The notes under the pieces: model-generated
What the model saw: only the letters and a program-made list of their open reading frames with translations
Databases searched by the model: none
What the model was told of the DNA's origin: nothing
Shown here: piece after piece, positions 1-49,235 of the stretch
How the letters are laid out: each line of letters opens with the position of its first letter
Numbering within the stretch: position 1 is the first letter of the stretch
Made by a program: the position numbers and the translations under genes
IMG/VR virus record: IMGVR_UViG_3300024346_000109
Span: 1 to 49,235 of that record
Reading direction: 5' to 3' (one strand)
Length of the DNA stretch: 49,235 nucleotides
Source of the DNA: a virus

Positions 1-2
1 CA

Positions 3-452
3 CAGAATATTCTGGTACTGAATAGTGATTATAGTCCTATCAATATCTGTGATGGTCGTCGGGCAATTGTTCTACTTCTTAAAGAAAAGGCACATATGAT
101 TACCGAAAAAGTCATTCGGTTGTTAAATTATATTCGTCTTCCTTATAAGAAGTTGATGGAAAATCGTCCCACCAGAAGTCTAATTATGAAAAGAGACGGA
201 TACAAATGTTTATACTGCGGAGCAACCGAAAATCTTACAATAGACCACATTCATCCTGCGTCTCGTGGCGGAAATAATGAATGGACTAATCTTGCGACTT
301 GTTGCGGTTCTTGTAATGTAAAGAAAGGAAACCGAACGCCGGGAGAAGCGGAAATGCCCTTGACGAAGCAGGTAAAGAGACCTTATAATAAACTTCACCT
401 GACTATCAATACTTCTAATGTCTTGGACTGGAAAGAGTATGTTTATTCCTGA
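3..452 (+). CDS. HNH endonuclease, 5' end cut off by window edge
   Basis: The frame is open from the first bases (QNILVLNSDYSPINICDGRRA...), so the gene starts before the window; the ATG at 96 is internal. It carries a zinc-binding HNH domain: CLYCG, then IDHIHPASRGG with the catalytic histidine, then CCGSCN. The N-terminal VLNSDYSPI segment is typical of a free-standing phage/bacterial HNH family. It overlaps the following kinase gene. Domain call is secure; biological role (homing or DNA processing) is not. Confidence 0.85.
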   Translation, partial: QNILVLNSDYSPINICDGRRAIVLLLKEKAHMITEKVIRLLNYIRLPYKKLMENRPTRSLIMKRDGYKCLYCGATENLTIDHIHPASRGGNNEWTNLATCCGSCNVKKGNRTPGEAEMPLTKQVKRPYNKLHLTINTSNVLDWKEYVYS

Positions 453-927
453 ACTTGTGATGCTTTGCGGAATACCCTGTTCCGGGAAATCTACTTATGT
501 GAATAAACTCCAGGCATATGAATACTGGAAGGATGCCGTTGTTCTTTCTACCGATGATTACATCGAACAACAGGCAAAGCGTCTTGGAATGACTTATAAT
601 GAAGTATTCCAAGATTGTATTGATGAGGCAACTCGTCAATTGGAGATGTCTTTTGTTAGGGCAAAGGAAGAGGGTAAAAGAATTATTTACGACCAAACAA
701 ATCTGTCAATCAAGACACGAAAGAAAAAACTTACCAAGGTTCCTTCCATTTATAAGAGAACCGTAGTTTGGTTTCAGGTTGATTTAGAAGAAGCACTAGA
801 AAGAAATAAAACAAGAGAAGGTAAGTTTATTCCCGAAAGTATTCTAAAAAGAATGTATCATCAATTTGAGGTTCCAACACTTGAGGAAGGATTTGATTTT
901 GTGAGTTGTGGAAATGACGAAACCTAA
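439..927 (+). CDS. pseT: Polynucleotide 5'-kinase half of a split PseT/Pnkp
   Basis: P-loop kinase of 162 aa. Walker A is GIPCSGKST at about residues 11-19, followed by STDDYIE, YDQTNLS and a lid-like ERNKTREGKFIPESILKRMY segment that strongly resembles the T4 PseT kinase domain. The product would phosphorylate 5'-OH ends of RNA or DNA. T4 PseT is one protein of about 300 aa; here the phosphatase half is a separate overlapping gene. The ATG at 439 is preferred because GGAAAGAG lies just upstream; an ATG at 418 is possible. Symbol given by homology to the N-terminal half only. Confidence 0.85.
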   Translation: MFIPELVMLCGIPCSGKSTYVNKLQAYEYWKDAVVLSTDDYIEQQAKRLGMTYNEVFQDCIDEATRQLEMSFVRAKEEGKRIIYDQTNLSIKTRKKKLTKVPSIYKRTVVWFQVDLEEALERNKTREGKFIPESILKRMYHQFEVPTLEEGFDFVSCGNDET

Positions 928-1369
928 TTGTATAGTTGTGGATTTGGATGGGTCATTATGTGATGTTTCTCGTCGTCGTCAGTATGTCGCAACCAAACCT
1001 CGCAATTGGAATGCCTGGAATGCTGGAATTATAAACGACCGACCAATTCCACAGGTTCTTGAGGTTCTTAACGCACTCAAAGATAGATTTCCAATCTTCT
1101 TTGTAAGTGGAAGAAGTGATGACTATCGTGATGTGACCCTGAAATGGTTTGAGAAGTATGGTATTATGGAACACGATTATAATGGTCTTTTGATGCGAAA
1201 GTATAAGGACCATCGTGATGATGCGATTGTAAAGGGAGAACTTGCGGATGAGATTGAGAAGGATTATAATATCTTTGCTGTTTTTGATGATAGGAAAAGG
1301 GTAATTGATATGTGGATAAATCGTGGTGTATTTGTGTTTGATGTTTCACAAGGTAAAGGAGATTTTTGA
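914..1369 (+). CDS. pseT: Polynucleotide 3'-phosphatase half (HAD) of a split PseT/Pnkp
   Basis: HAD phosphatase of about 151 aa with motif I DLDGSLCD, motif II FVSGRSDD, a conserved RKYKDHRDD segment, motif III/IV VFDDRKRVIDMW and a C-terminal GDF, matching the order of the T4 PseT phosphatase domain. It would remove 3'-phosphate or 2',3'-cyclic phosphate from broken RNA ends. It overlaps the kinase gene by 14 nt in another frame, so the two are probably translationally coupled. A GTG at 908 is an alternative start. Symbol by homology to the C-terminal half. Confidence 0.85.
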   Translation: MTKPNCIVVDLDGSLCDVSRRRQYVATKPRNWNAWNAGIINDRPIPQVLEVLNALKDRFPIFFVSGRSDDYRDVTLKWFEKYGIMEHDYNGLLMRKYKDHRDDAIVKGELADEIEKDYNIFAVFDDRKRVIDMWINRGVFVFDVSQGKGDF

Positions 1370-1372
1370 TTA

Positions 1373-1477
1373 TCTAAATAACAATACCTGTTTGGTTAGC
1401 ACTTATCAGGTAGAAAGGGTGTCTTCTGGCACCTTTTCTCGTATAAATAGTATTGCTAACCAAAACAGAGTAGAACT
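1373..1477 (+). promoter_or_regulatory. Homing-endonuclease leader element 1: twin late boxes, covarying stem, inner hairpin
   Basis: A left late-type box TCTAAATA (1373-1380) is followed after 7 nt by the left arm CTGTTTGGTTAGCA (1388-1401). A terminator-like hairpin (GGGTG...CACC plus T run) follows near 1415-1438, then an inner late box TATAAATA (1442-1449) and the right arm TGCTAACCAAA+CAG (1454-1468). The arms pair over 11 bp plus 3 bp after a one-base bulge. The start codon is 9 nt after the stem. Transcripts from the inner box would lack the left arm. Regulation is inferred from the repeated design. Confidence 0.75.
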
Positions 1478-2239
1478 ATGACTTCACAAAGTCCAAGAAT
1501 TTACACATATAAAATTACCTTTGAGGAAGTTTTGTATTATTACTATGGAGTTCATAAGGAGAAAAAGTTTGGTGAGTATTATATGGGTTCTCCATATACT
1601 CATAAGTGGGTTTGGGATTTTTATACTCCAAAGAAACAAATATTAGAAATCTTTCCTTTTACTGATGAGGGTTGGTTAGAAGCACAAAAAGTTGAGAAAA
1701 GATTGATTAGACCAGTTTTTAATGCAGATAATTGGTGCTTGAATAAAAATGTTGGTGGTTTAATTTCTTTGGAAATATATAGTAAAGTGGGTAAAAGAAA
1801 TTATGAAAATAATATAGGTATTGCTAAATTATCAAAAGAAGAACTGAGTGAAAATGGAAAAATGGGTGGAAAAAAAGCACAAGAACTTGGAGTTGGAATT
1901 CATGGTATCTCAAAAGAAAAAGTGATTAAGAATGCAAAAAATGGAGGTCAAAAAGCATATGAACTTGGAGTTGGAATTCATGGAATCTCAAAAGAAGAAA
2001 AAATTGAAATTGGAAAGATGTTTGGAGGAATAAGTGGAAAACTTACTTATGAACTTGGTATAGGTGTTCATGCAAGGACAAAAGAACAAATGAGTGAAGA
2101 TGGTAAGAAAGGTGGAAAAATATCTGGATATCAAAAATGGAAATGTACTGAAACTGGATTTATAACTAATGCCGGAAATCTAACAAAATACCAAAAAGCA
2201 CGGGGAATAGATACTAATAATAGGGTAAGAATTCAGTAG
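1478..2239 (+). CDS. GIY-YIG-like homing endonuclease, type B
   Basis: 253 aa. The N-terminal part (IYTYKITFEE, YYYYGVHKEKKFGEYYMG, TDEGWLEAQKVEKRLI) is a GIY-YIG-like nuclease core. The middle has three repeats around KNGGxKAYELGVGIHGISKE, probably DNA-contacting modules. The C-terminus WKCTETGFITNAGNLTKYQKARGI is nearly the same as in the paralog at 33235. No Shine-Dalgarno is evident; the start sits beside the stem described upstream. A selfish homing role is inferred from the family. Confidence 0.8.
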   Translation: MTSQSPRIYTYKITFEEVLYYYYGVHKEKKFGEYYMGSPYTHKWVWDFYTPKKQILEIFPFTDEGWLEAQKVEKRLIRPVFNADNWCLNKNVGGLISLEIYSKVGKRNYENNIGIAKLSKEELSENGKMGGKKAQELGVGIHGISKEKVIKNAKNGGQKAYELGVGIHGISKEEKIEIGKMFGGISGKLTYELGIGVHARTKEQMSEDGKKGGKISGYQKWKCTETGFITNAGNLTKYQKARGIDTNNRVRIQ

Positions 2240-2319
2240 ACACTTTCTAAACTGGAACATTAAGGCACCTTGAGTTCCCTTTTTGATGTATAATAGTTTC
2301 ATACGCAAAGGACCCTAAA
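2240..2319 (+). promoter_or_regulatory. Intergenic promoter module
   Basis: A divergent copy of the recurrent module: ACTGGAAC box, GGCACCTTGAGTTCC segment, and a -10 box TATAAT at 2289-2294 followed by TTTCATAC and AAGGA before the ATG. It separates the homing endonuclease from the phosphoesterase. Confidence 0.65.
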
Positions 2320-3120
2320 ATGAGAGTAAAAATTTGCTCGGATTTGCACCTTGAGTGTTGTGAAAATAATCACGGAGTTCCTGACCTTGGGGAAGGAGAA
2401 ATTTTGATTTTGGGTGGAGACATTCTATGTGCCCGGCACTTTAAGAAGGACGGACCTCTTAAGAAAGTTTATGATGACTTCCTACAGAAGTGTGTAAAGA
2501 ACTTTGATGAGGTTCTTTATCTAAATGGAAATCACGAAGCATATGGTTACAACTACGAAGGGACTTTTGATGTCCTCGCAGAACACCTACCAAAAGAAAT
2601 CCATTACCTTGAGAACGATTATGTAAAAATCAAGGACTGGGTATTTCTTGGAGCAACATTATGGACTGATTTTCGTAATGAGAATGCTCTGGAGATGATG
2701 GAAGCGGCGCAGTGTATGAATGATTATAAGGTCATTCGTATTGGTTCTAACTATCGTAAGATGAACCCGGATGATACTCTTAAGTTTCATAAGAAGTCCA
2801 AACTATTTCTTCAGCAAAAGTTGGAGGAGTTTAAGGATACTAAAACTTGGGTTCTTACACATCACGCACCATCTTATCAATCGGTTCATCCAAAATACCG
2901 AACTGCTGGTATTGCGAATGGGGCATATGTCAATAATTTTGATGATTTGATTTTGGATCATCCTCAAATCAAATGCTGGAGTCACGGTCATACACATTCA
3001 TCTTTTGATTACCTCATAGGTGATTGTAGAGTTATATGTAATCCGCGAGGTTATTATAATGGATATAATAACGCAGATCTAAATATCGACTTTGACCCAA
3101 ATCTCACTATTGAAATATAA
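2320..3120 (+). CDS. Calcineurin-like metallophosphoesterase
   Basis: 266 aa with the full metallophosphoesterase motif set: DLHLE (D8, H10), GGD (33-34), GNHE (70-73), HHAP (181-184) and GHTH (223-226). These bind two metal ions and hydrolyse phosphomono- or diesters. The substrate cannot be read from sequence. It has its own promoter and an AAGGA ribosome site, and is followed by a homing endonuclease cassette. Cytoplasmic; no signal peptide. Confidence 0.88.
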   Translation: MRVKICSDLHLECCENNHGVPDLGEGEILILGGDILCARHFKKDGPLKKVYDDFLQKCVKNFDEVLYLNGNHEAYGYNYEGTFDVLAEHLPKEIHYLENDYVKIKDWVFLGATLWTDFRNENALEMMEAAQCMNDYKVIRIGSNYRKMNPDDTLKFHKKSKLFLQQKLEEFKDTKTWVLTHHAPSYQSVHPKYRTAGIANGAYVNNFDDLILDHPQIKCWSHGHTHSSFDYLIGDCRVICNPRGYYNGYNNADLNIDFDPNLTIEI

Positions 3121-3122
3121 CA

Positions 3123-3236
3123 CATAAATAAGAATGTCTGTTGAACCCGCAATCTCTACGGACAGATTGGGTGCTTTCGGGCACCTTTTCTATTATAAAC
3201 TCTTATAAATAATAATGCGGGTTTGATAGAATAGAA
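3123..3236 (+). promoter_or_regulatory. Homing-endonuclease leader element 2, stem with G-U pairs
   Basis: Left late-type box CATAAATA (3123-3130), 7 nt, left arm CTGTTGAACCCGCA (3138-3151). Then CTACGGACAGATT and the hairpin GGTGC-TTTCG-GGCACC with T run, inner TATAAATA (3204-3211), and right arm TGCGGGTTTGATAG (3216-3229). As RNA the arms pair over all 14 positions, three of them G-U, which suggests selection on RNA rather than DNA symmetry. Confidence 0.78.
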
Positions 3237-4127
3237 ATGGTAAATCCTAATAAGTTTTACACTTACGCATATTTGCGGGAAGATAAAACTCCTTATTATA
3301 TCGGCAAAGGTAAGGGGAGAAGATTATATAGAAAAACCAAAAATGAAATAAAACCACCAAAAGATAAGTCAAGAATAATATTTCTCAAACAAAACTTAAC
3401 TGAAGAGGAAGCATTTAAGCACGAAATATATATGATTGCTGTCTTTGGTAGAAAAGATTTGGGAACTGGTATTTTGAGAAATAAAACTGACGGTGGAGAA
3501 GGTTCTTCTGGATTGCGAATGAGTGAAGATACAAAGAAAAAAATGAGTAAAATTCATAAAGGTAAAAAACTTTCTGATGAAACTAAACGAAAAGTTGGTG
3601 AGGCAAATAAAGGTAAAACAATTTCAGAAGAGACCAAGGCAAAAATGAGTGAGGCAAATAAAGGTAAAACTCATTCCGAAGAAACCAGAAGGAAAATAAG
3701 TGAAGTACATAAAGGTAAAATTGTTTCAGAAGAAACCAGAAGGAAAATAAGTGAAGCACTTAAAGGAGAAAATAATCATAATTATGGTAAAACTCATTCA
3801 GAAGAAACCAGAAGGAAAATTGGTGAGGCAAATAAAGGTAGAACTACTTCAGAAGAAACCAAAAGAAAACAAAGTAAGGCAAATAAAGGTAAAATTGTTT
3901 CAGAAGAAACCAAAAGGAAAATGGGACAATGGCAGATAGGTAGAACTCTTTCAGAAGAAACCAGAAGTAAAATAAGTGAGGGGAATAAAGGTAAAACTTG
4001 TTCAGATGAAACTAAAAGAAAAAGAAGTGAGAATATGAAAGGTAAAAAATGGTGGAATGATGGTCTCGGAAATTGTAAATTTGTGATAGAATGTCCTGGT
4101 GATGATTGGAAACCTGGAAGGAAATAA
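3237..4127 (+). CDS. GIY-YIG homing endonuclease with a long NUMOD3 repeat array, type A
   Basis: 296 aa. GIY-YIG core: [22 protein letters not shown], then the catalytic-glutamate region [20 protein letters not shown] and the [10 protein letters not shown] turn. Then about ten NUMOD3-type DNA-binding repeats ([15 protein letters not shown]), and a C-terminal [11 protein letters not shown]...PGDDW module. Paralogs at 18818 and 22528 have fewer repeats. The repeats are also near-identical at DNA level, so copy number may change by slippage. Confidence 0.88.
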
Positions 4128-4130
4128 AGA

Positions 4131-4206
4131 CACTTAAGAAACTGGCACAAGGGGTCTTTACAGGACCCCGTTTTTGCCTTATAATGTATTCATACAATAA
4201 AATCCA
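4131..4206 (+). promoter_or_regulatory. Terminator plus promoter module
   Basis: ACTTAAGAAACTGGCACA box, intrinsic terminator GGGGTC (4151-4156) / GACCCC (4164-4169) with GTTTTTG, then -10 TATAAT (4180-4185) and TATTCATAC leader. It ends the endonuclease transcript and starts the long small-gene operon 4207-8308. Confidence 0.75.
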
Positions 4207-4410
4207 ATGACCCGCAAAGTTACTGTAAAACCTAAATCAAGCAAATCTAAAAATCGCCTTGCCAATAGTATGGAAAATAATCCGGTCTGTATTGTAGAAC
4301 AGGATAAAGGAGATGGTATGTTGTTTCTTGCCAGTCAAAATCAAAAATACTTCTTCTGGGTGAATATAAGTGAAGATTGTCACTGGGAATGTGACTGGCA
4401 GGTTGTATGA
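4207..4410 (+). CDS. Hypothetical protein, 67 aa
   Basis: Not recognised. Lysine/serine-rich basic N-terminus (TRKVTVKPKSSKSKNR) followed by a hydrophobic, aromatic C-terminal half (FFWVNISEDCHWECDW). First gene after the promoter module, and its stop overlaps the next start (ATGA). Confidence 0.65.
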   Translation: MTRKVTVKPKSSKSKNRLANSMENNPVCIVEQDKGDGMLFLASQNQKYFFWVNISEDCHWECDWQVV

Positions 4411-4583
4411 ACTACTTATGTTTGGTTGATGGTCTGGTAGAATACGCCAGTACTGACCTTGCTTCTTTCGCACACTACCAGTTAGTGTATGCGGAGGAGC
4501 ACCGGGATGCTGACGTTCAGTATCTTGCCGTTACTGATGAAGCATATGATGAAATGTTTCCTTATGAGGAGGATGAAGAATGA
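4407..4583 (+). CDS. Hypothetical acidic protein, 58 aa
   Basis: Begins in an ATGA overlap with the previous gene and ends overlapping the next. Sequence is acidic, with HYQLVYAEEHRDADVQYLAV and a C-terminal PYEEDEE. No family recognised; coding status rests on tight coupling and a GGAGGA site it provides for the next gene. Confidence 0.6.
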   Translation: MNYLCLVDGLVEYASTDLASFAHYQLVYAEEHRDADVQYLAVTDEAYDEMFPYEEDEE

Positions 4584-4759
4584 AAGCTAAAACTCTTGTC
4601 ATTTTAGAAATGGCAATTAACGCAGGTGTAAAACGTGGTTGGAACAGGGCACATAAACATATTGAGAACCCAAATGAGGGAACCATTTGTGACAATATTG
4701 AAGAGTGTGTAATGTCCGAAATCTACGAATACTTCTCTTTTAACGATGAAACTATTTGA
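4580..4759 (+). CDS. Hypothetical protein, 59 aa
   Basis: ATG overlaps the stop of the previous gene and follows GAGGATGAAG. MKAKTLVILEMAINAGVKRGWNRAHKHIENP is followed by a short helix-rich tail. Similar W-RAHKH stretches occur in small phage proteins, but no function is known to me. Confidence 0.6.
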   Translation: MKAKTLVILEMAINAGVKRGWNRAHKHIENPNEGTICDNIEECVMSEIYEYFSFNDETI

Positions 4760-5009
4760 TTTTTATACAGATTATGATTATGGGAGGGACGCCTACGCAA
4801 CCATAGGTCAGTTTAAGAACTTTAATATTCTTGATGTAGAAATACATACAAGTGAATATTTCTCTTGGAACCCTCGTATGAGATTGACTTTTGAGTTGTT
4901 TGCTGGTACACTATTCACTATAAGGTTCAGTATCTGGTCGTTCTCATTTAGTATGGACTTTATTTCCTATGAATACCCCTATAATCTTTCGCATACCAGA
5001 GAACCATGA
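4746..5009 (+). CDS. Hypothetical beta-rich protein, 87 aa
   Basis: Aromatic, beta-strand-rich protein (RLTFELFAGTLFTIRFSIWSFSFSMDF). By eye it resembles the proteins at 20226 and 32032, suggesting a small paralogous family. Overlaps both neighbours, as expected for a coupled operon gene. Confidence 0.6.
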   Translation: MKLFDFYTDYDYGRDAYATIGQFKNFNILDVEIHTSEYFSWNPRMRLTFELFAGTLFTIRFSIWSFSFSMDFISYEYPYNLSHTREP

Positions 5010-5218
5010 GAAACTTTTTTGTATCCTTATGGTATGATTATAAATCGTGGAGATATGAGCGTAGATGCCTCAAATACTTTGGATGTAAACCAGAGACGAT
5101 TTATATCTCAAAAGAGGCATATGATGAAATCCAAAAAAGACTTGCCGAACCACCAGACCCTAAATCAATCGAAAAACTCAAACAACTTTTAGAAAGGAGA
5201 GCACCTTGGGATGAATAG
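5006..5218 (+). CDS. Hypothetical protein, 70 aa
   Basis: ATGA overlap with the preceding gene. Basic N-terminus (WYDYKSWRYERRCLKYFG), then a helical segment with SKEAYDEIQKRLAEPPDP and KLKQLLERR. No recognised family. Confidence 0.6.
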   Translation: MRNFFVSLWYDYKSWRYERRCLKYFGCKPETIYISKEAYDEIQKRLAEPPDPKSIEKLKQLLERRAPWDE

Positions 5219-5420
5219 ACCAGTAATTTTTGGTACTACTGTTGTTGTATTATCACTTCTTCTAGTATTTTATATGATGAGACCAAATAAACCGGCAGAA
5301 GTATTAGAACCCAAAACTAACTTTGAGGTGATAGACACTTATAATGGATGTGCGGTCGTGAGATATGCGGCACCATCTCAAGCAACATATAAGTATTTCT
5401 TGGATTGTCCGAATGATTGA
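5211..5420 (+). CDS. Small membrane protein, 69 aa
   Basis: One clear N-terminal transmembrane segment (VIFGTTVVVLSLLLVFYMM, residues about 5-23), then a periplasmic-like domain with two cysteines (NGCAVV, FLDCPND). It has an AGGAG-type site inside the upstream gene (GAAAGGAGAGC). Function unknown; likely inner-membrane anchored. Confidence 0.65.
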   Translation: MNRPVIFGTTVVVLSLLLVFYMMRPNKPAEVLEPKTNFEVIDTYNGCAVVRYAAPSQATYKYFLDCPND

Positions 5421-5706
5421 GGAACATTTCTTAAATTGGATAGACAGTAATGTATCACCCTATACATTCTTGAGTGAATATTTTTATGGTGATGTGGAAA
5501 CAGAAGATCCGCAACAAAGAAAAGACTTGATGTATAAGTGGTTACTCGCTGCTTATGAGGAAGGATATAAATGCGGAAAGGATATAAATGAAATTGCTAA
5601 AGAACTTGATGGTGTGGTAGAACATTATTCGTGCTCTGACAATTATACCAGTCATAAGAAAATTATAATCAAATACGATGTTAAATCTAAAGGACAAAAT
5701 AATTGA
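5413..5706 (+). CDS. Hypothetical protein, 97 aa
   Basis: Start taken at the ATG overlapping the previous stop; an in-frame ATG at 5365 lies deep inside the upstream gene. Sequence includes DPQQRKDLMYKWLLAAYEEGYKCGKDINEIAKEL, an alpha-helical region. No family recognised. Confidence 0.62.
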   Translation: MIEEHFLNWIDSNVSPYTFLSEYFYGDVETEDPQQRKDLMYKWLLAAYEEGYKCGKDINEIAKELDGVVEHYSCSDNYTSHKKIIIKYDVKSKGQNN

Positions 5707-5866
5707 GGCACGATTGTATTCTCCTCATAAGTGCGAATTTATTTGTGAAAGAGAGGACGGAACTCATTATGTGTATAGACGATTAGAAGATGAAGAGTAT
5801 TATGAACTACAACCAAATCCAACAGGAGAAACTAAATGGTTATGGGGGGAAAAAATAAATGATTGA
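5678..5866 (+). CDS. Hypothetical protein, 62 aa
   Basis: Starts within the 3' end of the previous gene. Contains CEFICEREDGTHYVYRRLEDEEYYELQPNPTG, probably a small beta-sheet domain, and ends in KWLWGEKIND. Overlaps the next gene by ATGATTGA. Confidence 0.6.
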   Translation: MLNLKDKIIEARLYSPHKCEFICEREDGTHYVYRRLEDEEYYELQPNPTGETKWLWGEKIND

Positions 5867-6029
5867 TGTCAAACAAATCGCAGAAAAAGAATTTCAAATC
5901 ACTTGGGATCCAAACGACCCCATCGAAAATATGTTGAGTACTTGGACCGAGGAGGATTTTATTCGGGCAATCCGTGAAGGTTGCGAGCAGAAACTCCAAA
6001 GTCGTGCTATAATACCAGAACAATCCTGA
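5859..6029 (+). CDS. Hypothetical protein, 56 aa
   Basis: MIDVKQIAEKEFQITWDPND followed by TWTEEDFIRAIREGCEQKL. Overlaps the previous stop; the next gene starts 7 nt downstream after an AAGGAAA site. Not recognised. Confidence 0.58.
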   Translation: MIDVKQIAEKEFQITWDPNDPIENMLSTWTEEDFIRAIREGCEQKLQSRAIIPEQS

Positions 6030-6035
6030 AGGAAA

Positions 6036-6224
6036 ATGCCAAAGAAAAAACTTGATGTGGTTCCGGAGTTTAAGTATGAGGGGTTTCCCGTCATCGTCGT
6101 TCATAGGGAAGGCAAAGAACTTGCCGATATTAAAACCTGTTATTTTGACTCTTTAATGAACGCTCAAAAATACATAACCAGAAGTAATTTCACCAAAAAA
6201 GATTACCAACTATACCAAAAATGA
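6036..6224 (+). CDS. Hypothetical basic protein, 62 aa
   Basis: MPKKKLDVVPEFKYEGFPVIVVHREGKEL, basic and beta-rich, with a lysine/tyrosine-rich C-terminus. Preceded by AAGGAAAATG. Overlaps the next start by ATGA. Confidence 0.6.
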   Translation: MPKKKLDVVPEFKYEGFPVIVVHREGKELADIKTCYFDSLMNAQKYITRSNFTKKDYQLYQK

Positions 6225-6415
6225 CCGAAAGAGCACAGGCATTTATGAGTGCCATCTGGGAACACCGCAATAATGGTGCCGATACAGAAGAAAAGTTAGT
6301 TGCCGCCATTCTTTTTACTGCCGCAGAGAATATAAGGTCTTATACGGCACAAAATGATTTGATTGTTTTGGATAAAAATGACCTTCTATCCCTTGCCGAA
6401 GAACTAAATGCTTAA
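6221..6415 (+). CDS. Small protein of the MTERA...LAEEL paralog family, 64 aa
   Basis: MTERAQAFMSAIWEHR, a variable middle, then LLSLAEELNA. The same framework (T-E/D-RA start, a mid-length helix, C-terminal L(A/I)(N/D/E)ELE) recurs at 21092, 30305, 31340 and 32687. Probably helical; function unknown. Confidence 0.62.
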   Translation: MTERAQAFMSAIWEHRNNGADTEEKLVAAILFTAAENIRSYTAQNDLIVLDKNDLLSLAEELNA

Positions 6416-6590
6416 CTTTCGTGGCATTATGGGTTATTATGATCTAAAGTATCCGGCACTTGACCCCACAACACCATTCTTTGAGTTTTTATCCTATTGT
6501 GAGTGTTGTAGGAGTTTGGATATTAAACCATCGGTTCAGCGTTTTATGAGATACAATCTTTATTTGAAAGAAATTGGAGTGATTAAATGA
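6408..6590 (+). CDS. Hypothetical protein, 60 aa
   Basis: Overlaps the previous stop by 8 nt; an in-frame ATG at 6429 is an alternative start. Contains FLSYCECCRSLDIKPSVQRFM, with three cysteines close together. Not recognised. Confidence 0.55.
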   Translation: MLNFRGIMGYYDLKYPALDPTTPFFEFLSYCECCRSLDIKPSVQRFMRYNLYLKEIGVIK

Positions 6591-6823
6591 TGGGATGGTT
6601 ACACAACTGGGGATATGCCGAACAAGTCCCAATTGATAATGTTTATGATCGCCTTGCGGCATTAGAACAGAAATATTATGGTGCTCTTGAGGACATTAAA
6701 AGATTAGAAGAAGAAAATATTGAAACCTCGAATGTACTTTATGAACTAATGGAAAATATCCGTGCTGTCGATGCCCGCATAGATATTGTTGCTGAACATT
6801 GTGGAGTTAATCAAGATGTATGA
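6587..6823 (+). CDS. Hypothetical coiled-coil protein, 78 aa
   Basis: Residues about 20-65 (NVYDRLAALEQKYYGALED, KRLEEENIETSNVLYELM) form a predicted coiled coil. ATGATG start overlaps the preceding stop. Function unknown. Confidence 0.62.
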   Translation: MMGWLHNWGYAEQVPIDNVYDRLAALEQKYYGALEDIKRLEEENIETSNVLYELMENIRAVDARIDIVAEHCGVNQDV

Positions 6824-7004
6824 GGATCTTTCAATTTTTGAACGGGCACTGGCTCGTTTTGGAGATAAAGTCGGTCTCATTGCCGGACTTGAAATCGCAG
6901 ATAAGATCTCGCCAGAAGACGCTTATCAACAAATCAAGGAACTTTACAGAGAACTTAAGAGCCTCCGTAAACAAGAAAAATCAGATTGGGACACTCCAAA
7001 CTAG
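6816..7004 (+). CDS. Hypothetical helical protein, 62 aa
   Basis: MYEDLSIFERALARFGDKVGLIAGLEIADKISPEDAYQQIKELYREL is rich in helix. Start is an ATGTATGA overlap with the upstream gene; an in-frame ATG at 6786 is less likely. Not recognised. Confidence 0.6.
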   Translation: MYEDLSIFERALARFGDKVGLIAGLEIADKISPEDAYQQIKELYRELKSLRKQEKSDWDTPN

Positions 7005-7005
7005 A

Positions 7006-7128
7006 GTGTGTGCCAATTGTGGTGAAGAAAAACCACTCGATAAAGACCACTATCAGGTAGTTAAGGGTTTTAAGAGTGGATTCTCATATTATTGTAATGT
7101 TTGTAATGCTCCCAAGAAAAGAGACTGA
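7006..7128 (+). CDS. Small zinc-finger-like protein, about 40 aa (GTG start)
   Basis: The sequence VCANCGEEKPLDKDHY...SYYCNVCNAPKKRD has two CxxC pairs typical of small phage zinc-binding proteins. The frame is open back to 6820, but the upstream stretch is a shadow of another gene, so the GTG just after the previous TAG is preferred. The start is uncertain, and a fusion by frameshift cannot be excluded. Confidence 0.5.
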   Translation: MCANCGEEKPLDKDHYQVVKGFKSGFSYYCNVCNAPKKRD

Positions 7129-7292
7129 TGAATGACTCACTAAAAATTATACAAAATAAAGACGGTTCCTATATGGCAGAATGGGATAAAGAGGACCCTG
7201 ATTGGAAATGGATGAACTCCTTGACTTCTGCAGAAATCCAGATTATAATACGACAAGCAATTCAAGAGAGTAAAAATCAAAATGACACTTAA
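7128..7292 (+). CDS. Hypothetical protein, 54 aa
   Basis: TGATG overlap with the previous gene. MNDSLKIIQNKDGSYMAEWDKEDPDWKWMN, then LTSAEIQIIIRQAIQES. Looks like a small beta-then-helix protein common in T4-like phages; no function known. Confidence 0.62.
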   Translation: MNDSLKIIQNKDGSYMAEWDKEDPDWKWMNSLTSAEIQIIIRQAIQESKNQNDT

Positions 7293-7884
7293 TTATGCTC
7301 GTGTGTGGAAAACGCTGAATGAACTAGAATCTGTATCATCAAAAATCTGTAGTGCCCGTGCGATTCTGGATAGTGCGATTGTCTCACTAGAATCCGGAAA
7401 TCGTGAGAAAACAGAAACTCTTATGTACGCTGTGGATGAGTATCTACAATATTACCTTGAGGAGTTCGACCGAAAGTTTAAGGACGCTTGGGATGAAACT
7501 GTAACCAAACTCAAACAAGAAGAGGTGGATGATTATATGCGTCCTTGGGGACATAGTGATATGGAAGCACTTTCACAATATACAGATGAAGAAATGAATG
7601 CGATGTGTGATAATGCTGAATTAGATGAGAAGCATTCAAATCATTATTATGACTATTCTCGTAATGACTATATTCGCCCAAATCCATTTGATAAGGTAGT
7701 TCGTTGGCAACTTCCAGTAGAAGAAGATACTGTGAATGGTGAATACTTCATCACATTTCCCGATGATCTACTGGAAGCGGCAAATCTTTCTCCGGGAGAT
7801 GAGGTAGAATGGGTAGAACAAGAAGTAGGTAGTTTTCTTCTGCGAAAAGTTGAAAAGACCTTATTAAATCACGATAATGAGTAA
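7282..7884 (+). CDS. Conserved phage protein with C-terminal AbrB/MazE-like domain, 200 aa
   Basis: The N-terminal two thirds are helical (ARAILDSAIVSLESGNREK, AVDEYLQYYLEEFDRKFKDAW). Residues about 155-192 (YFITFPDDLLEAANLSPGDEVEWVEQ...FLLRKVEK) match the swapped-hairpin SpoVT/AbrB DNA-binding fold of antitoxins and transition regulators. It may bind DNA as a regulator; no toxin partner is seen beside it. Largest gene of this operon. Confidence 0.7.
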   Translation: MTLNYARVWKTLNELESVSSKICSARAILDSAIVSLESGNREKTETLMYAVDEYLQYYLEEFDRKFKDAWDETVTKLKQEEVDDYMRPWGHSDMEALSQYTDEEMNAMCDNAELDEKHSNHYYDYSRNDYIRPNPFDKVVRWQLPVEEDTVNGEYFITFPDDLLEAANLSPGDEVEWVEQEVGSFLLRKVEKTLLNHDNE

Positions 7885-8068
7885 AAGACAAATCCAAACC
7901 TGTGGGTCCTGCCACCCCGAAGATGGTTATAGTTTCTCTATTGCCTTTGGTAATGGTCCCGCTATGACACTTGATGGTCTTACAAAAGAAGACATTTATG
8001 AGATTGCGTCTTGTGCTCTTTGTATGCTTCCAGAGGAGGATTACGACACTTTACTTAAACTAAATTAA
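7877..8068 (+). CDS. Hypothetical protein with CxxC motifs, 63 aa
   Basis: CGSCHPEDGYSF near the N-terminus and CALC later, so possibly metal-binding. ATG overlaps the end of the AbrB-like gene. Function unknown. Confidence 0.6.
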   Translation: MSKRQIQTCGSCHPEDGYSFSIAFGNGPAMTLDGLTKEDIYEIASCALCMLPEEDYDTLLKLN

Positions 8069-8089
8069 CATTATTACCTGGAGATTAAA

Positions 8090-8308
8090 ATGCTTTCACC
8101 CAAAGTTAAAGAAGAACTACTTGAGGCACAGAGTCATCTTCGTGCTGCTCTCAAAAATGCCTCTGTGAACGAAAAAAGTTTTGTATGTAAGCACATCGCT
8201 GAGATTATTCACGCACTTGATACTTTAGAGCACACGGAAAATCTATTGGATAAACTGGAAAATCGTAAGTTTGGAGACAGCGGAATGTTCGGGAATATGT
8301 TTGGATGA
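8090..8308 (+). CDS. Hypothetical helical protein, 72 aa
   Basis: Preceded by a good ribosome site (CTGGAGATTAAA-ATG). Two helices (KEELLEAQSHLRAALKNA; EIIHALDTLEHTENLLDKLE) and a GMFGNMFG tail. Last gene of the 4.2-8.3 kb operon. Confidence 0.65.
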   Translation: MLSPKVKEELLEAQSHLRAALKNASVNEKSFVCKHIAEIIHALDTLEHTENLLDKLENRKFGDSGMFGNMFG

Positions 8309-8378
8309 GTTATGTAAAGTTTTATAACAACACTCTTAAGAGATTGTTAGGAAACCAACACATCTACATAGATAATAG

Positions 8379-8384
8379 TATAAT
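8379..8384 (+). promoter_or_regulatory. -10 box of a stand-alone promoter
   Basis: TATAAT in ATAGTATAATAGTTTC, 24 nt before the ATG at 8408, with GAAGGAA as ribosome site. No convincing -35 hexamer. Confidence 0.55.
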
Positions 8385-8407
8385 AGTTTCTGAAAAATGA
8401 AGGAATT

Positions 8408-8572
8408 ATGAACCTTACACAACCAAGAATTAAAACTCTCACCGAAGAGGAGTGGAAGGAACTTTCCGCTCTTAAAAACGCAATTAATGATTCACCAGCA
8501 TCAGTTCATTATACTCATATGGAACGATTTAGTGAACTACTTGTAAGGTCTCTTCAGGAAAGAGGTGGTTGA
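8408..8572 (+). CDS. Hypothetical protein, 54 aa
   Basis: MNLTQPRIKTLTEEEWKELSALKNAI, then HMERFSELLVRSLQER. Good AAGGA spacing. Probably a small helical protein; not recognised. Confidence 0.62.
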   Translation: MNLTQPRIKTLTEEEWKELSALKNAINDSPASVHYTHMERFSELLVRSLQERGG

Positions 8573-8578
8573 TAAATA
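8571..8578 (+). promoter_or_regulatory. T4-type late promoter box
   Basis: GATAAATA overlaps the stop codon of the previous gene and lies 21 nt before the ATG at 8600. Matches the phage late consensus TATAAATA. Confidence 0.5.
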
Positions 8579-8599
8579 TATGATATTAAAAATATTCCA

Positions 8600-8812
8600 A
8601 TGAATGATATTCAACAACATATCGATAAAGATAGAAAACTTATAGAAGACCCAACCATCTCCCCACAGATGCGTCGTCATACGGAAGAAGAACTTCAAGC
8701 ACTAGAAAAATACCAACAGAGACATCCGGAAGATTCTTATGACCCAACGCCATTAGAACTTTATTGCGACTCACATCCTGATGCTCTGGAATGTAGAGTT
8801 TATGATGATTGA
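8600..8812 (+). CDS. Hypothetical protein, 70 aa
   Basis: Charged helical protein (QQHIDKDRKLIEDPTISPQ, HTEEELQALEKYQQRHPED) ending in LELYCDSHPDALECRVYDD. Probably late-expressed; followed directly by an intrinsic terminator. Confidence 0.62.
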   Translation: MNDIQQHIDKDRKLIEDPTISPQMRRHTEEELQALEKYQQRHPEDSYDPTPLELYCDSHPDALECRVYDD

Positions 8813-8817
8813 TTAGA

Positions 8818-8842
8818 AGAGGGTTCATAACCCTCTTTTTTA
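8818..8842 (+). terminator. Intrinsic terminator
   Basis: 8-bp stem AGAGGGTT / AACCCTCT with a short CAT loop, followed by a T run. Confidence 0.85.
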
Positions 8843-8926
8843 TTCCTTATACTAACATATATAACTCAATCAATTTGATTAAATATTATCCCAAAATAAA
8901 ACTGAGCCAATAGACGATTTTTCTGC

Positions 8927-8932
8927 TATAAT
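8927..8932 (+). promoter_or_regulatory. -10 box before the small gene at 8957
   Basis: TATAAT in CTGCTATAATAAAAAAG, 24 nt before the start codon. It follows an AT-rich gap (8843-8926) that holds nothing else recognisable. Confidence 0.55.
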
Positions 8933-8956
8933 AAAAAAGTAATTGAGGGTCTTCCA

Positions 8957-9121
8957 ATGTTTTCGAATGAACTATCAGAACTTCTTGACGAAATCCGAGA
9001 GATTGAAATCTATGGTAATAATCCCCAAAACTGGATGGGTTACTTGGCATCTGATGACTATTATGTGACAGAAGAAGAACTGGCACACAGGGCACTCTCG
9101 ACCCCTCTGGATGCCCTATAA
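8957..9121 (+). CDS. Hypothetical protein with module-encoded C-terminus, 54 aa
   Basis: MFSNELSELLDEIREIEIYGNNPQNWMGYLASDDYYVTEEELAHRALSTPLDAL. The last 15 residues (EELAHRALSTPLDAL) are encoded by the promoter/terminator module, and the TAA stop lies within its TATAAT box. The same tail ends the gene at 12381, on the far side of the restriction-like island, so this gene marks the island's left junction. Confidence 0.65.
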   Translation: MFSNELSELLDEIREIEIYGNNPQNWMGYLASDDYYVTEEELAHRALSTPLDAL

Positions 9122-9123
9122 TA
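9063..9123 (+). repeat. Left 61-bp direct repeat of the island
   Basis: Includes GACAGAAGAAGAACTGGCAC, the CGACCCCTCTGG segment and TATAATA. Differs from 12841-12901 at two positions (G/A and T/C). Encodes the tail of the 8957 gene and carries the -10 for the nuclease gene. Confidence 0.9.
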
Positions 9124-9149
9124 TGTTAGTAATTGAATGAGTTTTTATT

Positions 9150-10343
9150 ATGGGTGCCGGTTCACAAAAAGATCATTATATTCAGGATGCTGCTGAACTG
9201 GATTTTGTATATCGTATACAAAAACTTCTTGCTTCTGACAATCTTTCTGTAACTGATAGTGCCCAAATAAGAAAGAAAGAATTTAAAGATCGCCTTAGTG
9301 ACAAGAATATTATTTCTGCCTATAACTCTAGTGACTATAAACTATGTTTAGATATAAATCTACTCAAAGTTTATAATTGCTTGATATCTTATCGCCCAGG
9401 AATAAAATTTGATGTTTTCTGGATTGCCAAAGATGGTAGAAATGAAAGTAAAAAGGGTGATCTTGTTGTTGTCTATCAGGATGGCAAGATAGTTTCATTT
9501 TCACTCAAAGTTTATGCTAAGGATAATGGTATTCCTAATATTCAAGTTCGTAGCGGTACTTTTAACTCGACTTTCCTATCGATTATTCTGAAAGATTATA
9601 CTCTTCCAAAAGTGGGGATGTATAGAAATCCCATTCCAAAAAATGAATGGAAGTCATTTTGCAAATGTCCTTATAAGGATAAGTTTAGTGGTGGCAAATC
9701 TCTAAAGATTAGAGATGCTGTTCTTCGGTATCTTGGAATGGAAGATGCCATTGAGGTTCTTCATCAACTTGACCAAATTAAAGACGATTCGATCAATCGA
9801 TTTAAAAACGATCCTACCACTAGGAATATTTTTAATGAAGGTGTAACGGATGCCTGGGAGAATCAATGTCATGTCGCCGGTCATTCTGCTTCATCTTTGA
9901 TCGTTAATTATCTTAAGAATAAAGGAATTGATCTAAAATCGTTTATGCTCAATCAAGTTGGATTTTCTGGTGATGAGGAACTTATTGTACTTTCTAAAAA
10001 AGAATCTTTAATTAGCACCAGTAATCCAACTTATCAAAAGGTTGTTTCTCGTTGTCTATCTCAAAACTCTAATTTGGATTATAACGTAAGAGGACAAGGT
10101 ATTGAGTTTGTTTTTAGGGATGATGATGGAGACATTATTGAGATAAACATGCCATTTACTCTGAATAAAAATGGTGCTTGGTGGTCAAGGTGCGCCCAAT
10201 TTGATGGTAAGAGACCATACCCAGGAAAGGGGAAAGATGCAGGAACTCTACTAGAATATGGGGAATGGAGACCACAAAAATCTCAGGAAATGGCAACCAG
10301 CACAAACACATACGTTCAGTTAAAGAAGGCAGGAGTGTGTTGA
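9150..10343 (+). CDS. Putative PD-(D/E)xK-type restriction endonuclease
   Basis: 397 aa. A nuclease-like core lies at about residues 86-140: FDVFWIAKDGRNESKKGDLVVVYQDGK, then VSFSLKVYAK, with D104 and S118-x-K120 matching the D-(S/E)xK pattern of restriction enzymes. IQVRSGTFNSTF follows, as often seen after the SLK strand in such enzymes. A pair of cysteines (FCKCP) lies at about residue 170. It is followed by methyltransferase-like genes, which supports a restriction role. The specific family (HaeIII-like is one thought) is not established. Confidence 0.55.
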   Translation: MGAGSQKDHYIQDAAELDFVYRIQKLLASDNLSVTDSAQIRKKEFKDRLSDKNIISAYNSSDYKLCLDINLLKVYNCLISYRPGIKFDVFWIAKDGRNESKKGDLVVVYQDGKIVSFSLKVYAKDNGIPNIQVRSGTFNSTFLSIILKDYTLPKVGMYRNPIPKNEWKSFCKCPYKDKFSGGKSLKIRDAVLRYLGMEDAIEVLHQLDQIKDDSINRFKNDPTTRNIFNEGVTDAWENQCHVAGHSASSLIVNYLKNKGIDLKSFMLNQVGFSGDEELIVLSKKESLISTSNPTYQKVVSRCLSQNSNLDYNVRGQGIEFVFRDDDGDIIEINMPFTLNKNGAWWSRCAQFDGKRPYPGKGKDAGTLLEYGEWRPQKSQEMATSTNTYVQLKKAGVC

Positions 10344-10367
10344 TTTGTTATGTGAATTGAAACCCAC

Positions 10368-10396
10368 TTGAAACTTTCATATATAACTGGTATACT
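10368..10396 (+). promoter_or_regulatory. sigma70-like promoter inside the island
   Basis: TTGAAA (10368-10373), 17-nt spacer, TATACT (10391-10396). It lies 25 nt before the ATG at 10422 and could let the ParB-like/methyltransferase genes be expressed separately from the nuclease. Confidence 0.6.
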
Positions 10397-10421
10397 TGAA
10401 GCACACTTGAACAAAACTATA

Positions 10422-11510
10422 ATGAACATCACAAAACTTGGAACACTTGGAGCAATCGACCTTAATTTATTTCCATCCCCACCTGCAGCAACTCTTAATG
10501 CTGGATATAGGTGGATTGATGGTGGAAAAGTAATTTTAATACCAACAGAAAAATATATACCCGATTATGAGTGTGATCCAAACACTCTAAAAGATGATGA
10601 AACAAATTATAATTCTTTAGAAAGTAATATTTTATCAGAGGGATTTGATTATTCCTTTGAACCTGCTTATGTAACGTATGACGAAAAAACAGATACTTAT
10701 TCTGGAAAATCCGGTAGAACTCGACAAAAAATTTTTGCAAATCACAAAATTCCATATTATCCAGTGCGTTTACTGGAAGCAGTTCCTAATTATGATGTAA
10801 AAACATCTGACTTCTGTGTATCTTTTATTGCTGATATTAGTCACAGACCCCACAGAGAATTAACTTGGTCACAAATAGCACAAAAATTGACACATCAAAA
10901 AAATAAAGGGATTGCTTGGTATCATGGACAAACTAAAAATTTACTTACAAAAGAATATGTTTTTGGATATGATGAATATAAGCATTTTTATTATAATGTG
11001 GGAAAAGTAAACCAAAAATTTGTTGCTGAACGTATGTGCAATCAAATATGGAACAAAATTGAAGAAGGATTTAATTCAACAAAAAGTATTAACATTTTAA
11101 GTAAAGAAAAAATTGAAAATATAATTAATGAAAATGTTTTGGGTGATGGTAGTGATGGATATATGATAGTACCACTTATTATGGATAATGCCAGCGCAAA
11201 TGCTCCAAGTAAACTATTTGCACTGTGTAAAGATCCTAGTAAAAAAGTTAGACAGATCTTATATTCATCAAAAGCAAAAACTCCAGATGATATTCTTAAT
11301 CTAAGAAATTCTTGGAGAGATTCACTTATTACACAGGCAAATAATATTATTTCTTTTGCATTATCTGGCGTTGTTGCACCCGAAATGATAGAAAGTGTCA
11401 AGGAAGATAAATTAAAGAAACTTTTTGCAAATTTTGAACTCTACGGGTATAATCATATTGAAGATGAGGAAGATTTTGTAAAGATTGATATGTTTGCCAA
11501 ATACTTTTAA
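10422..11510 (+). CDS. ParB-like (putative) protein of the restriction island
   Basis: 362 aa from the ATG; the frame is also open from a TTG at 10368, but that overlaps the promoter. Residues about 70-130 contain EGFDYSFEPAYVTYDEKT, GKSGRTRQKIF and KIPYYPVRLLEAV, resembling the ParB/Srx fold in which a GxxRxxA-type motif binds a nucleotide. The rest is helical and lysine-rich and unrecognised. Adjacent to methyltransferase halves, it may be a specificity or accessory subunit. Inference only. Confidence 0.55.
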   Translation: MNITKLGTLGAIDLNLFPSPPAATLNAGYRWIDGGKVILIPTEKYIPDYECDPNTLKDDETNYNSLESNILSEGFDYSFEPAYVTYDEKTDTYSGKSGRTRQKIFANHKIPYYPVRLLEAVPNYDVKTSDFCVSFIADISHRPHRELTWSQIAQKLTHQKNKGIAWYHGQTKNLLTKEYVFGYDEYKHFYYNVGKVNQKFVAERMCNQIWNKIEEGFNSTKSINILSKEKIENIINENVLGDGSDGYMIVPLIMDNASANAPSKLFALCKDPSKKVRQILYSSKAKTPDDILNLRNSWRDSLITQANNIISFALSGVVAPEMIESVKEDKLKKLFANFELYGYNHIEDEEDFVKIDMFAKYF

Positions 11511-12403
11511 TGAAATTTGATGTAGTAGCAACTAATCCACCATTTCAGGATTATACAAATAAAAAGAAAACACAACATAAATTATGGATTGATTTTACTC
11601 GTTGTGCATTTGACAAGTGGTTAAAACCTGAAGGAATACTTCTTCAGGTTTCTCCTAGTAGTTTCTTATCTCCATCAAGTAAGATTCTTAAGTTGATGCA
11701 AGAAAAGGATGTAAAGTATTTGAGATTAGATACCAAGAAGTATTTTTCCAAAGTTGGAAGTACATTTGCGGATTATCTCATTTATAATCAACCAAGTGAA
11801 AGAATCACGGAAATTATTACTGATAAAGGTACGTTTGGGCAAACAATTGATTCTACAATCTTTTATTTGCCAAATGATATAAGTCTAGAATCTTTAGAAA
11901 TTCATAGAAAGATTATTTTTAACACTACCAAAAAATTAAATGTCAAATATGATTATGTAACTTGTCATAATGTATTGATTCATCGTAATGATACTATTAG
12001 TAAGATAGAAACAGAAGATCATATTTACCCAATTTTTCATACTAATGTTAAGGTTTGGTATTCTAAAATTCGCCAAGACTGGGGTAATAGAAAAAAAGTA
12101 ATGTGGTCTCGTAGTGGATATACCAAACCATTTTATGACAATGGTGTTTATGGTGGTACGGATATGATATACTATGTACTGGTTGATGATGATATTAGTG
12201 GGAAGAATCTTGAAAACAATCTCAATACTAAATTAATCAAATATCTATTCAAGACTGCCAAGTGGTCGGGATTTGGTAACGAAAAAGTATTCTGTGCCCT
12301 ACCAGATCTCCCTACTGATTGTGCAATGTCAGATTTACAAATGTATGAGTTGTTTAATTTAACTAAAGAGGAGCAATCTTATGTCGAAAATTATATGGGA
12401 TAA
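11510..12403 (+). CDS. DNA N6-adenine methyltransferase, catalytic/target half
   Basis: 297 aa starting with FDVVATNPPF: the NPPF motif IV sits at residues 9-12, so the SAM-binding motif I region normally in front of it is missing. Following text (AFDKWLKPEGILLQVSPSSFLS, LRLDTKKYFSKVGSTFADYLI) is typical of Eco57I/TaqI-type methylases between motif IV and the target-recognition region. The missing half is encoded by the next gene. TAATG overlap with the ParB-like gene. Confidence 0.72.
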   Translation: MKFDVVATNPPFQDYTNKKKTQHKLWIDFTRCAFDKWLKPEGILLQVSPSSFLSPSSKILKLMQEKDVKYLRLDTKKYFSKVGSTFADYLIYNQPSERITEIITDKGTFGQTIDSTIFYLPNDISLESLEIHRKIIFNTTKKLNVKYDYVTCHNVLIHRNDTISKIETEDHIYPIFHTNVKVWYSKIRQDWGNRKKVMWSRSGYTKPFYDNGVYGGTDMIYYVLVDDDISGKNLENNLNTKLIKYLFKTAKWSGFGNEKVFCALPDLPTDCAMSDLQMYELFNLTKEEQSYVENYMG

Positions 12404-12899
12404 GATTAAAGATTTTATGAATGATCACTCATATATGGGAGAGATTGATCGTGATGAATATCGTATCAAAGAAACAGCAGAAATCTTTACTCCTACTAAT
12501 TTGGTAATTGATATGCTACAGAAAACTGATCTTGATTGCTTTTTACCAGGTAAAACAGTTCTTGATCCTGCTTGCGGAGATGGACAGTTTCTTGTTGCGA
12601 TTAAATATGTCAAAGTTTTAATACACAGAATGACCGAATTTGACGCACTAAAAGATATTTACGGAGTTGATATTATGCGTGATAATGTTGATTTATGTAA
12701 GAAAAGATTAGGAGGAGGTACAATTTTAGTTGGGGATTCATTAAATCCTGATAAAAAAATTGACTATCAGACTGATTATGAACATTTTATGATGAAAAAA
12801 ATTTTCTCGAATCAAAATACGGTGTATAATTATATGACTAATGTGACAGAAGAAGAACTGGCACACAAGGCACTCCCGACCCCTCTGGATGCCCTATAA
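12381..12899 (+). CDS. DNA methyltransferase SAM-binding half, with module-encoded tail
   Basis: 172 aa. TAEIFTPTNLV (about 32-42) and motif I VLDPACGDGQFLV (60-72), then IYGVDIMRDNVDLCKKRL and VGDSL, i.e. the region that in normal enzymes precedes NPPF. It ends abruptly and continues as VTEEELAHKALPTPLDAL, the tail encoded by the right direct repeat. It overlaps the upstream half by 23 nt and has an AGAGGAG site. Together the halves make a permuted, split enzyme; activity is untested and truncation is possible. Confidence 0.7.
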   Translation: MSKIIWDKIKDFMNDHSYMGEIDRDEYRIKETAEIFTPTNLVIDMLQKTDLDCFLPGKTVLDPACGDGQFLVAIKYVKVLIHRMTEFDALKDIYGVDIMRDNVDLCKKRLGGGTILVGDSLNPDKKIDYQTDYEHFMMKKIFSNQNTVYNYMTNVTEEELAHKALPTPLDAL

Positions 12900-12901
12900 T
12901 A
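12841..12901 (+). repeat. Right 61-bp direct repeat of the island
   Basis: 59/61 identical to 9063-9123. It ends the 12381 gene inside TATAAT and provides the -10 and the GGTTCATAC leader for the gene at 12923. Confidence 0.9.
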
Positions 12902-12922
12902 GGTTCATACAACGGAACACCG

Positions 12923-13387
12923 ATGACGACCACCTTCGCTGACTATGCCGCTTCTGCCCCTGCCAGAGAGCAAATCGCGGACAACATCCTGAAGCACACT
13001 CTTTCTCTGTGTGAGGCACTGCGGCAGAACTTTATTGACTACTCCATTCGCAGTCATCGGGGTAATCTGGAAAGGCATCCCGATGAAAGTGCCGAATATC
13101 ATGAGAAATGTATTGCCGACCTGAAGGATGGCAAATCCAACTATGACTTTGTGATTGAGAGTGGTCGCAAGTATCATAAGATTGTGATGGTGATTGATAA
13201 TGGTCCAGATCGTTCTCCTTCCCGTTCTTGTCATGCCTTCATAAATAAGAAGTCTGGTGGAGTTTTTAAGTCAAGTTCATGGAAGGCGCCCGCAGCGGGA
13301 GAAAGGTATAACCTTCTTCTAATTAAAGACCGGGAGTGGGCTCTATCAAATGCTGACTGGTCTGGATCATGGTTGTACAAACGCTAA
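12923..13387 (+). CDS. Conserved hypothetical protein, 154 aa
   Basis: Helical N-terminal half (AREQIADNILKHTLSLCEALRQNF), then a compact beta part (YHKIVMVIDNGPDRSPSRSCHAFINKKSGGVFKSSSWKAP, REWALSNADWSGSWLYKR). Higher G+C and different codon use from the island before it, consistent with native phage DNA. No function known. Confidence 0.7.
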   Translation: MTTTFADYAASAPAREQIADNILKHTLSLCEALRQNFIDYSIRSHRGNLERHPDESAEYHEKCIADLKDGKSNYDFVIESGRKYHKIVMVIDNGPDRSPSRSCHAFINKKSGGVFKSSSWKAPAAGERYNLLLIKDREWALSNADWSGSWLYKR

Positions 13388-13391
13388 ACCG

Positions 13392-13820
13392 ATGAAACAA
13401 CTTCTTCTACTTCTTCCTCTCACACTCTTCTCTGTTCCGGTACAGGCACAACAGGTTAACTCTTTCGGTGTCTGTACTCAATATCAGGAGGTATATCAAC
13501 CCGGAGGATATGACAGATACGGAAACTACTATTCGGGTGGTGTAAGCGTTCAGTCTTTTAATGTTCCCTGTAATCAAATCAATAGTGGTGCCTACTATAA
13601 TCGTGGATACAACGGTTATAATGGGTATAATGGGTACAATAATGGAGGATATTATGGTCGCCGCAGCAATCCAAATTGTAATCCCACTCGTACTCTATTA
13701 GGAGCGGTAATTGGTGGAGCAATCGGTCGCTCGATGACTAGTACCAATAACAATCGTAATAATCGTGGATGGGCAACCGCACTTGGTGCCGGTCTTGGGG
13801 GTATTTCTTTCGCCTGTTAA
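13392..13820 (+). CDS. Secreted Gly/Tyr/Asn-rich protein with signal peptide and glycine zipper
   Basis: 142 aa from the ATG at 13392. Signal peptide MKQLLLLLPLTLFSVPVQA, cleavage likely before QQVNS. Middle has YNG repeats (RGYNGYNGYNGYNNGGYYG); C-terminus has a glycine-zipper segment LLGAVIGGAIGRSMT, as in outer-membrane-associated proteins. Exported to periplasm or envelope; role in infection unknown. The frame extends upstream to 13350, but without a signal start. Confidence 0.75.
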   Translation: MKQLLLLLPLTLFSVPVQAQQVNSFGVCTQYQEVYQPGGYDRYGNYYSGGVSVQSFNVPCNQINSGAYYNRGYNGYNGYNGYNNGGYYGRRSNPNCNPTRTLLGAVIGGAIGRSMTSTNNNRNNRGWATALGAGLGGISFAC

Positions 13821-13822
13821 TT

Positions 13823-13927
13823 ATGAAAATGAGTAATTTTGATCGTCTTGTCTTTGTCTCCTCATTTTGTATTTTTATGAACTGGGGAGTTCGTATTTGT
13901 AATGCCACTCTAAACTCCTTATTCTAA
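13823..13927 (+). CDS. Tiny hydrophobic protein, 34 aa
   Basis: MKMSNFDRLVFVSSFCIFMNWGVRICNATLNSLF, one likely membrane segment. Follows the secreted protein by 2 nt, and its stop lies within the left late box of the next leader element. Confidence 0.55.
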   Translation: MKMSNFDRLVFVSSFCIFMNWGVRICNATLNSLF

Positions 13928-14026
13928 ATAGTAATACCTAATTTGGTGGTTCTTTTTAGGTTGGGATAAAGCACCTTTGGGTGCTTTTCCTGTATAAATA
14001 ATAATAACCACCAAATTAGAATAGAA
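13923..14026 (+). promoter_or_regulatory. Homing-endonuclease leader element 3, perfect 14-bp stem
   Basis: Left box TCTAAATA (13923-13930), 7 nt, left arm CTAATTTGGTGGTT (13938-13951), hairpin AAGCACC-TTT-GGGTGCTT with T run, inner TATAAATA (13993-14000), right arm AACCACCAAATTAG (14006-14019). The arms are a perfect 14-bp inverted repeat, and the ATG is 7 nt further on. Confidence 0.82.
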
Positions 14027-14851
14027 ATGAACTATCTAAAGCATTATTGTAATCTTATCAGGAAAGCAGAGAATAGAACTCCACCTGAAGGATATACAGA
14101 AAAGCATCATACTTTTCCTAAAAGTATTTTTGGAAACAATAATAGAATTGTAATCTTGAGCGGAAGAGAACATTATATTGCTCACTCTTTATTAGAAAAA
14201 GTTTGTATTCAAAGATATGGATTAAAACACGGGAAAACACAAAAAATGATTACCGCATTCTGGTGTATGAATAATCAAAACACCAAGAATGAATATTTTA
14301 ATTCTTATCTTTATGAGGGTGCTAGAGCGAGAAAAAGTTTATTGATGTCTGGTGAAAATAATTATATGTATGGGCGAACCCACAAAGATATATCCAAAGA
14401 AAAAATACGCACAGCACATACAGGCAAAAAACTTTCAAAAAATACTAAAAATAAATTAAGTATAATAGCAAAAAACCGCAAACAACATCCTATGCTTGGA
14501 AAAAAACAATCACCAGAAACCAGAGCAAAAATAAGTGAAAAAAATAAAGGTAGAAAAATTTCAAATGAATTAAAAGAATATTTTAGTGTAAAATATACAG
14601 GAGAAAATAATCCTTACTATGGGAGAAAACATTCACCAGAAGTTATAGAAAAAATGAACGGCGAAAATCATCACAAATCTATGTGGTGGAAAATTACACT
14701 TACTGATGGGAGTGTGATTGAAAAATGTGGATTAACAACGTGGGCAAAAGAAAATAAGTATAACTGTAGTGCTATTCGCAGATTAGCAGATAAAAAGATT
14801 AAAAGATATAAAAACGTTGTGTCAGTTGAAAAACTGGCACAACACAAGTAA
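14027..14851 (+). CDS. HNH-type homing endonuclease with NUMOD3 repeats
   Basis: 274 aa. Core EKHHTFPKSIFGNNNRIVILSGREHYIAHSLL is the phage HNH variant, followed by NUMOD3 repeats (GRTHKDISKEKIRTAHTGK, GKKQSPETRAKISEKNKGR, GRKHSPEVIEKMNGENH) and a MWWKITLTDGS / LTTWAKEN C-terminal DNA-binding part. Its last residues EKLAQHK are encoded by the ACTGGCACA box of the following module. Despite the different nuclease fold, it has the same leader design as the GIY-YIG genes. Confidence 0.85.
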   Translation: MNYLKHYCNLIRKAENRTPPEGYTEKHHTFPKSIFGNNNRIVILSGREHYIAHSLLEKVCIQRYGLKHGKTQKMITAFWCMNNQNTKNEYFNSYLYEGARARKSLLMSGENNYMYGRTHKDISKEKIRTAHTGKKLSKNTKNKLSIIAKNRKQHPMLGKKQSPETRAKISEKNKGRKISNELKEYFSVKYTGENNPYYGRKHSPEVIEKMNGENHHKSMWWKITLTDGSVIEKCGLTTWAKENKYNCSAIRRLADKKIKRYKNVVSVEKLAQHK

Positions 14852-14898
14852 TCTTTCGCCAAAATCAGTTATAATACAATTATCCAATAAACTACATT
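14834..14898 (+). promoter_or_regulatory. Promoter module
   Basis: ACTGGCACA box inside the upstream coding end, no strong hairpin, then TATAAT at 14870-14875 and the leader to the ATG at 14899. Confidence 0.6.
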
Positions 14899-15378
14899 AT
14901 GATTATTGCCGCAGGATTATTTCTTGAAACCACAGGTTATGGATACTCAAAGCGTCTATGTAAGGATGTAGTATGCTGGTTTGTATCCAAGTATTTTCCA
15001 CGACATAAATTGGAAATCGAGGTTCTTCATCGTGGATTAAACCGCGAAGGAGCATTAGGATATTGTGATGTTGCGGATAAAACCTATAGACCTCGCAGTT
15101 TTTTGATTGAGATGAATACTCATATGAATAGGGAAACCTATATTACAGTTTTACTCCACGAGTTGATACATCTTCAGCAGTGGGTAAAAGGAGAACTCAA
15201 ATTCAAATCATCCAAAAGATACTTTAATGGTGAGTGTATGGAGGATTATGAGTATATGGATCAAAAACACGAAATAGAAGCACACTCTCAAGAAAAAGTT
15301 CTGTATGGCGAATACATCGCAGAAAAATATCCAAAAACAATCAAATACTTTCCCAATCGCCTTCTAAACACACTATGA
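14899..15378 (+). CDS. SprT-like zinc metallopeptidase
   Basis: 159 aa. HELIHLQQ gives the HExxH zinc site (H87-H91) after a helical TYITVLL, preceded by a beta region with RPRSFLIEMN. A later HEIEAHSQE may supply the third ligand. SprT-like proteins occur widely in T4-like cyanophages; the substrate is unknown (DNA-protein crosslinks in cellular relatives). First gene of a short operon to 16581. Confidence 0.72.
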   Translation: MIIAAGLFLETTGYGYSKRLCKDVVCWFVSKYFPRHKLEIEVLHRGLNREGALGYCDVADKTYRPRSFLIEMNTHMNRETYITVLLHELIHLQQWVKGELKFKSSKRYFNGECMEDYEYMDQKHEIEAHSQEKVLYGEYIAEKYPKTIKYFPNRLLNTL

Positions 15379-15512
15379 TGCCTACTGACCTTTGGTATTC
15401 TTATTACCGTATCATTCAGGAAGATTCTCCGGAAATTCTGGATGAGTTTATTGAAAACACCGCCGCGAAAATGGAATTGACGGTTGATTACTTTGTTGAG
15501 GAGTTTCTTTAA
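15378..15512 (+). CDS. Hypothetical acidic protein, 44 aa
   Basis: TGATG overlap with the peptidase gene. MPTDLWYSYYRIIQEDSPEILDEFIENTAAK, then a DYFVEEFL end. Provides a GAGGAG site for the next gene. Not recognised. Confidence 0.58.
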   Translation: MPTDLWYSYYRIIQEDSPEILDEFIENTAAKMELTVDYFVEEFL

Positions 15513-15513
15513 A

Positions 15514-15666
15514 ATGATTAACTTTATCGCCGGAACCGTCTTTGGTATTATCGCCGCTACAGTTGGATTTGGACCAATCGCTGATGTTCTAAATGGAGGA
15601 ATGGTAAATCTACAGAAGACCACAATTGAAATGGCAAAACCACAACTACCGCCACCTGCCAAATGA
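15514..15666 (+). CDS. Small membrane protein, 50 aa
   Basis: One membrane segment FIAGTVFGIIAATVGFGPIA (residues 4-23) and a short polar tail ending KPQLPPPAK. GAGGAGTTTCTTTAAA precedes the ATG. Similar small hydrophobic proteins are common in marine T4-like phages; function unknown. Confidence 0.65.
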   Translation: MINFIAGTVFGIIAATVGFGPIADVLNGGMVNLQKTTIEMAKPQLPPPAK

Positions 15667-15833
15667 ACTCATCAATTCGACTAATTCTCGCATTAGAACA
15701 AGTTCATAATCTAATGTCATTACTTGAGGGAAATGAGTGTGAGCAATTTCTCCATTTTCATTTGGTTTTACTTCAGTATGAACTACAAAGGCAGTTGACA
15801 AATCAGCAATTTCAGTCTAAACTTAATGAGTAA
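15663..15833 (+). CDS. Hypothetical helical protein, 56 aa
   Basis: ATGA overlap. MNSSIRLILALEQVHNLMSLLEG, then HFHLVLLQYELQRQLTNQQFQ: two amphipathic helices. Overlaps the next start. Confidence 0.58.
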   Translation: MNSSIRLILALEQVHNLMSLLEGNECEQFLHFHLVLLQYELQRQLTNQQFQSKLNE

Positions 15834-16080
15834 TTCACAACACACGATGAAGTATCTGTATCTGGTAGATTTTTGGGTTCCTTTTCCCGCAAGTGAGTAC
15901 TCTGGACTTATCGCAGTTATTGGTAAGGATGATAACGAAGTTCACGATATTCTACTGAACTGGAGGGATGAATATCTCAATAATTATGATAGTTTGATTA
16001 TGAAAGAAGTAGTCAATTCCCGAAAGTTTGCTCTTGTCGAAGATGAAACCTCACGAGTAGTAGAAGCATTCACGACCTGA
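15826..16080 (+). CDS. Hypothetical protein, 84 aa
   Basis: YLYLVDFWVPFPASEYSGLIAVIGKDDNEVHDILLNW: beta-rich N-terminus, helical middle. Joined to the next gene by a TGATG overlap. Not recognised. Confidence 0.62.
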   Translation: MSNSQHTMKYLYLVDFWVPFPASEYSGLIAVIGKDDNEVHDILLNWRDEYLNNYDSLIMKEVVNSRKFALVEDETSRVVEAFTT

Positions 16081-16370
16081 TGAAAAATCTTGACATTCCA
16101 TTCGACCATATTGCCCCAGAGCAGTATTTTTATTCTTTTGAGGAATATAAGTCGGGAGTAATTCGCATTTGGTTAAATTGTACTCGCAAGTTTGATTATA
16201 ATAACGGAAAACCGACAAGAAGTGTCTGGGGATTTTACTCTTCTAAAAAACGTAAGTATTTTTCCCCAGTAAACAGCATCACAATCGGCAAAGAGGTTCG
16301 GTATGAGGACACACGAAATTATACTGCTATGCCAATTCACCAAACAATACTGGAGAAATGTTTTGTGTGA
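16080..16370 (+). CDS. Hypothetical protein, 96 aa
   Basis: Aromatic, basic, probably beta-rich (SGVIRIWLNCTRKFDYNN, SVWGFYSSKKRKYFSP). Translationally coupled to the previous gene. Function unknown. Confidence 0.62.
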   Translation: MKNLDIPFDHIAPEQYFYSFEEYKSGVIRIWLNCTRKFDYNNGKPTRSVWGFYSSKKRKYFSPVNSITIGKEVRYEDTRNYTAMPIHQTILEKCFV

Positions 16371-16416
16371 GTAAAGATTAAATCATTTTGATTGAATATT
16401 TTGGAGTATATTAAAG

Positions 16417-16581
16417 ATGTTCGTGCTTAATCAGTCTGTGGTTTATCGGGAAATGGAGGGATATATCGTCTATATTGGCGATAATTATGTAATTATGGAA
16501 CCTCCTGCTCCCGAAGGAAGAATTTCACCAAGAATGATAATTCTATCAGGAGATTACTCAAAAGTCCAAACAGAAAAGTGA
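16417..16581 (+). CDS. Hypothetical protein, 54 aa
   Basis: MFVLNQSVVYREMEGYIVYIGDNYVIMEPPAPEG: a small beta-barrel-like sequence. TTGGAG lies upstream at about 16401, rather far. Not recognised. Confidence 0.58.
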   Translation: MFVLNQSVVYREMEGYIVYIGDNYVIMEPPAPEGRISPRMIILSGDYSKVQTEK

Positions 16582-16597
16582 ATCTAAACCACAAAAA

Positions 16598-16623
16598 TCT
16601 AAATAGTTTTGACCCGCTATAGT
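16598..16623 (+). promoter_or_regulatory. Late box and -10-like box before the glycosyltransferase
   Basis: TCTAAATA (16598-16605) matches the late consensus; TATAGT (16618-16623) could be a sigma70 -10. Either could drive the gene at 16634. Confidence 0.5.
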
Positions 16624-16633
16624 AGATGTTCCA

Positions 16634-17551
16634 ATGTATCTGGAAGGCATTATAGTATGCGTAAATTACAGCGATTTTCTAGCACACACTCTGCCACATA
16701 ACAAAACTCACTTTGATAATCTAATTGTTATAACCGATACAAAAGACGAAAAAACTAAAGAACTTTGTGAGTATTATCACGTTAGATGTATTCAAACTGA
16801 CATTTTTTATGAGAACGGAGACAGTTTTAATAAAGGCGCTGCCATCAACTATGGATTGTCTCAATTAGAAAATAAGGGATGGGTAATGCACTTGGATGCC
16901 GACATCTATCTTCCTCCACTTACAAGAAACATACTTGAAAACATTCCATTAGAACCTCATAAAATCTATGGTGCCGATAGATTGATGTGCCCTTCTTATG
17001 AGAAGTGGGTTGAGTTCCTAAATGACCCTCAAAAAATACAGGAAGGATGGATTTATATTCATCTAACCACCTTTCCAATTGGAGTTAGAATTGCCGAGTA
17101 TAATAACAAGAATGCTGGTTATGAACCGATTGGATACTTTCAACTTTGGAATCCAAAAGGTTCTAATGTTTTTAACTATCCAACTCAACACGATTATTGT
17201 GATAGAACCGATGTTCTCCAGTGTAAAAAGTTTGCCCGTAAGGATAGAGAACTTCTGCCCGAAATCGTGGTAATTCATTTGGAGAGTGAAGGTCTTTCTG
17301 TGGATTCTATGGGTAAAAATTGGAAAGGAAGAAAAACAAAACTATTTCAATCAGACTCAAATCGTAAAGACAATATGAAGTTGGAAATTGAAGAGTTGAA
17401 ACAAAGAACTGAAGAAATTGTTGATAGGTATAATCTTTCTTATCTTTTTGTTGGTGCCTCATCCAAGAAATTATCACTTTATAGAAAAATCTGGAATAAA
17501 TTGATGCGTATTGCTTTTAGAACCAAAAGGTCTGCATACAGGTGTCGCTAA
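16634..17551 (+). CDS. Glycosyltransferase, GT-A fold (GT2-like)
   Basis: 305 aa. The N-terminal strand GIIVCVNYSDFLAHTL, the NKGAAINYGL helix (66-75) and HLDADIYLPP with the metal-binding D88-A-D90 are classic GT-A features. C-terminal third is basic and helical. Substrate unknown; it might modify host surface sugar, DNA or virion proteins. Followed by a 7-bp hairpin (AGGTGTC/GACACCT) spanning the stop codon, then a terminator. Confidence 0.78.
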   Translation: MYLEGIIVCVNYSDFLAHTLPHNKTHFDNLIVITDTKDEKTKELCEYYHVRCIQTDIFYENGDSFNKGAAINYGLSQLENKGWVMHLDADIYLPPLTRNILENIPLEPHKIYGADRLMCPSYEKWVEFLNDPQKIQEGWIYIHLTTFPIGVRIAEYNNKNAGYEPIGYFQLWNPKGSNVFNYPTQHDYCDRTDVLQCKKFARKDRELLPEIVVIHLESEGLSVDSMGKNWKGRKTKLFQSDSNRKDNMKLEIEELKQRTEEIVDRYNLSYLFVGASSKKLSLYRKIWNKLMRIAFRTKRSAYRCR

Positions 17552-17632
17552 GGACACCTGAACAACTGGCACACGGGGTCTTCCCAGAGACCCTTTTTTA
17601 TTGTATAATACTTTCATACACACAGAAACATT
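17540..17632 (+). promoter_or_regulatory. Terminator plus promoter module
   Basis: Hairpin AGGTGTC (17540-17546) / GACACCT (17553-17559), CAACTGGCACAC box, terminator GGGTC/GACCC with seven T (17576-17600), then TATAAT (17604-17609) and CTTTCATACACACA. Confidence 0.75.
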
Positions 17633-18097
17633 ATGAGTAAAACCTACACCATTACCGTTACTGAAGACCAGGCAAAGTGTATTCAAGACGCCACAGAATT
17701 GCTCTCTCGTATTATGGGAGGGCAGTGGAACGAAATAGGGGATTGGTTGCCTCTTCGTAAGGATATGGACTATGAAGAGTATCATCGGGATATGGATATT
17801 ATTGGAGCAATTCTATCTAAACATATGAAAGATGGTATTGATGGTCGTAGTGCTTCCTTTGGTGTTGGATGTCCTCATCTTCATCGGTATCACGATATTG
17901 CCTGGGATTTGTGTAAAGTGATTAAATATCATACTTCCTGGCAATATGCGATGGAACAAGGTTGGGTAGAAGACTTTAATTCTCCAAGAGATTGGGCGAA
18001 TATGCTTGGATGTGCGTATGATGAACCTATGAAGTTTGGTGTAGAACCACTTGCTAAAATGGAGAAAGTAAAAGAAGTAGAGGAGAAGTATCTATGA
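17633..18097 (+). CDS. Conserved phage hypothetical protein, 154 aa
   Basis: YTITVTEDQAKCIQDATELLSRIMGGQWNEIGDWL, a central GCPHLHRYHDIAWDLCKVIKYH and a helical C-terminus. The family is frequent in tailed phages, but I know no function. First gene of a three-gene operon. Confidence 0.7.
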   Translation: MSKTYTITVTEDQAKCIQDATELLSRIMGGQWNEIGDWLPLRKDMDYEEYHRDMDIIGAILSKHMKDGIDGRSASFGVGCPHLHRYHDIAWDLCKVIKYHTSWQYAMEQGWVEDFNSPRDWANMLGCAYDEPMKFGVEPLAKMEKVKEVEEKYL

Positions 18098-18318
18098 AAA
18101 TTTCTATAAAAGAATTCTTTGAGATGGTTACGAAAACTATTGCGGAACCTAATACTACAATCACCGACCAACATAAAAGAAAAGCAATTCGTGTGTTTCT
18201 TTATCTTGATGAATTTATGATGGAGAATGTTCCTGAGTATTGTGGTGATACTGCGCTAGGCGAGATTGACTTTGGATACTACGCTGCGGGGGTTTTGGAT
18301 GAATTGGAGGGAAAATGA
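18094..18318 (+). CDS. Hypothetical protein, 74 aa
   Basis: ATGA overlap with the previous gene. KISIKEFFEMVTKTIAEPNT, then DFGYYAAGVLDELEGK. Mostly helical; not recognised. Confidence 0.62.
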   Translation: MKISIKEFFEMVTKTIAEPNTTITDQHKRKAIRVFLYLDEFMMENVPEYCGDTALGEIDFGYYAAGVLDELEGK

Positions 18319-18494
18319 CTGAACCACTACATAAAATCATAACACATTATGTACATCACTGGACTGCCGATGACATCTGTAATGATATTACGAGATGGTT
18401 ACGACGTAATTATGACCCAAGGAACAATCCTCTAATTGATAAAATCTGTGAGGACATCTGGAAATCCTGTGAGGATGCGGACAAATCATCGTAA
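18315..18494 (+). CDS. Hypothetical protein, 59 aa
   Basis: GGAGGGAAAATG start overlapping the previous stop. Contains ITHYVHHWTADDICNDITRWLRRNYDP and two cysteines near the C-terminus. Function unknown. Confidence 0.6.
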   Translation: MTEPLHKIITHYVHHWTADDICNDITRWLRRNYDPRNNPLIDKICEDIWKSCEDADKSS

Positions 18495-18529
18495 AAATTC
18501 AACACAAACCATAGAATTTCTCATATGAT

Positions 18530-18613
18530 GTGGGACACTCTCTAAACTGTCACAAGGCACTTGATTTTGGTGTCCTGATGCCCTATAATACACTCATACA
18601 CAAAGGAACTCCT
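18530..18613 (+). promoter_or_regulatory. Promoter module with sigma70 -35 and -10
   Basis: CTGTCACAAGGCAC box leading into TTGATT (18561-18566), 17-nt spacer, TATAAT (18584-18589), then CACTCATACACAAAGGAACTCCT before the ATG. One of the clearest sigma70 matches among the modules. Confidence 0.78.
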
Positions 18614-18703
18614 ATGACCTTTATCATTCTCTGGTTTATTTTAAGTATTCCTCTCGCAGTTTTTATTGGTAGTTTTATCTCTGCTGGTTCTAAAAATGAC
18701 TGA
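18614..18703 (+). CDS. Single-pass membrane microprotein, 29 aa
   Basis: MTFIILWFILSIPLAVFIGS is a membrane segment, followed by FISAGSKND. It has its own promoter and a good AAGGA site, so it is probably real. Small exclusion-type membrane proteins are one possibility, but nothing in the sequence proves that. Confidence 0.6.
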   Translation: MTFIILWFILSIPLAVFIGSFISAGSKND

Positions 18704-18817
18704 ATAAATAGTATCGTCTATAGGTACGGCAATTCTCTACGGACAGATTAGGTGCTTTCGGGCACCTTTTCTATTATAAACTCTTATAAATAGTATTGCC
18801 GTACATATAGAATAGAA
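18703..18817 (+). promoter_or_regulatory. Homing-endonuclease leader element 4
   Basis: Left box AATAAATA (18703-18710), 7 nt, left arm CTATAGGTACGGCAAT (18718-18733), CTACGGACAGATT, hairpin GGTGC/GCACC with T run, inner TATAAATA (18785-18792), right arm ATTGCCGTACATATAG (18795-18810). 15 of 16 positions pair. Confidence 0.8.
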
Positions 18818-19390
18818 ATGGTAAACCCTAACAGGTTTTATACTTACGCATATTTGAGGGAAGACAGAACACCTTATTATATTGGCAAGGGTCAGGGTAG
18901 CAGAGTATATTCTAAACACAGAACAACCAATTCACCCAAAGATAAGTCAAGAATAATATTTCTCAAACAAAATCTAACTGAACAAGAAGCATTTAAGCAC
19001 GAAATCTATATGATTGCTGTGTTTGGAAGAAAAGATTTAGGAACTGGCATTCTTCATAATAGAACTGATGGTGGAGAAGGAAAGTCTGGTGTAATAAGAA
19101 GTGAAGAATCTAAAAGAAAACAAGGTGAAAGAATGAAAGGAAACACCTTTAATTTGGGTAAATCACATTCAAAAAAAACTAAAAGAAAAATAAGTGAATC
19201 TCATAAAGGTGAAAAAAATTATCTTTCTAAACTATGGAAAATAACTAAAAATACCGGTGAGGAAATTTTAGTATGGGGATTGTATGGGTGGGGAAAAGAA
19301 AATAACTACCATCAAAATGGTTTGTATAGTGTATATACTGGAAAATATAAAAAGCATAAAGATGTTATAAAGGTTGAAGTTGTAGAATGA
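18818..19390 (+). CDS. GIY-YIG homing endonuclease, type A, short repeat array
   Basis: 190 aa. [42 protein letters not shown] and TDGGEGKSG form the nuclease core, nearly identical to 3237 and 22528. Only about two NUMOD3 repeats remain, and the C-terminus (LWKITKNTGEEI, LYGWGKENNYHQNGLYSVYTGKYKKHKDV) is a different DNA-binding module resembling that of the HNH gene at 14027. Confidence 0.87.
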   Translation: MVNPNRFYTYAYLREDRTPYYIGKGQGSRVYSKHRTTNSPKDKSRIIFLKQNLTEQEAFKHEIYMIAVFGRKDLGTGILHNRTDGGEGKSGVIRSEESKRKQGERMKGNTFNLGKSHSKKTKRKISESHKGEKNYLSKLWKITKNTGEEILVWGLYGWGKENNYHQNGLYSVYTGKYKKHKDVIKVEVVE

Positions 19391-19476
19391 GGACACTTCT
19401 AAAACTGGCACAAAGGTGCTTGATTTTAGGATTTCTTTCTGGTATAATTGCTTTATAAGCAACCCAAAAATGACTT
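19391..19476 (+). promoter_or_regulatory. Promoter module with sigma70 elements
   Basis: ACTGGCACAAAGGTGC box, TTGATT (19420-19425), 17-nt spacer, TATAAT (19443-19448), then TTTATAAGCAACCC leader. Starts the operon 19477-22399. Confidence 0.78.
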
Positions 19477-19647
19477 ATGACAACTGAAATCACTATTCGT
19501 GACTTAACTGCCGAAGGGTCTTTGGCGTATTACACAATCAAAGTGGATGACTGGATTTATGACGGATACGCAAGCACACTTGAGGGTGCCTTTGAGATGA
19601 TTACTCACAATCTCAAGTATGACTATCGTGAGTATGAAGGAGAATGA
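19477..19647 (+). CDS. Hypothetical protein, 56 aa
   Basis: MTTEITIRDLTAEGSLAYYTIKVDDWIYDGYASTLEGAFE: mixed alpha/beta sequence. Ends GAAGGAGAATGATG, overlapping the next gene and supplying its ribosome site. Confidence 0.62.
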   Translation: MTTEITIRDLTAEGSLAYYTIKVDDWIYDGYASTLEGAFEMITHNLKYDYREYEGE

Positions 19648-19832
19648 TGGAGAAAATTAAATTCACCTATATTAACCGAACCATTTGCCCTTTTACTGGG
19701 AAACATTTTTTGGACGCAATTACAGATGATGGGGAGCATTATGTCGCAGAAATGAAATCAGGAATTGAGAAATGGTTAGTATTCACTTCTCCGTGGAAAA
19801 AATCCGGACAAGTGCCTTATAAGAACACTTGA
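19644..19832 (+). CDS. Small protein KIKFT...ICP family, 62 aa
   Basis: EKIKFTYINRTICPFTGKHFLDAITDDGEHYVAEM, then KWLVFTSPWKKS. Clear paralog of the C-terminal half of the fused ORF at 26219 (from 26426). Function unknown, but it shows that half is normally a separate protein. Confidence 0.68.
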   Translation: MMEKIKFTYINRTICPFTGKHFLDAITDDGEHYVAEMKSGIEKWLVFTSPWKKSGQVPYKNT

Positions 19833-19837
19833 GAAAA

Positions 19838-20047
19838 ATGACCGAAATTCGTTTATGTAAGGACTGTAAGCATTACAAAAGAGATTGGTTTGCCCATATT
19901 ACTGGTTCTGGAGACAGATTTGACTCGTGCTTACATCCACTTGTAACTGAAAATGTTGTGACTGGGAAATCTAATGGTTATTATTGTGATACTACGAGAA
20001 AGTATCTTGAATGTGGTTATGAAGGAAAACTATGGGAGGCAAAATGA
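19838..20047 (+). CDS. Cysteine-rich putative zinc-binding protein, 69 aa
   Basis: CKDCKHYKRD near the N-terminus, then DSCLHP, YYCD and LECGYEG, six cysteines suited to metal binding. The ATG at 19838 is preferred to the TTG at 19829. Ends with GGGAGG, the ribosome site of the next gene. Confidence 0.65.
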   Translation: MTEIRLCKDCKHYKRDWFAHITGSGDRFDSCLHPLVTENVVTGKSNGYYCDTTRKYLECGYEGKLWEAK

Positions 20048-20229
20048 AAAAACAAGACCTTCAAGAACTTCTCACGCCAGAGTTTCTTTCCACACTTCAT
20101 ACTGCTGTGGAATGTTGTAATTGGGATGTTGATATGATAGAAAGTATGGAGTTTTGTGATTGGTGCTATAATATGGCAGGACAACCAGAACCAGTGTATA
20201 ATCTGGGTGTTGCTATGGAGGCAAAATGA
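20044..20229 (+). CDS. Hypothetical protein, 61 aa
   Basis: Start chosen at GGGAGGCAAA-ATG; this GGAGGCAAAATGA junction recurs before 20226 and 20498. Sequence includes TAVECCNWDVDMIESMEFCDWCYNMAGQPEP, rich in cysteine and acidic residues. Confidence 0.6.
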   Translation: MKKQDLQELLTPEFLSTLHTAVECCNWDVDMIESMEFCDWCYNMAGQPEPVYNLGVAMEAK

Positions 20230-20501
20230 ATATTCATTTTGCTTTTAGACTATTAAATTCATTCTCTACGACATTTTCCTCAGTTTATGAGAAATCTGGA
20301 AAAACTTGGATTCCTCATAAGTTCTGGGAGTTCAATGTATATAAAACTAGTTGTCTTATTGGATTTACTTTTGACTTCAATATGAGACAAGACCACGCAG
20401 GTTCTGGTTTTGAGTTTGAATTTTTTGGTTGGAGTATTGAGTATAGATTTTATGATTGTCGTCATTGGGATTATAAAAATGGTTGCTGGGAGGCAAAATG
20501 A
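20226..20501 (+). CDS. Hypothetical beta-rich protein, 91 aa
   Basis: Aromatic strands (CLIGFTFDFNMRQDHAG, FEFEFFGWSIEYRFYDCRHW). Resembles 4746 and 32032 in layout. GGAGGCAAAATGA start. Confidence 0.6.
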   Translation: MNIHFAFRLLNSFSTTFSSVYEKSGKTWIPHKFWEFNVYKTSCLIGFTFDFNMRQDHAGSGFEFEFFGWSIEYRFYDCRHWDYKNGCWEAK

Positions 20502-20887
20502 CTGAAATGAAACAAGAACAACAGAATAATGAAGATTTAGTATATACAACCAATATTAACTTATGGTGGAAAACTATAAAATCTTATACTGAAAAATTGA
20601 TGGAAGATGAAACTAAAGATGAAATCTTAAAATGTGCTACACAACTTCAAGATTACATAGATTTATTTGTTATAAAACCAATTTTTATGTATGAAGGAAG
20701 TATAATTGAAGTAAAAAGTAGAAAAACCTTTGATGATGACTTTAATGAAGTGATTGACCATATAAAAGAACTTAAACAAAATAATAAAAAGATTTTTCTT
20801 TATATGCTTTATAAAGTTAAGGAGGAATCGGGTCTTTTTCATTATGTTATTCGTTATGGTGATATTGAGATGGAGGCACGGAAATGA
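20498..20887 (+). CDS. Hypothetical protein, 129 aa
   Basis: Helical, charged (LWWKTIKSYTEKLMEDETKD, FNEVIDHIKELKQNNKKIFLYMLYKVKEE). GGGAGGCAAAATGA start. More AT-rich than its neighbours. Not recognised. Confidence 0.62.
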   Translation: MTEMKQEQQNNEDLVYTTNINLWWKTIKSYTEKLMEDETKDEILKCATQLQDYIDLFVIKPIFMYEGSIIEVKSRKTFDDDFNEVIDHIKELKQNNKKIFLYMLYKVKEESGLFHYVIRYGDIEMEARK

Positions 20888-21099
20888 CTAACAAACTAAC
20901 TTTTTGTTTTGATGAAGAAATGATTGAAACCGCACTCATAGCAAATGGTTGGGAAAATGGATGGAATACTGAGAGGTGGTCTCATAAGAGTCATAATGCA
21001 GATTATGTGTCTTATTCAAAAAAAGAGGCATTTGCTAAACTGCTGTATAAATGTAATTTAGTTCCAGAAAATGTAGAAGGGTGTTGGAATAATGACTGA
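20884..21099 (+). CDS. Hypothetical protein, 71 aa
   Basis: ATGA overlap. MTNKLTFCFDEEMIETALIANGWENGWNTERW, then KKEAFAKLLYKCNLVPE. Not recognised. Confidence 0.6.
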   Translation: MTNKLTFCFDEEMIETALIANGWENGWNTERWSHKSHNADYVSYSKKEAFAKLLYKCNLVPENVEGCWNND

Positions 21100-21310
21100 A
21101 AGGGCAAAAAAAATTTATCGTGCTTGGGAAGATAAGTGGGTGGACAGTACACATCACGAAGAATTTTCTCTTGCTGCTGCTATTCGTGAGATTGTGAATG
21201 AGTTTCAGTATTACCAGTGTTGTGAAGAAGAAGGTGTAGAAGATATGGTAGTTGATGCTCGGGTGCTTTATGACCTTGCTAATGAATTGGAGGCACTTCC
21301 TAATGATTAA
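21092..21310 (+). CDS. MTERA...LANELE paralog family, 72 aa
   Basis: MTERAKKIYRAWEDKW, SLAAAIREIVNEFQYY, VLYDLANELEALPND: the same framework as 6221, 30305, 31340 and 32687. Helical; function unknown. Confidence 0.65.
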   Translation: MTERAKKIYRAWEDKWVDSTHHEEFSLAAAIREIVNEFQYYQCCEEEGVEDMVVDARVLYDLANELEALPND

Positions 21311-21494
21311 CATTGACAGTTTTGGTGGTAAGATTGGAAACATTAGGTGGCAAAATACTTGGAATGAACTATGGGGATACACTGGATTTTGGGACAAGAA
21401 CCCAGAAGAAAAAGGACATTTTACTCTTTGGGGTATTCGACCTAAACTCTATGATAAACTTGATACATTCGTGAGGAAAAATGAACAATCTTAA
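21303..21494 (+). CDS. Hypothetical protein, 63 aa
   Basis: Starts in an ATGATTAA overlap with the previous stop. NIDSFGGKIGNIRWQNTWNELWGYTGFWDKNPEEKG, tryptophan-rich. Not recognised. Confidence 0.57.
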   Translation: MINIDSFGGKIGNIRWQNTWNELWGYTGFWDKNPEEKGHFTLWGIRPKLYDKLDTFVRKNEQS

Positions 21495-21582
21495 TGATGG
21501 TAGGATATTCTTTTCTGGTTTTGTTCTTGGTGCATTTAGCTTTATGACCTTGCTAATGAATTGGAGAAACTGGAATGACTGA
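21481..21582 (+). CDS. Membrane microprotein, 33 aa
   Basis: IFFSGFVLGAFSFMTLLMNW is a likely membrane segment. Starts in the end of the previous gene (GAGGAAAA-ATG). Confidence 0.5.
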   Translation: MNNLNDGRIFFSGFVLGAFSFMTLLMNWRNWND

Positions 21583-21652
21583 CCTTTCCAGAAAGACTGA
21601 ACCAAAATTGGAAAGTATTAAAGAAATCGCAGATTATTTGGAGGCATTATGA
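21575..21652 (+). CDS. Possible microprotein, 25 aa
   Basis: MTDLSRKTEPKLESIKEIADYLEAL, with TGGAGAAACTGGA upstream and overlapping neighbours on both sides. Very short; it supplies the TTGGAGG site for 21649. Confidence 0.4.
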   Translation: MTDLSRKTEPKLESIKEIADYLEAL

Positions 21653-21849
21653 CTAACGAACAACTACTCAATTCACTACAAGGAACTATGGCAACGATTG
21701 ACCCGTATTCAATTAAAAAAGAAGCAATTGATGAGTATCGTATAGATACTGTTGAGGAACGACTTACTCGTATTGAAGATAAAGTTGATTTACTCATTAC
21801 TCAACTCAAAATAGAATTTTATAAGAAAAATGATGGGACATCCAGATGA
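21649..21849 (+). CDS. Hypothetical coiled-coil protein, 66 aa
   Basis: DTVEERLTRIEDKVDLLITQLKIEFYKK gives a C-terminal coiled coil. TTGGAGGCATT-ATG start. Function unknown. Confidence 0.62.
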   Translation: MTNEQLLNSLQGTMATIDPYSIKKEAIDEYRIDTVEERLTRIEDKVDLLITQLKIEFYKKNDGTSR

Positions 21850-22015
21850 TATTATACTCACAAATCCCTCAAAGATGTTTGAGTATGAAAAATTAGCAAG
21901 AAATATTGATAATTGTGAGAATGTAGAAGAACTACAGATTTCACTCAAAGGTATGCTAAAGTTGTATATGAAACAACAAGAAGTAACGGCAAAAGTATTA
22001 AAAATGAAAATGTGA
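21830..22015 (+). CDS. Hypothetical helical protein, 61 aa
   Basis: MFEYEKLARNIDNCENVEELQISLKGMLKLYMKQQEVTAKVL. Similar short helical proteins with LKLYxKQQE are widespread in marine T4-like phages. No function assigned. Confidence 0.65.
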   Translation: MMGHPDDIILTNPSKMFEYEKLARNIDNCENVEELQISLKGMLKLYMKQQEVTAKVLKMKM

Positions 22016-22245
22016 TTAAATTAACATCAGCATCTCTTCGTATTATTGGTAGTATTCTCTTATTGGTTGGATACTTCATTCTTCTTTATGTGGATGTAAA
22101 GTTGGGATGTTATTTTCGTTTGATTGGTGGATTGGCAATGGTTCCGTTTTGTGTTAAAATTAAAACTTGGGATATTGTAGGATTACAGACATTCTTCGCA
22201 ACAATAGATATATCAAAGATTATTCAATTGAGTTATGAAAATTGA
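22012..22245 (+). CDS. Small membrane protein, 77 aa (GTG start)
   Basis: LRIIGSILLLVGYFILLYVDV is a clear membrane segment; the second half (LIGGLAMVPFCVKIKTWDIVGLQTFFATIDISKII) is hydrophobic with a conserved look. GTG overlaps the previous stop; no ATG lies nearby in frame. Likely inner-membrane; role unknown. Confidence 0.65.
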   Translation: MIKLTSASLRIIGSILLLVGYFILLYVDVKLGCYFRLIGGLAMVPFCVKIKTWDIVGLQTFFATIDISKIIQLSYEN

Positions 22246-22399
22246 TATTACAATAGAAGATTATGGTATAATTATAAATGCTCTACACTATTATAAGAAA
22301 GTAGAGAAGAAAGGAAACTTTCAGCAGTATGATGACGAAAGAATTAATTCATTAAGAGACAAATTATCACATCAAATCATGCTTTCTTGCTTGTTATAG
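22235..22399 (+). CDS. Hypothetical protein, 54 aa
   Basis: MKIDITIEDYGIIINALHYYKKVEKKGNFQQYDD, then RINSLRDKLSHQIML. Overlaps the membrane protein gene. Last gene before the fifth endonuclease cassette. Confidence 0.58.
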   Translation: MKIDITIEDYGIIINALHYYKKVEKKGNFQQYDDERINSLRDKLSHQIMLSCLL

Positions 22400-22418
22400 G
22401 GTGGAGTTGTGCTAAACA

Positions 22419-22527
22419 GATAAATACTGGTGCTCTAATGTGTTCGCATCCATAAGAGTGGGAAGGGTGTCTTTGGGCACCTTTTCTTGTATAAATAGTA
22501 TTGCGAACACAATTTAGAAGCAGAACT
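22419..22527 (+). promoter_or_regulatory. Homing-endonuclease leader element 5
   Basis: Left box GATAAATA (22419-22426), 8 nt, left arm CTAATGTGTTCGCA (22435-22448), hairpin AAGGGTG...GGCACCTTTT, inner TATAAATA (22490-22497), right arm TGCGAACACA...TTAG (22502-22517). A 10-bp core plus 4 bp after a two-base bulge. Confidence 0.78.
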
Positions 22528-23283
22528 ATGGTAAATCCTAATAGGTTTTATACTTACGCATATTTGCGTGAAGATAAGACACCTTATTATGTGGGGAAAG
22601 GTCAAGATAATAGAGCATATAAAAAGCATCAAAAAGGAATAAGTGTCCCAAAAGATAAATCAAGAATTATATTACTCAAACAAAACCTAACTGAAGAAGA
22701 GGCATTTAGACACGAAATCTATATGATTGCTGTTTTTGGTAGGAAAGATTTGAGAACTGGTATTCTTCATAATAAAACTGATGGTGGTGATGGTGCTTCT
22801 GGTTATGTTTTTAGTGAAGAAACCAGAAAAAAAATGAGAGAAAGAACCCCTTCAGAAGAAACTAGAAAAAAAATGAGTGAAGCAAGGAAAGGGGAAAAAA
22901 ATCATAACTATGGTAAAATTCATTCGGAAGAAACCAGAAGAAAAATAAGTGAGTCACAAATTGGTAAAACTCTCTCAAAAGAGCATATAGATAAAATAAT
23001 TGAAGGTCTTAAAGGTAGACCTGTTTCAGAAGAAACCAGAAGAAAAATGAGTGAAGCATTAATAGGTAATACTCGTGCGTTGGGTAAATCGGTTTCAGAA
23101 GAAACTAGAAGAAAAATAAGTGAATATCATAAAAATAAATATGTATCAGAAGAAACTAGAAGAAAAATAGGATCCGCAAGTAAAGGTAGAATTAAAGGTA
23201 GAAAGTGGTGGAATGATGGTTGCGGAAATTGTAAAAGGATGGTAGAATGTCCCGGTGATGGTTGGAGACTTGGAAGAAAATGA
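22528..23283 (+). CDS. GIY-YIG homing endonuclease, type A
   Basis: 251 aa from the ATG that aligns with its paralogs at 3237 and 18818; an upstream in-frame ATG at 22501 lies inside the stem. GIY-YIG core, six to seven NUMOD3 repeats, and a KWWNDGCGNCK...PGDGW C-terminus. Its stop overlaps the start of 23280, so expression of the downstream gene may depend on it. Confidence 0.87.
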   Translation: MVNPNRFYTYAYLREDKTPYYVGKGQDNRAYKKHQKGISVPKDKSRIILLKQNLTEEEAFRHEIYMIAVFGRKDLRTGILHNKTDGGDGASGYVFSEETRKKMRERTPSEETRKKMSEARKGEKNHNYGKIHSEETRRKISESQIGKTLSKEHIDKIIEGLKGRPVSEETRRKMSEALIGNTRALGKSVSEETRRKISEYHKNKYVSEETRRKIGSASKGRIKGRKWWNDGCGNCKRMVECPGDGWRLGRK

Positions 23284-23750
23284 TTGACTGGGACGCAAGA
23301 TTTCAAGCACTTTCCGACTCTGAGAAGGATAAGATTGCTCTTTTAAGATTAGTGGAGTGCAGTAACGGTATAATACAACATAAGTTTCGTGATGAGGATG
23401 AGGATGCCTTATCAGTAGAAGAAACCAGAAATGCTATGAAGTTTTCTATGAGTGCGATGAAAACTATGGAAATCCCTTTGGGTGAAGAAGTGATTACATT
23501 TGCCCCCGAAACCGCAGAACTTTTTACTGAAATGAGACGATTGTATATCTCTGGTGCGAAACAGAATAATCAGGCAGATTATGATGAGTTTCTCAAAGGT
23601 TCTAAAGCAAATCTACTTGCGGTAGGTAGAGAACGCATCTTGGAAGCAAGACGACTTGCGTTTAATCATATTGACGAACTACCACCTCATACATTAGAAT
23701 GGGGACTTGCGTATATCTTTAGTTTTGCCGAATGGATTCCTTATGACTGA
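23280..23750 (+). CDS. Hypothetical protein, 156 aa, coupled to the endonuclease
   Basis: MIDWDARFQALSDSEKDKIALLRLVEC, then helical segments (EETRNAMKFSMSAMKTMEIP, RERILEARRLAFNHIDELPP). Start is an ATGATTGA overlap with the homing endonuclease. Not recognised. Confidence 0.65.
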   Translation: MIDWDARFQALSDSEKDKIALLRLVECSNGIIQHKFRDEDEDALSVEETRNAMKFSMSAMKTMEIPLGEEVITFAPETAELFTEMRRLYISGAKQNNQADYDEFLKGSKANLLAVGRERILEARRLAFNHIDELPPHTLEWGLAYIFSFAEWIPYD

Positions 23751-24117
23751 ACCACAAGAAATTATCAGGGATGACCTTATAAAAGAACTCAAAGAACAAC
23801 ATAACGAACAGATGAATGCGGTTCTACTTCATCCAGAGGTTTATAAGTATCTCACCAGAAAATCACATAAGAAAATCAAACGCAGATTGTATTATGATGT
23901 TTATTATTGGACTAAAACCGATAGAGTATCAAAATACTTTGAGAGTGCGAAGAAAGCAAAGAACTATGTAAATTATATTCATAACTCCAACTTGATGGAA
24001 GACGGTGGATATGTTAGAATGGAGAAAACCTTTTGCTACCGAGAACATTCTCCAAGGCATAAATGGTTCTACATTTCAGAAAAACCTGATACTTTTATTT
24101 GTGCTGAAAAATACTGA
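23743..24117 (+). CDS. Hypothetical basic protein, 124 aa
   Basis: Start at the ATGA overlap. Basic central part (YLTRKSHKKIKRRLYYDVYYWTKT, SAKKAKNYVNYIHNS) then FCYREHSPRHKWFYISEKPDTF. Possibly nucleic-acid binding; not recognised. Confidence 0.63.
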   Translation: MTEPQEIIRDDLIKELKEQHNEQMNAVLLHPEVYKYLTRKSHKKIKRRLYYDVYYWTKTDRVSKYFESAKKAKNYVNYIHNSNLMEDGGYVRMEKTFCYREHSPRHKWFYISEKPDTFICAEKY

Positions 24118-24123
24118 GGACTT

Positions 24124-24303
24124 ATGAGAACTCTAACTAACATTCCACATAAGTTTGACCTAAAAGGATTGTGTGTTGATGATGCCTTTTTGGGATGTAA
24201 AAACTGCTGGTGGAGGGCAGAAAAAGGAGAAGTTATGAAACCTATTTGCCCTGAATGTGGAGAACAACTTTATGCTTATTATGTGAGAAAGGAGGATTTA
24301 TGA
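24124..24303 (+). CDS. Zinc-ribbon protein, 59 aa
   Basis: GCKNCWWRAEKGEVMKPICPECGEQLYAYY has CxxC and CPxCG knuckles, a zinc ribbon. Good GAGGACTT site upstream and ATGA overlap with the next gene. Confidence 0.65.
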   Translation: MRTLTNIPHKFDLKGLCVDDAFLGCKNCWWRAEKGEVMKPICPECGEQLYAYYVRKEDL

Positions 24304-24440
24304 AAAAGTTTCTTGAAGGGTTCGTCTCATTTGAGGTTGCTATTTACTTCCGTCTGGACTATAATGATAATATAGACCGTTGTGCCTTCTTTGAGGAAAT
24401 CAACTCTGGGTGGAGAGAAATGTATTTGGAGGATTATTAG
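24300..24440 (+). CDS. Small protein YND-IDR family, 46 aa
   Basis: FEVAIYFRLDYNDNIDRCAFFEEINSGWREM is clearly related to the protein at 37354 (YNDRIDYLAFWEELNTG). GAGGATTT-ATG start. Confidence 0.62.
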   Translation: MKKFLEGFVSFEVAIYFRLDYNDNIDRCAFFEEINSGWREMYLEDY

Positions 24441-24442
24441 AA

Positions 24443-24868
24443 ATGGGAATTGATGCTGTAATGTTTGTTCGTTATGTTGGAGACCCACCAACACAAAAAC
24501 AACTTGATAACTGGAATAAAGATTTGGATTATAAAATTGAAATTCGTAGTTTTGGTATAGAAAAGTCTCCAATTTCTATTAAAAACGATGAATTATGGGA
24601 TGACTGTTATTATAATAAGGAGTTAATTGAAACAAATGATGGGTATACAGTTTTAGATATAAATGTATCCGCCAGATATTTCTCTAAAAGTTATCCCAGA
24701 GGAAATATTCTTTATTTGTGTTCTGTAGCAGAATGGATTGAATACAATTTTAAAGATTTTTCTTTTGAAATTTTATATGGAGGTGATAGTAATTATAATT
24801 ATATTCTCTTTGATGAAGAATGTAGAAAGGAATTGAAAAACTATTTTTATAGTTATGAGGACTTATGA
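24443..24868 (+). CDS. Hypothetical protein, 141 aa
   Basis: MGIDAVMFVRYVGDPPTQKQLDNW start is of the MG(I/L)D type also seen at 25652. Acidic, aromatic, with CSVAEWIEYNFKDFSFEILYGGDS. The ATG at 24443 has TTGGAGG upstream. Function unknown. Confidence 0.65.
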   Translation: MGIDAVMFVRYVGDPPTQKQLDNWNKDLDYKIEIRSFGIEKSPISIKNDELWDDCYYNKELIETNDGYTVLDINVSARYFSKSYPRGNILYLCSVAEWIEYNFKDFSFEILYGGDSNYNYILFDEECRKELKNYFYSYEDL

Positions 24869-25014
24869 CTAAACTAACCTACGAAGAATGGAGTGAAAAA
24901 AATCCTATTGATTGGGATAAAATTAAAGATAATGAAGATTGTTTAGTTACCAAAGACCTTGTAGAAATGGTTCATCATTGGGATTATCAAAGGTATTGTA
25001 AAGAAAATGACTAA
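24865..25014 (+). CDS. Hypothetical protein, 49 aa
   Basis: MTKLTYEEWSEKNPIDWDKIKD, then LVEMVHHWDYQRYC. ATGA overlap; GAGGACTT site. Confidence 0.57.
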   Translation: MTKLTYEEWSEKNPIDWDKIKDNEDCLVTKDLVEMVHHWDYQRYCKEND

Positions 25015-25183
25015 AATTGAAATAGGTTCTAAATGGAAACATAAGAACTCTAATGATGTTTATGTTGTAAAAGAACAATATTCTCATAGAGTAGTATTGG
25101 AACACGAACCTACTGGTAAAACTATCAAACTTACCATAGGACATTTTAATCCACAAGGTTTTGATGAGTATAGACCATTATGA
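25007..25183 (+). CDS. Hypothetical small beta protein, 58 aa
   Basis: KIEIGSKWKHKNSNDVYVVKEQYSHRVVLEHEPTGKTIKL is an SH3-like beta pattern common to small phage proteins. Overlaps both neighbours. Function unknown. Confidence 0.6.
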   Translation: MTKIEIGSKWKHKNSNDVYVVKEQYSHRVVLEHEPTGKTIKLTIGHFNPQGFDEYRPL

Positions 25184-25470
25184 CTAACCCACTCTTACAA
25201 AAATACGAAGAACTCTACGGAAAGAAAGAAGAACCAAAGAAAGAAATTGGATTTGAACTTCCAGAAGGTTTCATAGAACAAGCAGAAAACCTAAATCCAC
25301 CCTATCCAAAACTCACAACTTTTGACCGTGATGACTTGAAAGTATCTTTTCAACAAGTCGCAGATAAAATCCAACAAGGAAAAGCACAGGTTGCGAGTAT
25401 GAATATGGAGATTGATAGTATGAGTATTATGCGTAATAAAATTATCTTTGAGGTTCGTGTTTATGAATGA
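25180..25470 (+). CDS. Hypothetical protein, 96 aa
   Basis: MTNPLLQKYEELYGKKEEPKKEIGFELPEGF, then DDLKVSFQQVADKIQQGKAQVASMNMEID and a beta end. Not recognised. Confidence 0.63.
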   Translation: MTNPLLQKYEELYGKKEEPKKEIGFELPEGFIEQAENLNPPYPKLTTFDRDDLKVSFQQVADKIQQGKAQVASMNMEIDSMSIMRNKIIFEVRVYE

Positions 25471-25618
25471 TAAAGATAAAGACATTATAAGATTAGCAAG
25501 ACACTGGGGAGCAACAGAAACCTACACCAGAATGATTTTTGAAACAATCCTTGAAGAACAGAGGACACTTGAAGAACTGGCACAAGGGCACCCACAAGAC
25601 CCACCAGATGCCTTATAA
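25463..25618 (+). CDS. Hypothetical protein with module-encoded tail, 51 aa
   Basis: MNDKDKDIIRLARHWGATETYTRMIFETILEEQ followed by RTLEELAQGHPQDPPDAL, which is the translated promoter module; the TAA stop is in its TATAAT. Same tail type as 8957, 12381 and 31340. Confidence 0.55.
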   Translation: MNDKDKDIIRLARHWGATETYTRMIFETILEEQRTLEELAQGHPQDPPDAL

Positions 25619-25651
25619 TAGTCTCATACACACAACGGAGATTTTTTTATT
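25563..25651 (+). promoter_or_regulatory. Promoter module
   Basis: GACACTTGAAGAACTGGCAC box, no -35 match, TATAAT (25614-25619), AGTCTCATACACACAACGGAG leader. Its left part is coding for the upstream gene. Confidence 0.7.
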
Positions 25652-26134
25652 ATGGGTCTTGATATGTATCTCTATGCCGAAAAGAGATTTGGTTTTTGTA
25701 GTTGGGATAAAGAAGGAAAGGATAATGAAAAGTTTGATAAACTTGTAGAGTTTGCAGAACTGAGTGATGTTGTGGATAAACAAATTGGGTCTGTTTCCGC
25801 ATATGTCAAAGTTGAAGTTGGGTATTGGCGAAAGGTAAATGCCATTCACGAATACTTTGTGGGTAACTGTGCTAATGGTGTAGATGAATGTCAAGAGATT
25901 AAAGTTTATCGGGAAACTTTGGTTGCTCTGAAAGATATTTGTGGTCAACTGAGTTTGACTAAAGATGTAGAACAAGCAAAAAAACTTCTTTCCCCTAAAG
26001 GTGGTTTCTTCTTCGGAAGCACTGAGATTGATGAATACTACTTTGATAAGATTGAATACACTTATGAACTTCTGACTAAGATTCTGGAAAATACACCAGA
26101 AGATTATGACTTCATCTATCGAGCATCCTGGTAG
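25652..26134 (+). CDS. Conserved phage protein, MGLDMYLYA family, 160 aa
   Basis: Begins MGLDMYLYAEKRFGFCSWDKEGKDN and contains VGYWRKVNAIHEYFVGNCANGVDEC, hallmarks of a widely distributed tailed-phage family of unknown function. Complete length for the family. Sits alone between two promoter modules. Confidence 0.75.
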   Translation: MGLDMYLYAEKRFGFCSWDKEGKDNEKFDKLVEFAELSDVVDKQIGSVSAYVKVEVGYWRKVNAIHEYFVGNCANGVDECQEIKVYRETLVALKDICGQLSLTKDVEQAKKLLSPKGGFFFGSTEIDEYYFDKIEYTYELLTKILENTPEDYDFIYRASW

Positions 26135-26218
26135 ACACTTGAAGAACCGGCACAGACACCCCTCCACAGGGGCACCAGATGCCTTATAATACACTCATAC
26201 ACACAAAGGAACTCTCTT
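26135..26218 (+). promoter_or_regulatory. Promoter module with GC hairpin
   Basis: ACTTGAAGAACCGGCACAG, hairpin CCCCT-CCAC-AGGGG (26159-26172) without a T run, TATAAT (26185-26190), CACTCATACACACAAAGGAAC leader. Confidence 0.75.
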
Positions 26219-26611
26219 ATGACTATTGAACTAACCACTCAAATCCGCATTCAACAGCACGAAGGTTATTGGTATACTGTAGAGGATACTCACCTTGATG
26301 TGGGATGCGATGGATGTACCATTTCTATTTGGGGAGATGGTGAACGAGACCATCATATTTGTATGGATAAGGAAGAAGCACTTCCGTTGCTGATGCCATC
26401 TACAAACTCTTCAAGGAGAACTGAAATGACTGAAAAAATAAAATTCACACAAGTATCCAGAGTAATCTGTCCTCGCACAGGTATTCATTATCTTGATGCC
26501 ATAGATACTCAAGGTTTCCACTGGACGGCACAACAAGAAACTGGAAGAGAAAATTGGATTACATACAAAGAAACTTGGAAAAAAGACCCACAACAACCAT
26601 TAGACTTATGA
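26219..26611 (+). CDS. Fused ORF: frameshifted small gene joined to KIKFT-family gene, 130 aa
   Basis: Residues 1-69 and 70-130 look like two separate proteins. The second half, from the ATG at 26426 with AAGGAG upstream, is a paralog of the free-standing protein at 19644. Before it, the +1 frame reads ADAIYKLFKEN and a stop directly at that ATG, the expected end of the first protein. A one-base deletion near 26390 would explain the fusion. Two proteins are probably still made through the internal start. Confidence 0.6.
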   Translation: MTIELTTQIRIQQHEGYWYTVEDTHLDVGCDGCTISIWGDGERDHHICMDKEEALPLLMPSTNSSRRTEMTEKIKFTQVSRVICPRTGIHYLDAIDTQGFHWTAQQETGRENWITYKETWKKDPQQPLDL

Positions 26612-27600
26612 ATAACGACCGAATTGTAAAGTGGAAGTGCCCTGAATGCGGAAACTATCATAAATGGATTTGGAGCACTTATGATATATTCGCAGGAGAA
26701 ATTACGATGACCTGTGATAATCCAGAGTGTGGAATAACATCTAAAATGTATATGATTGTTGAAAAGGGTGGAAACGCAACTGCTTTTGTTTCAGCATTTA
26801 ATGGTAATGTGGATAATAGTCAAGTGGAAGAAAAACTACGGAGGGCAACAGAAAAAGTGATGAACTCTCAAACAGAAGTAGATATCTCACGGGTTCTCAT
26901 CGAAGGAGACACGGCAACCATTATGGGTGTGAAGTATAAGAGAGTGGAACCACCAAAATCACCAGTAGAAGAGGCATATAAAAGGTGGATGGGTGAGTAT
27001 CCTTCAACTACTTCAAGTGTTGATAATACTGATGATATAAGGTGGAGAGCATTCCAAATGGGATATAATGCCTCACAAGAACCCAAAAAAGAACAAAAAT
27101 GGGATGTTGTTCGTGAGAGTGTGAAATGGCATAGGGAGCATCCTGATGAGAGTGTGGAAGATTACCTAACTCCACAAACACCAGAGCAAGTTGATGCTGG
27201 ACTTCGTAATGCTATGAGGCAAGCAAAGAAAGATGGAGTGTTTGATGAACCCACAAAACCCGTGAATGAGGTTCTGGATAGGTTGGAGAATAAGTATGAG
27301 AATGATGATGTTGTAAATAGGATGTTGAAGAAGTGGGAGGAAAATCCGCCAGAGTTCTTGAAGTTTGAGTTGGGTAAAACTCTTGAAGCACTCATTACTC
27401 GTTGGTGGTGTGATGTATTCACGACACACGAAGATTGGGATATGGAAACTGCGATTGATGACTTGATAGACCAGATACAACTTTGGTTGCCTAAAGAACA
27501 AGATAGTTCTGGAACTCAAAGTGCTTCTGTGATTGACCTTGTAGATGGATATAATGACGCACTCACCAAAATCAAATCCAAGTTGAGGAATAAGAAATGA
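26608..27600 (+). CDS. Hypothetical zinc-knuckle protein, 330 aa
   Basis: Start at the ATGA overlap. N-terminal CPECGNYHKWIW...CDNPECG zinc-binding region, a middle VDISRVLIEGDTATIMGVKYKRVEPP, and a long charged helical C-terminal half (EVLDRLENKYENDDVVNRMLKKWEENPPEF). Large for this region. Possibly a regulator or nucleic-acid-binding protein; no family recognised. Confidence 0.68.
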   Translation: MNNDRIVKWKCPECGNYHKWIWSTYDIFAGEITMTCDNPECGITSKMYMIVEKGGNATAFVSAFNGNVDNSQVEEKLRRATEKVMNSQTEVDISRVLIEGDTATIMGVKYKRVEPPKSPVEEAYKRWMGEYPSTTSSVDNTDDIRWRAFQMGYNASQEPKKEQKWDVVRESVKWHREHPDESVEDYLTPQTPEQVDAGLRNAMRQAKKDGVFDEPTKPVNEVLDRLENKYENDDVVNRMLKKWEENPPEFLKFELGKTLEALITRWWCDVFTTHEDWDMETAIDDLIDQIQLWLPKEQDSSGTQSASVIDLVDGYNDALTKIKSKLRNKK

Positions 27601-27797
27601 AACTTCACGAACGACTTACAGAATGGTATTATACTCACGATGCCGTTCAATCTGGTGATGTGATTGCGAATGAGATTGTGGATGTCGTAAAGGACTGGTT
27701 GAAAAATTATCATAAAGAAGATAATAACAAATATGATTTTGACTACTTTAGTGGGTGGTCTGATTGTATTGAGACACTTGAAAAGGATGCGAGGTAG
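27597..27797 (+). CDS. Hypothetical protein, 66 aa
   Basis: MKLHERLTEWYYTHDAVQSGDVIANEIVDVVKDWLKN, then FDYFSGWSDCIETLEKDAR; part of this layout recurs in phage small proteins. ATGA overlap with the previous gene. Confidence 0.62.
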   Translation: MKLHERLTEWYYTHDAVQSGDVIANEIVDVVKDWLKNYHKEDNNKYDFDYFSGWSDCIETLEKDAR

Positions 27798-27879
27798 GAC
27801 ACTTGAAGAACTGGCACAGACACCCCTCCACAGGGGCACCAGATGCCTTATAATACATAAGAACACAAAGGAACTCCAA
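27798..27879 (+). promoter_or_regulatory. Promoter module with GC hairpin
   Basis: Near-identical to 26135-26218 over the box, the CCCCT/AGGGG hairpin and the -10 (27849-27854); the leader differs (ACATAAGAACACAAAGGAACTCC). Confidence 0.75.
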
Positions 27880-28053
27880 ATGACCGAATAAGAACTTATT
27901 GAACTCTGGGGAGATGGAAGTGCGTTTGGTCTTTCTCCTAATGATGAACTGTTTATGAACAACGCATTTCGTGAGGTTGCTATTAAGTTTGCTCTTGTAG
28001 TTGCCGATAAAGCATATGGTGCTGGGTTTGAAGAAGGTAGGTATGGATATTGA
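27880..28053 (+). pseudogene. Small gene with premature TAA at codon 4
   Basis: After promoter and AAGGA site the frame reads MTE, TAA (27889-27891), then an intact ELIELWGDGSAFGLSPNDELFMNNAFREV...EEGRYGY to a stop at 28051. The body looks like a normal small phage protein, so a point change to TAA has probably inactivated it. Readthrough, internal initiation (ATG at 27955) or a sequencing error are alternatives. Confidence 0.65.
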
Positions 28054-28135
28054 TTATGAGTATTCTATCTTGGAACCACACCAGAAAGGGAACTCCTATG
28101 AAACAATCTGGGAGTTATGGTTCTCTTATGATTAG
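28043..28135 (+). CDS. Possible microprotein, 30 aa
   Basis: MDIDYEYSILEPHQKGNSYETIWELWFSYD overlaps the end of the disrupted gene. Competes with 28098 for the same DNA; weak support. Confidence 0.35.
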   Translation: MDIDYEYSILEPHQKGNSYETIWELWFSYD

Positions 28136-28199
28136 GGTGATGATGGTTAGAAGTTCTTATCCAAATCACCCTATGTTTATTGACGGAAACCCAGTATAA
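28098..28199 (+). CDS. Possible microprotein, 33 aa, stop within -10 box
   Basis: Preceded by AAAGGGAACTCCT, the same ribosome-site context as other module-driven genes. MKQSGSYGSLMIRVMMVRSSYPNHPMFIDGNPV ends on the TAA of the TATAAT at 28195-28200 that drives the pentapeptide gene. Confidence 0.4.
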   Translation: MKQSGSYGSLMIRVMMVRSSYPNHPMFIDGNPV

Positions 28200-28200
28200 T
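28195..28200 (+). promoter_or_regulatory. -10 box for the long pentapeptide-repeat gene
   Basis: TATAAT followed by ACACTTACAAACACA; 23 nt before the ATG at 28224. No clear -35. Confidence 0.6.
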
Positions 28201-28223
28201 ACACTTACAAACACAGACAACTA

Positions 28224-28706
28224 ATGAAAATCAACGGATACGAAATCAAACCCAGTGCTGACCTTGAGGGTGCTAACCTTGAGGGTGCTAACCTTGAGGG
28301 TGCTAACTTTAGGGATGCTAACCTTAATGATGCTAACCTTATGAATGCTAACCTTATGAATGCTAAACTTTGGTGTGCTAAACTTAGGGGTGCTAACCTT
28401 GAGAGTGCTGACCTTAAGGTTGCTAACCTTGAGGGTGCTGACCTTGAGGGTGCTAACCTTCGGGGTGCTAACCTTTGGGGTGCTAAACTTAGGGATGCTA
28501 ACCTTGAGGGTGCTAACCTTGAGGGTGCTAACCTTGTGAATGCTAACCTTGAGGGTGCTAACCTTTGGGGTGCTTACCTTATGGGTGCCGATGTAACAGG
28601 AACTATTCTTGAGAAGAAAGAAGATGATAAAGACCTTAAGATTAAAGAACTTGAAGAAGAACTGAAGAAATATAAAGATACACTTAAGGCACTTTTAGAC
28701 ACTTGA
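28224..28706 (+). CDS. Pentapeptide-repeat protein, long form, 160 aa
   Basis: About 23 tandem A(N/D/K)Lxx pentapeptides (residues about 12-126) predict a right-handed quadrilateral beta-helix, as in MfpA/Qnr-type DNA mimics, although many such proteins have other roles. A charged coiled coil follows (LKIKELEEELKKYKDTL). DNA repeats of 15 nt (GCTAACCTTGAGGGT) make copy number unstable. Shares identical ends with the short form at 28778. Confidence 0.85.
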   Translation: MKINGYEIKPSADLEGANLEGANLEGANFRDANLNDANLMNANLMNAKLWCAKLRGANLESADLKVANLEGADLEGANLRGANLWGAKLRDANLEGANLEGANLVNANLEGANLWGAYLMGADVTGTILEKKEDDKDLKIKELEEELKKYKDTLKALLDT

Positions 28707-28777
28707 GAAACCGGCACAAGGGCACTTGATTATGGGTGTCCTTTGTAGTATGATGCTCTCATACACACAGAAACCTT
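28707..28777 (+). promoter_or_regulatory. Promoter module with sigma70 elements
   Basis: ACCGGCACAAGGGCAC box, TTGATT (28726-28731), 17-nt spacer, TATGAT (28749-28754), CTCTCATACACACAGAAACC leader. Confidence 0.75.
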
Positions 28778-28984
28778 ATGAAAATCAACGGATACGAAAT
28801 CAAACCCAGTGCTAACCTTGAGGGTGCTAAACTTGAGGGTGCTAATCTTGAGGGTGCTGACCTTAGGGGTGCTAAACTTAGGGATGCTAACCTTGAGGGT
28901 GCTGATGTAACAGGAACTATTCTTGAGAAGAAAGACGATGATAAAGATACACTTAAGACAATTGAGACTCTTGAGGACACTTAA
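28778..28984 (+). CDS. Pentapeptide-repeat protein, short form, 68 aa
   Basis: Same N-terminus ([12 protein letters not shown]) and same [12 protein letters not shown] segment as 28224, but only about seven pentapeptides. Probably a duplicate that has lost repeats; about seven units give fewer than two helix turns, so it may not fold alone. Confidence 0.8.
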
Positions 28985-29055
28985 GGAACTGGCACAGACA
29001 CCCCTCCACAGGGGCACCAGATGCCTTATAATACTCTTACAAACACAAACACATT
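28985..29055 (+). promoter_or_regulatory. Promoter module with GC hairpin
   Basis: GGAACTGGCACAG, CCCCT-CCAC-AGGGG hairpin, TATAAT (29027-29032), CTCTTACAAACACAAACACATT leader. No AAGGA before the ATG, unlike most modules. Confidence 0.72.
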
Positions 29056-29268
29056 ATGACTAATCACATCATTCCCAAAATCGCATACATTCCTCTTGAA
29101 TACACACTTTCCGTAGATGAGTTCGTGGGACTGTGGAACGAATTGGAAGTTGTAGGAGAACCCACACAAAAGGACTATGATGAATGGGTTCTTGATAGTG
29201 CTAAAGCATATTTTTATGATATGCGAGGTAATATTGAAGATAGTATTCGTTTGATTGAGGACAACTGA
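29056..29268 (+). CDS. Hypothetical protein, 70 aa
   Basis: IPLEYTLSVDEFVGLWNELEVVGEPTQKDYDEWVLDSAKAYF: helical. First gene of the operon 29056-31576. Not recognised. Confidence 0.62.
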   Translation: MTNHIIPKIAYIPLEYTLSVDEFVGLWNELEVVGEPTQKDYDEWVLDSAKAYFYDMRGNIEDSIRLIEDN

Positions 29269-29269
29269 A

Positions 29270-29599
29270 ATGACTGCCTTTACATACAAAGGATACGGAC
29301 GCATCTACACCGACCGAGAGTATATTGAAGATGTAGAAAACATCATTCAAGAACTTGATGAGTTTGAGTGGGGTTATTATCCAGGAGGACTTGTAACTTC
29401 TTGGGACAGGTATCCAAATGTTGAGTATGTTGGTAAGTTTGAACTGAATGAAGAAAAGTTCAAACAAATCTGTAAGGAACGAAACATTCCCGTTTTTATC
29501 TTTGATGCTGGTATGAGTGATTATCCTTCTGGTTATTATCCCGCAAAACCTTTGAGTAAAGAAGAAATCCAACAACTTTCTTATGGAGAACTGAAATGA
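29270..29599 (+). CDS. Hypothetical protein, 109 aa
   Basis: Start at ATG after GAGGACAACTGAA. YKGYGRIYTDREYIEDVENIIQELDEFEWGYYPGGL, then IPVFIFDAGMSDYPSGYYPAKPLSKEEI. Not recognised. Confidence 0.63.
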   Translation: MTAFTYKGYGRIYTDREYIEDVENIIQELDEFEWGYYPGGLVTSWDRYPNVEYVGKFELNEEKFKQICKERNIPVFIFDAGMSDYPSGYYPAKPLSKEEIQQLSYGELK

Positions 29600-29793
29600 C
29601 TGAACGACGCAATCTTGAGAAAGAACTCCAATATTTTGTCTATAATGACCCAGAATACGGGGAAGACATAGAAAACATTCACTATCCTGCTTTAATTCTT
29701 ATTCTTCAAGATTTGGTAGAAAGAGTGGAACAACTGGAACAACGATTAGATAAACAAGAAGAGTATCAACAGGAGCAGAATGAAAATGATTAA
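29596..29793 (+). CDS. Hypothetical coiled-coil protein, 65 aa
   Basis: ATGA overlap. C-terminal coiled coil LILQDLVERVEQLEQRLDKQEEYQQEQ. Function unknown. Confidence 0.62.
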   Translation: MTERRNLEKELQYFVYNDPEYGEDIENIHYPALILILQDLVERVEQLEQRLDKQEEYQQEQNEND

Positions 29794-30142
29794 CTTACTC
29801 AACAAATTACTTGCCCGATTTGGGTTTCGGTTAGTTTCCAAAGAAGAACCTCATAAAGAAGAACGATGTTTCTTGGATGATATTTCATCTCCAGAGTTTA
29901 TTCAAAAACATCCAGAGTTTTTAGATAGGTATGTAGAAGGACAAAAGAACAAATCTCTTTATGTTGGAGACATCAACTACCTTGAAGATAAGAATGGAAA
30001 AACTTATTATCAAGACCTTCGTAGCAAAAACTATTACTGTGATTATGATGTTAAAAATCCATCTAAAGAAGTATTGGGTCTTATGATTGATGAAACTACA
30101 TTTACACCAGAACAACTTCAGGAGAAACTGAATGAAAGTTGA
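29780..30142 (+). CDS. Hypothetical protein, 120 aa
   Basis: Good CAGGAGCAGA-ATG start. MKMINLLNKLLARFGFRLVSKEE amphipathic N-terminus, then SSPEFIQKHPEFLDRYVEGQ and a beta part. Not recognised. Confidence 0.63.
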   Translation: MKMINLLNKLLARFGFRLVSKEEPHKEERCFLDDISSPEFIQKHPEFLDRYVEGQKNKSLYVGDINYLEDKNGKTYYQDLRSKNYYCDYDVKNPSKEVLGLMIDETTFTPEQLQEKLNES

Positions 30143-30308
30143 AATCCTATATCATCCGGGAGACGGCAACTACACTTGGGAATTATATACTGGACCAGAT
30201 GGAATTAATGAGTATAATGGTCTCGCATCCTCGTTGGGGGAATGTTTTGAAGAAATTATCAAACACGAAATCTGGAATGGTATGGATTATTGTGGTGAAA
30301 AATTATGA
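30132..30308 (+). CDS. Hypothetical protein, 58 aa
   Basis: MKVEILYHPGDGNYTWELYTGPDG, then SLGECFEEIIKHEIWNGMDYCGE: a small alpha/beta protein. Overlaps both neighbours; CAGGAG upstream. Confidence 0.62.
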   Translation: MKVEILYHPGDGNYTWELYTGPDGINEYNGLASSLGECFEEIIKHEIWNGMDYCGEKL

Positions 30309-30568
30309 GTACAAGAAGTAGAGCGGAAATGATTGTGGATAAGTTTTATTCTACCTTCGCAAATAAGAGAGTAGATTTTGTGGTTCAAGACCTCAATAAT
30401 AATGCTATTGCGAATGCTCTTCGTGAGGCAGTAGAAGGTCTCAACATAGAACCGAACCCTTATAGGGAATTTTCTATTGAAAAGCATCATTTCATTAAAG
30501 GACAATTATGGGTAAAAGATGCTATAATTCATCTTGCCGAGGAACTGGAGAAGATGAGTAATGACTGA
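30305..30568 (+). CDS. LAEELE-family small protein, 87 aa
   Basis: TRSRAEMIVDKFYSTFANKRVD, IANALREAVEGLN, IHLAEELEKMSND: extended member of the family at 6221, 21092, 31340 and 32687. ATGA overlap. Confidence 0.62.
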   Translation: MSTRSRAEMIVDKFYSTFANKRVDFVVQDLNNNAIANALREAVEGLNIEPNPYREFSIEKHHFIKGQLWVKDAIIHLAEELEKMSND

Positions 30569-30740
30569 CGAACAAATCTGCGAAATGGTTAATAGGCATC
30601 GGGTTCTTATTCGTAATGAGATGAAAATATTAATTCATAGAATAAACCACGAACCTAATGCTGAAGTTCTCCAAGAAGCATTTAATAATAAAGAATGGAT
30701 TGAATTTGCCAAATGGTTCAAAGAAATGAGAGATGAATGA
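30561..30740 (+). CDS. Hypothetical protein, 59 aa
   Basis: MTDEQICEMVNRHRVLIRNEMKILIHRINHEPNAEVLQEAF, helical. Start overlaps the previous stop. Confidence 0.6.
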   Translation: MTDEQICEMVNRHRVLIRNEMKILIHRINHEPNAEVLQEAFNNKEWIEFAKWFKEMRDE

Positions 30741-30912
30741 AGAACTTTATATTCTTTATATTAAACTTCGTGGTGGATATTGGAGAGTTAAGGAGGCATT
30801 TTCTATTTGGGGATTTTTGATGACCCATAGTTTGGAAAGATTAAATGAGAGATGTCACGGGTTAAATTGTTTTGATGAGTTTTATGCTACAATTAATGGT
30901 GGTTGGAAATGA
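30733..30912 (+). CDS. Hypothetical protein, 59 aa
   Basis: MNEELYILYIKLRGGYWRVKEAFSIWGFLMTHSLERLNERCHG, then DEFYATINGGWK. The ending faintly resembles 24300. Overlaps both neighbours. Confidence 0.58.
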   Translation: MNEELYILYIKLRGGYWRVKEAFSIWGFLMTHSLERLNERCHGLNCFDEFYATINGGWK

Positions 30913-31340
30913 CTGAAGAATACGGGAATATCCCAGATGCCTTTCATCTTTCTCAAAGTGAAATCCAAGAACTCCGCAAACAAAAACACGAAATTACTGA
31001 ATATGCCAAAGAGAAGTTGAGGAAACTTATGAACCACGAAGAAATGATTGAAGAAGCAGCACGAAGAGAGAGAAGTAATCGTGTTCTTCAACGGTATAAT
31101 GACTTTTATAATCTTGAATGTTCTGGACTTTCACACGGAACTCCTATCACACCAGAGTTTCAACAGGCAATGACCTTAGAGTGTGTGTTGGACACCCTGA
31201 GATGTGAGAACCTCAATCACGAGTTTGATATGGTTTCAACTGCTGATATTAATGATTTGATTGAGGCACTTTATCAACAAGGTAAAGACTATCTCCAAAG
31301 AGTAAAAGAATTCAAAGATAGTGCGGAGGGTGTAGCATAA
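30909..31340 (+). CDS. Hypothetical helical protein, 143 aa
   Basis: ATGA start chosen over the TTG at 30903. Highly charged helices (QSEIQELRKQKHEITEYAKEK) and EEMIEEAARRERSNRVLQRY, related by eye to 32886 (MFEEAARRELANKTF). A conserved-looking end (QQGKDYLQRVKEFKDS) also parallels 32886. Confidence 0.63.
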   Translation: MTEEYGNIPDAFHLSQSEIQELRKQKHEITEYAKEKLRKLMNHEEMIEEAARRERSNRVLQRYNDFYNLECSGLSHGTPITPEFQQAMTLECVLDTLRCENLNHEFDMVSTADINDLIEALYQQGKDYLQRVKEFKDSAEGVA

Positions 31341-31576
31341 TGTTATCACCCGCACATAGAATTGTAGAAACCACTTTAGAATATACTCTTCGTCCAAAAG
31401 GAAATGATAGAGAGAAAGTAATTGCTGCTGCTCTGCAATTTGTAATTGAAGAGTTTGGGTATTATAATGTAATAGATGTAGAGGATATTAGAAACCTGAT
31501 TGATGAACTGAAATCAACTGTGACGATTGAAGAACCGGCACAAGGGCACCCACAAGACCCTCCAGATGCCCTATAA
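31340..31576 (+). CDS. Small helical protein with module-encoded tail, 78 aa
   Basis: HRIVETTLEYTLRPKGNDREKVIAAALQFVIEEF, IRNLIDELKS belongs to the MTERA...LAEEL framework. The end EEPAQGHPQDPPDAL is the translated promoter module, with TAA inside TATAAT. Confidence 0.6.
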   Translation: MLSPAHRIVETTLEYTLRPKGNDREKVIAAALQFVIEEFGYYNVIDVEDIRNLIDELKSTVTIEEPAQGHPQDPPDAL

Positions 31577-31600
31577 TACACTCATACATACAAACACATT
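31522..31600 (+). promoter_or_regulatory. Promoter module
   Basis: GATTGAAGAACCGGCACAAG box, TATAAT (31572-31577), ACTCATACATACAAACACATT leader. Left part is coding. Confidence 0.7.
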
Positions 31601-31951
31601 ATGTCTCTTGATTTCTACCTTGAAATGGAACTGGATACGGGTGGAAAAGAACCTCATAAGGTTGAGTTGTTTTCTTCTAATATCACTCACAACCTGAATA
31701 CGATGGCAGAAGAAGCAGGCATCTATAAGTGTCTGTGGCATCCTGATGACCTTTATGAAAATCCAACTGCCGACAAACTTATTCCACATCTTGAGGCAGG
31801 ACTTCTAAAACTCAAATCTCATCCAGAGCATTATAAGCAGTTTGATGCTTCTAATGGTTGGGGAACTTACGAACACTTTGTTCCTTTTGTGGAGAAAGTC
31901 TTGATTGCCTGTAAAAAACATCCAAAGGCAAGTGTAATAACTTGGACTTGA
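31601..31951 (+). CDS. Conserved phage protein, MSLDFYL family, 116 aa
   Basis: MSLDFYLEMELDTGG, SNITHNLNTMAEEAGIYKCLWHPDD, SNGWGTYEHFVPFVEKVLIACKKHP: a family common in phages and plasmids, function unknown. Stands alone between two modules. Confidence 0.75.
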   Translation: MSLDFYLEMELDTGGKEPHKVELFSSNITHNLNTMAEEAGIYKCLWHPDDLYENPTADKLIPHLEAGLLKLKSHPEHYKQFDASNGWGTYEHFVPFVEKVLIACKKHPKASVITWT

Positions 31952-32031
31952 GGACACTTCTCAAACCGGCACAGACACCACTCCACAGGGGCACCAGATG
32001 CCTTATAATAGTCTCATAAGCAACCCAACCG
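31952..32031 (+). promoter_or_regulatory. Promoter module
   Basis: ACACTTCTCAAACCGGCACAG; the hairpin is imperfect here (CCACT in place of CCCCT); TATAAT (32004-32009), AGTCTCATAAGCAACCCAACCG leader without an AAGGA site. Confidence 0.72.
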
Positions 32032-32283
32032 ATGAAACTCTTTAAATTTTTTCAACGCAACAAATATGTTTATCCTGACTATCAGTATCAACATTATCAG
32101 TTTCTTATCATCAAAAGCAAAACCTTGCTTCACCTGATGTATGAAGATGAAAAACCGTGTCCTTATACTGGTATTCGTATTCTCACTTCATTCTTAGCAC
32201 CAGACCATTTGTTTGGTATGTCTGTTGAGTTCAAAGGATACTCTTGGAGTTTCTACTTGTTTTCTAACTACTGGGAGGATTGA
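32032..32283 (+). CDS. Hypothetical beta-rich protein, 83 aa
   Basis: MKLFKFFQRNKYVYPDYQYQH, PYTGIRILTSFLAPDHLFGMSVEFKGYSWSFYLFSNY. Resembles 4746 and 20226. First gene of 32032-33119. Confidence 0.62.
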   Translation: MKLFKFFQRNKYVYPDYQYQHYQFLIIKSKTLLHLMYEDEKPCPYTGIRILTSFLAPDHLFGMSVEFKGYSWSFYLFSNYWED

Positions 32284-32284
32284 G

Positions 32285-32470
32285 ATGACCGTTGCCGAAT
32301 GGATTGAGAAACTGAAAACGTTTCCGCAAGACCAAGAAGTGAGGATTACTGATGGACACAGGTATAATTTTTATGAGGGTGATTTTGCCTTCCAACTCTT
32401 TGAGGATATTGATGGTTCTACCTTTGTAGATATTGGTATTGGTGGATTTGATGAGGGTGATGATGACTGA
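32285..32470 (+). CDS. Conserved phage small protein, 61 aa
   Basis: MTVAEWIEKLKTFPQDQEVRITDGHRYN, then TFVDIGIGGFDEGDDD. A small family frequent in phages. GGAGGATTGAG-ATG start. Confidence 0.68.
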   Translation: MTVAEWIEKLKTFPQDQEVRITDGHRYNFYEGDFAFQLFEDIDGSTFVDIGIGGFDEGDDD

Positions 32471-32690
32471 TACTGAAAAACTTACACTTCTTCTCAAGGT
32501 TCTCAAAGATTACGCAGAGATGAAGCACTGTTATGACGATAATGAGTATTATCACGCAGATTTTCCAGACTACCCTCCAGAAATGATTTTTGATGATGGT
32601 ATTGATTATGGTGAAATTCATCTTGCCCGCACACTTTTAGAACAAATCGGTGAAAAGTTTGAGTATCCTTGTATGAGTGAAGAAGAATGA
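32463..32690 (+). CDS. Hypothetical protein, 75 aa
   Basis: TDTEKLTLLLKVLKDYAEMKHCYDDNEYYHADFPDYPPEMIFDDG, acidic and tyrosine-rich. Start overlaps the previous gene (ATGATGACTGA). Confidence 0.6.
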   Translation: MTDTEKLTLLLKVLKDYAEMKHCYDDNEYYHADFPDYPPEMIFDDGIDYGEIHLARTLLEQIGEKFEYPCMSEEE

Positions 32691-32905
32691 CTACTGATAG
32701 AGCACAAAAAATCTGGGAGGCATTTTGTGGAGAACTTACGCAAGAACCCACAGATGATATGCGAGAGGCACTTGCGACTTCTTTGCGTGAGGTAATCAAT
32801 CAACTCCAACAATGTTCTACTACACATCCTGCCTTCATTTCCTGTCCTGACCTTCTTGAACTTGCTGATGAACTTGAGGTATTAAATGACCGAAAACTAC
32901 CCTGA
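32687..32905 (+). CDS. LADELE-family small protein, 72 aa
   Basis: MTTDRAQKIWEAFCGELTQE, REALATSLREVINQLQQC, LLELADELEVLND. Closest by eye to 21092. ATGA overlap. Confidence 0.64.
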   Translation: MTTDRAQKIWEAFCGELTQEPTDDMREALATSLREVINQLQQCSTTHPAFISCPDLLELADELEVLNDRKLP

Positions 32906-33119
32906 TTATATGTTTGAGGAAGCAGCACGAAGAGAACTCGCAAACAAAACCTTTCCCGAAATGACCGAACAACAAAAAGAAACAGCAGAGTATCTCATTC
33001 AACAGTTTCTGTATTGGGCACAGAATAACGAAATGATAGACACAGAATACCTACAACACGGTAAAGATTTGCTTACTGCCGTCTCTTTATTTGAGGAACT
33101 GAAAAATCTTTATGAATGA
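32886..33119 (+). CDS. Hypothetical helical protein, 77 aa
   Basis: MFEEAARRELANKTFPEMTEQQKETAEYLIQQFLYWAQNNEM...EYLQHGKDLLTAVSLFEEL. Shares EEAARRE and the GKD-L end with 30909. Last gene before the sixth endonuclease cassette. Confidence 0.62.
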   Translation: MTENYPDYMFEEAARRELANKTFPEMTEQQKETAEYLIQQFLYWAQNNEMIDTEYLQHGKDLLTAVSLFEELKNLYE

Positions 33120-33121
33120 CT

Positions 33122-33234
33122 TATAAATAAGGTGTCTGTTGAAATCGCAATCTCTACGGACAGATTAGGTGCTTTCGGGCACCTTTTCTATTATAAACTC
33201 TTATAAATAGTAATGCGATTTCAACAAGATTACT
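33122..33234 (+). promoter_or_regulatory. Homing-endonuclease leader element 6, perfect 13-bp stem
   Basis: Left box TATAAATA (33122-33129), 7 nt, left arm TGTTGAAATCGCA (33137-33149), CTACGGACAGATT, hairpin GGTGC/GCACC with T run, inner TATAAATA (33202-33209), right arm TGCGATTTCAACA (33214-33226). ATG 9 nt downstream. Confidence 0.82.
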
Positions 33235-34020
33235 ATGACTTACCATAGTCCAAGAATTTACATATACAAGATTACCTTTGAGGAAGTTCCATATTACTAT
33301 TATGGAGTTCATAAAGAGAAAAAGTTTGGAGAATACTATATGGGTTCTCCATATACTCATAAGTGGGTTTGGGACTTTTATACTCCAAAAAAGCAAATAT
33401 TAGAATTGTTTTCTTTTACTGATGAAGGTTGGTTAGAAGCACAAGGAGTTGAGAAAAGATTAATTAAACCAGTATTTAATACCGATAAATGGTGTCTAAA
33501 TGAAAATTGTGGTGGTATATTTTCTTTAGAATTGTGTAGAAAAAATGGTAAATTTGTGGGGGATACATATGGGAAAATAAATGGAAAAATTGTTGGAGCA
33601 AAACTTTATGAACTTGGTATAGGGATACATTCACTAACTCTAGAAGATCGAATGAAATTTGGAAAAAAAGGTGGAACAAAAACTTATGAACTTGGTGTAG
33701 GTGCTTTTGGAATAACTCCAGAAGAAAGAAAGAAAATAAATGAAAAAATGTATGAATTGAAAATTGGCGCTTACGGAAGAACTAAAGAACAAATGATTGA
33801 GGATGGAAGAAAGGGGGGTAATATATCAGCAAAGAAAAACTATGAAAATGGTATAGGTTTCGCTTCTATATCTAAAGAACAAAGAAAGGAAATAGTAGCA
33901 AAAACAAATTCACAAAAATGGATGTGTCTTGAAACTGGTTATATTACAACTTCTGGTCCACTAACGAAATATCAAAGAGCAAGAGGTATAGACACTTCTA
34001 AAAGAAAAAGAATATCATAA
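33235..34020 (+). CDS. GIY-YIG-like homing endonuclease, type B
   Basis: 261 aa. N-terminal 90 residues nearly identical to 1478 (SPRIYIYKITFEEVPYYYYG, YMGSPYTHKWVWDFYTP), while the repeats in the middle differ (KKGGTKTYELGVGAFGITPEE). C-terminus WMCLETGYITTSGPLTKYQRARGIDTS matches 1478 closely. The shared leader inner part is of the type found with type A copies 2 and 4, so leader and gene have been reshuffled. Confidence 0.8.
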   Translation: MTYHSPRIYIYKITFEEVPYYYYGVHKEKKFGEYYMGSPYTHKWVWDFYTPKKQILELFSFTDEGWLEAQGVEKRLIKPVFNTDKWCLNENCGGIFSLELCRKNGKFVGDTYGKINGKIVGAKLYELGIGIHSLTLEDRMKFGKKGGTKTYELGVGAFGITPEERKKINEKMYELKIGAYGRTKEQMIEDGRKGGNISAKKNYENGIGFASISKEQRKEIVAKTNSQKWMCLETGYITTSGPLTKYQRARGIDTSKRKRIS

Positions 34021-34111
34021 GGACACTTGACGAACTGGCACATAGGAACTTGAACTTAATGCCCGAATGCTCTATAATAAACCCATAAACACAGAGACCT
34101 GAGGAACTTAA
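34021..34111 (+). promoter_or_regulatory. Promoter module with sigma70 elements
   Basis: CACTTGACGAACTGGCACA box, TTGAAC (34050-34055), 17-nt spacer, TATAAT (34073-34078), AAACCCATAAACACAGAG leader. Confidence 0.75.
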
Positions 34112-34381
34112 ATGACGAACTTACTCCGAAAATATAAGAACTGGACTGAAAAACAAAATAGAAAGTATTATGATGACTATACCGAATACTTCCAACCACA
34201 TTTTAGGTGGAACCCTTTTGATACTAGAAATAACTGGCAACCAGAGTGGTTGAGAGAGTATATGTATGGTTTGATGGGAGTTGGTTATGCTTGGGAATGT
34301 TGGTCTTATTGGATGAGAGATAAGAAGTATTATTATGAACTACCGAATGCCTTTTGGTTGGAACTAAATGGGAATAGATAA
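34112..34381 (+). CDS. Hypothetical protein, 89 aa
   Basis: KYKNWTEKQNRKYYDDYTEYFQPHFRWNPFDTRNNWQPEWLREYMYG, very aromatic and charged. GAGGAACTTAA-ATG start. Not recognised. Confidence 0.63.
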   Translation: MTNLLRKYKNWTEKQNRKYYDDYTEYFQPHFRWNPFDTRNNWQPEWLREYMYGLMGVGYAWECWSYWMRDKKYYYELPNAFWLELNGNR

Positions 34382-34403
34382 TCAACAACATAAAGAAACT
34401 AAA

Positions 34404-34589
34404 ATGATTTCTCCGCAGGTAAAAGCTTCAATCACATTACCGTTCGCAGTATTATTGGTTGTACTCGTCGTTTATCTTCTTGCGACACATCCAATCATCT
34501 TTGGTTGGATGGTGTTTGTTCCATCTCTTTTGGGTCTTTTGGGTTGTGTTTGGTATGCTCTTTATTCTTTGTTCGGTGGTGAGAACTGA
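34404..34589 (+). CDS. Small membrane protein, 61 aa
   Basis: Two membrane segments (ITLPFAVLLVVLVVYLLA; IIFGWMVFVPSLLGLLGCVWYALYSL). An in-frame ATG at 34368 would add 12 polar residues. Its stop overlaps the next ATG (TGATG). Function unknown; size fits a holin-like or accessory membrane protein, without proof. Confidence 0.62.
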   Translation: MISPQVKASITLPFAVLLVVLVVYLLATHPIIFGWMVFVPSLLGLLGCVWYALYSLFGGEN

Positions 34590-34783
34590 TGGATAAACTA
34601 CTACATAATCCCGATGAGTTCTTATTGGACGACATCAAAATGTTTCACTATGAGGTGATGGATACTAAAAGACATTTGTGGTGTGCGTTTTATATGGAAA
34701 ACGGACGCATCGGGCACTTGAATATCTTTCTCAAGGACGGGAAGTTGGAGACCCGTTATGAGGAGTGGGACGCAGATAAATAA
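34589..34783 (+). CDS. Hypothetical protein, 64 aa
   Basis: FLLDDIKMFHYEVMDTKRHLWCAFYMENGRIGHLNIFLKDGKLETRYEEW: small beta-sheet protein. Its last codons form a late promoter box. Confidence 0.62.
   Translation: MDKLLHNPDEFLLDDIKMFHYEVMDTKRHLWCAFYMENGRIGHLNIFLKDGKLETRYEEWDADK
34775..34782 (+). promoter_or_regulatory. T4-type late promoter for the first LamG gene
   Basis: GATAAATA overlaps the stop codon of the preceding gene, 23 nt before the TTG start at 34805. Confidence 0.6.
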
Positions 34784-34804
34784 CAAAAATGAGAGGATTA
34801 GAAG

Positions 34805-35497
34805 TTGGCGATTTCCTACAACCCATCATCAGTTACATCAGGATTAGTTCTTTGTTTAGACGCAGCAAACACAAAGTCTTATCCCGGTTCTGGAACCACT
34901 TGGACTGATTTGAGTGGTAGAGGTAATAATGGAACTCTTGTGAATGGAGTTGGGTATAATAGTGGTAATCTGGGTTCTTTAGTTTTTGATGGGACGAATG
35001 ATTATATTAATTTGGGAAACATTTTAAATTATACCACAGAAAATTTTACATTTAATACATTCTTTTATCTCAATAGTTTCACAACAAGTGTAGTAGGACA
35101 AGGCCCTCAGTTGTTTTGGAAAGGTAGTTTTAACACAAATGGATACTACTGCGTTATAGGTTCTGGCGGGAATGTCCTTTTTCACACAAATCAATCTGGA
35201 TCTGGCCAGTTTTCTTATACAAGTCCTGGTTTAATCGCCGTTGGAGTTTGGAACAATGTATCAGTAGTTAGAACTGGGCCATCAGTAAAGATTTACATAA
35301 ACGGCGTAGACAGAACAAATGTTTCCGCAACTCATATAAACCCTACCAGTAGCACCGGAAATTTCCAACTAGGCGCCTATGACGCCGGATTTATATATTC
35401 AAACCACAGGGTTGCAACTTTCCAATCCTATTCCAGAGCACTCTCCGCAGCAGAAGTCTCACAGAACTATAATGCTCTCAAGTCCCGTTACATCTAA
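34805..35497 (+). CDS. LamG/concanavalin-like protein 1, 230 aa (TTG start)
   Basis: The start is TTG with GAGAGGATTAGAAG ahead; paralogs at 35637 and 36562 start at the matching residue, which supports it. SGLVLCLDAANTKSYPGSGT...DLSGRGNNGTL then LamG strands (FNTFFYLNSF, VSVVRTGPSVKIYINGV) and the terminal YSRALSAAEVSQNYNALKSRY. In cyanophages such proteins lie with tail-fibre or adhesin genes, suggesting virion surface glycan binding. Expressed late. Confidence 0.8.
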   Translation: MAISYNPSSVTSGLVLCLDAANTKSYPGSGTTWTDLSGRGNNGTLVNGVGYNSGNLGSLVFDGTNDYINLGNILNYTTENFTFNTFFYLNSFTTSVVGQGPQLFWKGSFNTNGYYCVIGSGGNVLFHTNQSGSGQFSYTSPGLIAVGVWNNVSVVRTGPSVKIYINGVDRTNVSATHINPTSSTGNFQLGAYDAGFIYSNHRVATFQSYSRALSAAEVSQNYNALKSRYI

Positions 35498-35500
35498 ATA
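35493..35500 (+). promoter_or_regulatory. T4-type late promoter between LamG genes
   Basis: TCTAAATA overlapping the stop codon of the first LamG gene, upstream of the 39-aa gene at 35516. Confidence 0.6.
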
Positions 35501-35515
35501 CTAAAAAAAACTATA

Positions 35516-35635
35516 ATGTACGAAAACAGACAGTTCGCAATCTTCTCAACAACAGAACTCCCACTCATAAACTTCAGTGAGGTATTAGAGGTCTTGAGTG
35601 GTGAAGAGTGGGTGGGTGTCTTGGAGGATATTTGA
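35516..35635 (+). CDS. Deletion derivative of the 36299 family, 39 aa
   Basis: MYENRQFAIFSTTELPLINFSEVLE joins directly to VLSGEEWVGVLEDI. The paralog at 36299 has the same two ends separated by about 45 residues, so an in-frame deletion has removed the middle. It is followed after 1 nt by the second LamG gene, in the same arrangement as 36299 and 36562. Confidence 0.68.
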   Translation: MYENRQFAIFSTTELPLINFSEVLEVLSGEEWVGVLEDI

Positions 35636-35636
35636 G

Positions 35637-36275
35637 ATGGGATTATCACACAGTCCAAGTATTGTGATGAATGGTTTGGTCCTTTGTCTTGATGCTGCGA
35701 ACTCAAAGTCTTATCCCGGTTCTGGAACCACTTGGACTGATTTGAGTGGTAATGGAAGGAATGGAACTCTTCAAAATACACCGACTTATAGTAGTGCTAA
35801 TGGAGGTACTTTGGTGTTTAATGGGACTAATCAGTATGTAAATACTACATTTGCCACAACGGCAGGACAGGCAGTAACCTATGCCGGTTGGGTATATTCC
35901 ACAGAAACAACAGCAACTTATAAAAACTTTATTGATACTAGAACTCAAAGACCTATGATATGGTGGAATACCAGCGGTAGAATAGAATTTGATGCTAATG
36001 ATTTTACAACTACACCAGTGTATAGAAACCAGTGGGTGTATGTTGTTCTTTCCAAACCTTCTGGTTCTTCTTCTCCATCATACTATGTGAATGGATTTCT
36101 TGTTGGAACCGGAAGTGTATATTCCACACCGGCATTAACACCAACTTGGTTGAATAGAGAAACAGCATCTGGTTCTTGGAAAGGAAATTGTTCTATTATT
36201 CAGGCATACAACAGAGCACTCACCGCAGCAGAAATACAAAAAAACTACCTCGCAACAAAATCCAGATACTTCTAA
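35637..36275 (+). CDS. LamG/concanavalin-like protein 2, 212 aa
   Basis: GLVLCLDAANSKSYPGSGT...DLSGNGRNGTL, LamG strands, and YNRALTAAEIQKNYLATKSRYF at the end. The ATG at 35637 follows GGAGGATATTTGAG. The SYPGSGTTWTDLSG-coding block is almost identical in DNA to those of the other two copies. Confidence 0.8.
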   Translation: MGLSHSPSIVMNGLVLCLDAANSKSYPGSGTTWTDLSGNGRNGTLQNTPTYSSANGGTLVFNGTNQYVNTTFATTAGQAVTYAGWVYSTETTATYKNFIDTRTQRPMIWWNTSGRIEFDANDFTTTPVYRNQWVYVVLSKPSGSSSPSYYVNGFLVGTGSVYSTPALTPTWLNRETASGSWKGNCSIIQAYNRALTAAEIQKNYLATKSRYF

Positions 36276-36281
36276 TAAATA
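36274..36281 (+). promoter_or_regulatory. T4-type late promoter before 36299
   Basis: AATAAATA overlaps the stop of the second LamG gene; 18 nt before the ATG at 36299. Confidence 0.55.
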
Positions 36282-36298
36282 TCTAAAAAGACCTCAAA

Positions 36299-36562
36299 AT
36301 GTACGAACAACGCAATTTCGCAATCTTCTCAATCACCGAGTTAGACCAAATTGATTTCACAGAAGTCCTGGAAACTTCCGCAGATACTGTAAGACTTTCC
36401 ACATCAGGAGATTTGACTTTTGTAAAATGGGACGGAGAAACTCCACCACCATCAGTACAAGCACTCACAACACTTGAAGGTCCTTATACTTATGAAGAAA
36501 TATTAGAGATTTTGAGTGGTGAGGAATGGACTTCACCGATGACTTATGAGGGTATGGTGTAA
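36299..36562 (+). CDS. Cyanophage LamG-companion protein, 87 aa
   Basis: MYEQRNFAIFSITELDQIDFTEVLETSADTVRLSTSGDLTFVKWDGETPPPSVQAL...YEEILEILSGEEW. A small family found repeatedly beside tail-associated genes in cyanophages. Coupled by TAATG to the third LamG gene; could be a structural partner or chaperone (inference). Confidence 0.72.
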   Translation: MYEQRNFAIFSITELDQIDFTEVLETSADTVRLSTSGDLTFVKWDGETPPPSVQALTTLEGPYTYEEILEILSGEEWTSPMTYEGMV

Positions 36563-37275
36563 TGGGTGCTTATGCCGGTCCTGATATTGTGGAGAGTGGG
36601 TTAGTATTAGCACTTGACGCCGGGAACACAAAGTCTTATCCTGGTTCTGGAACCACCTGGACTGATTTGAGTGGTCGTGGGAATACTGGGACTTTGGTAA
36701 ATACTCCAACATATAATACAAGTGGTTATTTTGATTTTGATTATACACAATCTGAAAATGTTACTTTCTCAAATACATCATCTTTACAGTTTTTAAATAG
36801 ATTACCATATACATTAGAAGCGTGGGTGTATCCAACAAGAAATCCAGGAGCAAATAACTGGACTGGAATATTTGATAGAGAAAGTGATGCTGGTAGTGGA
36901 AGAGATGGGTATAATATGTATTTTTTGGGCAGTGCTGGAACGGATACTTATTTCTTTACAGAAAGATTTACCTCTGGAAGTTATAATGCAGTACCAGTAA
37001 CTTTAAATCAATCAGTATCAGTAAATAATTGGCATCATGTAGTTGGAACTTATAATGGAACAACATTATCTTTGTATAGAAATGGAAGTCTAGTTGGAAC
37101 ACCTGCAACAACTACTGGAAATATTACAAATACATCAAAAACTCTTACAGTTGGTGTTCGTGGAGGTCAATATTATGGAGGAAGAATATCAAATGCAAAA
37201 ATATACAACAGAGCACTCTCCGCAACAGAAATACAACAGAACTTTAATGCGACACGCTCCAGATACGGTCTCTAA
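36562..37275 (+). CDS. LamG/concanavalin-like protein 3, 237 aa
   Basis: SGLVLALDAGNTKSYPGSGT...DLSGRGNTGTL, then LEAWVYPTRNPGANNWTGIFDRES, NWHHVVGTYNGTTLSLYRNG, VGVRGGQYYGGRISNAKIYNRALSATEI: a standard LamG-like (Laminin_G_3) fold. The central part is AT-rich and unlike copies 1 and 2, so specificity has probably diversified between conserved ends. Confidence 0.83.
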   Translation: MGAYAGPDIVESGLVLALDAGNTKSYPGSGTTWTDLSGRGNTGTLVNTPTYNTSGYFDFDYTQSENVTFSNTSSLQFLNRLPYTLEAWVYPTRNPGANNWTGIFDRESDAGSGRDGYNMYFLGSAGTDTYFFTERFTSGSYNAVPVTLNQSVSVNNWHHVVGTYNGTTLSLYRNGSLVGTPATTTGNITNTSKTLTVGVRGGQYYGGRISNAKIYNRALSATEIQQNFNATRSRYGL

Positions 37276-37353
37276 CCACTTTCACAACTGTCACAAGGAA
37301 CACACCATAATTCTCAAAAATCTGGTATAATACTCTTATACACAAGGAATTGG
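37276..37353 (+). promoter_or_regulatory. Promoter module
   Basis: CACTTTCACAACTGTCACAAGG box, TATAAT (37326-37331), ACTCTTATACACAAGGAATTGG leader. No strong -35 or hairpin. Confidence 0.62.
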
Positions 37354-37581
37354 ATGAAATTCATAAAATGGGTTGAGAATGCCTATTGGTCTTGGAGAAA
37401 TTGTATTGACTTTCGCTTTGTTAATTATAATGACCGCATAGATTATCTTGCCTTCTGGGAAGAGTTAAACACGGGTTATTATCAAATGGAAGATGAATAC
37501 AAAATGTCCCAACCAAACTTTGACCCTCATAATCTTTCTGGTAGAGGACCGTATTACACTTATATGATGAGAAGAAAATGA
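37354..37581 (+). CDS. Small protein YND-IDY family, 75 aa
   Basis: CIDFRFVNYNDRIDYLAFWEELNTGYYQMEDEYKM is related to 24300. AAGGAATTGG-ATG start; ATGA overlap with the deaminase-like gene. Confidence 0.65.
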   Translation: MKFIKWVENAYWSWRNCIDFRFVNYNDRIDYLAFWEELNTGYYQMEDEYKMSQPNFDPHNLSGRGPYYTYMMRRK

Positions 37582-38012
37582 TTTCGCCTCTCAAAAAGGA
37601 AATCACGGATCATGCCATATCTGTTGCGATGGCATCTAATGCTCGTCAAAGAATGTCCGCAATTCTTTTGAATAAGAGAAACCGGATTATTTCTACTGGT
37701 ACTAATTCTTATGAGATTACACATACAAGACAATTTTATGCCGCTGTGATGGCATCTAAAAAGTATAAGGATCCCAAGTTGGCACTCAAGACATTTCTTC
37801 ATGCCGAATTAAATTGTATTATTAGGGCAAGAAAATCAGGGCATAAGTTAGTCATTTGTAGAGTGGGAGGTCATAGTGGTAAAGAATTAAGAAATAGTTT
37901 TTGTTGCCCTATTTGTTACTTGTATATAAGAACCAACTGCCCTACAATTAAAGAAATTCATTGGAGTACCAGCGATCAGGAGTTTCTTTATACAAAACTT
38001 GATTATGATTAA
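37578..38012 (+). CDS. Cytidine/deoxycytidylate deaminase-like protein
   Basis: 144 aa. HAELN (H75, E77) and FCCPICYLYI (C110-x2-C113) form the zinc site of the CMP/dCMP deaminase fold; the usual PCxxC proline before the first cysteine is replaced by C. It lacks the allosteric extensions of T4 dCMP deaminase (193 aa). Substrate uncertain: nucleotide metabolism or nucleic-acid editing. Confidence 0.72.
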   Translation: MISPLKKEITDHAISVAMASNARQRMSAILLNKRNRIISTGTNSYEITHTRQFYAAVMASKKYKDPKLALKTFLHAELNCIIRARKSGHKLVICRVGGHSGKELRNSFCCPICYLYIRTNCPTIKEIHWSTSDQEFLYTKLDYD

Positions 38013-38015
38013 ATA
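38008..38015 (+). promoter_or_regulatory. Possible late promoter box
   Basis: ATTAAATA overlaps the stop of the deaminase-like gene, 30 nt before 38045. One base off the late consensus. Confidence 0.4.
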
Positions 38016-38044
38016 GTAGGGAAGAACAACACTTATTGTCTCAA

Positions 38045-38254
38045 ATGTCTTACGAGGAGTTTCTTAATTTACCTGTAAATCACATTACACAATTCGCACA
38101 GAACATCAGGTTCAAGAGAGAGAATGATATTCCCTTTTCAGAAGAGGAACTCACTCTTGAGAGGCACTTTGTCCGTTATACCAAGGGAGTTAGACTACAG
38201 GAAGACATCGCCAGACTCGAATACTTTTATAGTCTTAAGGATCATATCAGATGA
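38045..38254 (+). CDS. Hypothetical protein, 69 aa
   Basis: MSYEEFLNLPVNHITQFAQNIRFKREND, then EEELTLERHFVRYTKGVRLQEDIARLEYFY: helical. A TTG at 38036 is an alternative start. ATGA overlap with the next gene, so co-expressed with a probable head protein. Confidence 0.62.
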   Translation: MSYEEFLNLPVNHITQFAQNIRFKRENDIPFSEEELTLERHFVRYTKGVRLQEDIARLEYFYSLKDHIR

Positions 38255-38646
38255 AAACATTCTCACAGTTTATTACAGAAGCAGAACAAAGATTAAAACT
38301 GGTAAGACTTAAGCACGGAACATCTTCTGATGCTGCCAAGGAAATTAAAAAGTCCGGATTTAAGGGAGATGAGGTTCATACATCCACTAATACGAATACT
38401 GCTCGTGGATTTGGTAAGAGATATGATGAGAAACCTTCTGTGGTTACGATGTTGGTTCCAAAGAAGAAGATTAAAGAAAAACCAGAAAAGAATGCAGATG
38501 CCGTAAAGACACAGGGGCAAAGAGGTACTGATGCCTGGGGAAGAAAGCACTATTCTGTTGCTCTTAAACCGGAGTATGCTTCAAAGAAAATTGTAAAACA
38601 ATCCGGAACAATACAGAAACCAAAAGTACCAAAGAGATTTAGATAG
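38251..38646 (+). CDS. Internal-head-type protein with ADP-ribosyltransferase-like fold
   Basis: 131 aa. The N-terminus MKTFSQFITEAEQ matches the capsid-targeting leader of T4 internal proteins (IPIII begins MKTYQEFIAEA), normally cut by the prohead protease. The body (RLKHGTSSDAAKEIKKSGFKG, HTSTNTNTARGFGKRYDEKPSVVTMLVPKKKI) resembles ADP-ribosyltransferase folds: HGT, helix, S-T strand, later beta strands. T4 Alt is injected from the head in this way. Inferred: a small effector packaged and injected with DNA. Confidence 0.6.
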   Translation: MKTFSQFITEAEQRLKLVRLKHGTSSDAAKEIKKSGFKGDEVHTSTNTNTARGFGKRYDEKPSVVTMLVPKKKIKEKPEKNADAVKTQGQRGTDAWGRKHYSVALKPEYASKKIVKQSGTIQKPKVPKRFR

Positions 38647-38648
38647 TA

Positions 38649-39146
38649 TTACATCACCTTTCTTAAACCATAACGTATAATGTATTCATCCAGAGAACTA
38701 TTAATCATCTGGTGAGTAAAGTCAAGAGAGTTACCGGTTTTTAATCCTTTCTTTTGACAGGCAATATGTACCTGTTGTATGCGATCTAAAATGTCTTTGT
38801 TGAGAATGAAGTTGAGTGCCTCCTGCTTCTCATCTTTACGAATTACCCATTCAAGATTATCGATGTGATTGTTATAAATGTTTCCGTCCTTATGTCTTAC
38901 ATATTGACTTTGATTGTGTGTGGGAAGGAACGCTAGTGCCACCACTTTGTGAATGTATAAGGTCTTTTGTATCTTGTCATCATTCGTTGCTTTGACGACA
39001 AGATAGTTCTCATTTAGGACTGGTTTGCGTTTTTTGGGCCAGCGATAGTTGAGTGTCCAGATGGTGCCGGTTATATCCACGGCATATTTACTGTAGTTTT
39101 CTAGACCCTTGACTGTTGCCAGATTTATGTGCCTTGTGGGTATCAT
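38649..39146 (-). CDS. HNH homing endonuclease with NUMOD4-like N-terminus
   Basis: 165 aa, the only convincing minus-strand gene. YAVDITGTIWTLNYRWPKK is NUMOD4-like; LYIHKVVALAFLP...VRHKDGNIYNNHIDNLEWV is the HNH core. A helical C-terminus probably binds DNA. It converges on the + strand gene, with 2 nt between the stop codons, and lies beside the origin-like region. Confidence 0.85.
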   Translation of the reverse strand: MIPTRHINLATVKGLENYSKYAVDITGTIWTLNYRWPKKRKPVLNENYLVVKATNDDKIQKTLYIHKVVALAFLPTHNQSQYVRHKDGNIYNNHIDNLEWVIRKDEKQEALNFILNKDILDRIQQVHIACQKKGLKTGNSLDFTHQMINSSLDEYIIRYGLRKVM

Positions 39147-39231
39147 AATGCTCGAAAAAACCCCCGAAAATATTTAGGGGTATTTTAATTGGTATTTTTA
39201 TGTGCTTTTTGAGACATATTGTGAATGTGCC

Positions 39232-39251
39232 TGTGGAAAACCTGTGGAAAA
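39232..39251 (-). promoter_or_regulatory. Pair of DnaA-box-like sites
   Basis: TGTGGAAAA at 39232-39240 and 39243-39251, the reverse complement of TTTTCCACA, the box reported for cyanobacterial origins. Spacing is 11 nt, about one helical turn. Confidence 0.5.
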
Positions 39252-39336
39252 CTATTGGTTATGCTTTTATACGCATAAAGTCTTTATGAGTATAAGAATA
39301 GTATAAAGTCTTATAAGTTATGCTTGTAGACGCATA

Positions 39337-39483
39337 AAGTCTTATAAGAAGGTCTCGAAGTCTTATAAGAAGGTCTCGAAGTCTTATAAGAAGGTGTCGA
39401 AGTCTTATAAGAAGGTGTCGAAGTCTTATAAGAAGGTGTCTGGGTCTTATAAGAAGGTGTCTGGGTCTTATAAGAAGGTGTCT
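39337..39483 (+). repeat. Seven tandem 21-bp iterons
   Basis: Each unit contains the palindrome TCTTATAAGA followed by AGGTSTC; the first base block changes from AAG to GGG in the last copies. A partial unit follows to about 39495, and related TAAAGTCTTATAAG words occur upstream at 39304-39345. The frame is open across the array, but there is no plausible start. Confidence 0.92.
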
Positions 39484-39570
39484 GGGTCTTGTGAGTTAAG
39501 CCGACATTCTACCACAAGAACGCGAAAAAGTCAAGAGGACCGCCATAAAACTTCACAGTCTCGCATAAAA

Positions 39571-39783
39571 TCTCGACGAGAACTGGCGAGAATACACATA
39601 AGTCTCATATAATCTCGACGAGAATACATCATACATCTCGACGAGACATAATCATATCATCATATAATCTCGACGAGATATACACGAGTATCATAATTAG
39701 CATAAATCTCGTCGAGACATAATCATATCATATATTACAATCACTTATAAATCTCGACACGAGTATCATAAGTCTCGACGAGA
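39571..39783. repeat. Cluster of TCTCGWCGAGA palindromes (left)
   Basis: Perfect 11-bp palindromes at 39571, 39613, 39636, 39668, 39707 and 39773; variants with CTCG-ACA-CGAG at 39752 and 39832. Spacer text is also partly repeated (GACATAATCATATCAT). Likely binding sites of a dimeric protein. Confidence 0.85.
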
Positions 39784-39896
39784 TACACATAAGTATATCA
39801 TATCATTCGAGAACATATATACAGGTGTGTATCTCGACACGAGCTTGCGTATCATCGAGATACATGCTATAATACATATACATTCTGGAACACCTT

Positions 39897-40025
39897 ATGT
39901 ACGACGACTACGACTTCGACTATACATATACGACAGAATACGGCGAGATCGAAGAAGAACTCGACGAAGATTATGCGCGGGACACACACGATTATCAGGA
40001 TATGGCATATAGGCATTACGCATGA
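39897..40025 (+). CDS. Tiny acidic Asp/Tyr-rich protein, 42 aa
   Basis: MYDDYDFDYTYTTEYGEIEEELDEDYARDTHDYQDMAYRHYA. A promoter-like GCTATAATACATATACATTC lies just upstream, downstream of the palindrome cluster, so it may be controlled by it. Charge pattern suggests a nucleic-acid mimic or protein-binding peptide, which is speculation. Confidence 0.6.
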   Translation: MYDDYDFDYTYTTEYGEIEEELDEDYARDTHDYQDMAYRHYA

Positions 40026-40032
40026 TGATAGT

Positions 40033-40153
40033 ATAACATAACGTTATACCCCTGTCAAGTATGATTGTGCCAGTTCTTAAAGTGGCACAGAGACCCTTGT
40101 GGCATTCTGTCGCAGGGGTTATATTACATATGTTCGACACCAACTCACCGATT
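40033..40153 (+). promoter_or_regulatory. Dyad/hairpin promoter module
   Basis: TATAAC/GTTATA repeat near 40033-40050, the full dyad TGTGCCA-N10-TGGCACA (40066-40089), a 9-bp GC hairpin with G-U pairs (ACCCTTGTG / CGCAGGGGT), then TATATTACATATGTTCG. The first of the right-hand type of module (ACATTCG-like leader). Confidence 0.65.
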
Positions 40154-40357
40154 ATGACTACCATCTCCCTGACTTCCGGTGAAGTTCTAGACATTATCTC
40201 CGCTCTTTGTGATAAGGAACAGGCACTTTATGATTCCGATAATCTACATCTGGCAGCATATTACCTTCACATCATACAGCAGTTCGAGAATGTCTCACAT
40301 CGATTAGAAGAACTCCCCGGTGAAGAAAGAGTAGCGAACCTGGTGATGGCACTGTGA
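40154..40357 (+). CDS. Hypothetical helical protein, 67 aa
   Basis: MTTISLTSGEVLDIISALCDKEQALYDSDNLHLAAYYLHIIQQFENVSHRLEEL. Start at the ATG after the module; an in-frame ATG at 40130 is possible. Resembles 41004 (LYDADN) in its middle. Confidence 0.63.
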   Translation: MTTISLTSGEVLDIISALCDKEQALYDSDNLHLAAYYLHIIQQFENVSHRLEELPGEERVANLVMAL

Positions 40358-40436
40358 CAATCTAGAAACTGGCACACAGGGTCTTGTGTTCTCATGAGAT
40401 TCCTGATATATTACATTTGTTCCTGAGACATCCACC
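40358..40436 (+). promoter_or_regulatory. Promoter module
   Basis: ACAATCTAGAAACTGGCACACAGGG box, no clear hairpin, TATATT (40407-40412) and ACATTTGTTCCTGAG leader. Confidence 0.58.
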
Positions 40437-40616
40437 ATGCTTGACTCCATTCTCGGTTGTAAGGTTGCGAATGAAGATGGTGAAGTCTTCATCGTGTCTT
40501 GCTACAAAATGCTGGCAAATTCACCGATGTGGGTTTATATTGGACTTCGTTCTGAGTCTGATGTGCTCTATTATGTCTCACTGGAACGTTATGATGAGAT
40601 GATTCAACTGGGGTGA
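40437..40616 (+). CDS. Hypothetical protein, 59 aa
   Basis: MLDSILGCKVANEDGEVFIVSCYKMLANSPMWVYIGLRSESDVLYYVSLERYDEM: small beta protein, similar in style to SH3-like phage proteins. Stands between two modules. Confidence 0.63.
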   Translation: MLDSILGCKVANEDGEVFIVSCYKMLANSPMWVYIGLRSESDVLYYVSLERYDEMIQLG

Positions 40617-40696
40617 CAATCTAGAAACTGGCACACAGGGGGTTCCCAAGGACCCCCAACCCTGTTATTCTACATTCGTACTCAACCAACCGGACC
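40617..40696 (+). promoter_or_regulatory. Terminator/promoter module
   Basis: TCTAGAAACTGGCACACAGG box, hairpin GGGGGT (40638-40643) / ACCCCC (40652-40657), CTGTTATTCTACATTCGTACTC segment holding the likely -10. Confidence 0.62.
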
Positions 40697-40969
40697 ATGA
40701 CTACCAGAACTACCTATCGAGTAATTGGTTTCGGCACCAACGAACACGGATTCTTTAATGAATTCGCACACTGTGGCACAATTGGTTATGCCTGTGGATT
40801 CTATAATGGACATCTTCAGGATCCAGAAATGGATGGTGTTGTACTCATCCGCGTCAATCATGAGGACTGGGAAGTAATTCAAGAGTTCGGCACAATTCCT
40901 TACTCTGTAGTGTGTGGTCCGGGAGCATCCTTTAAGGTAGAAAGGGCAGTTGATATGGTACTGGTTTAA
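40697..40969 (+). CDS. Hypothetical protein, 90 aa
   Basis: TYRVIGFGTNEHGFFNEFAHCGTIGYACGFYNGHLQDPEMDGVVLIRVNHEDWE: alpha/beta protein. Not recognised. Confidence 0.63.
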   Translation: MTTRTTYRVIGFGTNEHGFFNEFAHCGTIGYACGFYNGHLQDPEMDGVVLIRVNHEDWEVIQEFGTIPYSVVCGPGASFKVERAVDMVLV

Positions 40970-41003
40970 TCAAGCACTCTACAGAAGCACACAGGCACCT
41001 ATT

Positions 41004-41222
41004 ATGACACAACAAGATTCGGTTATAAAATCACTCAAACTTCTGCGTGATGGTTTTAAAGATGATATGGCATCCTTCATATATCAGGATGATCGAACGA
41101 CAGAACTTTTGATGGAATTGATTAGTGATTATGTCGCAGAGAATATTCCTTTGTATGATGCCGATAATCGTATGGATCTATCGATGATGTTGATGGAAAC
41201 TATTCGTATTAGTGCCCGGTAG
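41004..41222 (+). CDS. Hypothetical helical protein, 72 aa
   Basis: MTQQDSVIKSLKLLRDGFKDDMASFIYQDDRTTELLMELISDYVAENIPLYDADN. The ATG at 41004 is preferred over 40950, which lies inside the previous gene. Confidence 0.63.
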   Translation: MTQQDSVIKSLKLLRDGFKDDMASFIYQDDRTTELLMELISDYVAENIPLYDADNRMDLSMMLMETIRISAR

Positions 41223-41307
41223 GGTCCAGTTGCGAAAGTGGCACAACACTCCTAGACTTCCTGCTCCAACCCTGTTATTCTACATTCGTACTCAAGCAAT
41301 TCACCCC
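41223..41307 (+). promoter_or_regulatory. Promoter module
   Basis: CCAGTTGCGAAAGTGGCACA dyad-like box, CTGTTATTCTACATTCGTACTC identical to the 40617 module, then AAGCAATTCACCCC leader with no Shine-Dalgarno. Confidence 0.62.
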
Positions 41308-41724
41308 ATGACTACCACGATGACTACTAACTACAAAGAAGTTCTTCAACCCCAAACCGTTGAGTTCATCGAAGAAAACTGTATCGAAGGTGAGTATGAC
41401 CTAGATGATGCTCTAAATTTTATTGATAATCACGGTGAGACTGACTTCGTTCTATTCTATGATGATTACATTAGTGCCGGTGAGAAAATCGGTTATGATG
41501 TAGTTGATGCCTTTATCGACTATCATGGGGTTTCTTATGCCGAACATACTGAAGATGCCTACTATGGTGCCTATGATTCCGGTGCTGACTTTGCGGAAGA
41601 GTATTACAATAATATCGGTGATGTTCCTTCCTTTCTTGTAGTAGATTGGGAAGCAACTTGGGAGCAGAATCTGTCATATGAATTTTACTTCGTGGGTGGT
41701 TATGTATTCAGTTCTTCGTTCTAA
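41308..41724 (+). CDS. ArdA-like antirestriction protein
   Basis: 138 aa. Acidic throughout, with the ArdA C-terminal signature: HTEDAYYGAYDSGADFAEEYYNN, FLVVDWEATWEQNLSYEFYFVGGYVFSS. ArdA proteins mimic DNA and block type I restriction. It is shorter than typical ArdA (about 165 aa), missing part of domain 1. A second start (ATG at 41320) is in frame. Its presence beside an origin-like region fits early expression. Confidence 0.75.
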   Translation: MTTTMTTNYKEVLQPQTVEFIEENCIEGEYDLDDALNFIDNHGETDFVLFYDDYISAGEKIGYDVVDAFIDYHGVSYAEHTEDAYYGAYDSGADFAEEYYNNIGDVPSFLVVDWEATWEQNLSYEFYFVGGYVFSSSF

Positions 41725-41734
41725 CTGAATCAAA

Positions 41735-41794
41735 TCTCGACGAGATGTGCGTATAATCTCGACGAGACATAACACATCATACATCTCGTCGAGA
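41735..41794. repeat. Cluster of TCTCGWCGAGA palindromes (right)
   Basis: Perfect copies at 41735, 41757 and 41784, with the same ACATAA/ACACATCAT-type spacer text as in the left cluster 2 kb upstream. Directly follows the ArdA-like gene. Confidence 0.85.
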
Positions 41795-41910
41795 TACACA
41801 TCATAACATAATCATTACATCGAGGAATAGGTTTGCCTCGTCTTATTAGAAAAGTTACCTAGAACGATAGATGCTTATATCATAAACATGTGTGGGTAGA
41901 GGGTAGTATA

Positions 41911-41941
41911 AGACAGGGAGTGGTGTCCCTGTCTTTTTTTT
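41911..41941 (+). terminator. Strong intrinsic terminator
   Basis: 9-bp stem AGACAGGGA / TCCCTGTCT, GTGGTG loop, seven T. About 190 bp after the ArdA-like gene, so its transcript carries a long 3' end containing the palindromes. Confidence 0.88.
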
Positions 41942-42379
41942 ATACTCCGCTTCGCGTCTTAAAGATATCTTACAACCCCATCTCCAAAGGGAACAAACCT
42001 ATTCTACTCATAAGATTACATCTTGTCAAGTATATGTTAAGATATTGAAACATATAAATAAAAACAAGATTTCATATAATTCTTATAGAGCAGCACTTGA
42101 ACTCTTGCTACGGCATAAAGAGGTAACAATCTGACAAAGATTATAAGAACTCGAATGGTCCAAATCTTATATTATACCCGAGGGAGTTAGAACGCGGTCT
42201 CCGGCGAAATAAAATCGTTAGGCATAACACACCTAGAAATCCAACCAACTGTGAACAAATGAAGAGAAACGAATAGAATAAAAAAGCGGGATGATTCCTG
42301 ATTAGACTCTTGTTTGCTTACAAGAATCAATCACATAGGAGTCATATTTTGGTGTTTGGATATAATCAAAGGACAATTC
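41942..42379. other. Unexplained 438-bp intergenic region
   Basis: No credible ORF on either strand. Contains TTCTTATA (about 42078) and TATAAGAA (about 42142) as a distant inverted repeat, and patches with a GC-rich core (GCGGTCTCCGGCGAAATAAA). It could encode a structured RNA, but I could not fold it to any known class; no tRNA cloverleaf is evident. Confidence 0.4.
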
Positions 42380-42455
42380 TCGAACTGGCACAATACCTCT
42401 TGCGAAATCCCTCAATCCCTGACATACTACATTCGTGATCGAGAAAACTCTCATT
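42380..42455 (+). promoter_or_regulatory. Promoter module
   Basis: TCTCGAACTGGCACAATACC box and CCCTGACATACTACATTCGTGATCG; the -10 is probably CATACT. A TATAAT at 42360-42365 upstream is a further candidate. Confidence 0.55.
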
Positions 42456-42692
42456 ATGAAACTCTTCGCTTCGAAGTTCTACCAAACCCTGATTTTAAAT
42501 GTTGCTACTATCTCCGCAATCGTTGTTGGTATTATACAATTTGCTGTGCGTTCTTACCAAGAAAACAACGGCACAGAAAGAATTCGTAAAATGATACAAA
42601 TTGTACTTAAGTTTATTGATAGGATTGTGGGCGATCTTCAGTATCAATTGAATACCGGTGTGCCAGTTGAGAAAGTGGCACAAGACCCCTAG
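42456..42692 (+). CDS. Small membrane protein with dyad-encoded tail, 78 aa
   Basis: ILNVATISAIVVGIIQFAV is a membrane segment, followed by ERIRKMIQIVLKFIDRIVGD. The last residues VPVEKVAQDP are the translation of the GTGCCA...TGGCAC dyad of the next module. Confidence 0.65.
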   Translation: MKLFASKFYQTLILNVATISAIVVGIIQFAVRSYQENNGTERIRKMIQIVLKFIDRIVGDLQYQLNTGVPVEKVAQDP

Positions 42693-42744
42693 ACTTTGGC
42701 ACCAATCCGTTCTACATTACATTCGTACCTGAAACACCCCGACC
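42660..42744 (+). promoter_or_regulatory. Dyad promoter module
   Basis: GTGCCAGTTGAGAAAGTGGC dyad inside the coding end of 42456, then GTTCTACATTACATTCGTACCTG leader. Confidence 0.6.
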
Positions 42745-42873
42745 ATGTTTGATGAACTCTGGAGTGAAATCGCTGATGCTCCCGGCGAGATCTTTGACCT
42801 TCCCGAACTTCGTGATCTTGAAGAAGGGAAGTTCGATGTAAACGAATACCTGAACTCTAACATCGATTATTGA
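42745..42873 (+). CDS. Acidic small protein, 42 aa
   Basis: MFDELWSEIADAPGEIFDLPELRDLEEGKFDVNEYLNSNIDY. Acidic; first gene of the run 42745-43875. No Shine-Dalgarno; CCGACC precedes the ATG. Confidence 0.6.
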   Translation: MFDELWSEIADAPGEIFDLPELRDLEEGKFDVNEYLNSNIDY

Positions 42874-42938
42874 TGAAACCCATTAAAATCTTCGGCATCA
42901 TTCATTATTTTATTCCTAACAAAACTTACCTCAAATGA
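42873..42938 (+). CDS. Possible microprotein, 21 aa
   Basis: MKPIKIFGIIHYFIPNKTYLK fits between coupled genes (TGATG before, AAATGA after). Very short and weakly supported. Confidence 0.3.
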   Translation: MKPIKIFGIIHYFIPNKTYLK

Positions 42939-43063
42939 CACCCGACGCTCTTAACTTTACCGGTGACGCTGTAACCTACCTCGGTTTGGTTGGTGTCATC
43001 TCCACCGCTATTATCGTGGTTTCAGTATTTCGTTCCTACTTTAATTCTCCTCTCCGCAAATGA
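42935..43063 (+). CDS. Single-pass membrane protein, 42 aa
   Basis: MTPDALNFTGDAVTYLGLVGVISTAIIVVSVFRSYFNSPLRK: short exterior part, one membrane helix, basic end. Overlaps the next gene by ATGA. Confidence 0.6.
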   Translation: MTPDALNFTGDAVTYLGLVGVISTAIIVVSVFRSYFNSPLRK

Positions 43064-43230
43064 ATCCCAAACTTGAAATGTTGAGTGCTCGTGAACAACT
43101 CATGAGCGACATTGAATGTATCGTTGAATCGTTGTTTTGGGATACTTGGGGTGATGAATACGTTAATACACAGAATGAATTGATAAAAACTCTGTGTGAT
43201 TCTGTTTGTGCTAACTTTCCCTCTAATTGA
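43060..43230 (+). CDS. Hypothetical protein, 56 aa
   Basis: MNPKLEMLSAREQLMSDIECIVESLFWDTWGDEYVNTQNELIKTLCDSV: helical, acidic. ATGA overlap. Confidence 0.6.
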   Translation: MNPKLEMLSAREQLMSDIECIVESLFWDTWGDEYVNTQNELIKTLCDSVCANFPSN

Positions 43231-43508
43231 TGATGACAACCCTCACCCTACAAGTTACTGAAGTTCTGTTTGATTTTGATGATGAAGACTTCACTCTCGA
43301 AGAACAACAATCTGTGGTAGATTCTGTTCTTGGTAATACCTATCAGGTAGAAGTTGACAACGAAAATGATGATGAAGTTGTTGCCGATGCTTTAGTTGAA
43401 GAGGTGACAGATTATGCCGGTTGGTGTGTAGATGCTTTAGTCGAAGAGGTGACAGATGCCACCGGTTGGTGTGTAGTCTCCCTCAACTATCGTCAAGTTT
43501 CTAACTAA
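43230..43508 (+). CDS. Hypothetical acidic protein with internal tandem duplication, 92 aa
   Basis: DFDDEDFTLEEQQSVVDSVLGNTYQVEVDN, then two copies of DALVEEVTDxxGWCV in direct succession (about 43386-43475, 45 nt each), then SLNYRQVSN. The duplication is recent by its DNA similarity. Start could also be the next ATG. Confidence 0.63.
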   Translation: MMTTLTLQVTEVLFDFDDEDFTLEEQQSVVDSVLGNTYQVEVDNENDDEVVADALVEEVTDYAGWCVDALVEEVTDATGWCVVSLNYRQVSN

Positions 43509-43513
43509 ACAAA

Positions 43514-43651
43514 ATGACTTCTCCATCTACCGATAAACAATCTTCTTGGATTGATGAACTTATTCGATGGGAAAACTCCCATCCAGAATATAAACCATTT
43601 AAGGAAGATAAGGATTCACAGCGTCAAGAAAACCTCAAAGAGAACTTCTAA
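43514..43651 (+). CDS. Hypothetical protein, 45 aa
   Basis: MTSPSTDKQSSWIDELIRWENSHPEYKPFKEDKDSQRQENLKENF, charged. TAATG overlap with 43651. Confidence 0.58.
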   Translation: MTSPSTDKQSSWIDELIRWENSHPEYKPFKEDKDSQRQENLKENF

Positions 43652-43875
43652 TGAAACTCAACAAAGCACAATTCGAACAGTTCGTTGATAACTATGCCAA
43701 CCATATTATCGATGGGTTGGATAATGATTCTATGGAGATTATGCTCTTTGATCTACTCACCTCACAGTATAGTAACTATACTCAAGAGTTTATTGTTCGT
43801 GAGATTGAAGAACTCTATGGTGAGGAATTTGCTCAAGATTTGTTAGAATCGGCAACTGATGTGCCAGTCACATAA
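43651..43875 (+). CDS. Hypothetical helical protein, 74 aa
   Basis: QFEQFVDNYANHIIDGLDNDSMEIMLFDLLTSQYSNYTQEFIVREIEELYGEEFAQDLLE. Ends DVPVT, encoded by the left half of the next dyad. Families of this kind are common in cyanophages. Confidence 0.65.
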   Translation: MKLNKAQFEQFVDNYANHIIDGLDNDSMEIMLFDLLTSQYSNYTQEFIVREIEELYGEEFAQDLLESATDVPVT

Positions 43876-43946
43876 GTGGCACACGGGGGACTCCGATCCC
43901 CCTCCTGACCCTGTAGACTTTAAGAGTAAACCAAGCAACCCCACCG
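43861..43946 (+). promoter_or_regulatory. Dyad/hairpin promoter module
   Basis: GTGCCA...TGGCAC dyad, hairpin GGGGG/CCCCC (43885-43902), -10-like TAGACT (43914-43919), leader TTAAGAGTAAACCAAGCAACC. The same leader recurs before 46315, 46803 and 47074. Confidence 0.65.
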
Positions 43947-44288
43947 ATGCGCAAAATCGAACGCCTGATGAACCAAGCGATTGCCGATTGTCAGAATTGG
44001 AAGATGGGCAACACTGAAGTTCAGTTTTTCGATGGTGTGAGTTTTGTATTCCTTCACGGCAATTGTATTGCTCAAGTAAAGGAAAACTCCGTCAGTTTGT
44101 TTGACGGTGGTTGGCAGTCCACCACAACGAAGTCCCGCCTGAACGCTATACTTCAGGCACACGGGATTAAGGGTGAATGTGTGTTCCAGCGAAACTTTAA
44201 GTGGTTCGTCCACAAGTTCGTGGGAAATGCAGGAACTTCCCCCGTATTCGTTGAGCAAGACTTTACCAGCGGAATGCTTCTGGCATAA
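43947..44288 (+). CDS. Hypothetical protein, 113 aa
   Basis: RKIERLMNQAIADCQNWKMGNTEVQFFDGVSFVFLHGNCIAQVKENSVSLFDGGWQSTTTKSRLNAIL: beta-rich, higher G+C than genes to the left. Family known in T4-like phages without function. Confidence 0.68.
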   Translation: MRKIERLMNQAIADCQNWKMGNTEVQFFDGVSFVFLHGNCIAQVKENSVSLFDGGWQSTTTKSRLNAILQAHGIKGECVFQRNFKWFVHKFVGNAGTSPVFVEQDFTSGMLLA

Positions 44289-44293
44289 GATTT

Positions 44294-44320
44294 AGAGGGC
44301 ACAAGTTGCCCTCTTTTTTT
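44294..44320 (+). terminator. Intrinsic terminator
   Basis: AGAGGGC / GCCCTCT stem with seven T. Confidence 0.85.
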
Positions 44321-44331
44321 ATACTTTCTAT

Positions 44332-44339
44332 TATAAATA
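44332..44339 (+). promoter_or_regulatory. T4-type late promoter for the HNH gene
   Basis: Exact TATAAATA, 22 nt before the ATG at 44361. Unlike the six leader elements, no complementary left arm was found. Confidence 0.65.
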
Positions 44340-44360
44340 AGCATAGGTTAGTGGCGTATT

Positions 44361-44837
44361 ATGAAACAACTAAAAGACTTCCCAGACTATTATATAACAG
44401 AGGATGCTAAGATTATTTCCAAGCGTTGTAAAAAAGAAAAAGAATTAAAACAGAATCTTGGACCTTATGGATATCTGAGGGTGGGAATGCAGACTCCAGA
44501 TGGTAGAATGGAAGTCCACAGAATCCATAGATTGATGATGCTAACCTATGGAGGAGAACCACCTAAAGGGATGAAAGATCCAACCGTAGATCATATTAAT
44601 GGTGATAAAGTTGATAATAGAATTGAGAACTTACAGTGGCTATCTAATGCAGATAATGCATACAAAGCAGCAAAACATCGGATAAAAACTTATACCATAC
44701 AGAGTAGAAGTGGGGAGGTTTTTGTTGTAGAAAATCTTAACAAATGGTGTGGAGAAAATAACTTAGACAGGTGCTGTTTGCTTCGAAGCTATAATAAAGG
44801 TTGGTGGCATAAAGAATATAAAATTATTAGTAAGTAG
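44361..44837 (+). CDS. HNH homing endonuclease (NUMOD4-HNH type)
   Basis: 158 aa. DFPDYYITEDAKIISK (NUMOD4-like), RIHRLMMLTYGG, VDHINGDKVDNRIENLQWLSN (HNH core with H, N), then a DNA-binding end LNKWCGENNLDRCCLLRSYNKGWW. Low G+C compared with its flanks, consistent with recent arrival. Confidence 0.87.
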   Translation: MKQLKDFPDYYITEDAKIISKRCKKEKELKQNLGPYGYLRVGMQTPDGRMEVHRIHRLMMLTYGGEPPKGMKDPTVDHINGDKVDNRIENLQWLSNADNAYKAAKHRIKTYTIQSRSGEVFVVENLNKWCGENNLDRCCLLRSYNKGWWHKEYKIISK

Positions 44838-45014
44838 GATCAGTGGCGACCATTTGCGTCAGCAGGGCGACCTTGCCCCTCTCTCCCTTGTCCCATTATC
44901 ATAATCCCCCGGAGGCACCCTGCTGCCGCTTCTGTGCCACTTTAAGAACTGGCACAAGACCCCTTGAGTTCCCCCTGATTTCGTGCCATACTACATTCAT
45001 AAGCAACCCACCCT
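44838..45014 (+). promoter_or_regulatory. Intergenic with dyad promoter module
   Basis: GC-rich stretch, then the full dyad TGTGCCA-N10-TGGCACA (44933-44956), TTGAGT with CATACT 17 nt later, and ATTCATAAGCAACCCACCC leader. Confidence 0.62.
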
Positions 45015-45938
45015 ATGAAGAACCTGCACCTTGAGCATCCTGAAGATGAAGTTCTTTCTGGAAATCTTCAGGTATTAGATTGGTTCGTGAATCCTGGCAC
45101 CTTGAGTGTAAAGATTGACGGTGCTCCTGCTATTGTTTGGGGAACCAATCCTGCCACGGGTAGGTTCTTCGTTGGAACCAAATCTGTATTCAACAAAGTT
45201 AAAATCAAAATCAATCATTCTCATGAAGAAATTGATCAAAACCACCAAGGTGAAGTTTCAAAAATTCTTCACGCTTGTTTTGATTGCCTACCTCATACAA
45301 ACACCGTTTATCAAGGGGATTTTATTGGATTTGGTGGTGAGAATGAATACACCCCCAACACCATCACTTACCAGTTTCCTGAAGTAGTTTCCCAGCAAAT
45401 TATCATCGCTCCACATACTTGCTACTTCGCAGAATCTGATCTGCGTGATGCTGTGGCAATGCCTGACCGTGCCATCTGGAATGATACCGAAACGGTGAAG
45501 TTTATCAAACCTGAATCATACATTCTACATGACCCCTGGAATAGGAGCGTGAGTGATGTTTGCTTTGATGATGTAGAGGAAGTTGTGAAGTTTGCCCGCC
45601 AAATGTCTACTGCCGTAGAGTTTGTTTCTGTAAAGGAAGCAGCAAAGATTAAGCAACAACTGAATGCCTGTATTCGTGCCGGTGATGCTATCATTGCCCA
45701 AGAGTTTGAGGATTTTGGTTGTGATCCTAACCTGATTGGATTGTGGGCACTGGTGAAGTCTATCAAAGATGATTGTTTGTTCCTTTGCCGCAATGATGGT
45801 CCTGCTGCTTATATTAACGGGAACCGTATTGATGCCGAGGGTTATGTGATGACCAATGAGTTTGGTATGTTTAAGTTGGTCAATCGTGAGGTTTTCGCTT
45901 ATGCCAACTTTAATACCGGCAGGTTTCAGGTCGCATAA
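45015..45938 (+). CDS. Nucleotidyltransferase/ligase-like protein (KxDG)
   Basis: 307 aa. SVKIDGAPAIVWG holds K33-x-D-G, the adenylation motif of RNA/DNA ligases; later EGYV (about 275-278) and MFKL (K287) correspond to motifs IV and V. Similar KxDGAPA proteins are conserved in T4-like phages. Could be an RNA ligase acting with the split PseT, but that partner role is a guess. GC-richer than the left part of the window. Confidence 0.65.
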   Translation: MKNLHLEHPEDEVLSGNLQVLDWFVNPGTLSVKIDGAPAIVWGTNPATGRFFVGTKSVFNKVKIKINHSHEEIDQNHQGEVSKILHACFDCLPHTNTVYQGDFIGFGGENEYTPNTITYQFPEVVSQQIIIAPHTCYFAESDLRDAVAMPDRAIWNDTETVKFIKPESYILHDPWNRSVSDVCFDDVEEVVKFARQMSTAVEFVSVKEAAKIKQQLNACIRAGDAIIAQEFEDFGCDPNLIGLWALVKSIKDDCLFLCRNDGPAAYINGNRIDAEGYVMTNEFGMFKLVNREVFAYANFNTGRFQVA

Positions 45939-46035
45939 GCAACACTTATGGTTCAGGGGGTTGACCTTCCCCCTGTTCCCTGTCATAATAGGTTCATAAG
46001 GGAGGCAAAGGTTCTCCCTTACAATTTAACCTCAA
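45939..46035 (+). promoter_or_regulatory. sigma70 promoter and leader hairpin
   Basis: TTGACC (45961-45966), 17-nt spacer, CATAAT (45984-45989), then leader hairpin AAGGGAG...CTCCCTT before the ATG at 46036. Confidence 0.72.
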
Positions 46036-46230
46036 ATGATCAAACAAACTCTCACCAAGACTGTTTTAGTTAAGGTCAATGGATCCTGGAAGAAACTTCA
46101 GAAGGACACAGAAGTTCCAACCCAATATACTTCCTGGAAGTCAATTAATCTTCTGATTGATACAATCCTTGACCAATCTGTAGATGATTATGCTATTCTT
46201 CACAAACCTTTTATCCCCGTTCTAGTGTGA
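46036..46230 (+). CDS. Hypothetical basic protein, 64 aa
   Basis: MIKQTLTKTVLVKVNGSWKKLQKDTEVPTQYTSW, then INLLIDTILDQSVDDYAIL. No Shine-Dalgarno. Not recognised. Confidence 0.63.
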   Translation: MIKQTLTKTVLVKVNGSWKKLQKDTEVPTQYTSWKSINLLIDTILDQSVDDYAILHKPFIPVLV

Positions 46231-46314
46231 CACTCTAGGAACTGGCACAAGGGGTCTTCCGGGACCCCTCCTGACCCTGTAGACTTTAAGAGTAAACCAA
46301 GCAACCGAGACCAA
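46231..46314 (+). promoter_or_regulatory. Terminator/promoter module
   Basis: ACTCTAGGAACTGGCACA box, hairpin GGGGTC (46251-46256) / GACCCC (46263-46268), TAGACT (46280-46285), TTAAGAGTAAACCAAGCAACC leader. Confidence 0.68.
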
Positions 46315-46482
46315 ATGAAGATCGAAGTTCGCTACCAGACCCCATACAACGCCCAGGAGTGGAGGTCTCAGTGGTTCGCTACGCTGACCGAAGCGGAGAA
46401 AATGGTTGACTTTTACCGCTCCTGTGGGTCACCCTCTCACATCTGCCCGTCCTCCCTCGCCCAGTTCGCCCACCTGGCATAG
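46315..46482 (+). CDS. Hypothetical protein, 55 aa
   Basis: MKIEVRYQTPYNAQEWRSQWFATLTEAEKMVDFYRSCGSPSHI. GC-rich codons. The stop codon TAG lies in the middle of the next dyad (CTGGCATAGTGGCACA). Confidence 0.62.
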   Translation: MKIEVRYQTPYNAQEWRSQWFATLTEAEKMVDFYRSCGSPSHICPSSLAQFAHLA

Positions 46483-46551
46483 TGGCACAGCAGGGGGCAG
46501 GATGCCCCCGCTGACCGTCTAAGATAAAGCATACCAAACGAACCGAGACCA
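46483..46551 (+). promoter_or_regulatory. Hairpin promoter module, GC-rich type
   Basis: AGTGGCACAGCA, hairpin GGGGGC-AGGAT-GCCCCC (46493-46509), GACCGTCTAAGATAAAGC leader region. Confidence 0.62.
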
Positions 46552-46719
46552 ATGACTCAGACCACCGCCCAGAAGATCGCTGCTGCTGCTATCGCCGAAG
46601 CCGACCGGAAGGCAGGCACCGCCGAGGAGCGCAACCTCAACACCATGATAGGCATTCTCACCCTGCCCCGTTGCGGTTGCAATGGTCATCCTGCCTGCCC
46701 CCGCTGCGGTTGGATGTGA
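46552..46719 (+). CDS. Small Cys-rich protein, 55 aa
   Basis: Alanine-rich helical start (AQKIAAAAIAEADRKAGTAEE) and a C-terminal CGCNGHPACPRCGW zinc-binding motif. GC-rich. Confidence 0.62.
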   Translation: MTQTTAQKIAAAAIAEADRKAGTAEERNLNTMIGILTLPRCGCNGHPACPRCGWM

Positions 46720-46802
46720 CAGTTGCCCTAGTGGCACAGCAGGGGGCAGAGATGCCCCTCTGACCCTGTAGACTTTAAGAGTAAACCAAGCAACCCCACC
46801 AA
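46720..46802 (+). promoter_or_regulatory. Hairpin promoter module, GC-rich type
   Basis: TAGTGGCACAGCA, GGGGGCAGAGATGCCCC hairpin, TAGACT, TTAAGAGTAAACCAAGCAACC leader. Confidence 0.64.
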
Positions 46803-46988
46803 ATGAAATTCAACACTCACAACCTGATTGATGCCGACCTGTTCTACTTTGGTTTCGATTCGAATGCCAAACAAACTTCCGGAGAATACCTAGGCATCAG
46901 CATCGGAAATCTCTACTTTGGACTTTATGACCTTGGCAGCGGTCTAGAGTTTGCCTGCGGCATTCTTGACGAAAACGGCGCCCTCTGA
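46803..46988 (+). CDS. Hypothetical protein, 61 aa
   Basis: ADLFYFGFDSNAKQTSGEYLGISIGNLYFGLYDLGSGLEFACGILDENGAL: beta-rich, glycine-rich. No Shine-Dalgarno (CCACCAA-ATG). Confidence 0.63.
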   Translation: MKFNTHNLIDADLFYFGFDSNAKQTSGEYLGISIGNLYFGLYDLGSGLEFACGILDENGAL

Positions 46989-47073
46989 GGACAGTTGAGG
47001 GGGTGGCACACGCTGCCCCCGAATCCGCTGCCTGACCGTCTAGACTTTAAGAGTAAACCAAGCAACCCACCAA
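46989..47073 (+). promoter_or_regulatory. Hairpin promoter module, GC-rich type
   Basis: GTTGAGGGGGTGGCACACGC box, TAGACT after GACCGTC, TTAAGAGTAAACCAAGCAACC leader. Confidence 0.6.
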
Positions 47074-47331
47074 ATGACCTCCACCTACCAGACCTGCCTG
47101 ACCGACCAAACCTATCAGGGTTGGACTAATTATGAGACCTGGAATGTGGTCTTGTGGATTCAGAATGATGAGGAACTCTATAATCTGGTAAATGAGTTTG
47201 AGATTGCTTGTTATGAAGATTTGCTTGATGTTCTTTATGAATGTGGGTCGAAAGAAACCCGTGACGGTGTAAAGTGGACAGACCCCAAAATCAACCGCGC
47301 TGAAATTAACGGAGACGTTTTCGACTTCTAA
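47074..47331 (+). CDS. Conserved phage protein, WTNYETWNV family, 85 aa
   Basis: YQGWTNYETWNVVLWIQNDEELYNLVNEF is the hallmark of a small family widespread in phages; function unknown. Complete length. Confidence 0.75.
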   Translation: MTSTYQTCLTDQTYQGWTNYETWNVVLWIQNDEELYNLVNEFEIACYEDLLDVLYECGSKETRDGVKWTDPKINRAEINGDVFDF

Positions 47332-47400
47332 ACCTTAAGTCCTGGGGAATGACTTTAAACTTCCCCACACTTCCTTCGATTACACTTTTCTCTTTTTATT

Positions 47401-47550
47401 ATGTCCCGCGATGTCATTCTCTCACTCCTTGACCAAGGTAACACTGGCACGGAAATTCTACAGATTCTTGATTCAATTTGCGATAGGGTTTCTGACGGTG
47501 GGGATTCTAATTCCGCTGCTAATCCTACTTTGAGTGAGGTTCAGTTCTAA
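47401..47550 (+). CDS. Hypothetical protein, 49 aa
   Basis: MSRDVILSLLDQGNTGTEILQILDSICDRVSDGGDSN. Family resembles other cyanophage small ORFs. No clear promoter or Shine-Dalgarno in the 69-nt gap before it. Confidence 0.6.
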   Translation: MSRDVILSLLDQGNTGTEILQILDSICDRVSDGGDSNSAANPTLSEVQF

Positions 47551-47647
47551 TATCTAACTGCCCTGTGCCAATCATTTTGGTGGCACAGCGGAGGGGTCCG
47601 CCCCTCCCCTTTGCCTCTACAATACACTCAGTTCACAAGCGACCCCG
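47551..47647 (+). promoter_or_regulatory. Dyad/hairpin promoter module
   Basis: Dyad TGTGCCA (47564) / TGGCACA (47581), hairpin GGAGGGG-TCCG-CCCCTCC (47590-47607), TACAAT (47618-47623), CACTCAGTTCACAAGCGACCCCG leader. Confidence 0.7.
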
Positions 47648-47830
47648 ATGCTGATCTCCGAAGCGACCCTGATGCTGCAACCCTATGGGGTTGAGCGGAT
47701 CGACCGTATTGCCAACCCCTACGGCACCCAGACCTGGAAGGTCAACCAGAATGGTGAGGAGTACATCTATACTGCCGACCTGGAGCGGGTGGTATGGGCG
47801 CTGACCCCCTCCGATGATTGGGAGGGGTGA
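47648..47830 (+). CDS. Hypothetical protein, 60 aa
   Basis: MLISEATLMLQPYGVERIDRIANPYGTQTWKVNQNGEEYIYTADLERVVWAL: small alpha/beta protein. GC-rich. Confidence 0.62.
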   Translation: MLISEATLMLQPYGVERIDRIANPYGTQTWKVNQNGEEYIYTADLERVVWALTPSDDWEG

Positions 47831-47912
47831 CAGTCGCGGGGGTGGCACACGCTGCCCTCTAGACCCGCTGCCGACCCTGTAGACTAAAGCATACCAAACG
47901 AACCGAGACCAA
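47831..47912 (+). promoter_or_regulatory. Hairpin promoter module, GC-rich type
   Basis: GTCGCGGGGGTGGCACACGC box, GACCCTGTAGACTAAAGC, leader ATACCAAACGAACCGAGACCAA shared with 46552. Confidence 0.58.
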
Positions 47913-48074
47913 ATGACCCGCCTTGATGTGATCTGCCCCGCCGCCCCTTGGGAGAATGATACCACCGATGCCGACCGGGCATGGGACCTCTGCCTCTCCC
48001 TGTCCGAGGAGTACGGGTACGCCCAGGTCCGCCAGAACGGCATAATTATCGGTGAGTATCGGAACGGGCAATGA
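47913..48074 (+). CDS. Hypothetical protein, 53 aa
   Basis: MTRLDVICPAAPWENDTTDADRAWDLCLSLSEEYGYAQVRQNGIIIGEY. GC-rich codon use; not recognised. Confidence 0.6.
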   Translation: MTRLDVICPAAPWENDTTDADRAWDLCLSLSEEYGYAQVRQNGIIIGEYRNGQ

Positions 48075-48145
48075 CCCCTAGGGGGGTGGGTTGACGCCTG
48101 CCCCCATTACCGCCTACAATACCAAAGCAACCGACACCGCCTCTC
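48075..48145 (+). promoter_or_regulatory. sigma70 promoter with leader CGACACCGCCTCTC
   Basis: TTGACG (48091-48096), 18-nt spacer, TACAAT (48115-48120), then AAAGCAACCGACACCGCC leader shared with 48404 and 48909; no Shine-Dalgarno. Confidence 0.75.
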
Positions 48146-48358
48146 ATGACCTCTGCCGAATTGACCGCTGCCATCTCCTCCGGAGAATTTAAGGTCACCC
48201 GCCTGCCGGCAAGGCGCCCTAACCCCCGCCATCTGGTGATGACCCGCGTGGGAGGCAGTCGCTCTGCAGTCGCTGGCATTCTCCCCGATGCTACCCTGAT
48301 TCAGGGAACCGAGGCATGGGGCAAGCGAGGCACGAAGCAGAGTCGCCGCCGCCTCTGA
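48146..48358 (+). CDS. Hypothetical basic protein, 70 aa
   Basis: MTSAELTAAISSGEFKVTRLPARRPNPRHLVMTRVGGSRSAVAGILPDATLIQG, ending KQSRRRL. Basic, perhaps nucleic-acid binding. Very GC-rich. Confidence 0.6.
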   Translation: MTSAELTAAISSGEFKVTRLPARRPNPRHLVMTRVGGSRSAVAGILPDATLIQGTEAWGKRGTKQSRRRL

Positions 48359-48403
48359 GGCGCCATCCATGCTACAATTAGCAAGCAACCGACACCGCCT
48401 CTC
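48359..48403 (+). promoter_or_regulatory. Short promoter/leader
   Basis: TACAAT (48373-48378) then AGCAAGCAACCGACACCGCC leader. No hairpin or -35 in the 45-nt gap. Confidence 0.55.
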
Positions 48404-48571
48404 ATGACTGCCAATCTGAACCGCGCTCTCCTGACCTACACTGACCGCAACGGGCACCCTGTCACGATCATCGCTAACGATGACCGCCGGATGTCCCCCG
48501 ACCAAATGCAGCAATGGGTCGATAGAATGAACCGCGCCGCCCAAAGCGGGTCGCGCTTTTACCTCGGGTGA
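48404..48571 (+). CDS. Hypothetical protein, 55 aa
   Basis: LNRALLTYTDRNGHPVTIIANDDRRMSPDQMQQWVDRMNRAAQSGSRFYLG. GC-rich. Not recognised. Confidence 0.6.
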   Translation: MTANLNRALLTYTDRNGHPVTIIANDDRRMSPDQMQQWVDRMNRAAQSGSRFYLG

Positions 48572-48644
48572 TTCCCTCCGGGGGTGGGTTGACTCCTGCC
48601 CCCATGACCCTGTAGAATTCCAAAGCAACCGACCCCCAGACCAG
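48572..48644 (+). promoter_or_regulatory. sigma70 promoter
   Basis: TTGACT (48589-48594), 18-nt spacer, TAGAAT (48613-48618), AAAGCAACCGACCCCCAG leader. Same architecture as 48075. Confidence 0.75.
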
Positions 48645-48833
48645 ATGACCTACTCCCCTTCCTACTCCGACCTCGTGATGGGTGCCGCCGACGATCAGGA
48701 CGGCACCCTATCTTGGGCGCTTGCCTGCTGCATCGCTGTCGGGCATTCCTGCATCGATCAGTTCTACATCGATTACGGTGTCCGCCCCTTCCGGGTCGAT
48801 GCTGGTGAATTTCTGGTTTGGTTGGGGTATTGA
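48645..48833 (+). CDS. Hypothetical protein, 62 aa
   Basis: YSDLVMGAADDQDGTLSWALACCIAVGHSCIDQFYIDYGVRPFRVDAGEFLVWL. Contains three cysteines; not recognised. Confidence 0.6.
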   Translation: MTYSPSYSDLVMGAADDQDGTLSWALACCIAVGHSCIDQFYIDYGVRPFRVDAGEFLVWLGY

Positions 48834-48908
48834 CCCTATGGGGGCGGTTTGCCCGCCCCGTTCCGTGGTATGATTCTTTCAGTTCCAAAGCAACCGACAC
48901 CGCCTCTC
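48834..48908 (+). promoter_or_regulatory. Promoter with shared leader
   Basis: Hairpin GGGGCGG/CCGCCCC near 48841-48859, TATGAT (48869-48874), leader AAAGCAACCGACACCGCC. Confidence 0.6.
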
Positions 48909-49127
48909 ATGTTTAACGCCGCTAGCGACATCCACACCCGCCAGACCATCTGGGTTGCCCGTAAGGTCGGGCAGCAGCAGCGTAACTCTCACACCTGCGA
49001 CATTTCAGCGGACGGGTTGTCCTCCGCTGATTGGGCGGGACTTCATACCGCTTATGAGGGTTGGCAGGGTCCGGGGCATCGGTACTGGTGCAATCCGGAA
49101 GCAGAGAACCGGTCCTTCCCGGCGTGA
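48909..49127 (+). CDS. Hypothetical protein, 72 aa
   Basis: MFNAASDIHTRQTIWVARKVGQQQRNSHTCDISADGLSSADWAGLHTAYEGWQGPGHRYWCNPE. The ATG after the shared leader is preferred to 48849. Confidence 0.6.
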   Translation: MFNAASDIHTRQTIWVARKVGQQQRNSHTCDISADGLSSADWAGLHTAYEGWQGPGHRYWCNPEAENRSFPA

Positions 49128-49235
49128 CCTTAAGGGGGGGGCAGCGATGCCTCCCCTTAGTCGTTCGTGCCAGGCAGTCTAGTCGTTCGTGCTGGAGCAG
49201 GGGGTGGGGGGGTCGTTTTAATTCTTAAGGGACCG
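49128..49235 (+). repeat. Intergenic end with repeated TAGTCGTTCGTGC
   Basis: The 13-mer occurs at 49158 and 49180 (22-nt period), between a GGGGGGGCAG...CTCCCC hairpin and a G-rich run (GGGGGTGGGGGGG). No gene seen; the next gene starts beyond the window. Confidence 0.6.

What the first reader, a model, noticed from the sequence alone, without database searches (positions are those of the whole stretch)
9063..12901. Restriction-modification-like island flanked by 61-bp direct repeats made from a promoter module
The sequences at 9063-9123 and 12841-12901 match at 59 of 61 positions. Between them lie a PD-(D/E)xK-like protein, a ParB-like protein and two methyltransferase halves, more AT-rich than the flanks. 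The gene left of the island and the last island gene end with the same module-encoded tail, so insertion probably took place in the module at the end of the 8957 gene. Cassette exchange at repeated regulatory modules would be a simple, transposase-free way to gain defence or competition genes.
Basis: partly seen in the sequence, partly recalled or inferred. Interest (0 to 1): 0.8.

Follow-up and report, generated by a model that had tools for sequence, protein, structure and literature searches.

The report
Restriction-modification cassette inserted at phage promoter
In a virus that probably infects freshwater cyanobacteria, a block of genes resembling a bacterial DNA-cutting and DNA-marking system has been dropped into one gene-control switch, copying that switch on both sides, at a spot where related viruses hold other DNA-marking systems or nothing.

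Summary
The repeats at 9063-9123 and 12841-12901 match at 59 of 61 positions and bracket an AT-rich four-gene island. A close relative (L006) has exactly one copy and no island; 63 of 72 other IMG/VR contigs readable across this junction are empty. The right copy carries the cut-off 3' end of the left gene, fused in frame to the last island gene, so this is an insertion with a 61-65 bp target duplication. The genes form a restriction-modification-like cassette: a putative nuclease with an invariant GD...SxK signature (PD-(D/E)xK fold not proven), an optional 'ParB-like' protein (not confirmed), and an N6-adenine methyltransferase that is circularly permuted and split into two genes (fused in four relatives). 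The same cassette sits at other sites in other phages, sometimes flanked by duplicates of different promoters; a different gene at this same site (L227) is also flanked by a duplicated module. The wider interval is a hotspot: 26 of 42 related loci carry a DNA methyltransferase there. Mechanism (inferred): homology or microhomology recombination at promoter-hairpin modules. Precedents: T4-type PeSL shuffling, long target duplications of R-M units, phage defence hotspots. A new variant of known kinds; activity untested.

The parts
8957..9121 (+). g8957, the gene left of the island (54 aa); its last 18 codons lie in the module
   Evidence: Homologs directly before DUF7717 in most relatives
9063..9127 (+). 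Left module copy: dyad, hairpin, TATAAT; probably the promoter of the island
   Evidence: Repeat, alignment with L006, folding
9128..12840 (+). Inserted island, 3713 bp
   Evidence: Absent from L006 and L005
9150..10343 (+). Putative nuclease (397 aa), invariant GD-x(13)-SxK signature
   Evidence: Invariant residues in 37 homologs; AF2 model mean pLDDT 81.5; no fold match in the PDB
10422..11510 (+). Optional 'ParB-like' protein (362 aa; a TTG start at 10368 is possible)
   Evidence: Present in seven cassettes, always between nuclease and MTC; no significant family match
11510..12403 (+). MTC, methyltransferase half with motif IV (NPPF)
   Evidence: Pfam Eco57I 5e-6, PHROG 3689 3e-14
12381..12899 (+). 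MTN, methyltransferase half with motif I (DPACGDG); last 18 residues encoded by the right module
   Evidence: Pfam N6_Mtase 2e-5, PHROG 21201 4e-17; tail absent from homologs
12841..12905 (+). Right module copy: cut-off end of g8957, dyad, hairpin, TATAAT; probably the promoter of the DUF7717 gene
   Evidence: Continues like L006 into the DUF7717 leader
12923..13387 (+). DUF7717 gene, right neighbour
   Evidence: Pfam PF24835 1.6e-39

Best explanation
A restriction-modification-like cassette was inserted into the promoter-hairpin module between g8957 and the DUF7717 gene of a T4-like, probably freshwater, cyanophage. The insertion duplicated 61-65 bp of the module, so a promoter lies before the island and the DUF7717 gene keeps one. 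SHOWN by comparison: empty sites with one module; the duplication; in-frame fusion of MTN to the cut-off end of g8957; the same cassette at other sites; repeated occupation of this site by other systems. INFERRED: the donor was joined by homologous or microhomology recombination, or by template switching during phage replication, at the two edges of the module (the -10 box on the left, the operator dyad on the right), without a dedicated recombinase. INFERRED function: the permuted, split methyltransferase marks the phage's own DNA and the linked nuclease cuts unmarked host or competing phage DNA.
For: One module in L006 with about 97% identity on both sides; 63 of 72 junctions empty; each copy one base from L006; MTN tail derived from g8957; independent duplication around another gene at the same site in L227; cassette elsewhere with other duplicated promoters in L088/L089, L130, L119; hotspot of methyltransferases; methyltransferase motifs and a permuted, fused homolog; no transposase or integrase family match in the island.
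Against: Most cassettes show no flanking duplication (10 of 26 exceed every upstream region in their contig, several only narrowly), so older insertions have decayed or another route exists. The L032/L069 insertions at the same site lack the duplication. The nuclease fold and the role of the 10422 protein are unproven. No activity data.
Confidence: 0.72

Rival explanations
1. The R-M cassette is itself a mobile unit that makes long target duplications, as described for bacterial R-M units, and promoters are merely tolerated landing places rather than the recombining sequence.
For: The same cassette at several sites with target duplications of about 25-65 bp; R-M units with long, variable target duplications are reported (PMC3031569, PMC3874152).
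Against: L227 shows the same duplication around a gene with no methyltransferase or nuclease; duplicated segments in the window, L088/L089 and L227 end at the -10 box; near-identical promoter copies also occur away from the cassette.
Confidence: 0.15
2. A homing endonuclease or a recombinase made the break: the HNH/NUMOD3 gene at 14027, itself an insertion, or an unassigned island protein.
For: The 14027 gene is a second insertion about 1 kb away, absent from L006; the 10422 protein has a sub-threshold match to PF07508 Recombinase (E=0.048; best 0.0089 in a relative).
Against: The 14027 insertion has no module duplication; the 10422 protein is missing from most cassettes, including L088/L089 and L130, which still have duplicated flanks.
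Confidence: 0.07
3. The contig is misassembled around the repeat.
Against: The same pattern appears in independent contigs (L088 and L089 from two datasets, L130, L227); the copies differ by two bases and MTN is fused to the module in frame.
Confidence: 0.04
4. The island is ancestral and was deleted in relatives by recombination between the modules.
For: Deletion between direct repeats is easy and would also leave one module.
Against: The right copy is a truncated g8957 end; most relatives, including distant ones, are empty; the island is a mosaic of parts from different lineages.
Confidence: 0.03

Closest known systems
PeSLs, promoter-early stem-loop cassettes that shuffle genes in T4-type phages (Arbiol 2010, doi 10.1093/gbe/evq006; Comeau 2014, doi 10.1093/gbe/evu129; read only as cited in PMC4503421)
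   Same: Small repeated promoter plus stem-loop units at the borders of exchanged genes in T4-like phages
   Different: Another sequence with an operator-like dyad; the frame of the upstream gene often runs through the module and stops at or just after the -10 box; found in cyanophages; cargo rich in methyltransferases
R-M units inserted with long target duplications (Nobusato 2000 and Furuta 2010, as cited in PMC3031569 and PMC3874152)
   Same: An R-M-like gene group, an empty site in a relative, direct duplication of tens of bases
   Different: In a lytic-type phage; the duplicated target is a promoter module; non-R-M cargo shows it too
[quoted passage not shown]
   Same: Variable cargo of restriction-like systems between conserved phage genes
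   Different: T4-like cyanophages, not prophages or satellites; activity not tested
Gamma-class N6-adenine methyltransferases (Eco57I, N6_Mtase; M.BseCI is the nearest solved match to MTN)
   Same: Motif I DPACGDG and motif IV NPPF; Pfam hits to the corresponding parts
   Different: Order permuted (IV before I) and split before motif IV into two overlapping genes; fused but still permuted in L093, L142, L149 and L151

Membership tests
R-M unit insertion with long target duplication | Empty site in a close relative and direct duplication of the target | tested here: met
R-M unit insertion with long target duplication | Inserted genes encode a methyltransferase and a cognate nuclease | tested here: inconclusive
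   Methyltransferase clear; nuclease by signature and linkage only
PeSL of T4-type phages | Repeated promoter with stem-loop at gene borders | tested here: met
   27 dyad sites in the window, most with hairpin and -10 box
PeSL of T4-type phages | Recombination between copies moves genes | tested here: met
   By comparison only; excised circles not testable here
PeSL of T4-type phages | Early sigma-70 transcription and termination by the stem-loop | not testable with these tools
   No -35 box at ordinary spacing; a T-run after the hairpin in some modules but not in this pair
N6-adenine DNA methyltransferase | Motifs I and IV in a fold of known type | tested here: met
   order permuted
PD-(D/E)xK nuclease | Core fold with D and (D/E)xK | tested here: inconclusive
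   D104 and S-x-K120 invariant in 37 of 37 and on adjacent predicted strands; no Pfam or PDB match
ParB/Srx-like protein | ParB domain match | tested here: not met
   No Pfam or PDB match at a useful threshold; weak profile match to another ParB-like candidate
Phage defence hotspot | Diverse defence-type cargo between conserved genes | tested here: met
   26 of 42 loci with a methyltransferase; enrichment p=2e-7
Phage defence hotspot | Cargo blocks other phages | not testable with these tools
   Needs plaque assays

The most novel reading that the evidence does not exclude
T4-like freshwater cyanophages use promoter-hairpin modules, whose reading frame stays open into the next gene's -10 box, as a general docking site: incoming genes splice to the 5' edge of a module, gain a ready-made C-terminal tail, stop codon and downstream promoter, and the module is duplicated. 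Diverse R-M systems turn over rapidly this way, arming lytic phages against each other.
Probability: 0.35. Interest if true: 0.8.

Novelty: new variant of a known kind. Interest (0 to 1): 0.66.

Why it matters
It gives a sequence-level record of how a T4-like phage appears to gain a restriction-modification system without a transposase. It ties gene gain to promoter modules in cyanophages, where PeSL exchange had been judged unlikely for one isolate (S-PM2, PMC4503421). It also marks an interval (gene 8600 to DUF7717) where many DNA methyltransferase systems can be found and tested, and a compact cassette with a permuted, split adenine methyltransferase shared by phages and bacteria. If the enzymes work, they would show lytic cyanophages carrying weapons against rival phages or host DNA.

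Tried and rejected
Near and distant BLAST against phage records found no isolate with this region. MTC and the ParB-like protein have no tblastn match in phage records; the nuclease has homologs in P-RSM6 and S-SZBM1 that are not followed by MTC-MTN. The PDB fold search of the nuclease model found nothing; the three best BFVD hits are phage proteins without informative names. The ParB-like model from two sequences was too poor to search. A paper search on split or permuted methyltransferases gave no direct precedent. The two PeSL papers are not held. An exact scan for the left junction found no other contig; the right-hand module-DUF7717 sequence was found only in the L006 contig. No tRNA and no Rfam match in the window. 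Considered and rejected: classical transposition (no transposase match, no terminal inverted repeats noticed, duplications of variable length) and promoter convergence alone.

Full report
WHAT IS THERE. The window is a 49-kb virus contig from IMG/VR. Its nearest isolate by DNA is Synechococcus phage S-SRM01, with only 3% covered at 83%, but the gene order around the finding is shared with it and with many contigs. The two 61-bp stretches differ at two positions. Each is one of about 27 modules in the window: a dyad TGTGNCANTT-N4-AANTGGCACA, usually a GC-rich hairpin, and a TATAAT-like box, nearly all on the + strand. The pair is far more alike than modules usually are: 95% against a median of 63%, and a score of 56 against at most 15 for the upstream regions of 94 other ORFs.

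EMPTY SITE. L006 matches the window at about 97% on both sides of the island. The two matching blocks overlap by 65 bp in L006, and that overlap is one module. Each window copy differs from the L006 module by one base. In L006 the 5' side continues like the window's left flank and the 3' side like its right flank. Loci were gathered with the DUF7717 protein and then with an alignment of g8957; in the second set 63 of the 72 loci readable across g8957-DUF7717 are empty (the window is not counted). The insert in the window is 3713 bp (9128-12840).

POLARITY. The right copy starts inside the coding end of g8957 and is fused in frame to MTN, which gains 18 residues; relatives of MTN stop near residue 145-157. 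Both g8957 and MTN end at the TAA inside TATAAT. The module was therefore at the end of g8957 first, and the island was placed after it with a second copy following.

THE CASSETTE. MTC carries NPPF at its start (Eco57I, PHROG 3689) and MTN carries DPACGDG (N6_Mtase, PHROG 21201). Together they look like one adenine methyltransferase, cut before motif IV and in reversed order. In L093, L142, L149 and L151 the two are fused in one permuted chain. Split homologs in the same order occur in bacterial genomes (Cellulomonas, Geodermatophilus, Curtobacterium, others), in one MAG contig (L108) next to the nuclease gene. The 9150 protein is linked to MTC-MTN in about 30 viral loci. It has no family match, but E16, K102, D104, S118, K120 and Q132 are invariant in 37 homologs, with D104 and K120 at neighbouring predicted strands. 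A PD-(D/E)xK nuclease is plausible, not shown. The 10422 protein is optional, found in seven cassettes and always between nuclease and MTC; 'ParB-like' rests on a motif and a weak profile match. The island is a mosaic: MTC and MTN are 92% and 84% like L088, while the nuclease is 65% like L085 and only 33% like L088, and DNA identity to L088 jumps at the MTC start codon.

OTHER INSERTIONS. At the same junction: L032/L069 hold a T5orf172-ResIII protein with another split, permuted methyltransferase; L180 a 210-aa protein plus a beta-class methyltransferase; L227 a 303-aa protein with a ParB-like motif, bracketed by 48-bp, 90% module copies; L190/L191, L199/L235 and L236 other inserts. L017 has a beta-class methyltransferase spliced to the DUF7717 module. 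At other sites the same cassette is flanked by copies of other promoters: L088/L089 48 bp at 94%, L130 37 bp exact, L119 25 bp at 96%. Against the upstream regions of other ORFs in the same contig, the window, L088/L089, L130, L119 and L227 stand out; most others do not.

HOTSPOT. Between the 8600 gene and DUF7717, 26 of 42 non-redundant loci carry at least one DNA methyltransferase, of several kinds (beta, D12/Dam, gamma, split, m5C, phage Dam). By Pfam at least 27 of 129 interval ORFs are methyltransferases, against 3 of a sample of 148 ORFs in the 3-kb flanks, p = 2e-7; the flank sample includes this same cassette in L092. L006 itself holds a different putative R-M pair just upstream of g8957. 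Methyltransferases of several unrelated families end in the same module-coded tail, such as VPVEEVAQDPQNPLLEAL.

HOW IT PROBABLY WORKS. Inferred: recombination at the edges of modules, the -10 box on one side and the dyad on the other, during phage replication. This would yield a duplicated module, keep a promoter for the downstream gene and place one before the newcomer. A recombinase hidden in an unassigned island protein is not excluded; the 10422 protein has a sub-threshold match to PF07508 Recombinase (E=0.048). The function as R-M in phage competition or host DNA breakdown is also inferred; no recognition sequence can be read from these data.

WHAT IS KNOWN. The pieces have precedents: PeSL shuffling in T4-type phages (as cited in PMC4503421, which thought it unlikely for S-PM2), long target duplications of R-M units (PMC3031569, PMC3874152) and phage defence hotspots (PMC9122126). 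The combination, at promoter modules of cyanophages and with a permuted, split methyltransferase, is the part for which no report was found here.

LIMITS. All loci are metagenome contigs; several are near-duplicates, and counts of loci are not counts of events. The control uses random places; the control uses upstream regions of predicted ORFs and is the stricter one. The freshwater cyanobacterial host is inferred from the relationship to S-SRM01.

Noticed in passing
window 26131, 27795, 28973, 31950: A second family of near-identical modules (87-97%) in front of separate small genes; may mark further module-mediated gains.
   Followed up: partly
window 13928-14919: NUMOD3 homing-endonuclease-like gene inserted between g13392 and g14899, absent from L006, without module duplication.
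   Followed up: partly
L006 7986-9711, L013 5188-5982, L017 9090-9977, L034 7576-8358 and others: Unrelated methyltransferases share a module-coded C-terminal tail and stop at or just after the -10 box.
   Followed up: partly
L005 7490-9188, L006 7986-9711: A different putative R-M pair (205-214 aa nuclease candidate with an EVK or EIK motif, 377-aa methyltransferase) between g8600 and g8957, missing from the window.
   Followed up: partly
L107-L112: Split, permuted methyltransferase genes in the same order in bacterial genome contigs.
   Followed up: partly
P-RSM6 CPXG_00166 and S-SZBM1 SSZBM1_24 (L097, L098): Nuclease homologs annotated hypothetical in isolated cyanophages, not followed by the MTC-MTN pair.
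   Followed up: partly
window 43860, 46226, 46715, 46987: Modules followed by a shared leader CTGACC(C/G)T(G/C)TAGACTTTAAGAGTAAACCAAGCAACC with a different -10 region.
   Followed up: no
window 28225-28658: Tandem 15-bp repeats inside an ORF coding for pentapeptide repeats (GANLE).
   Followed up: no
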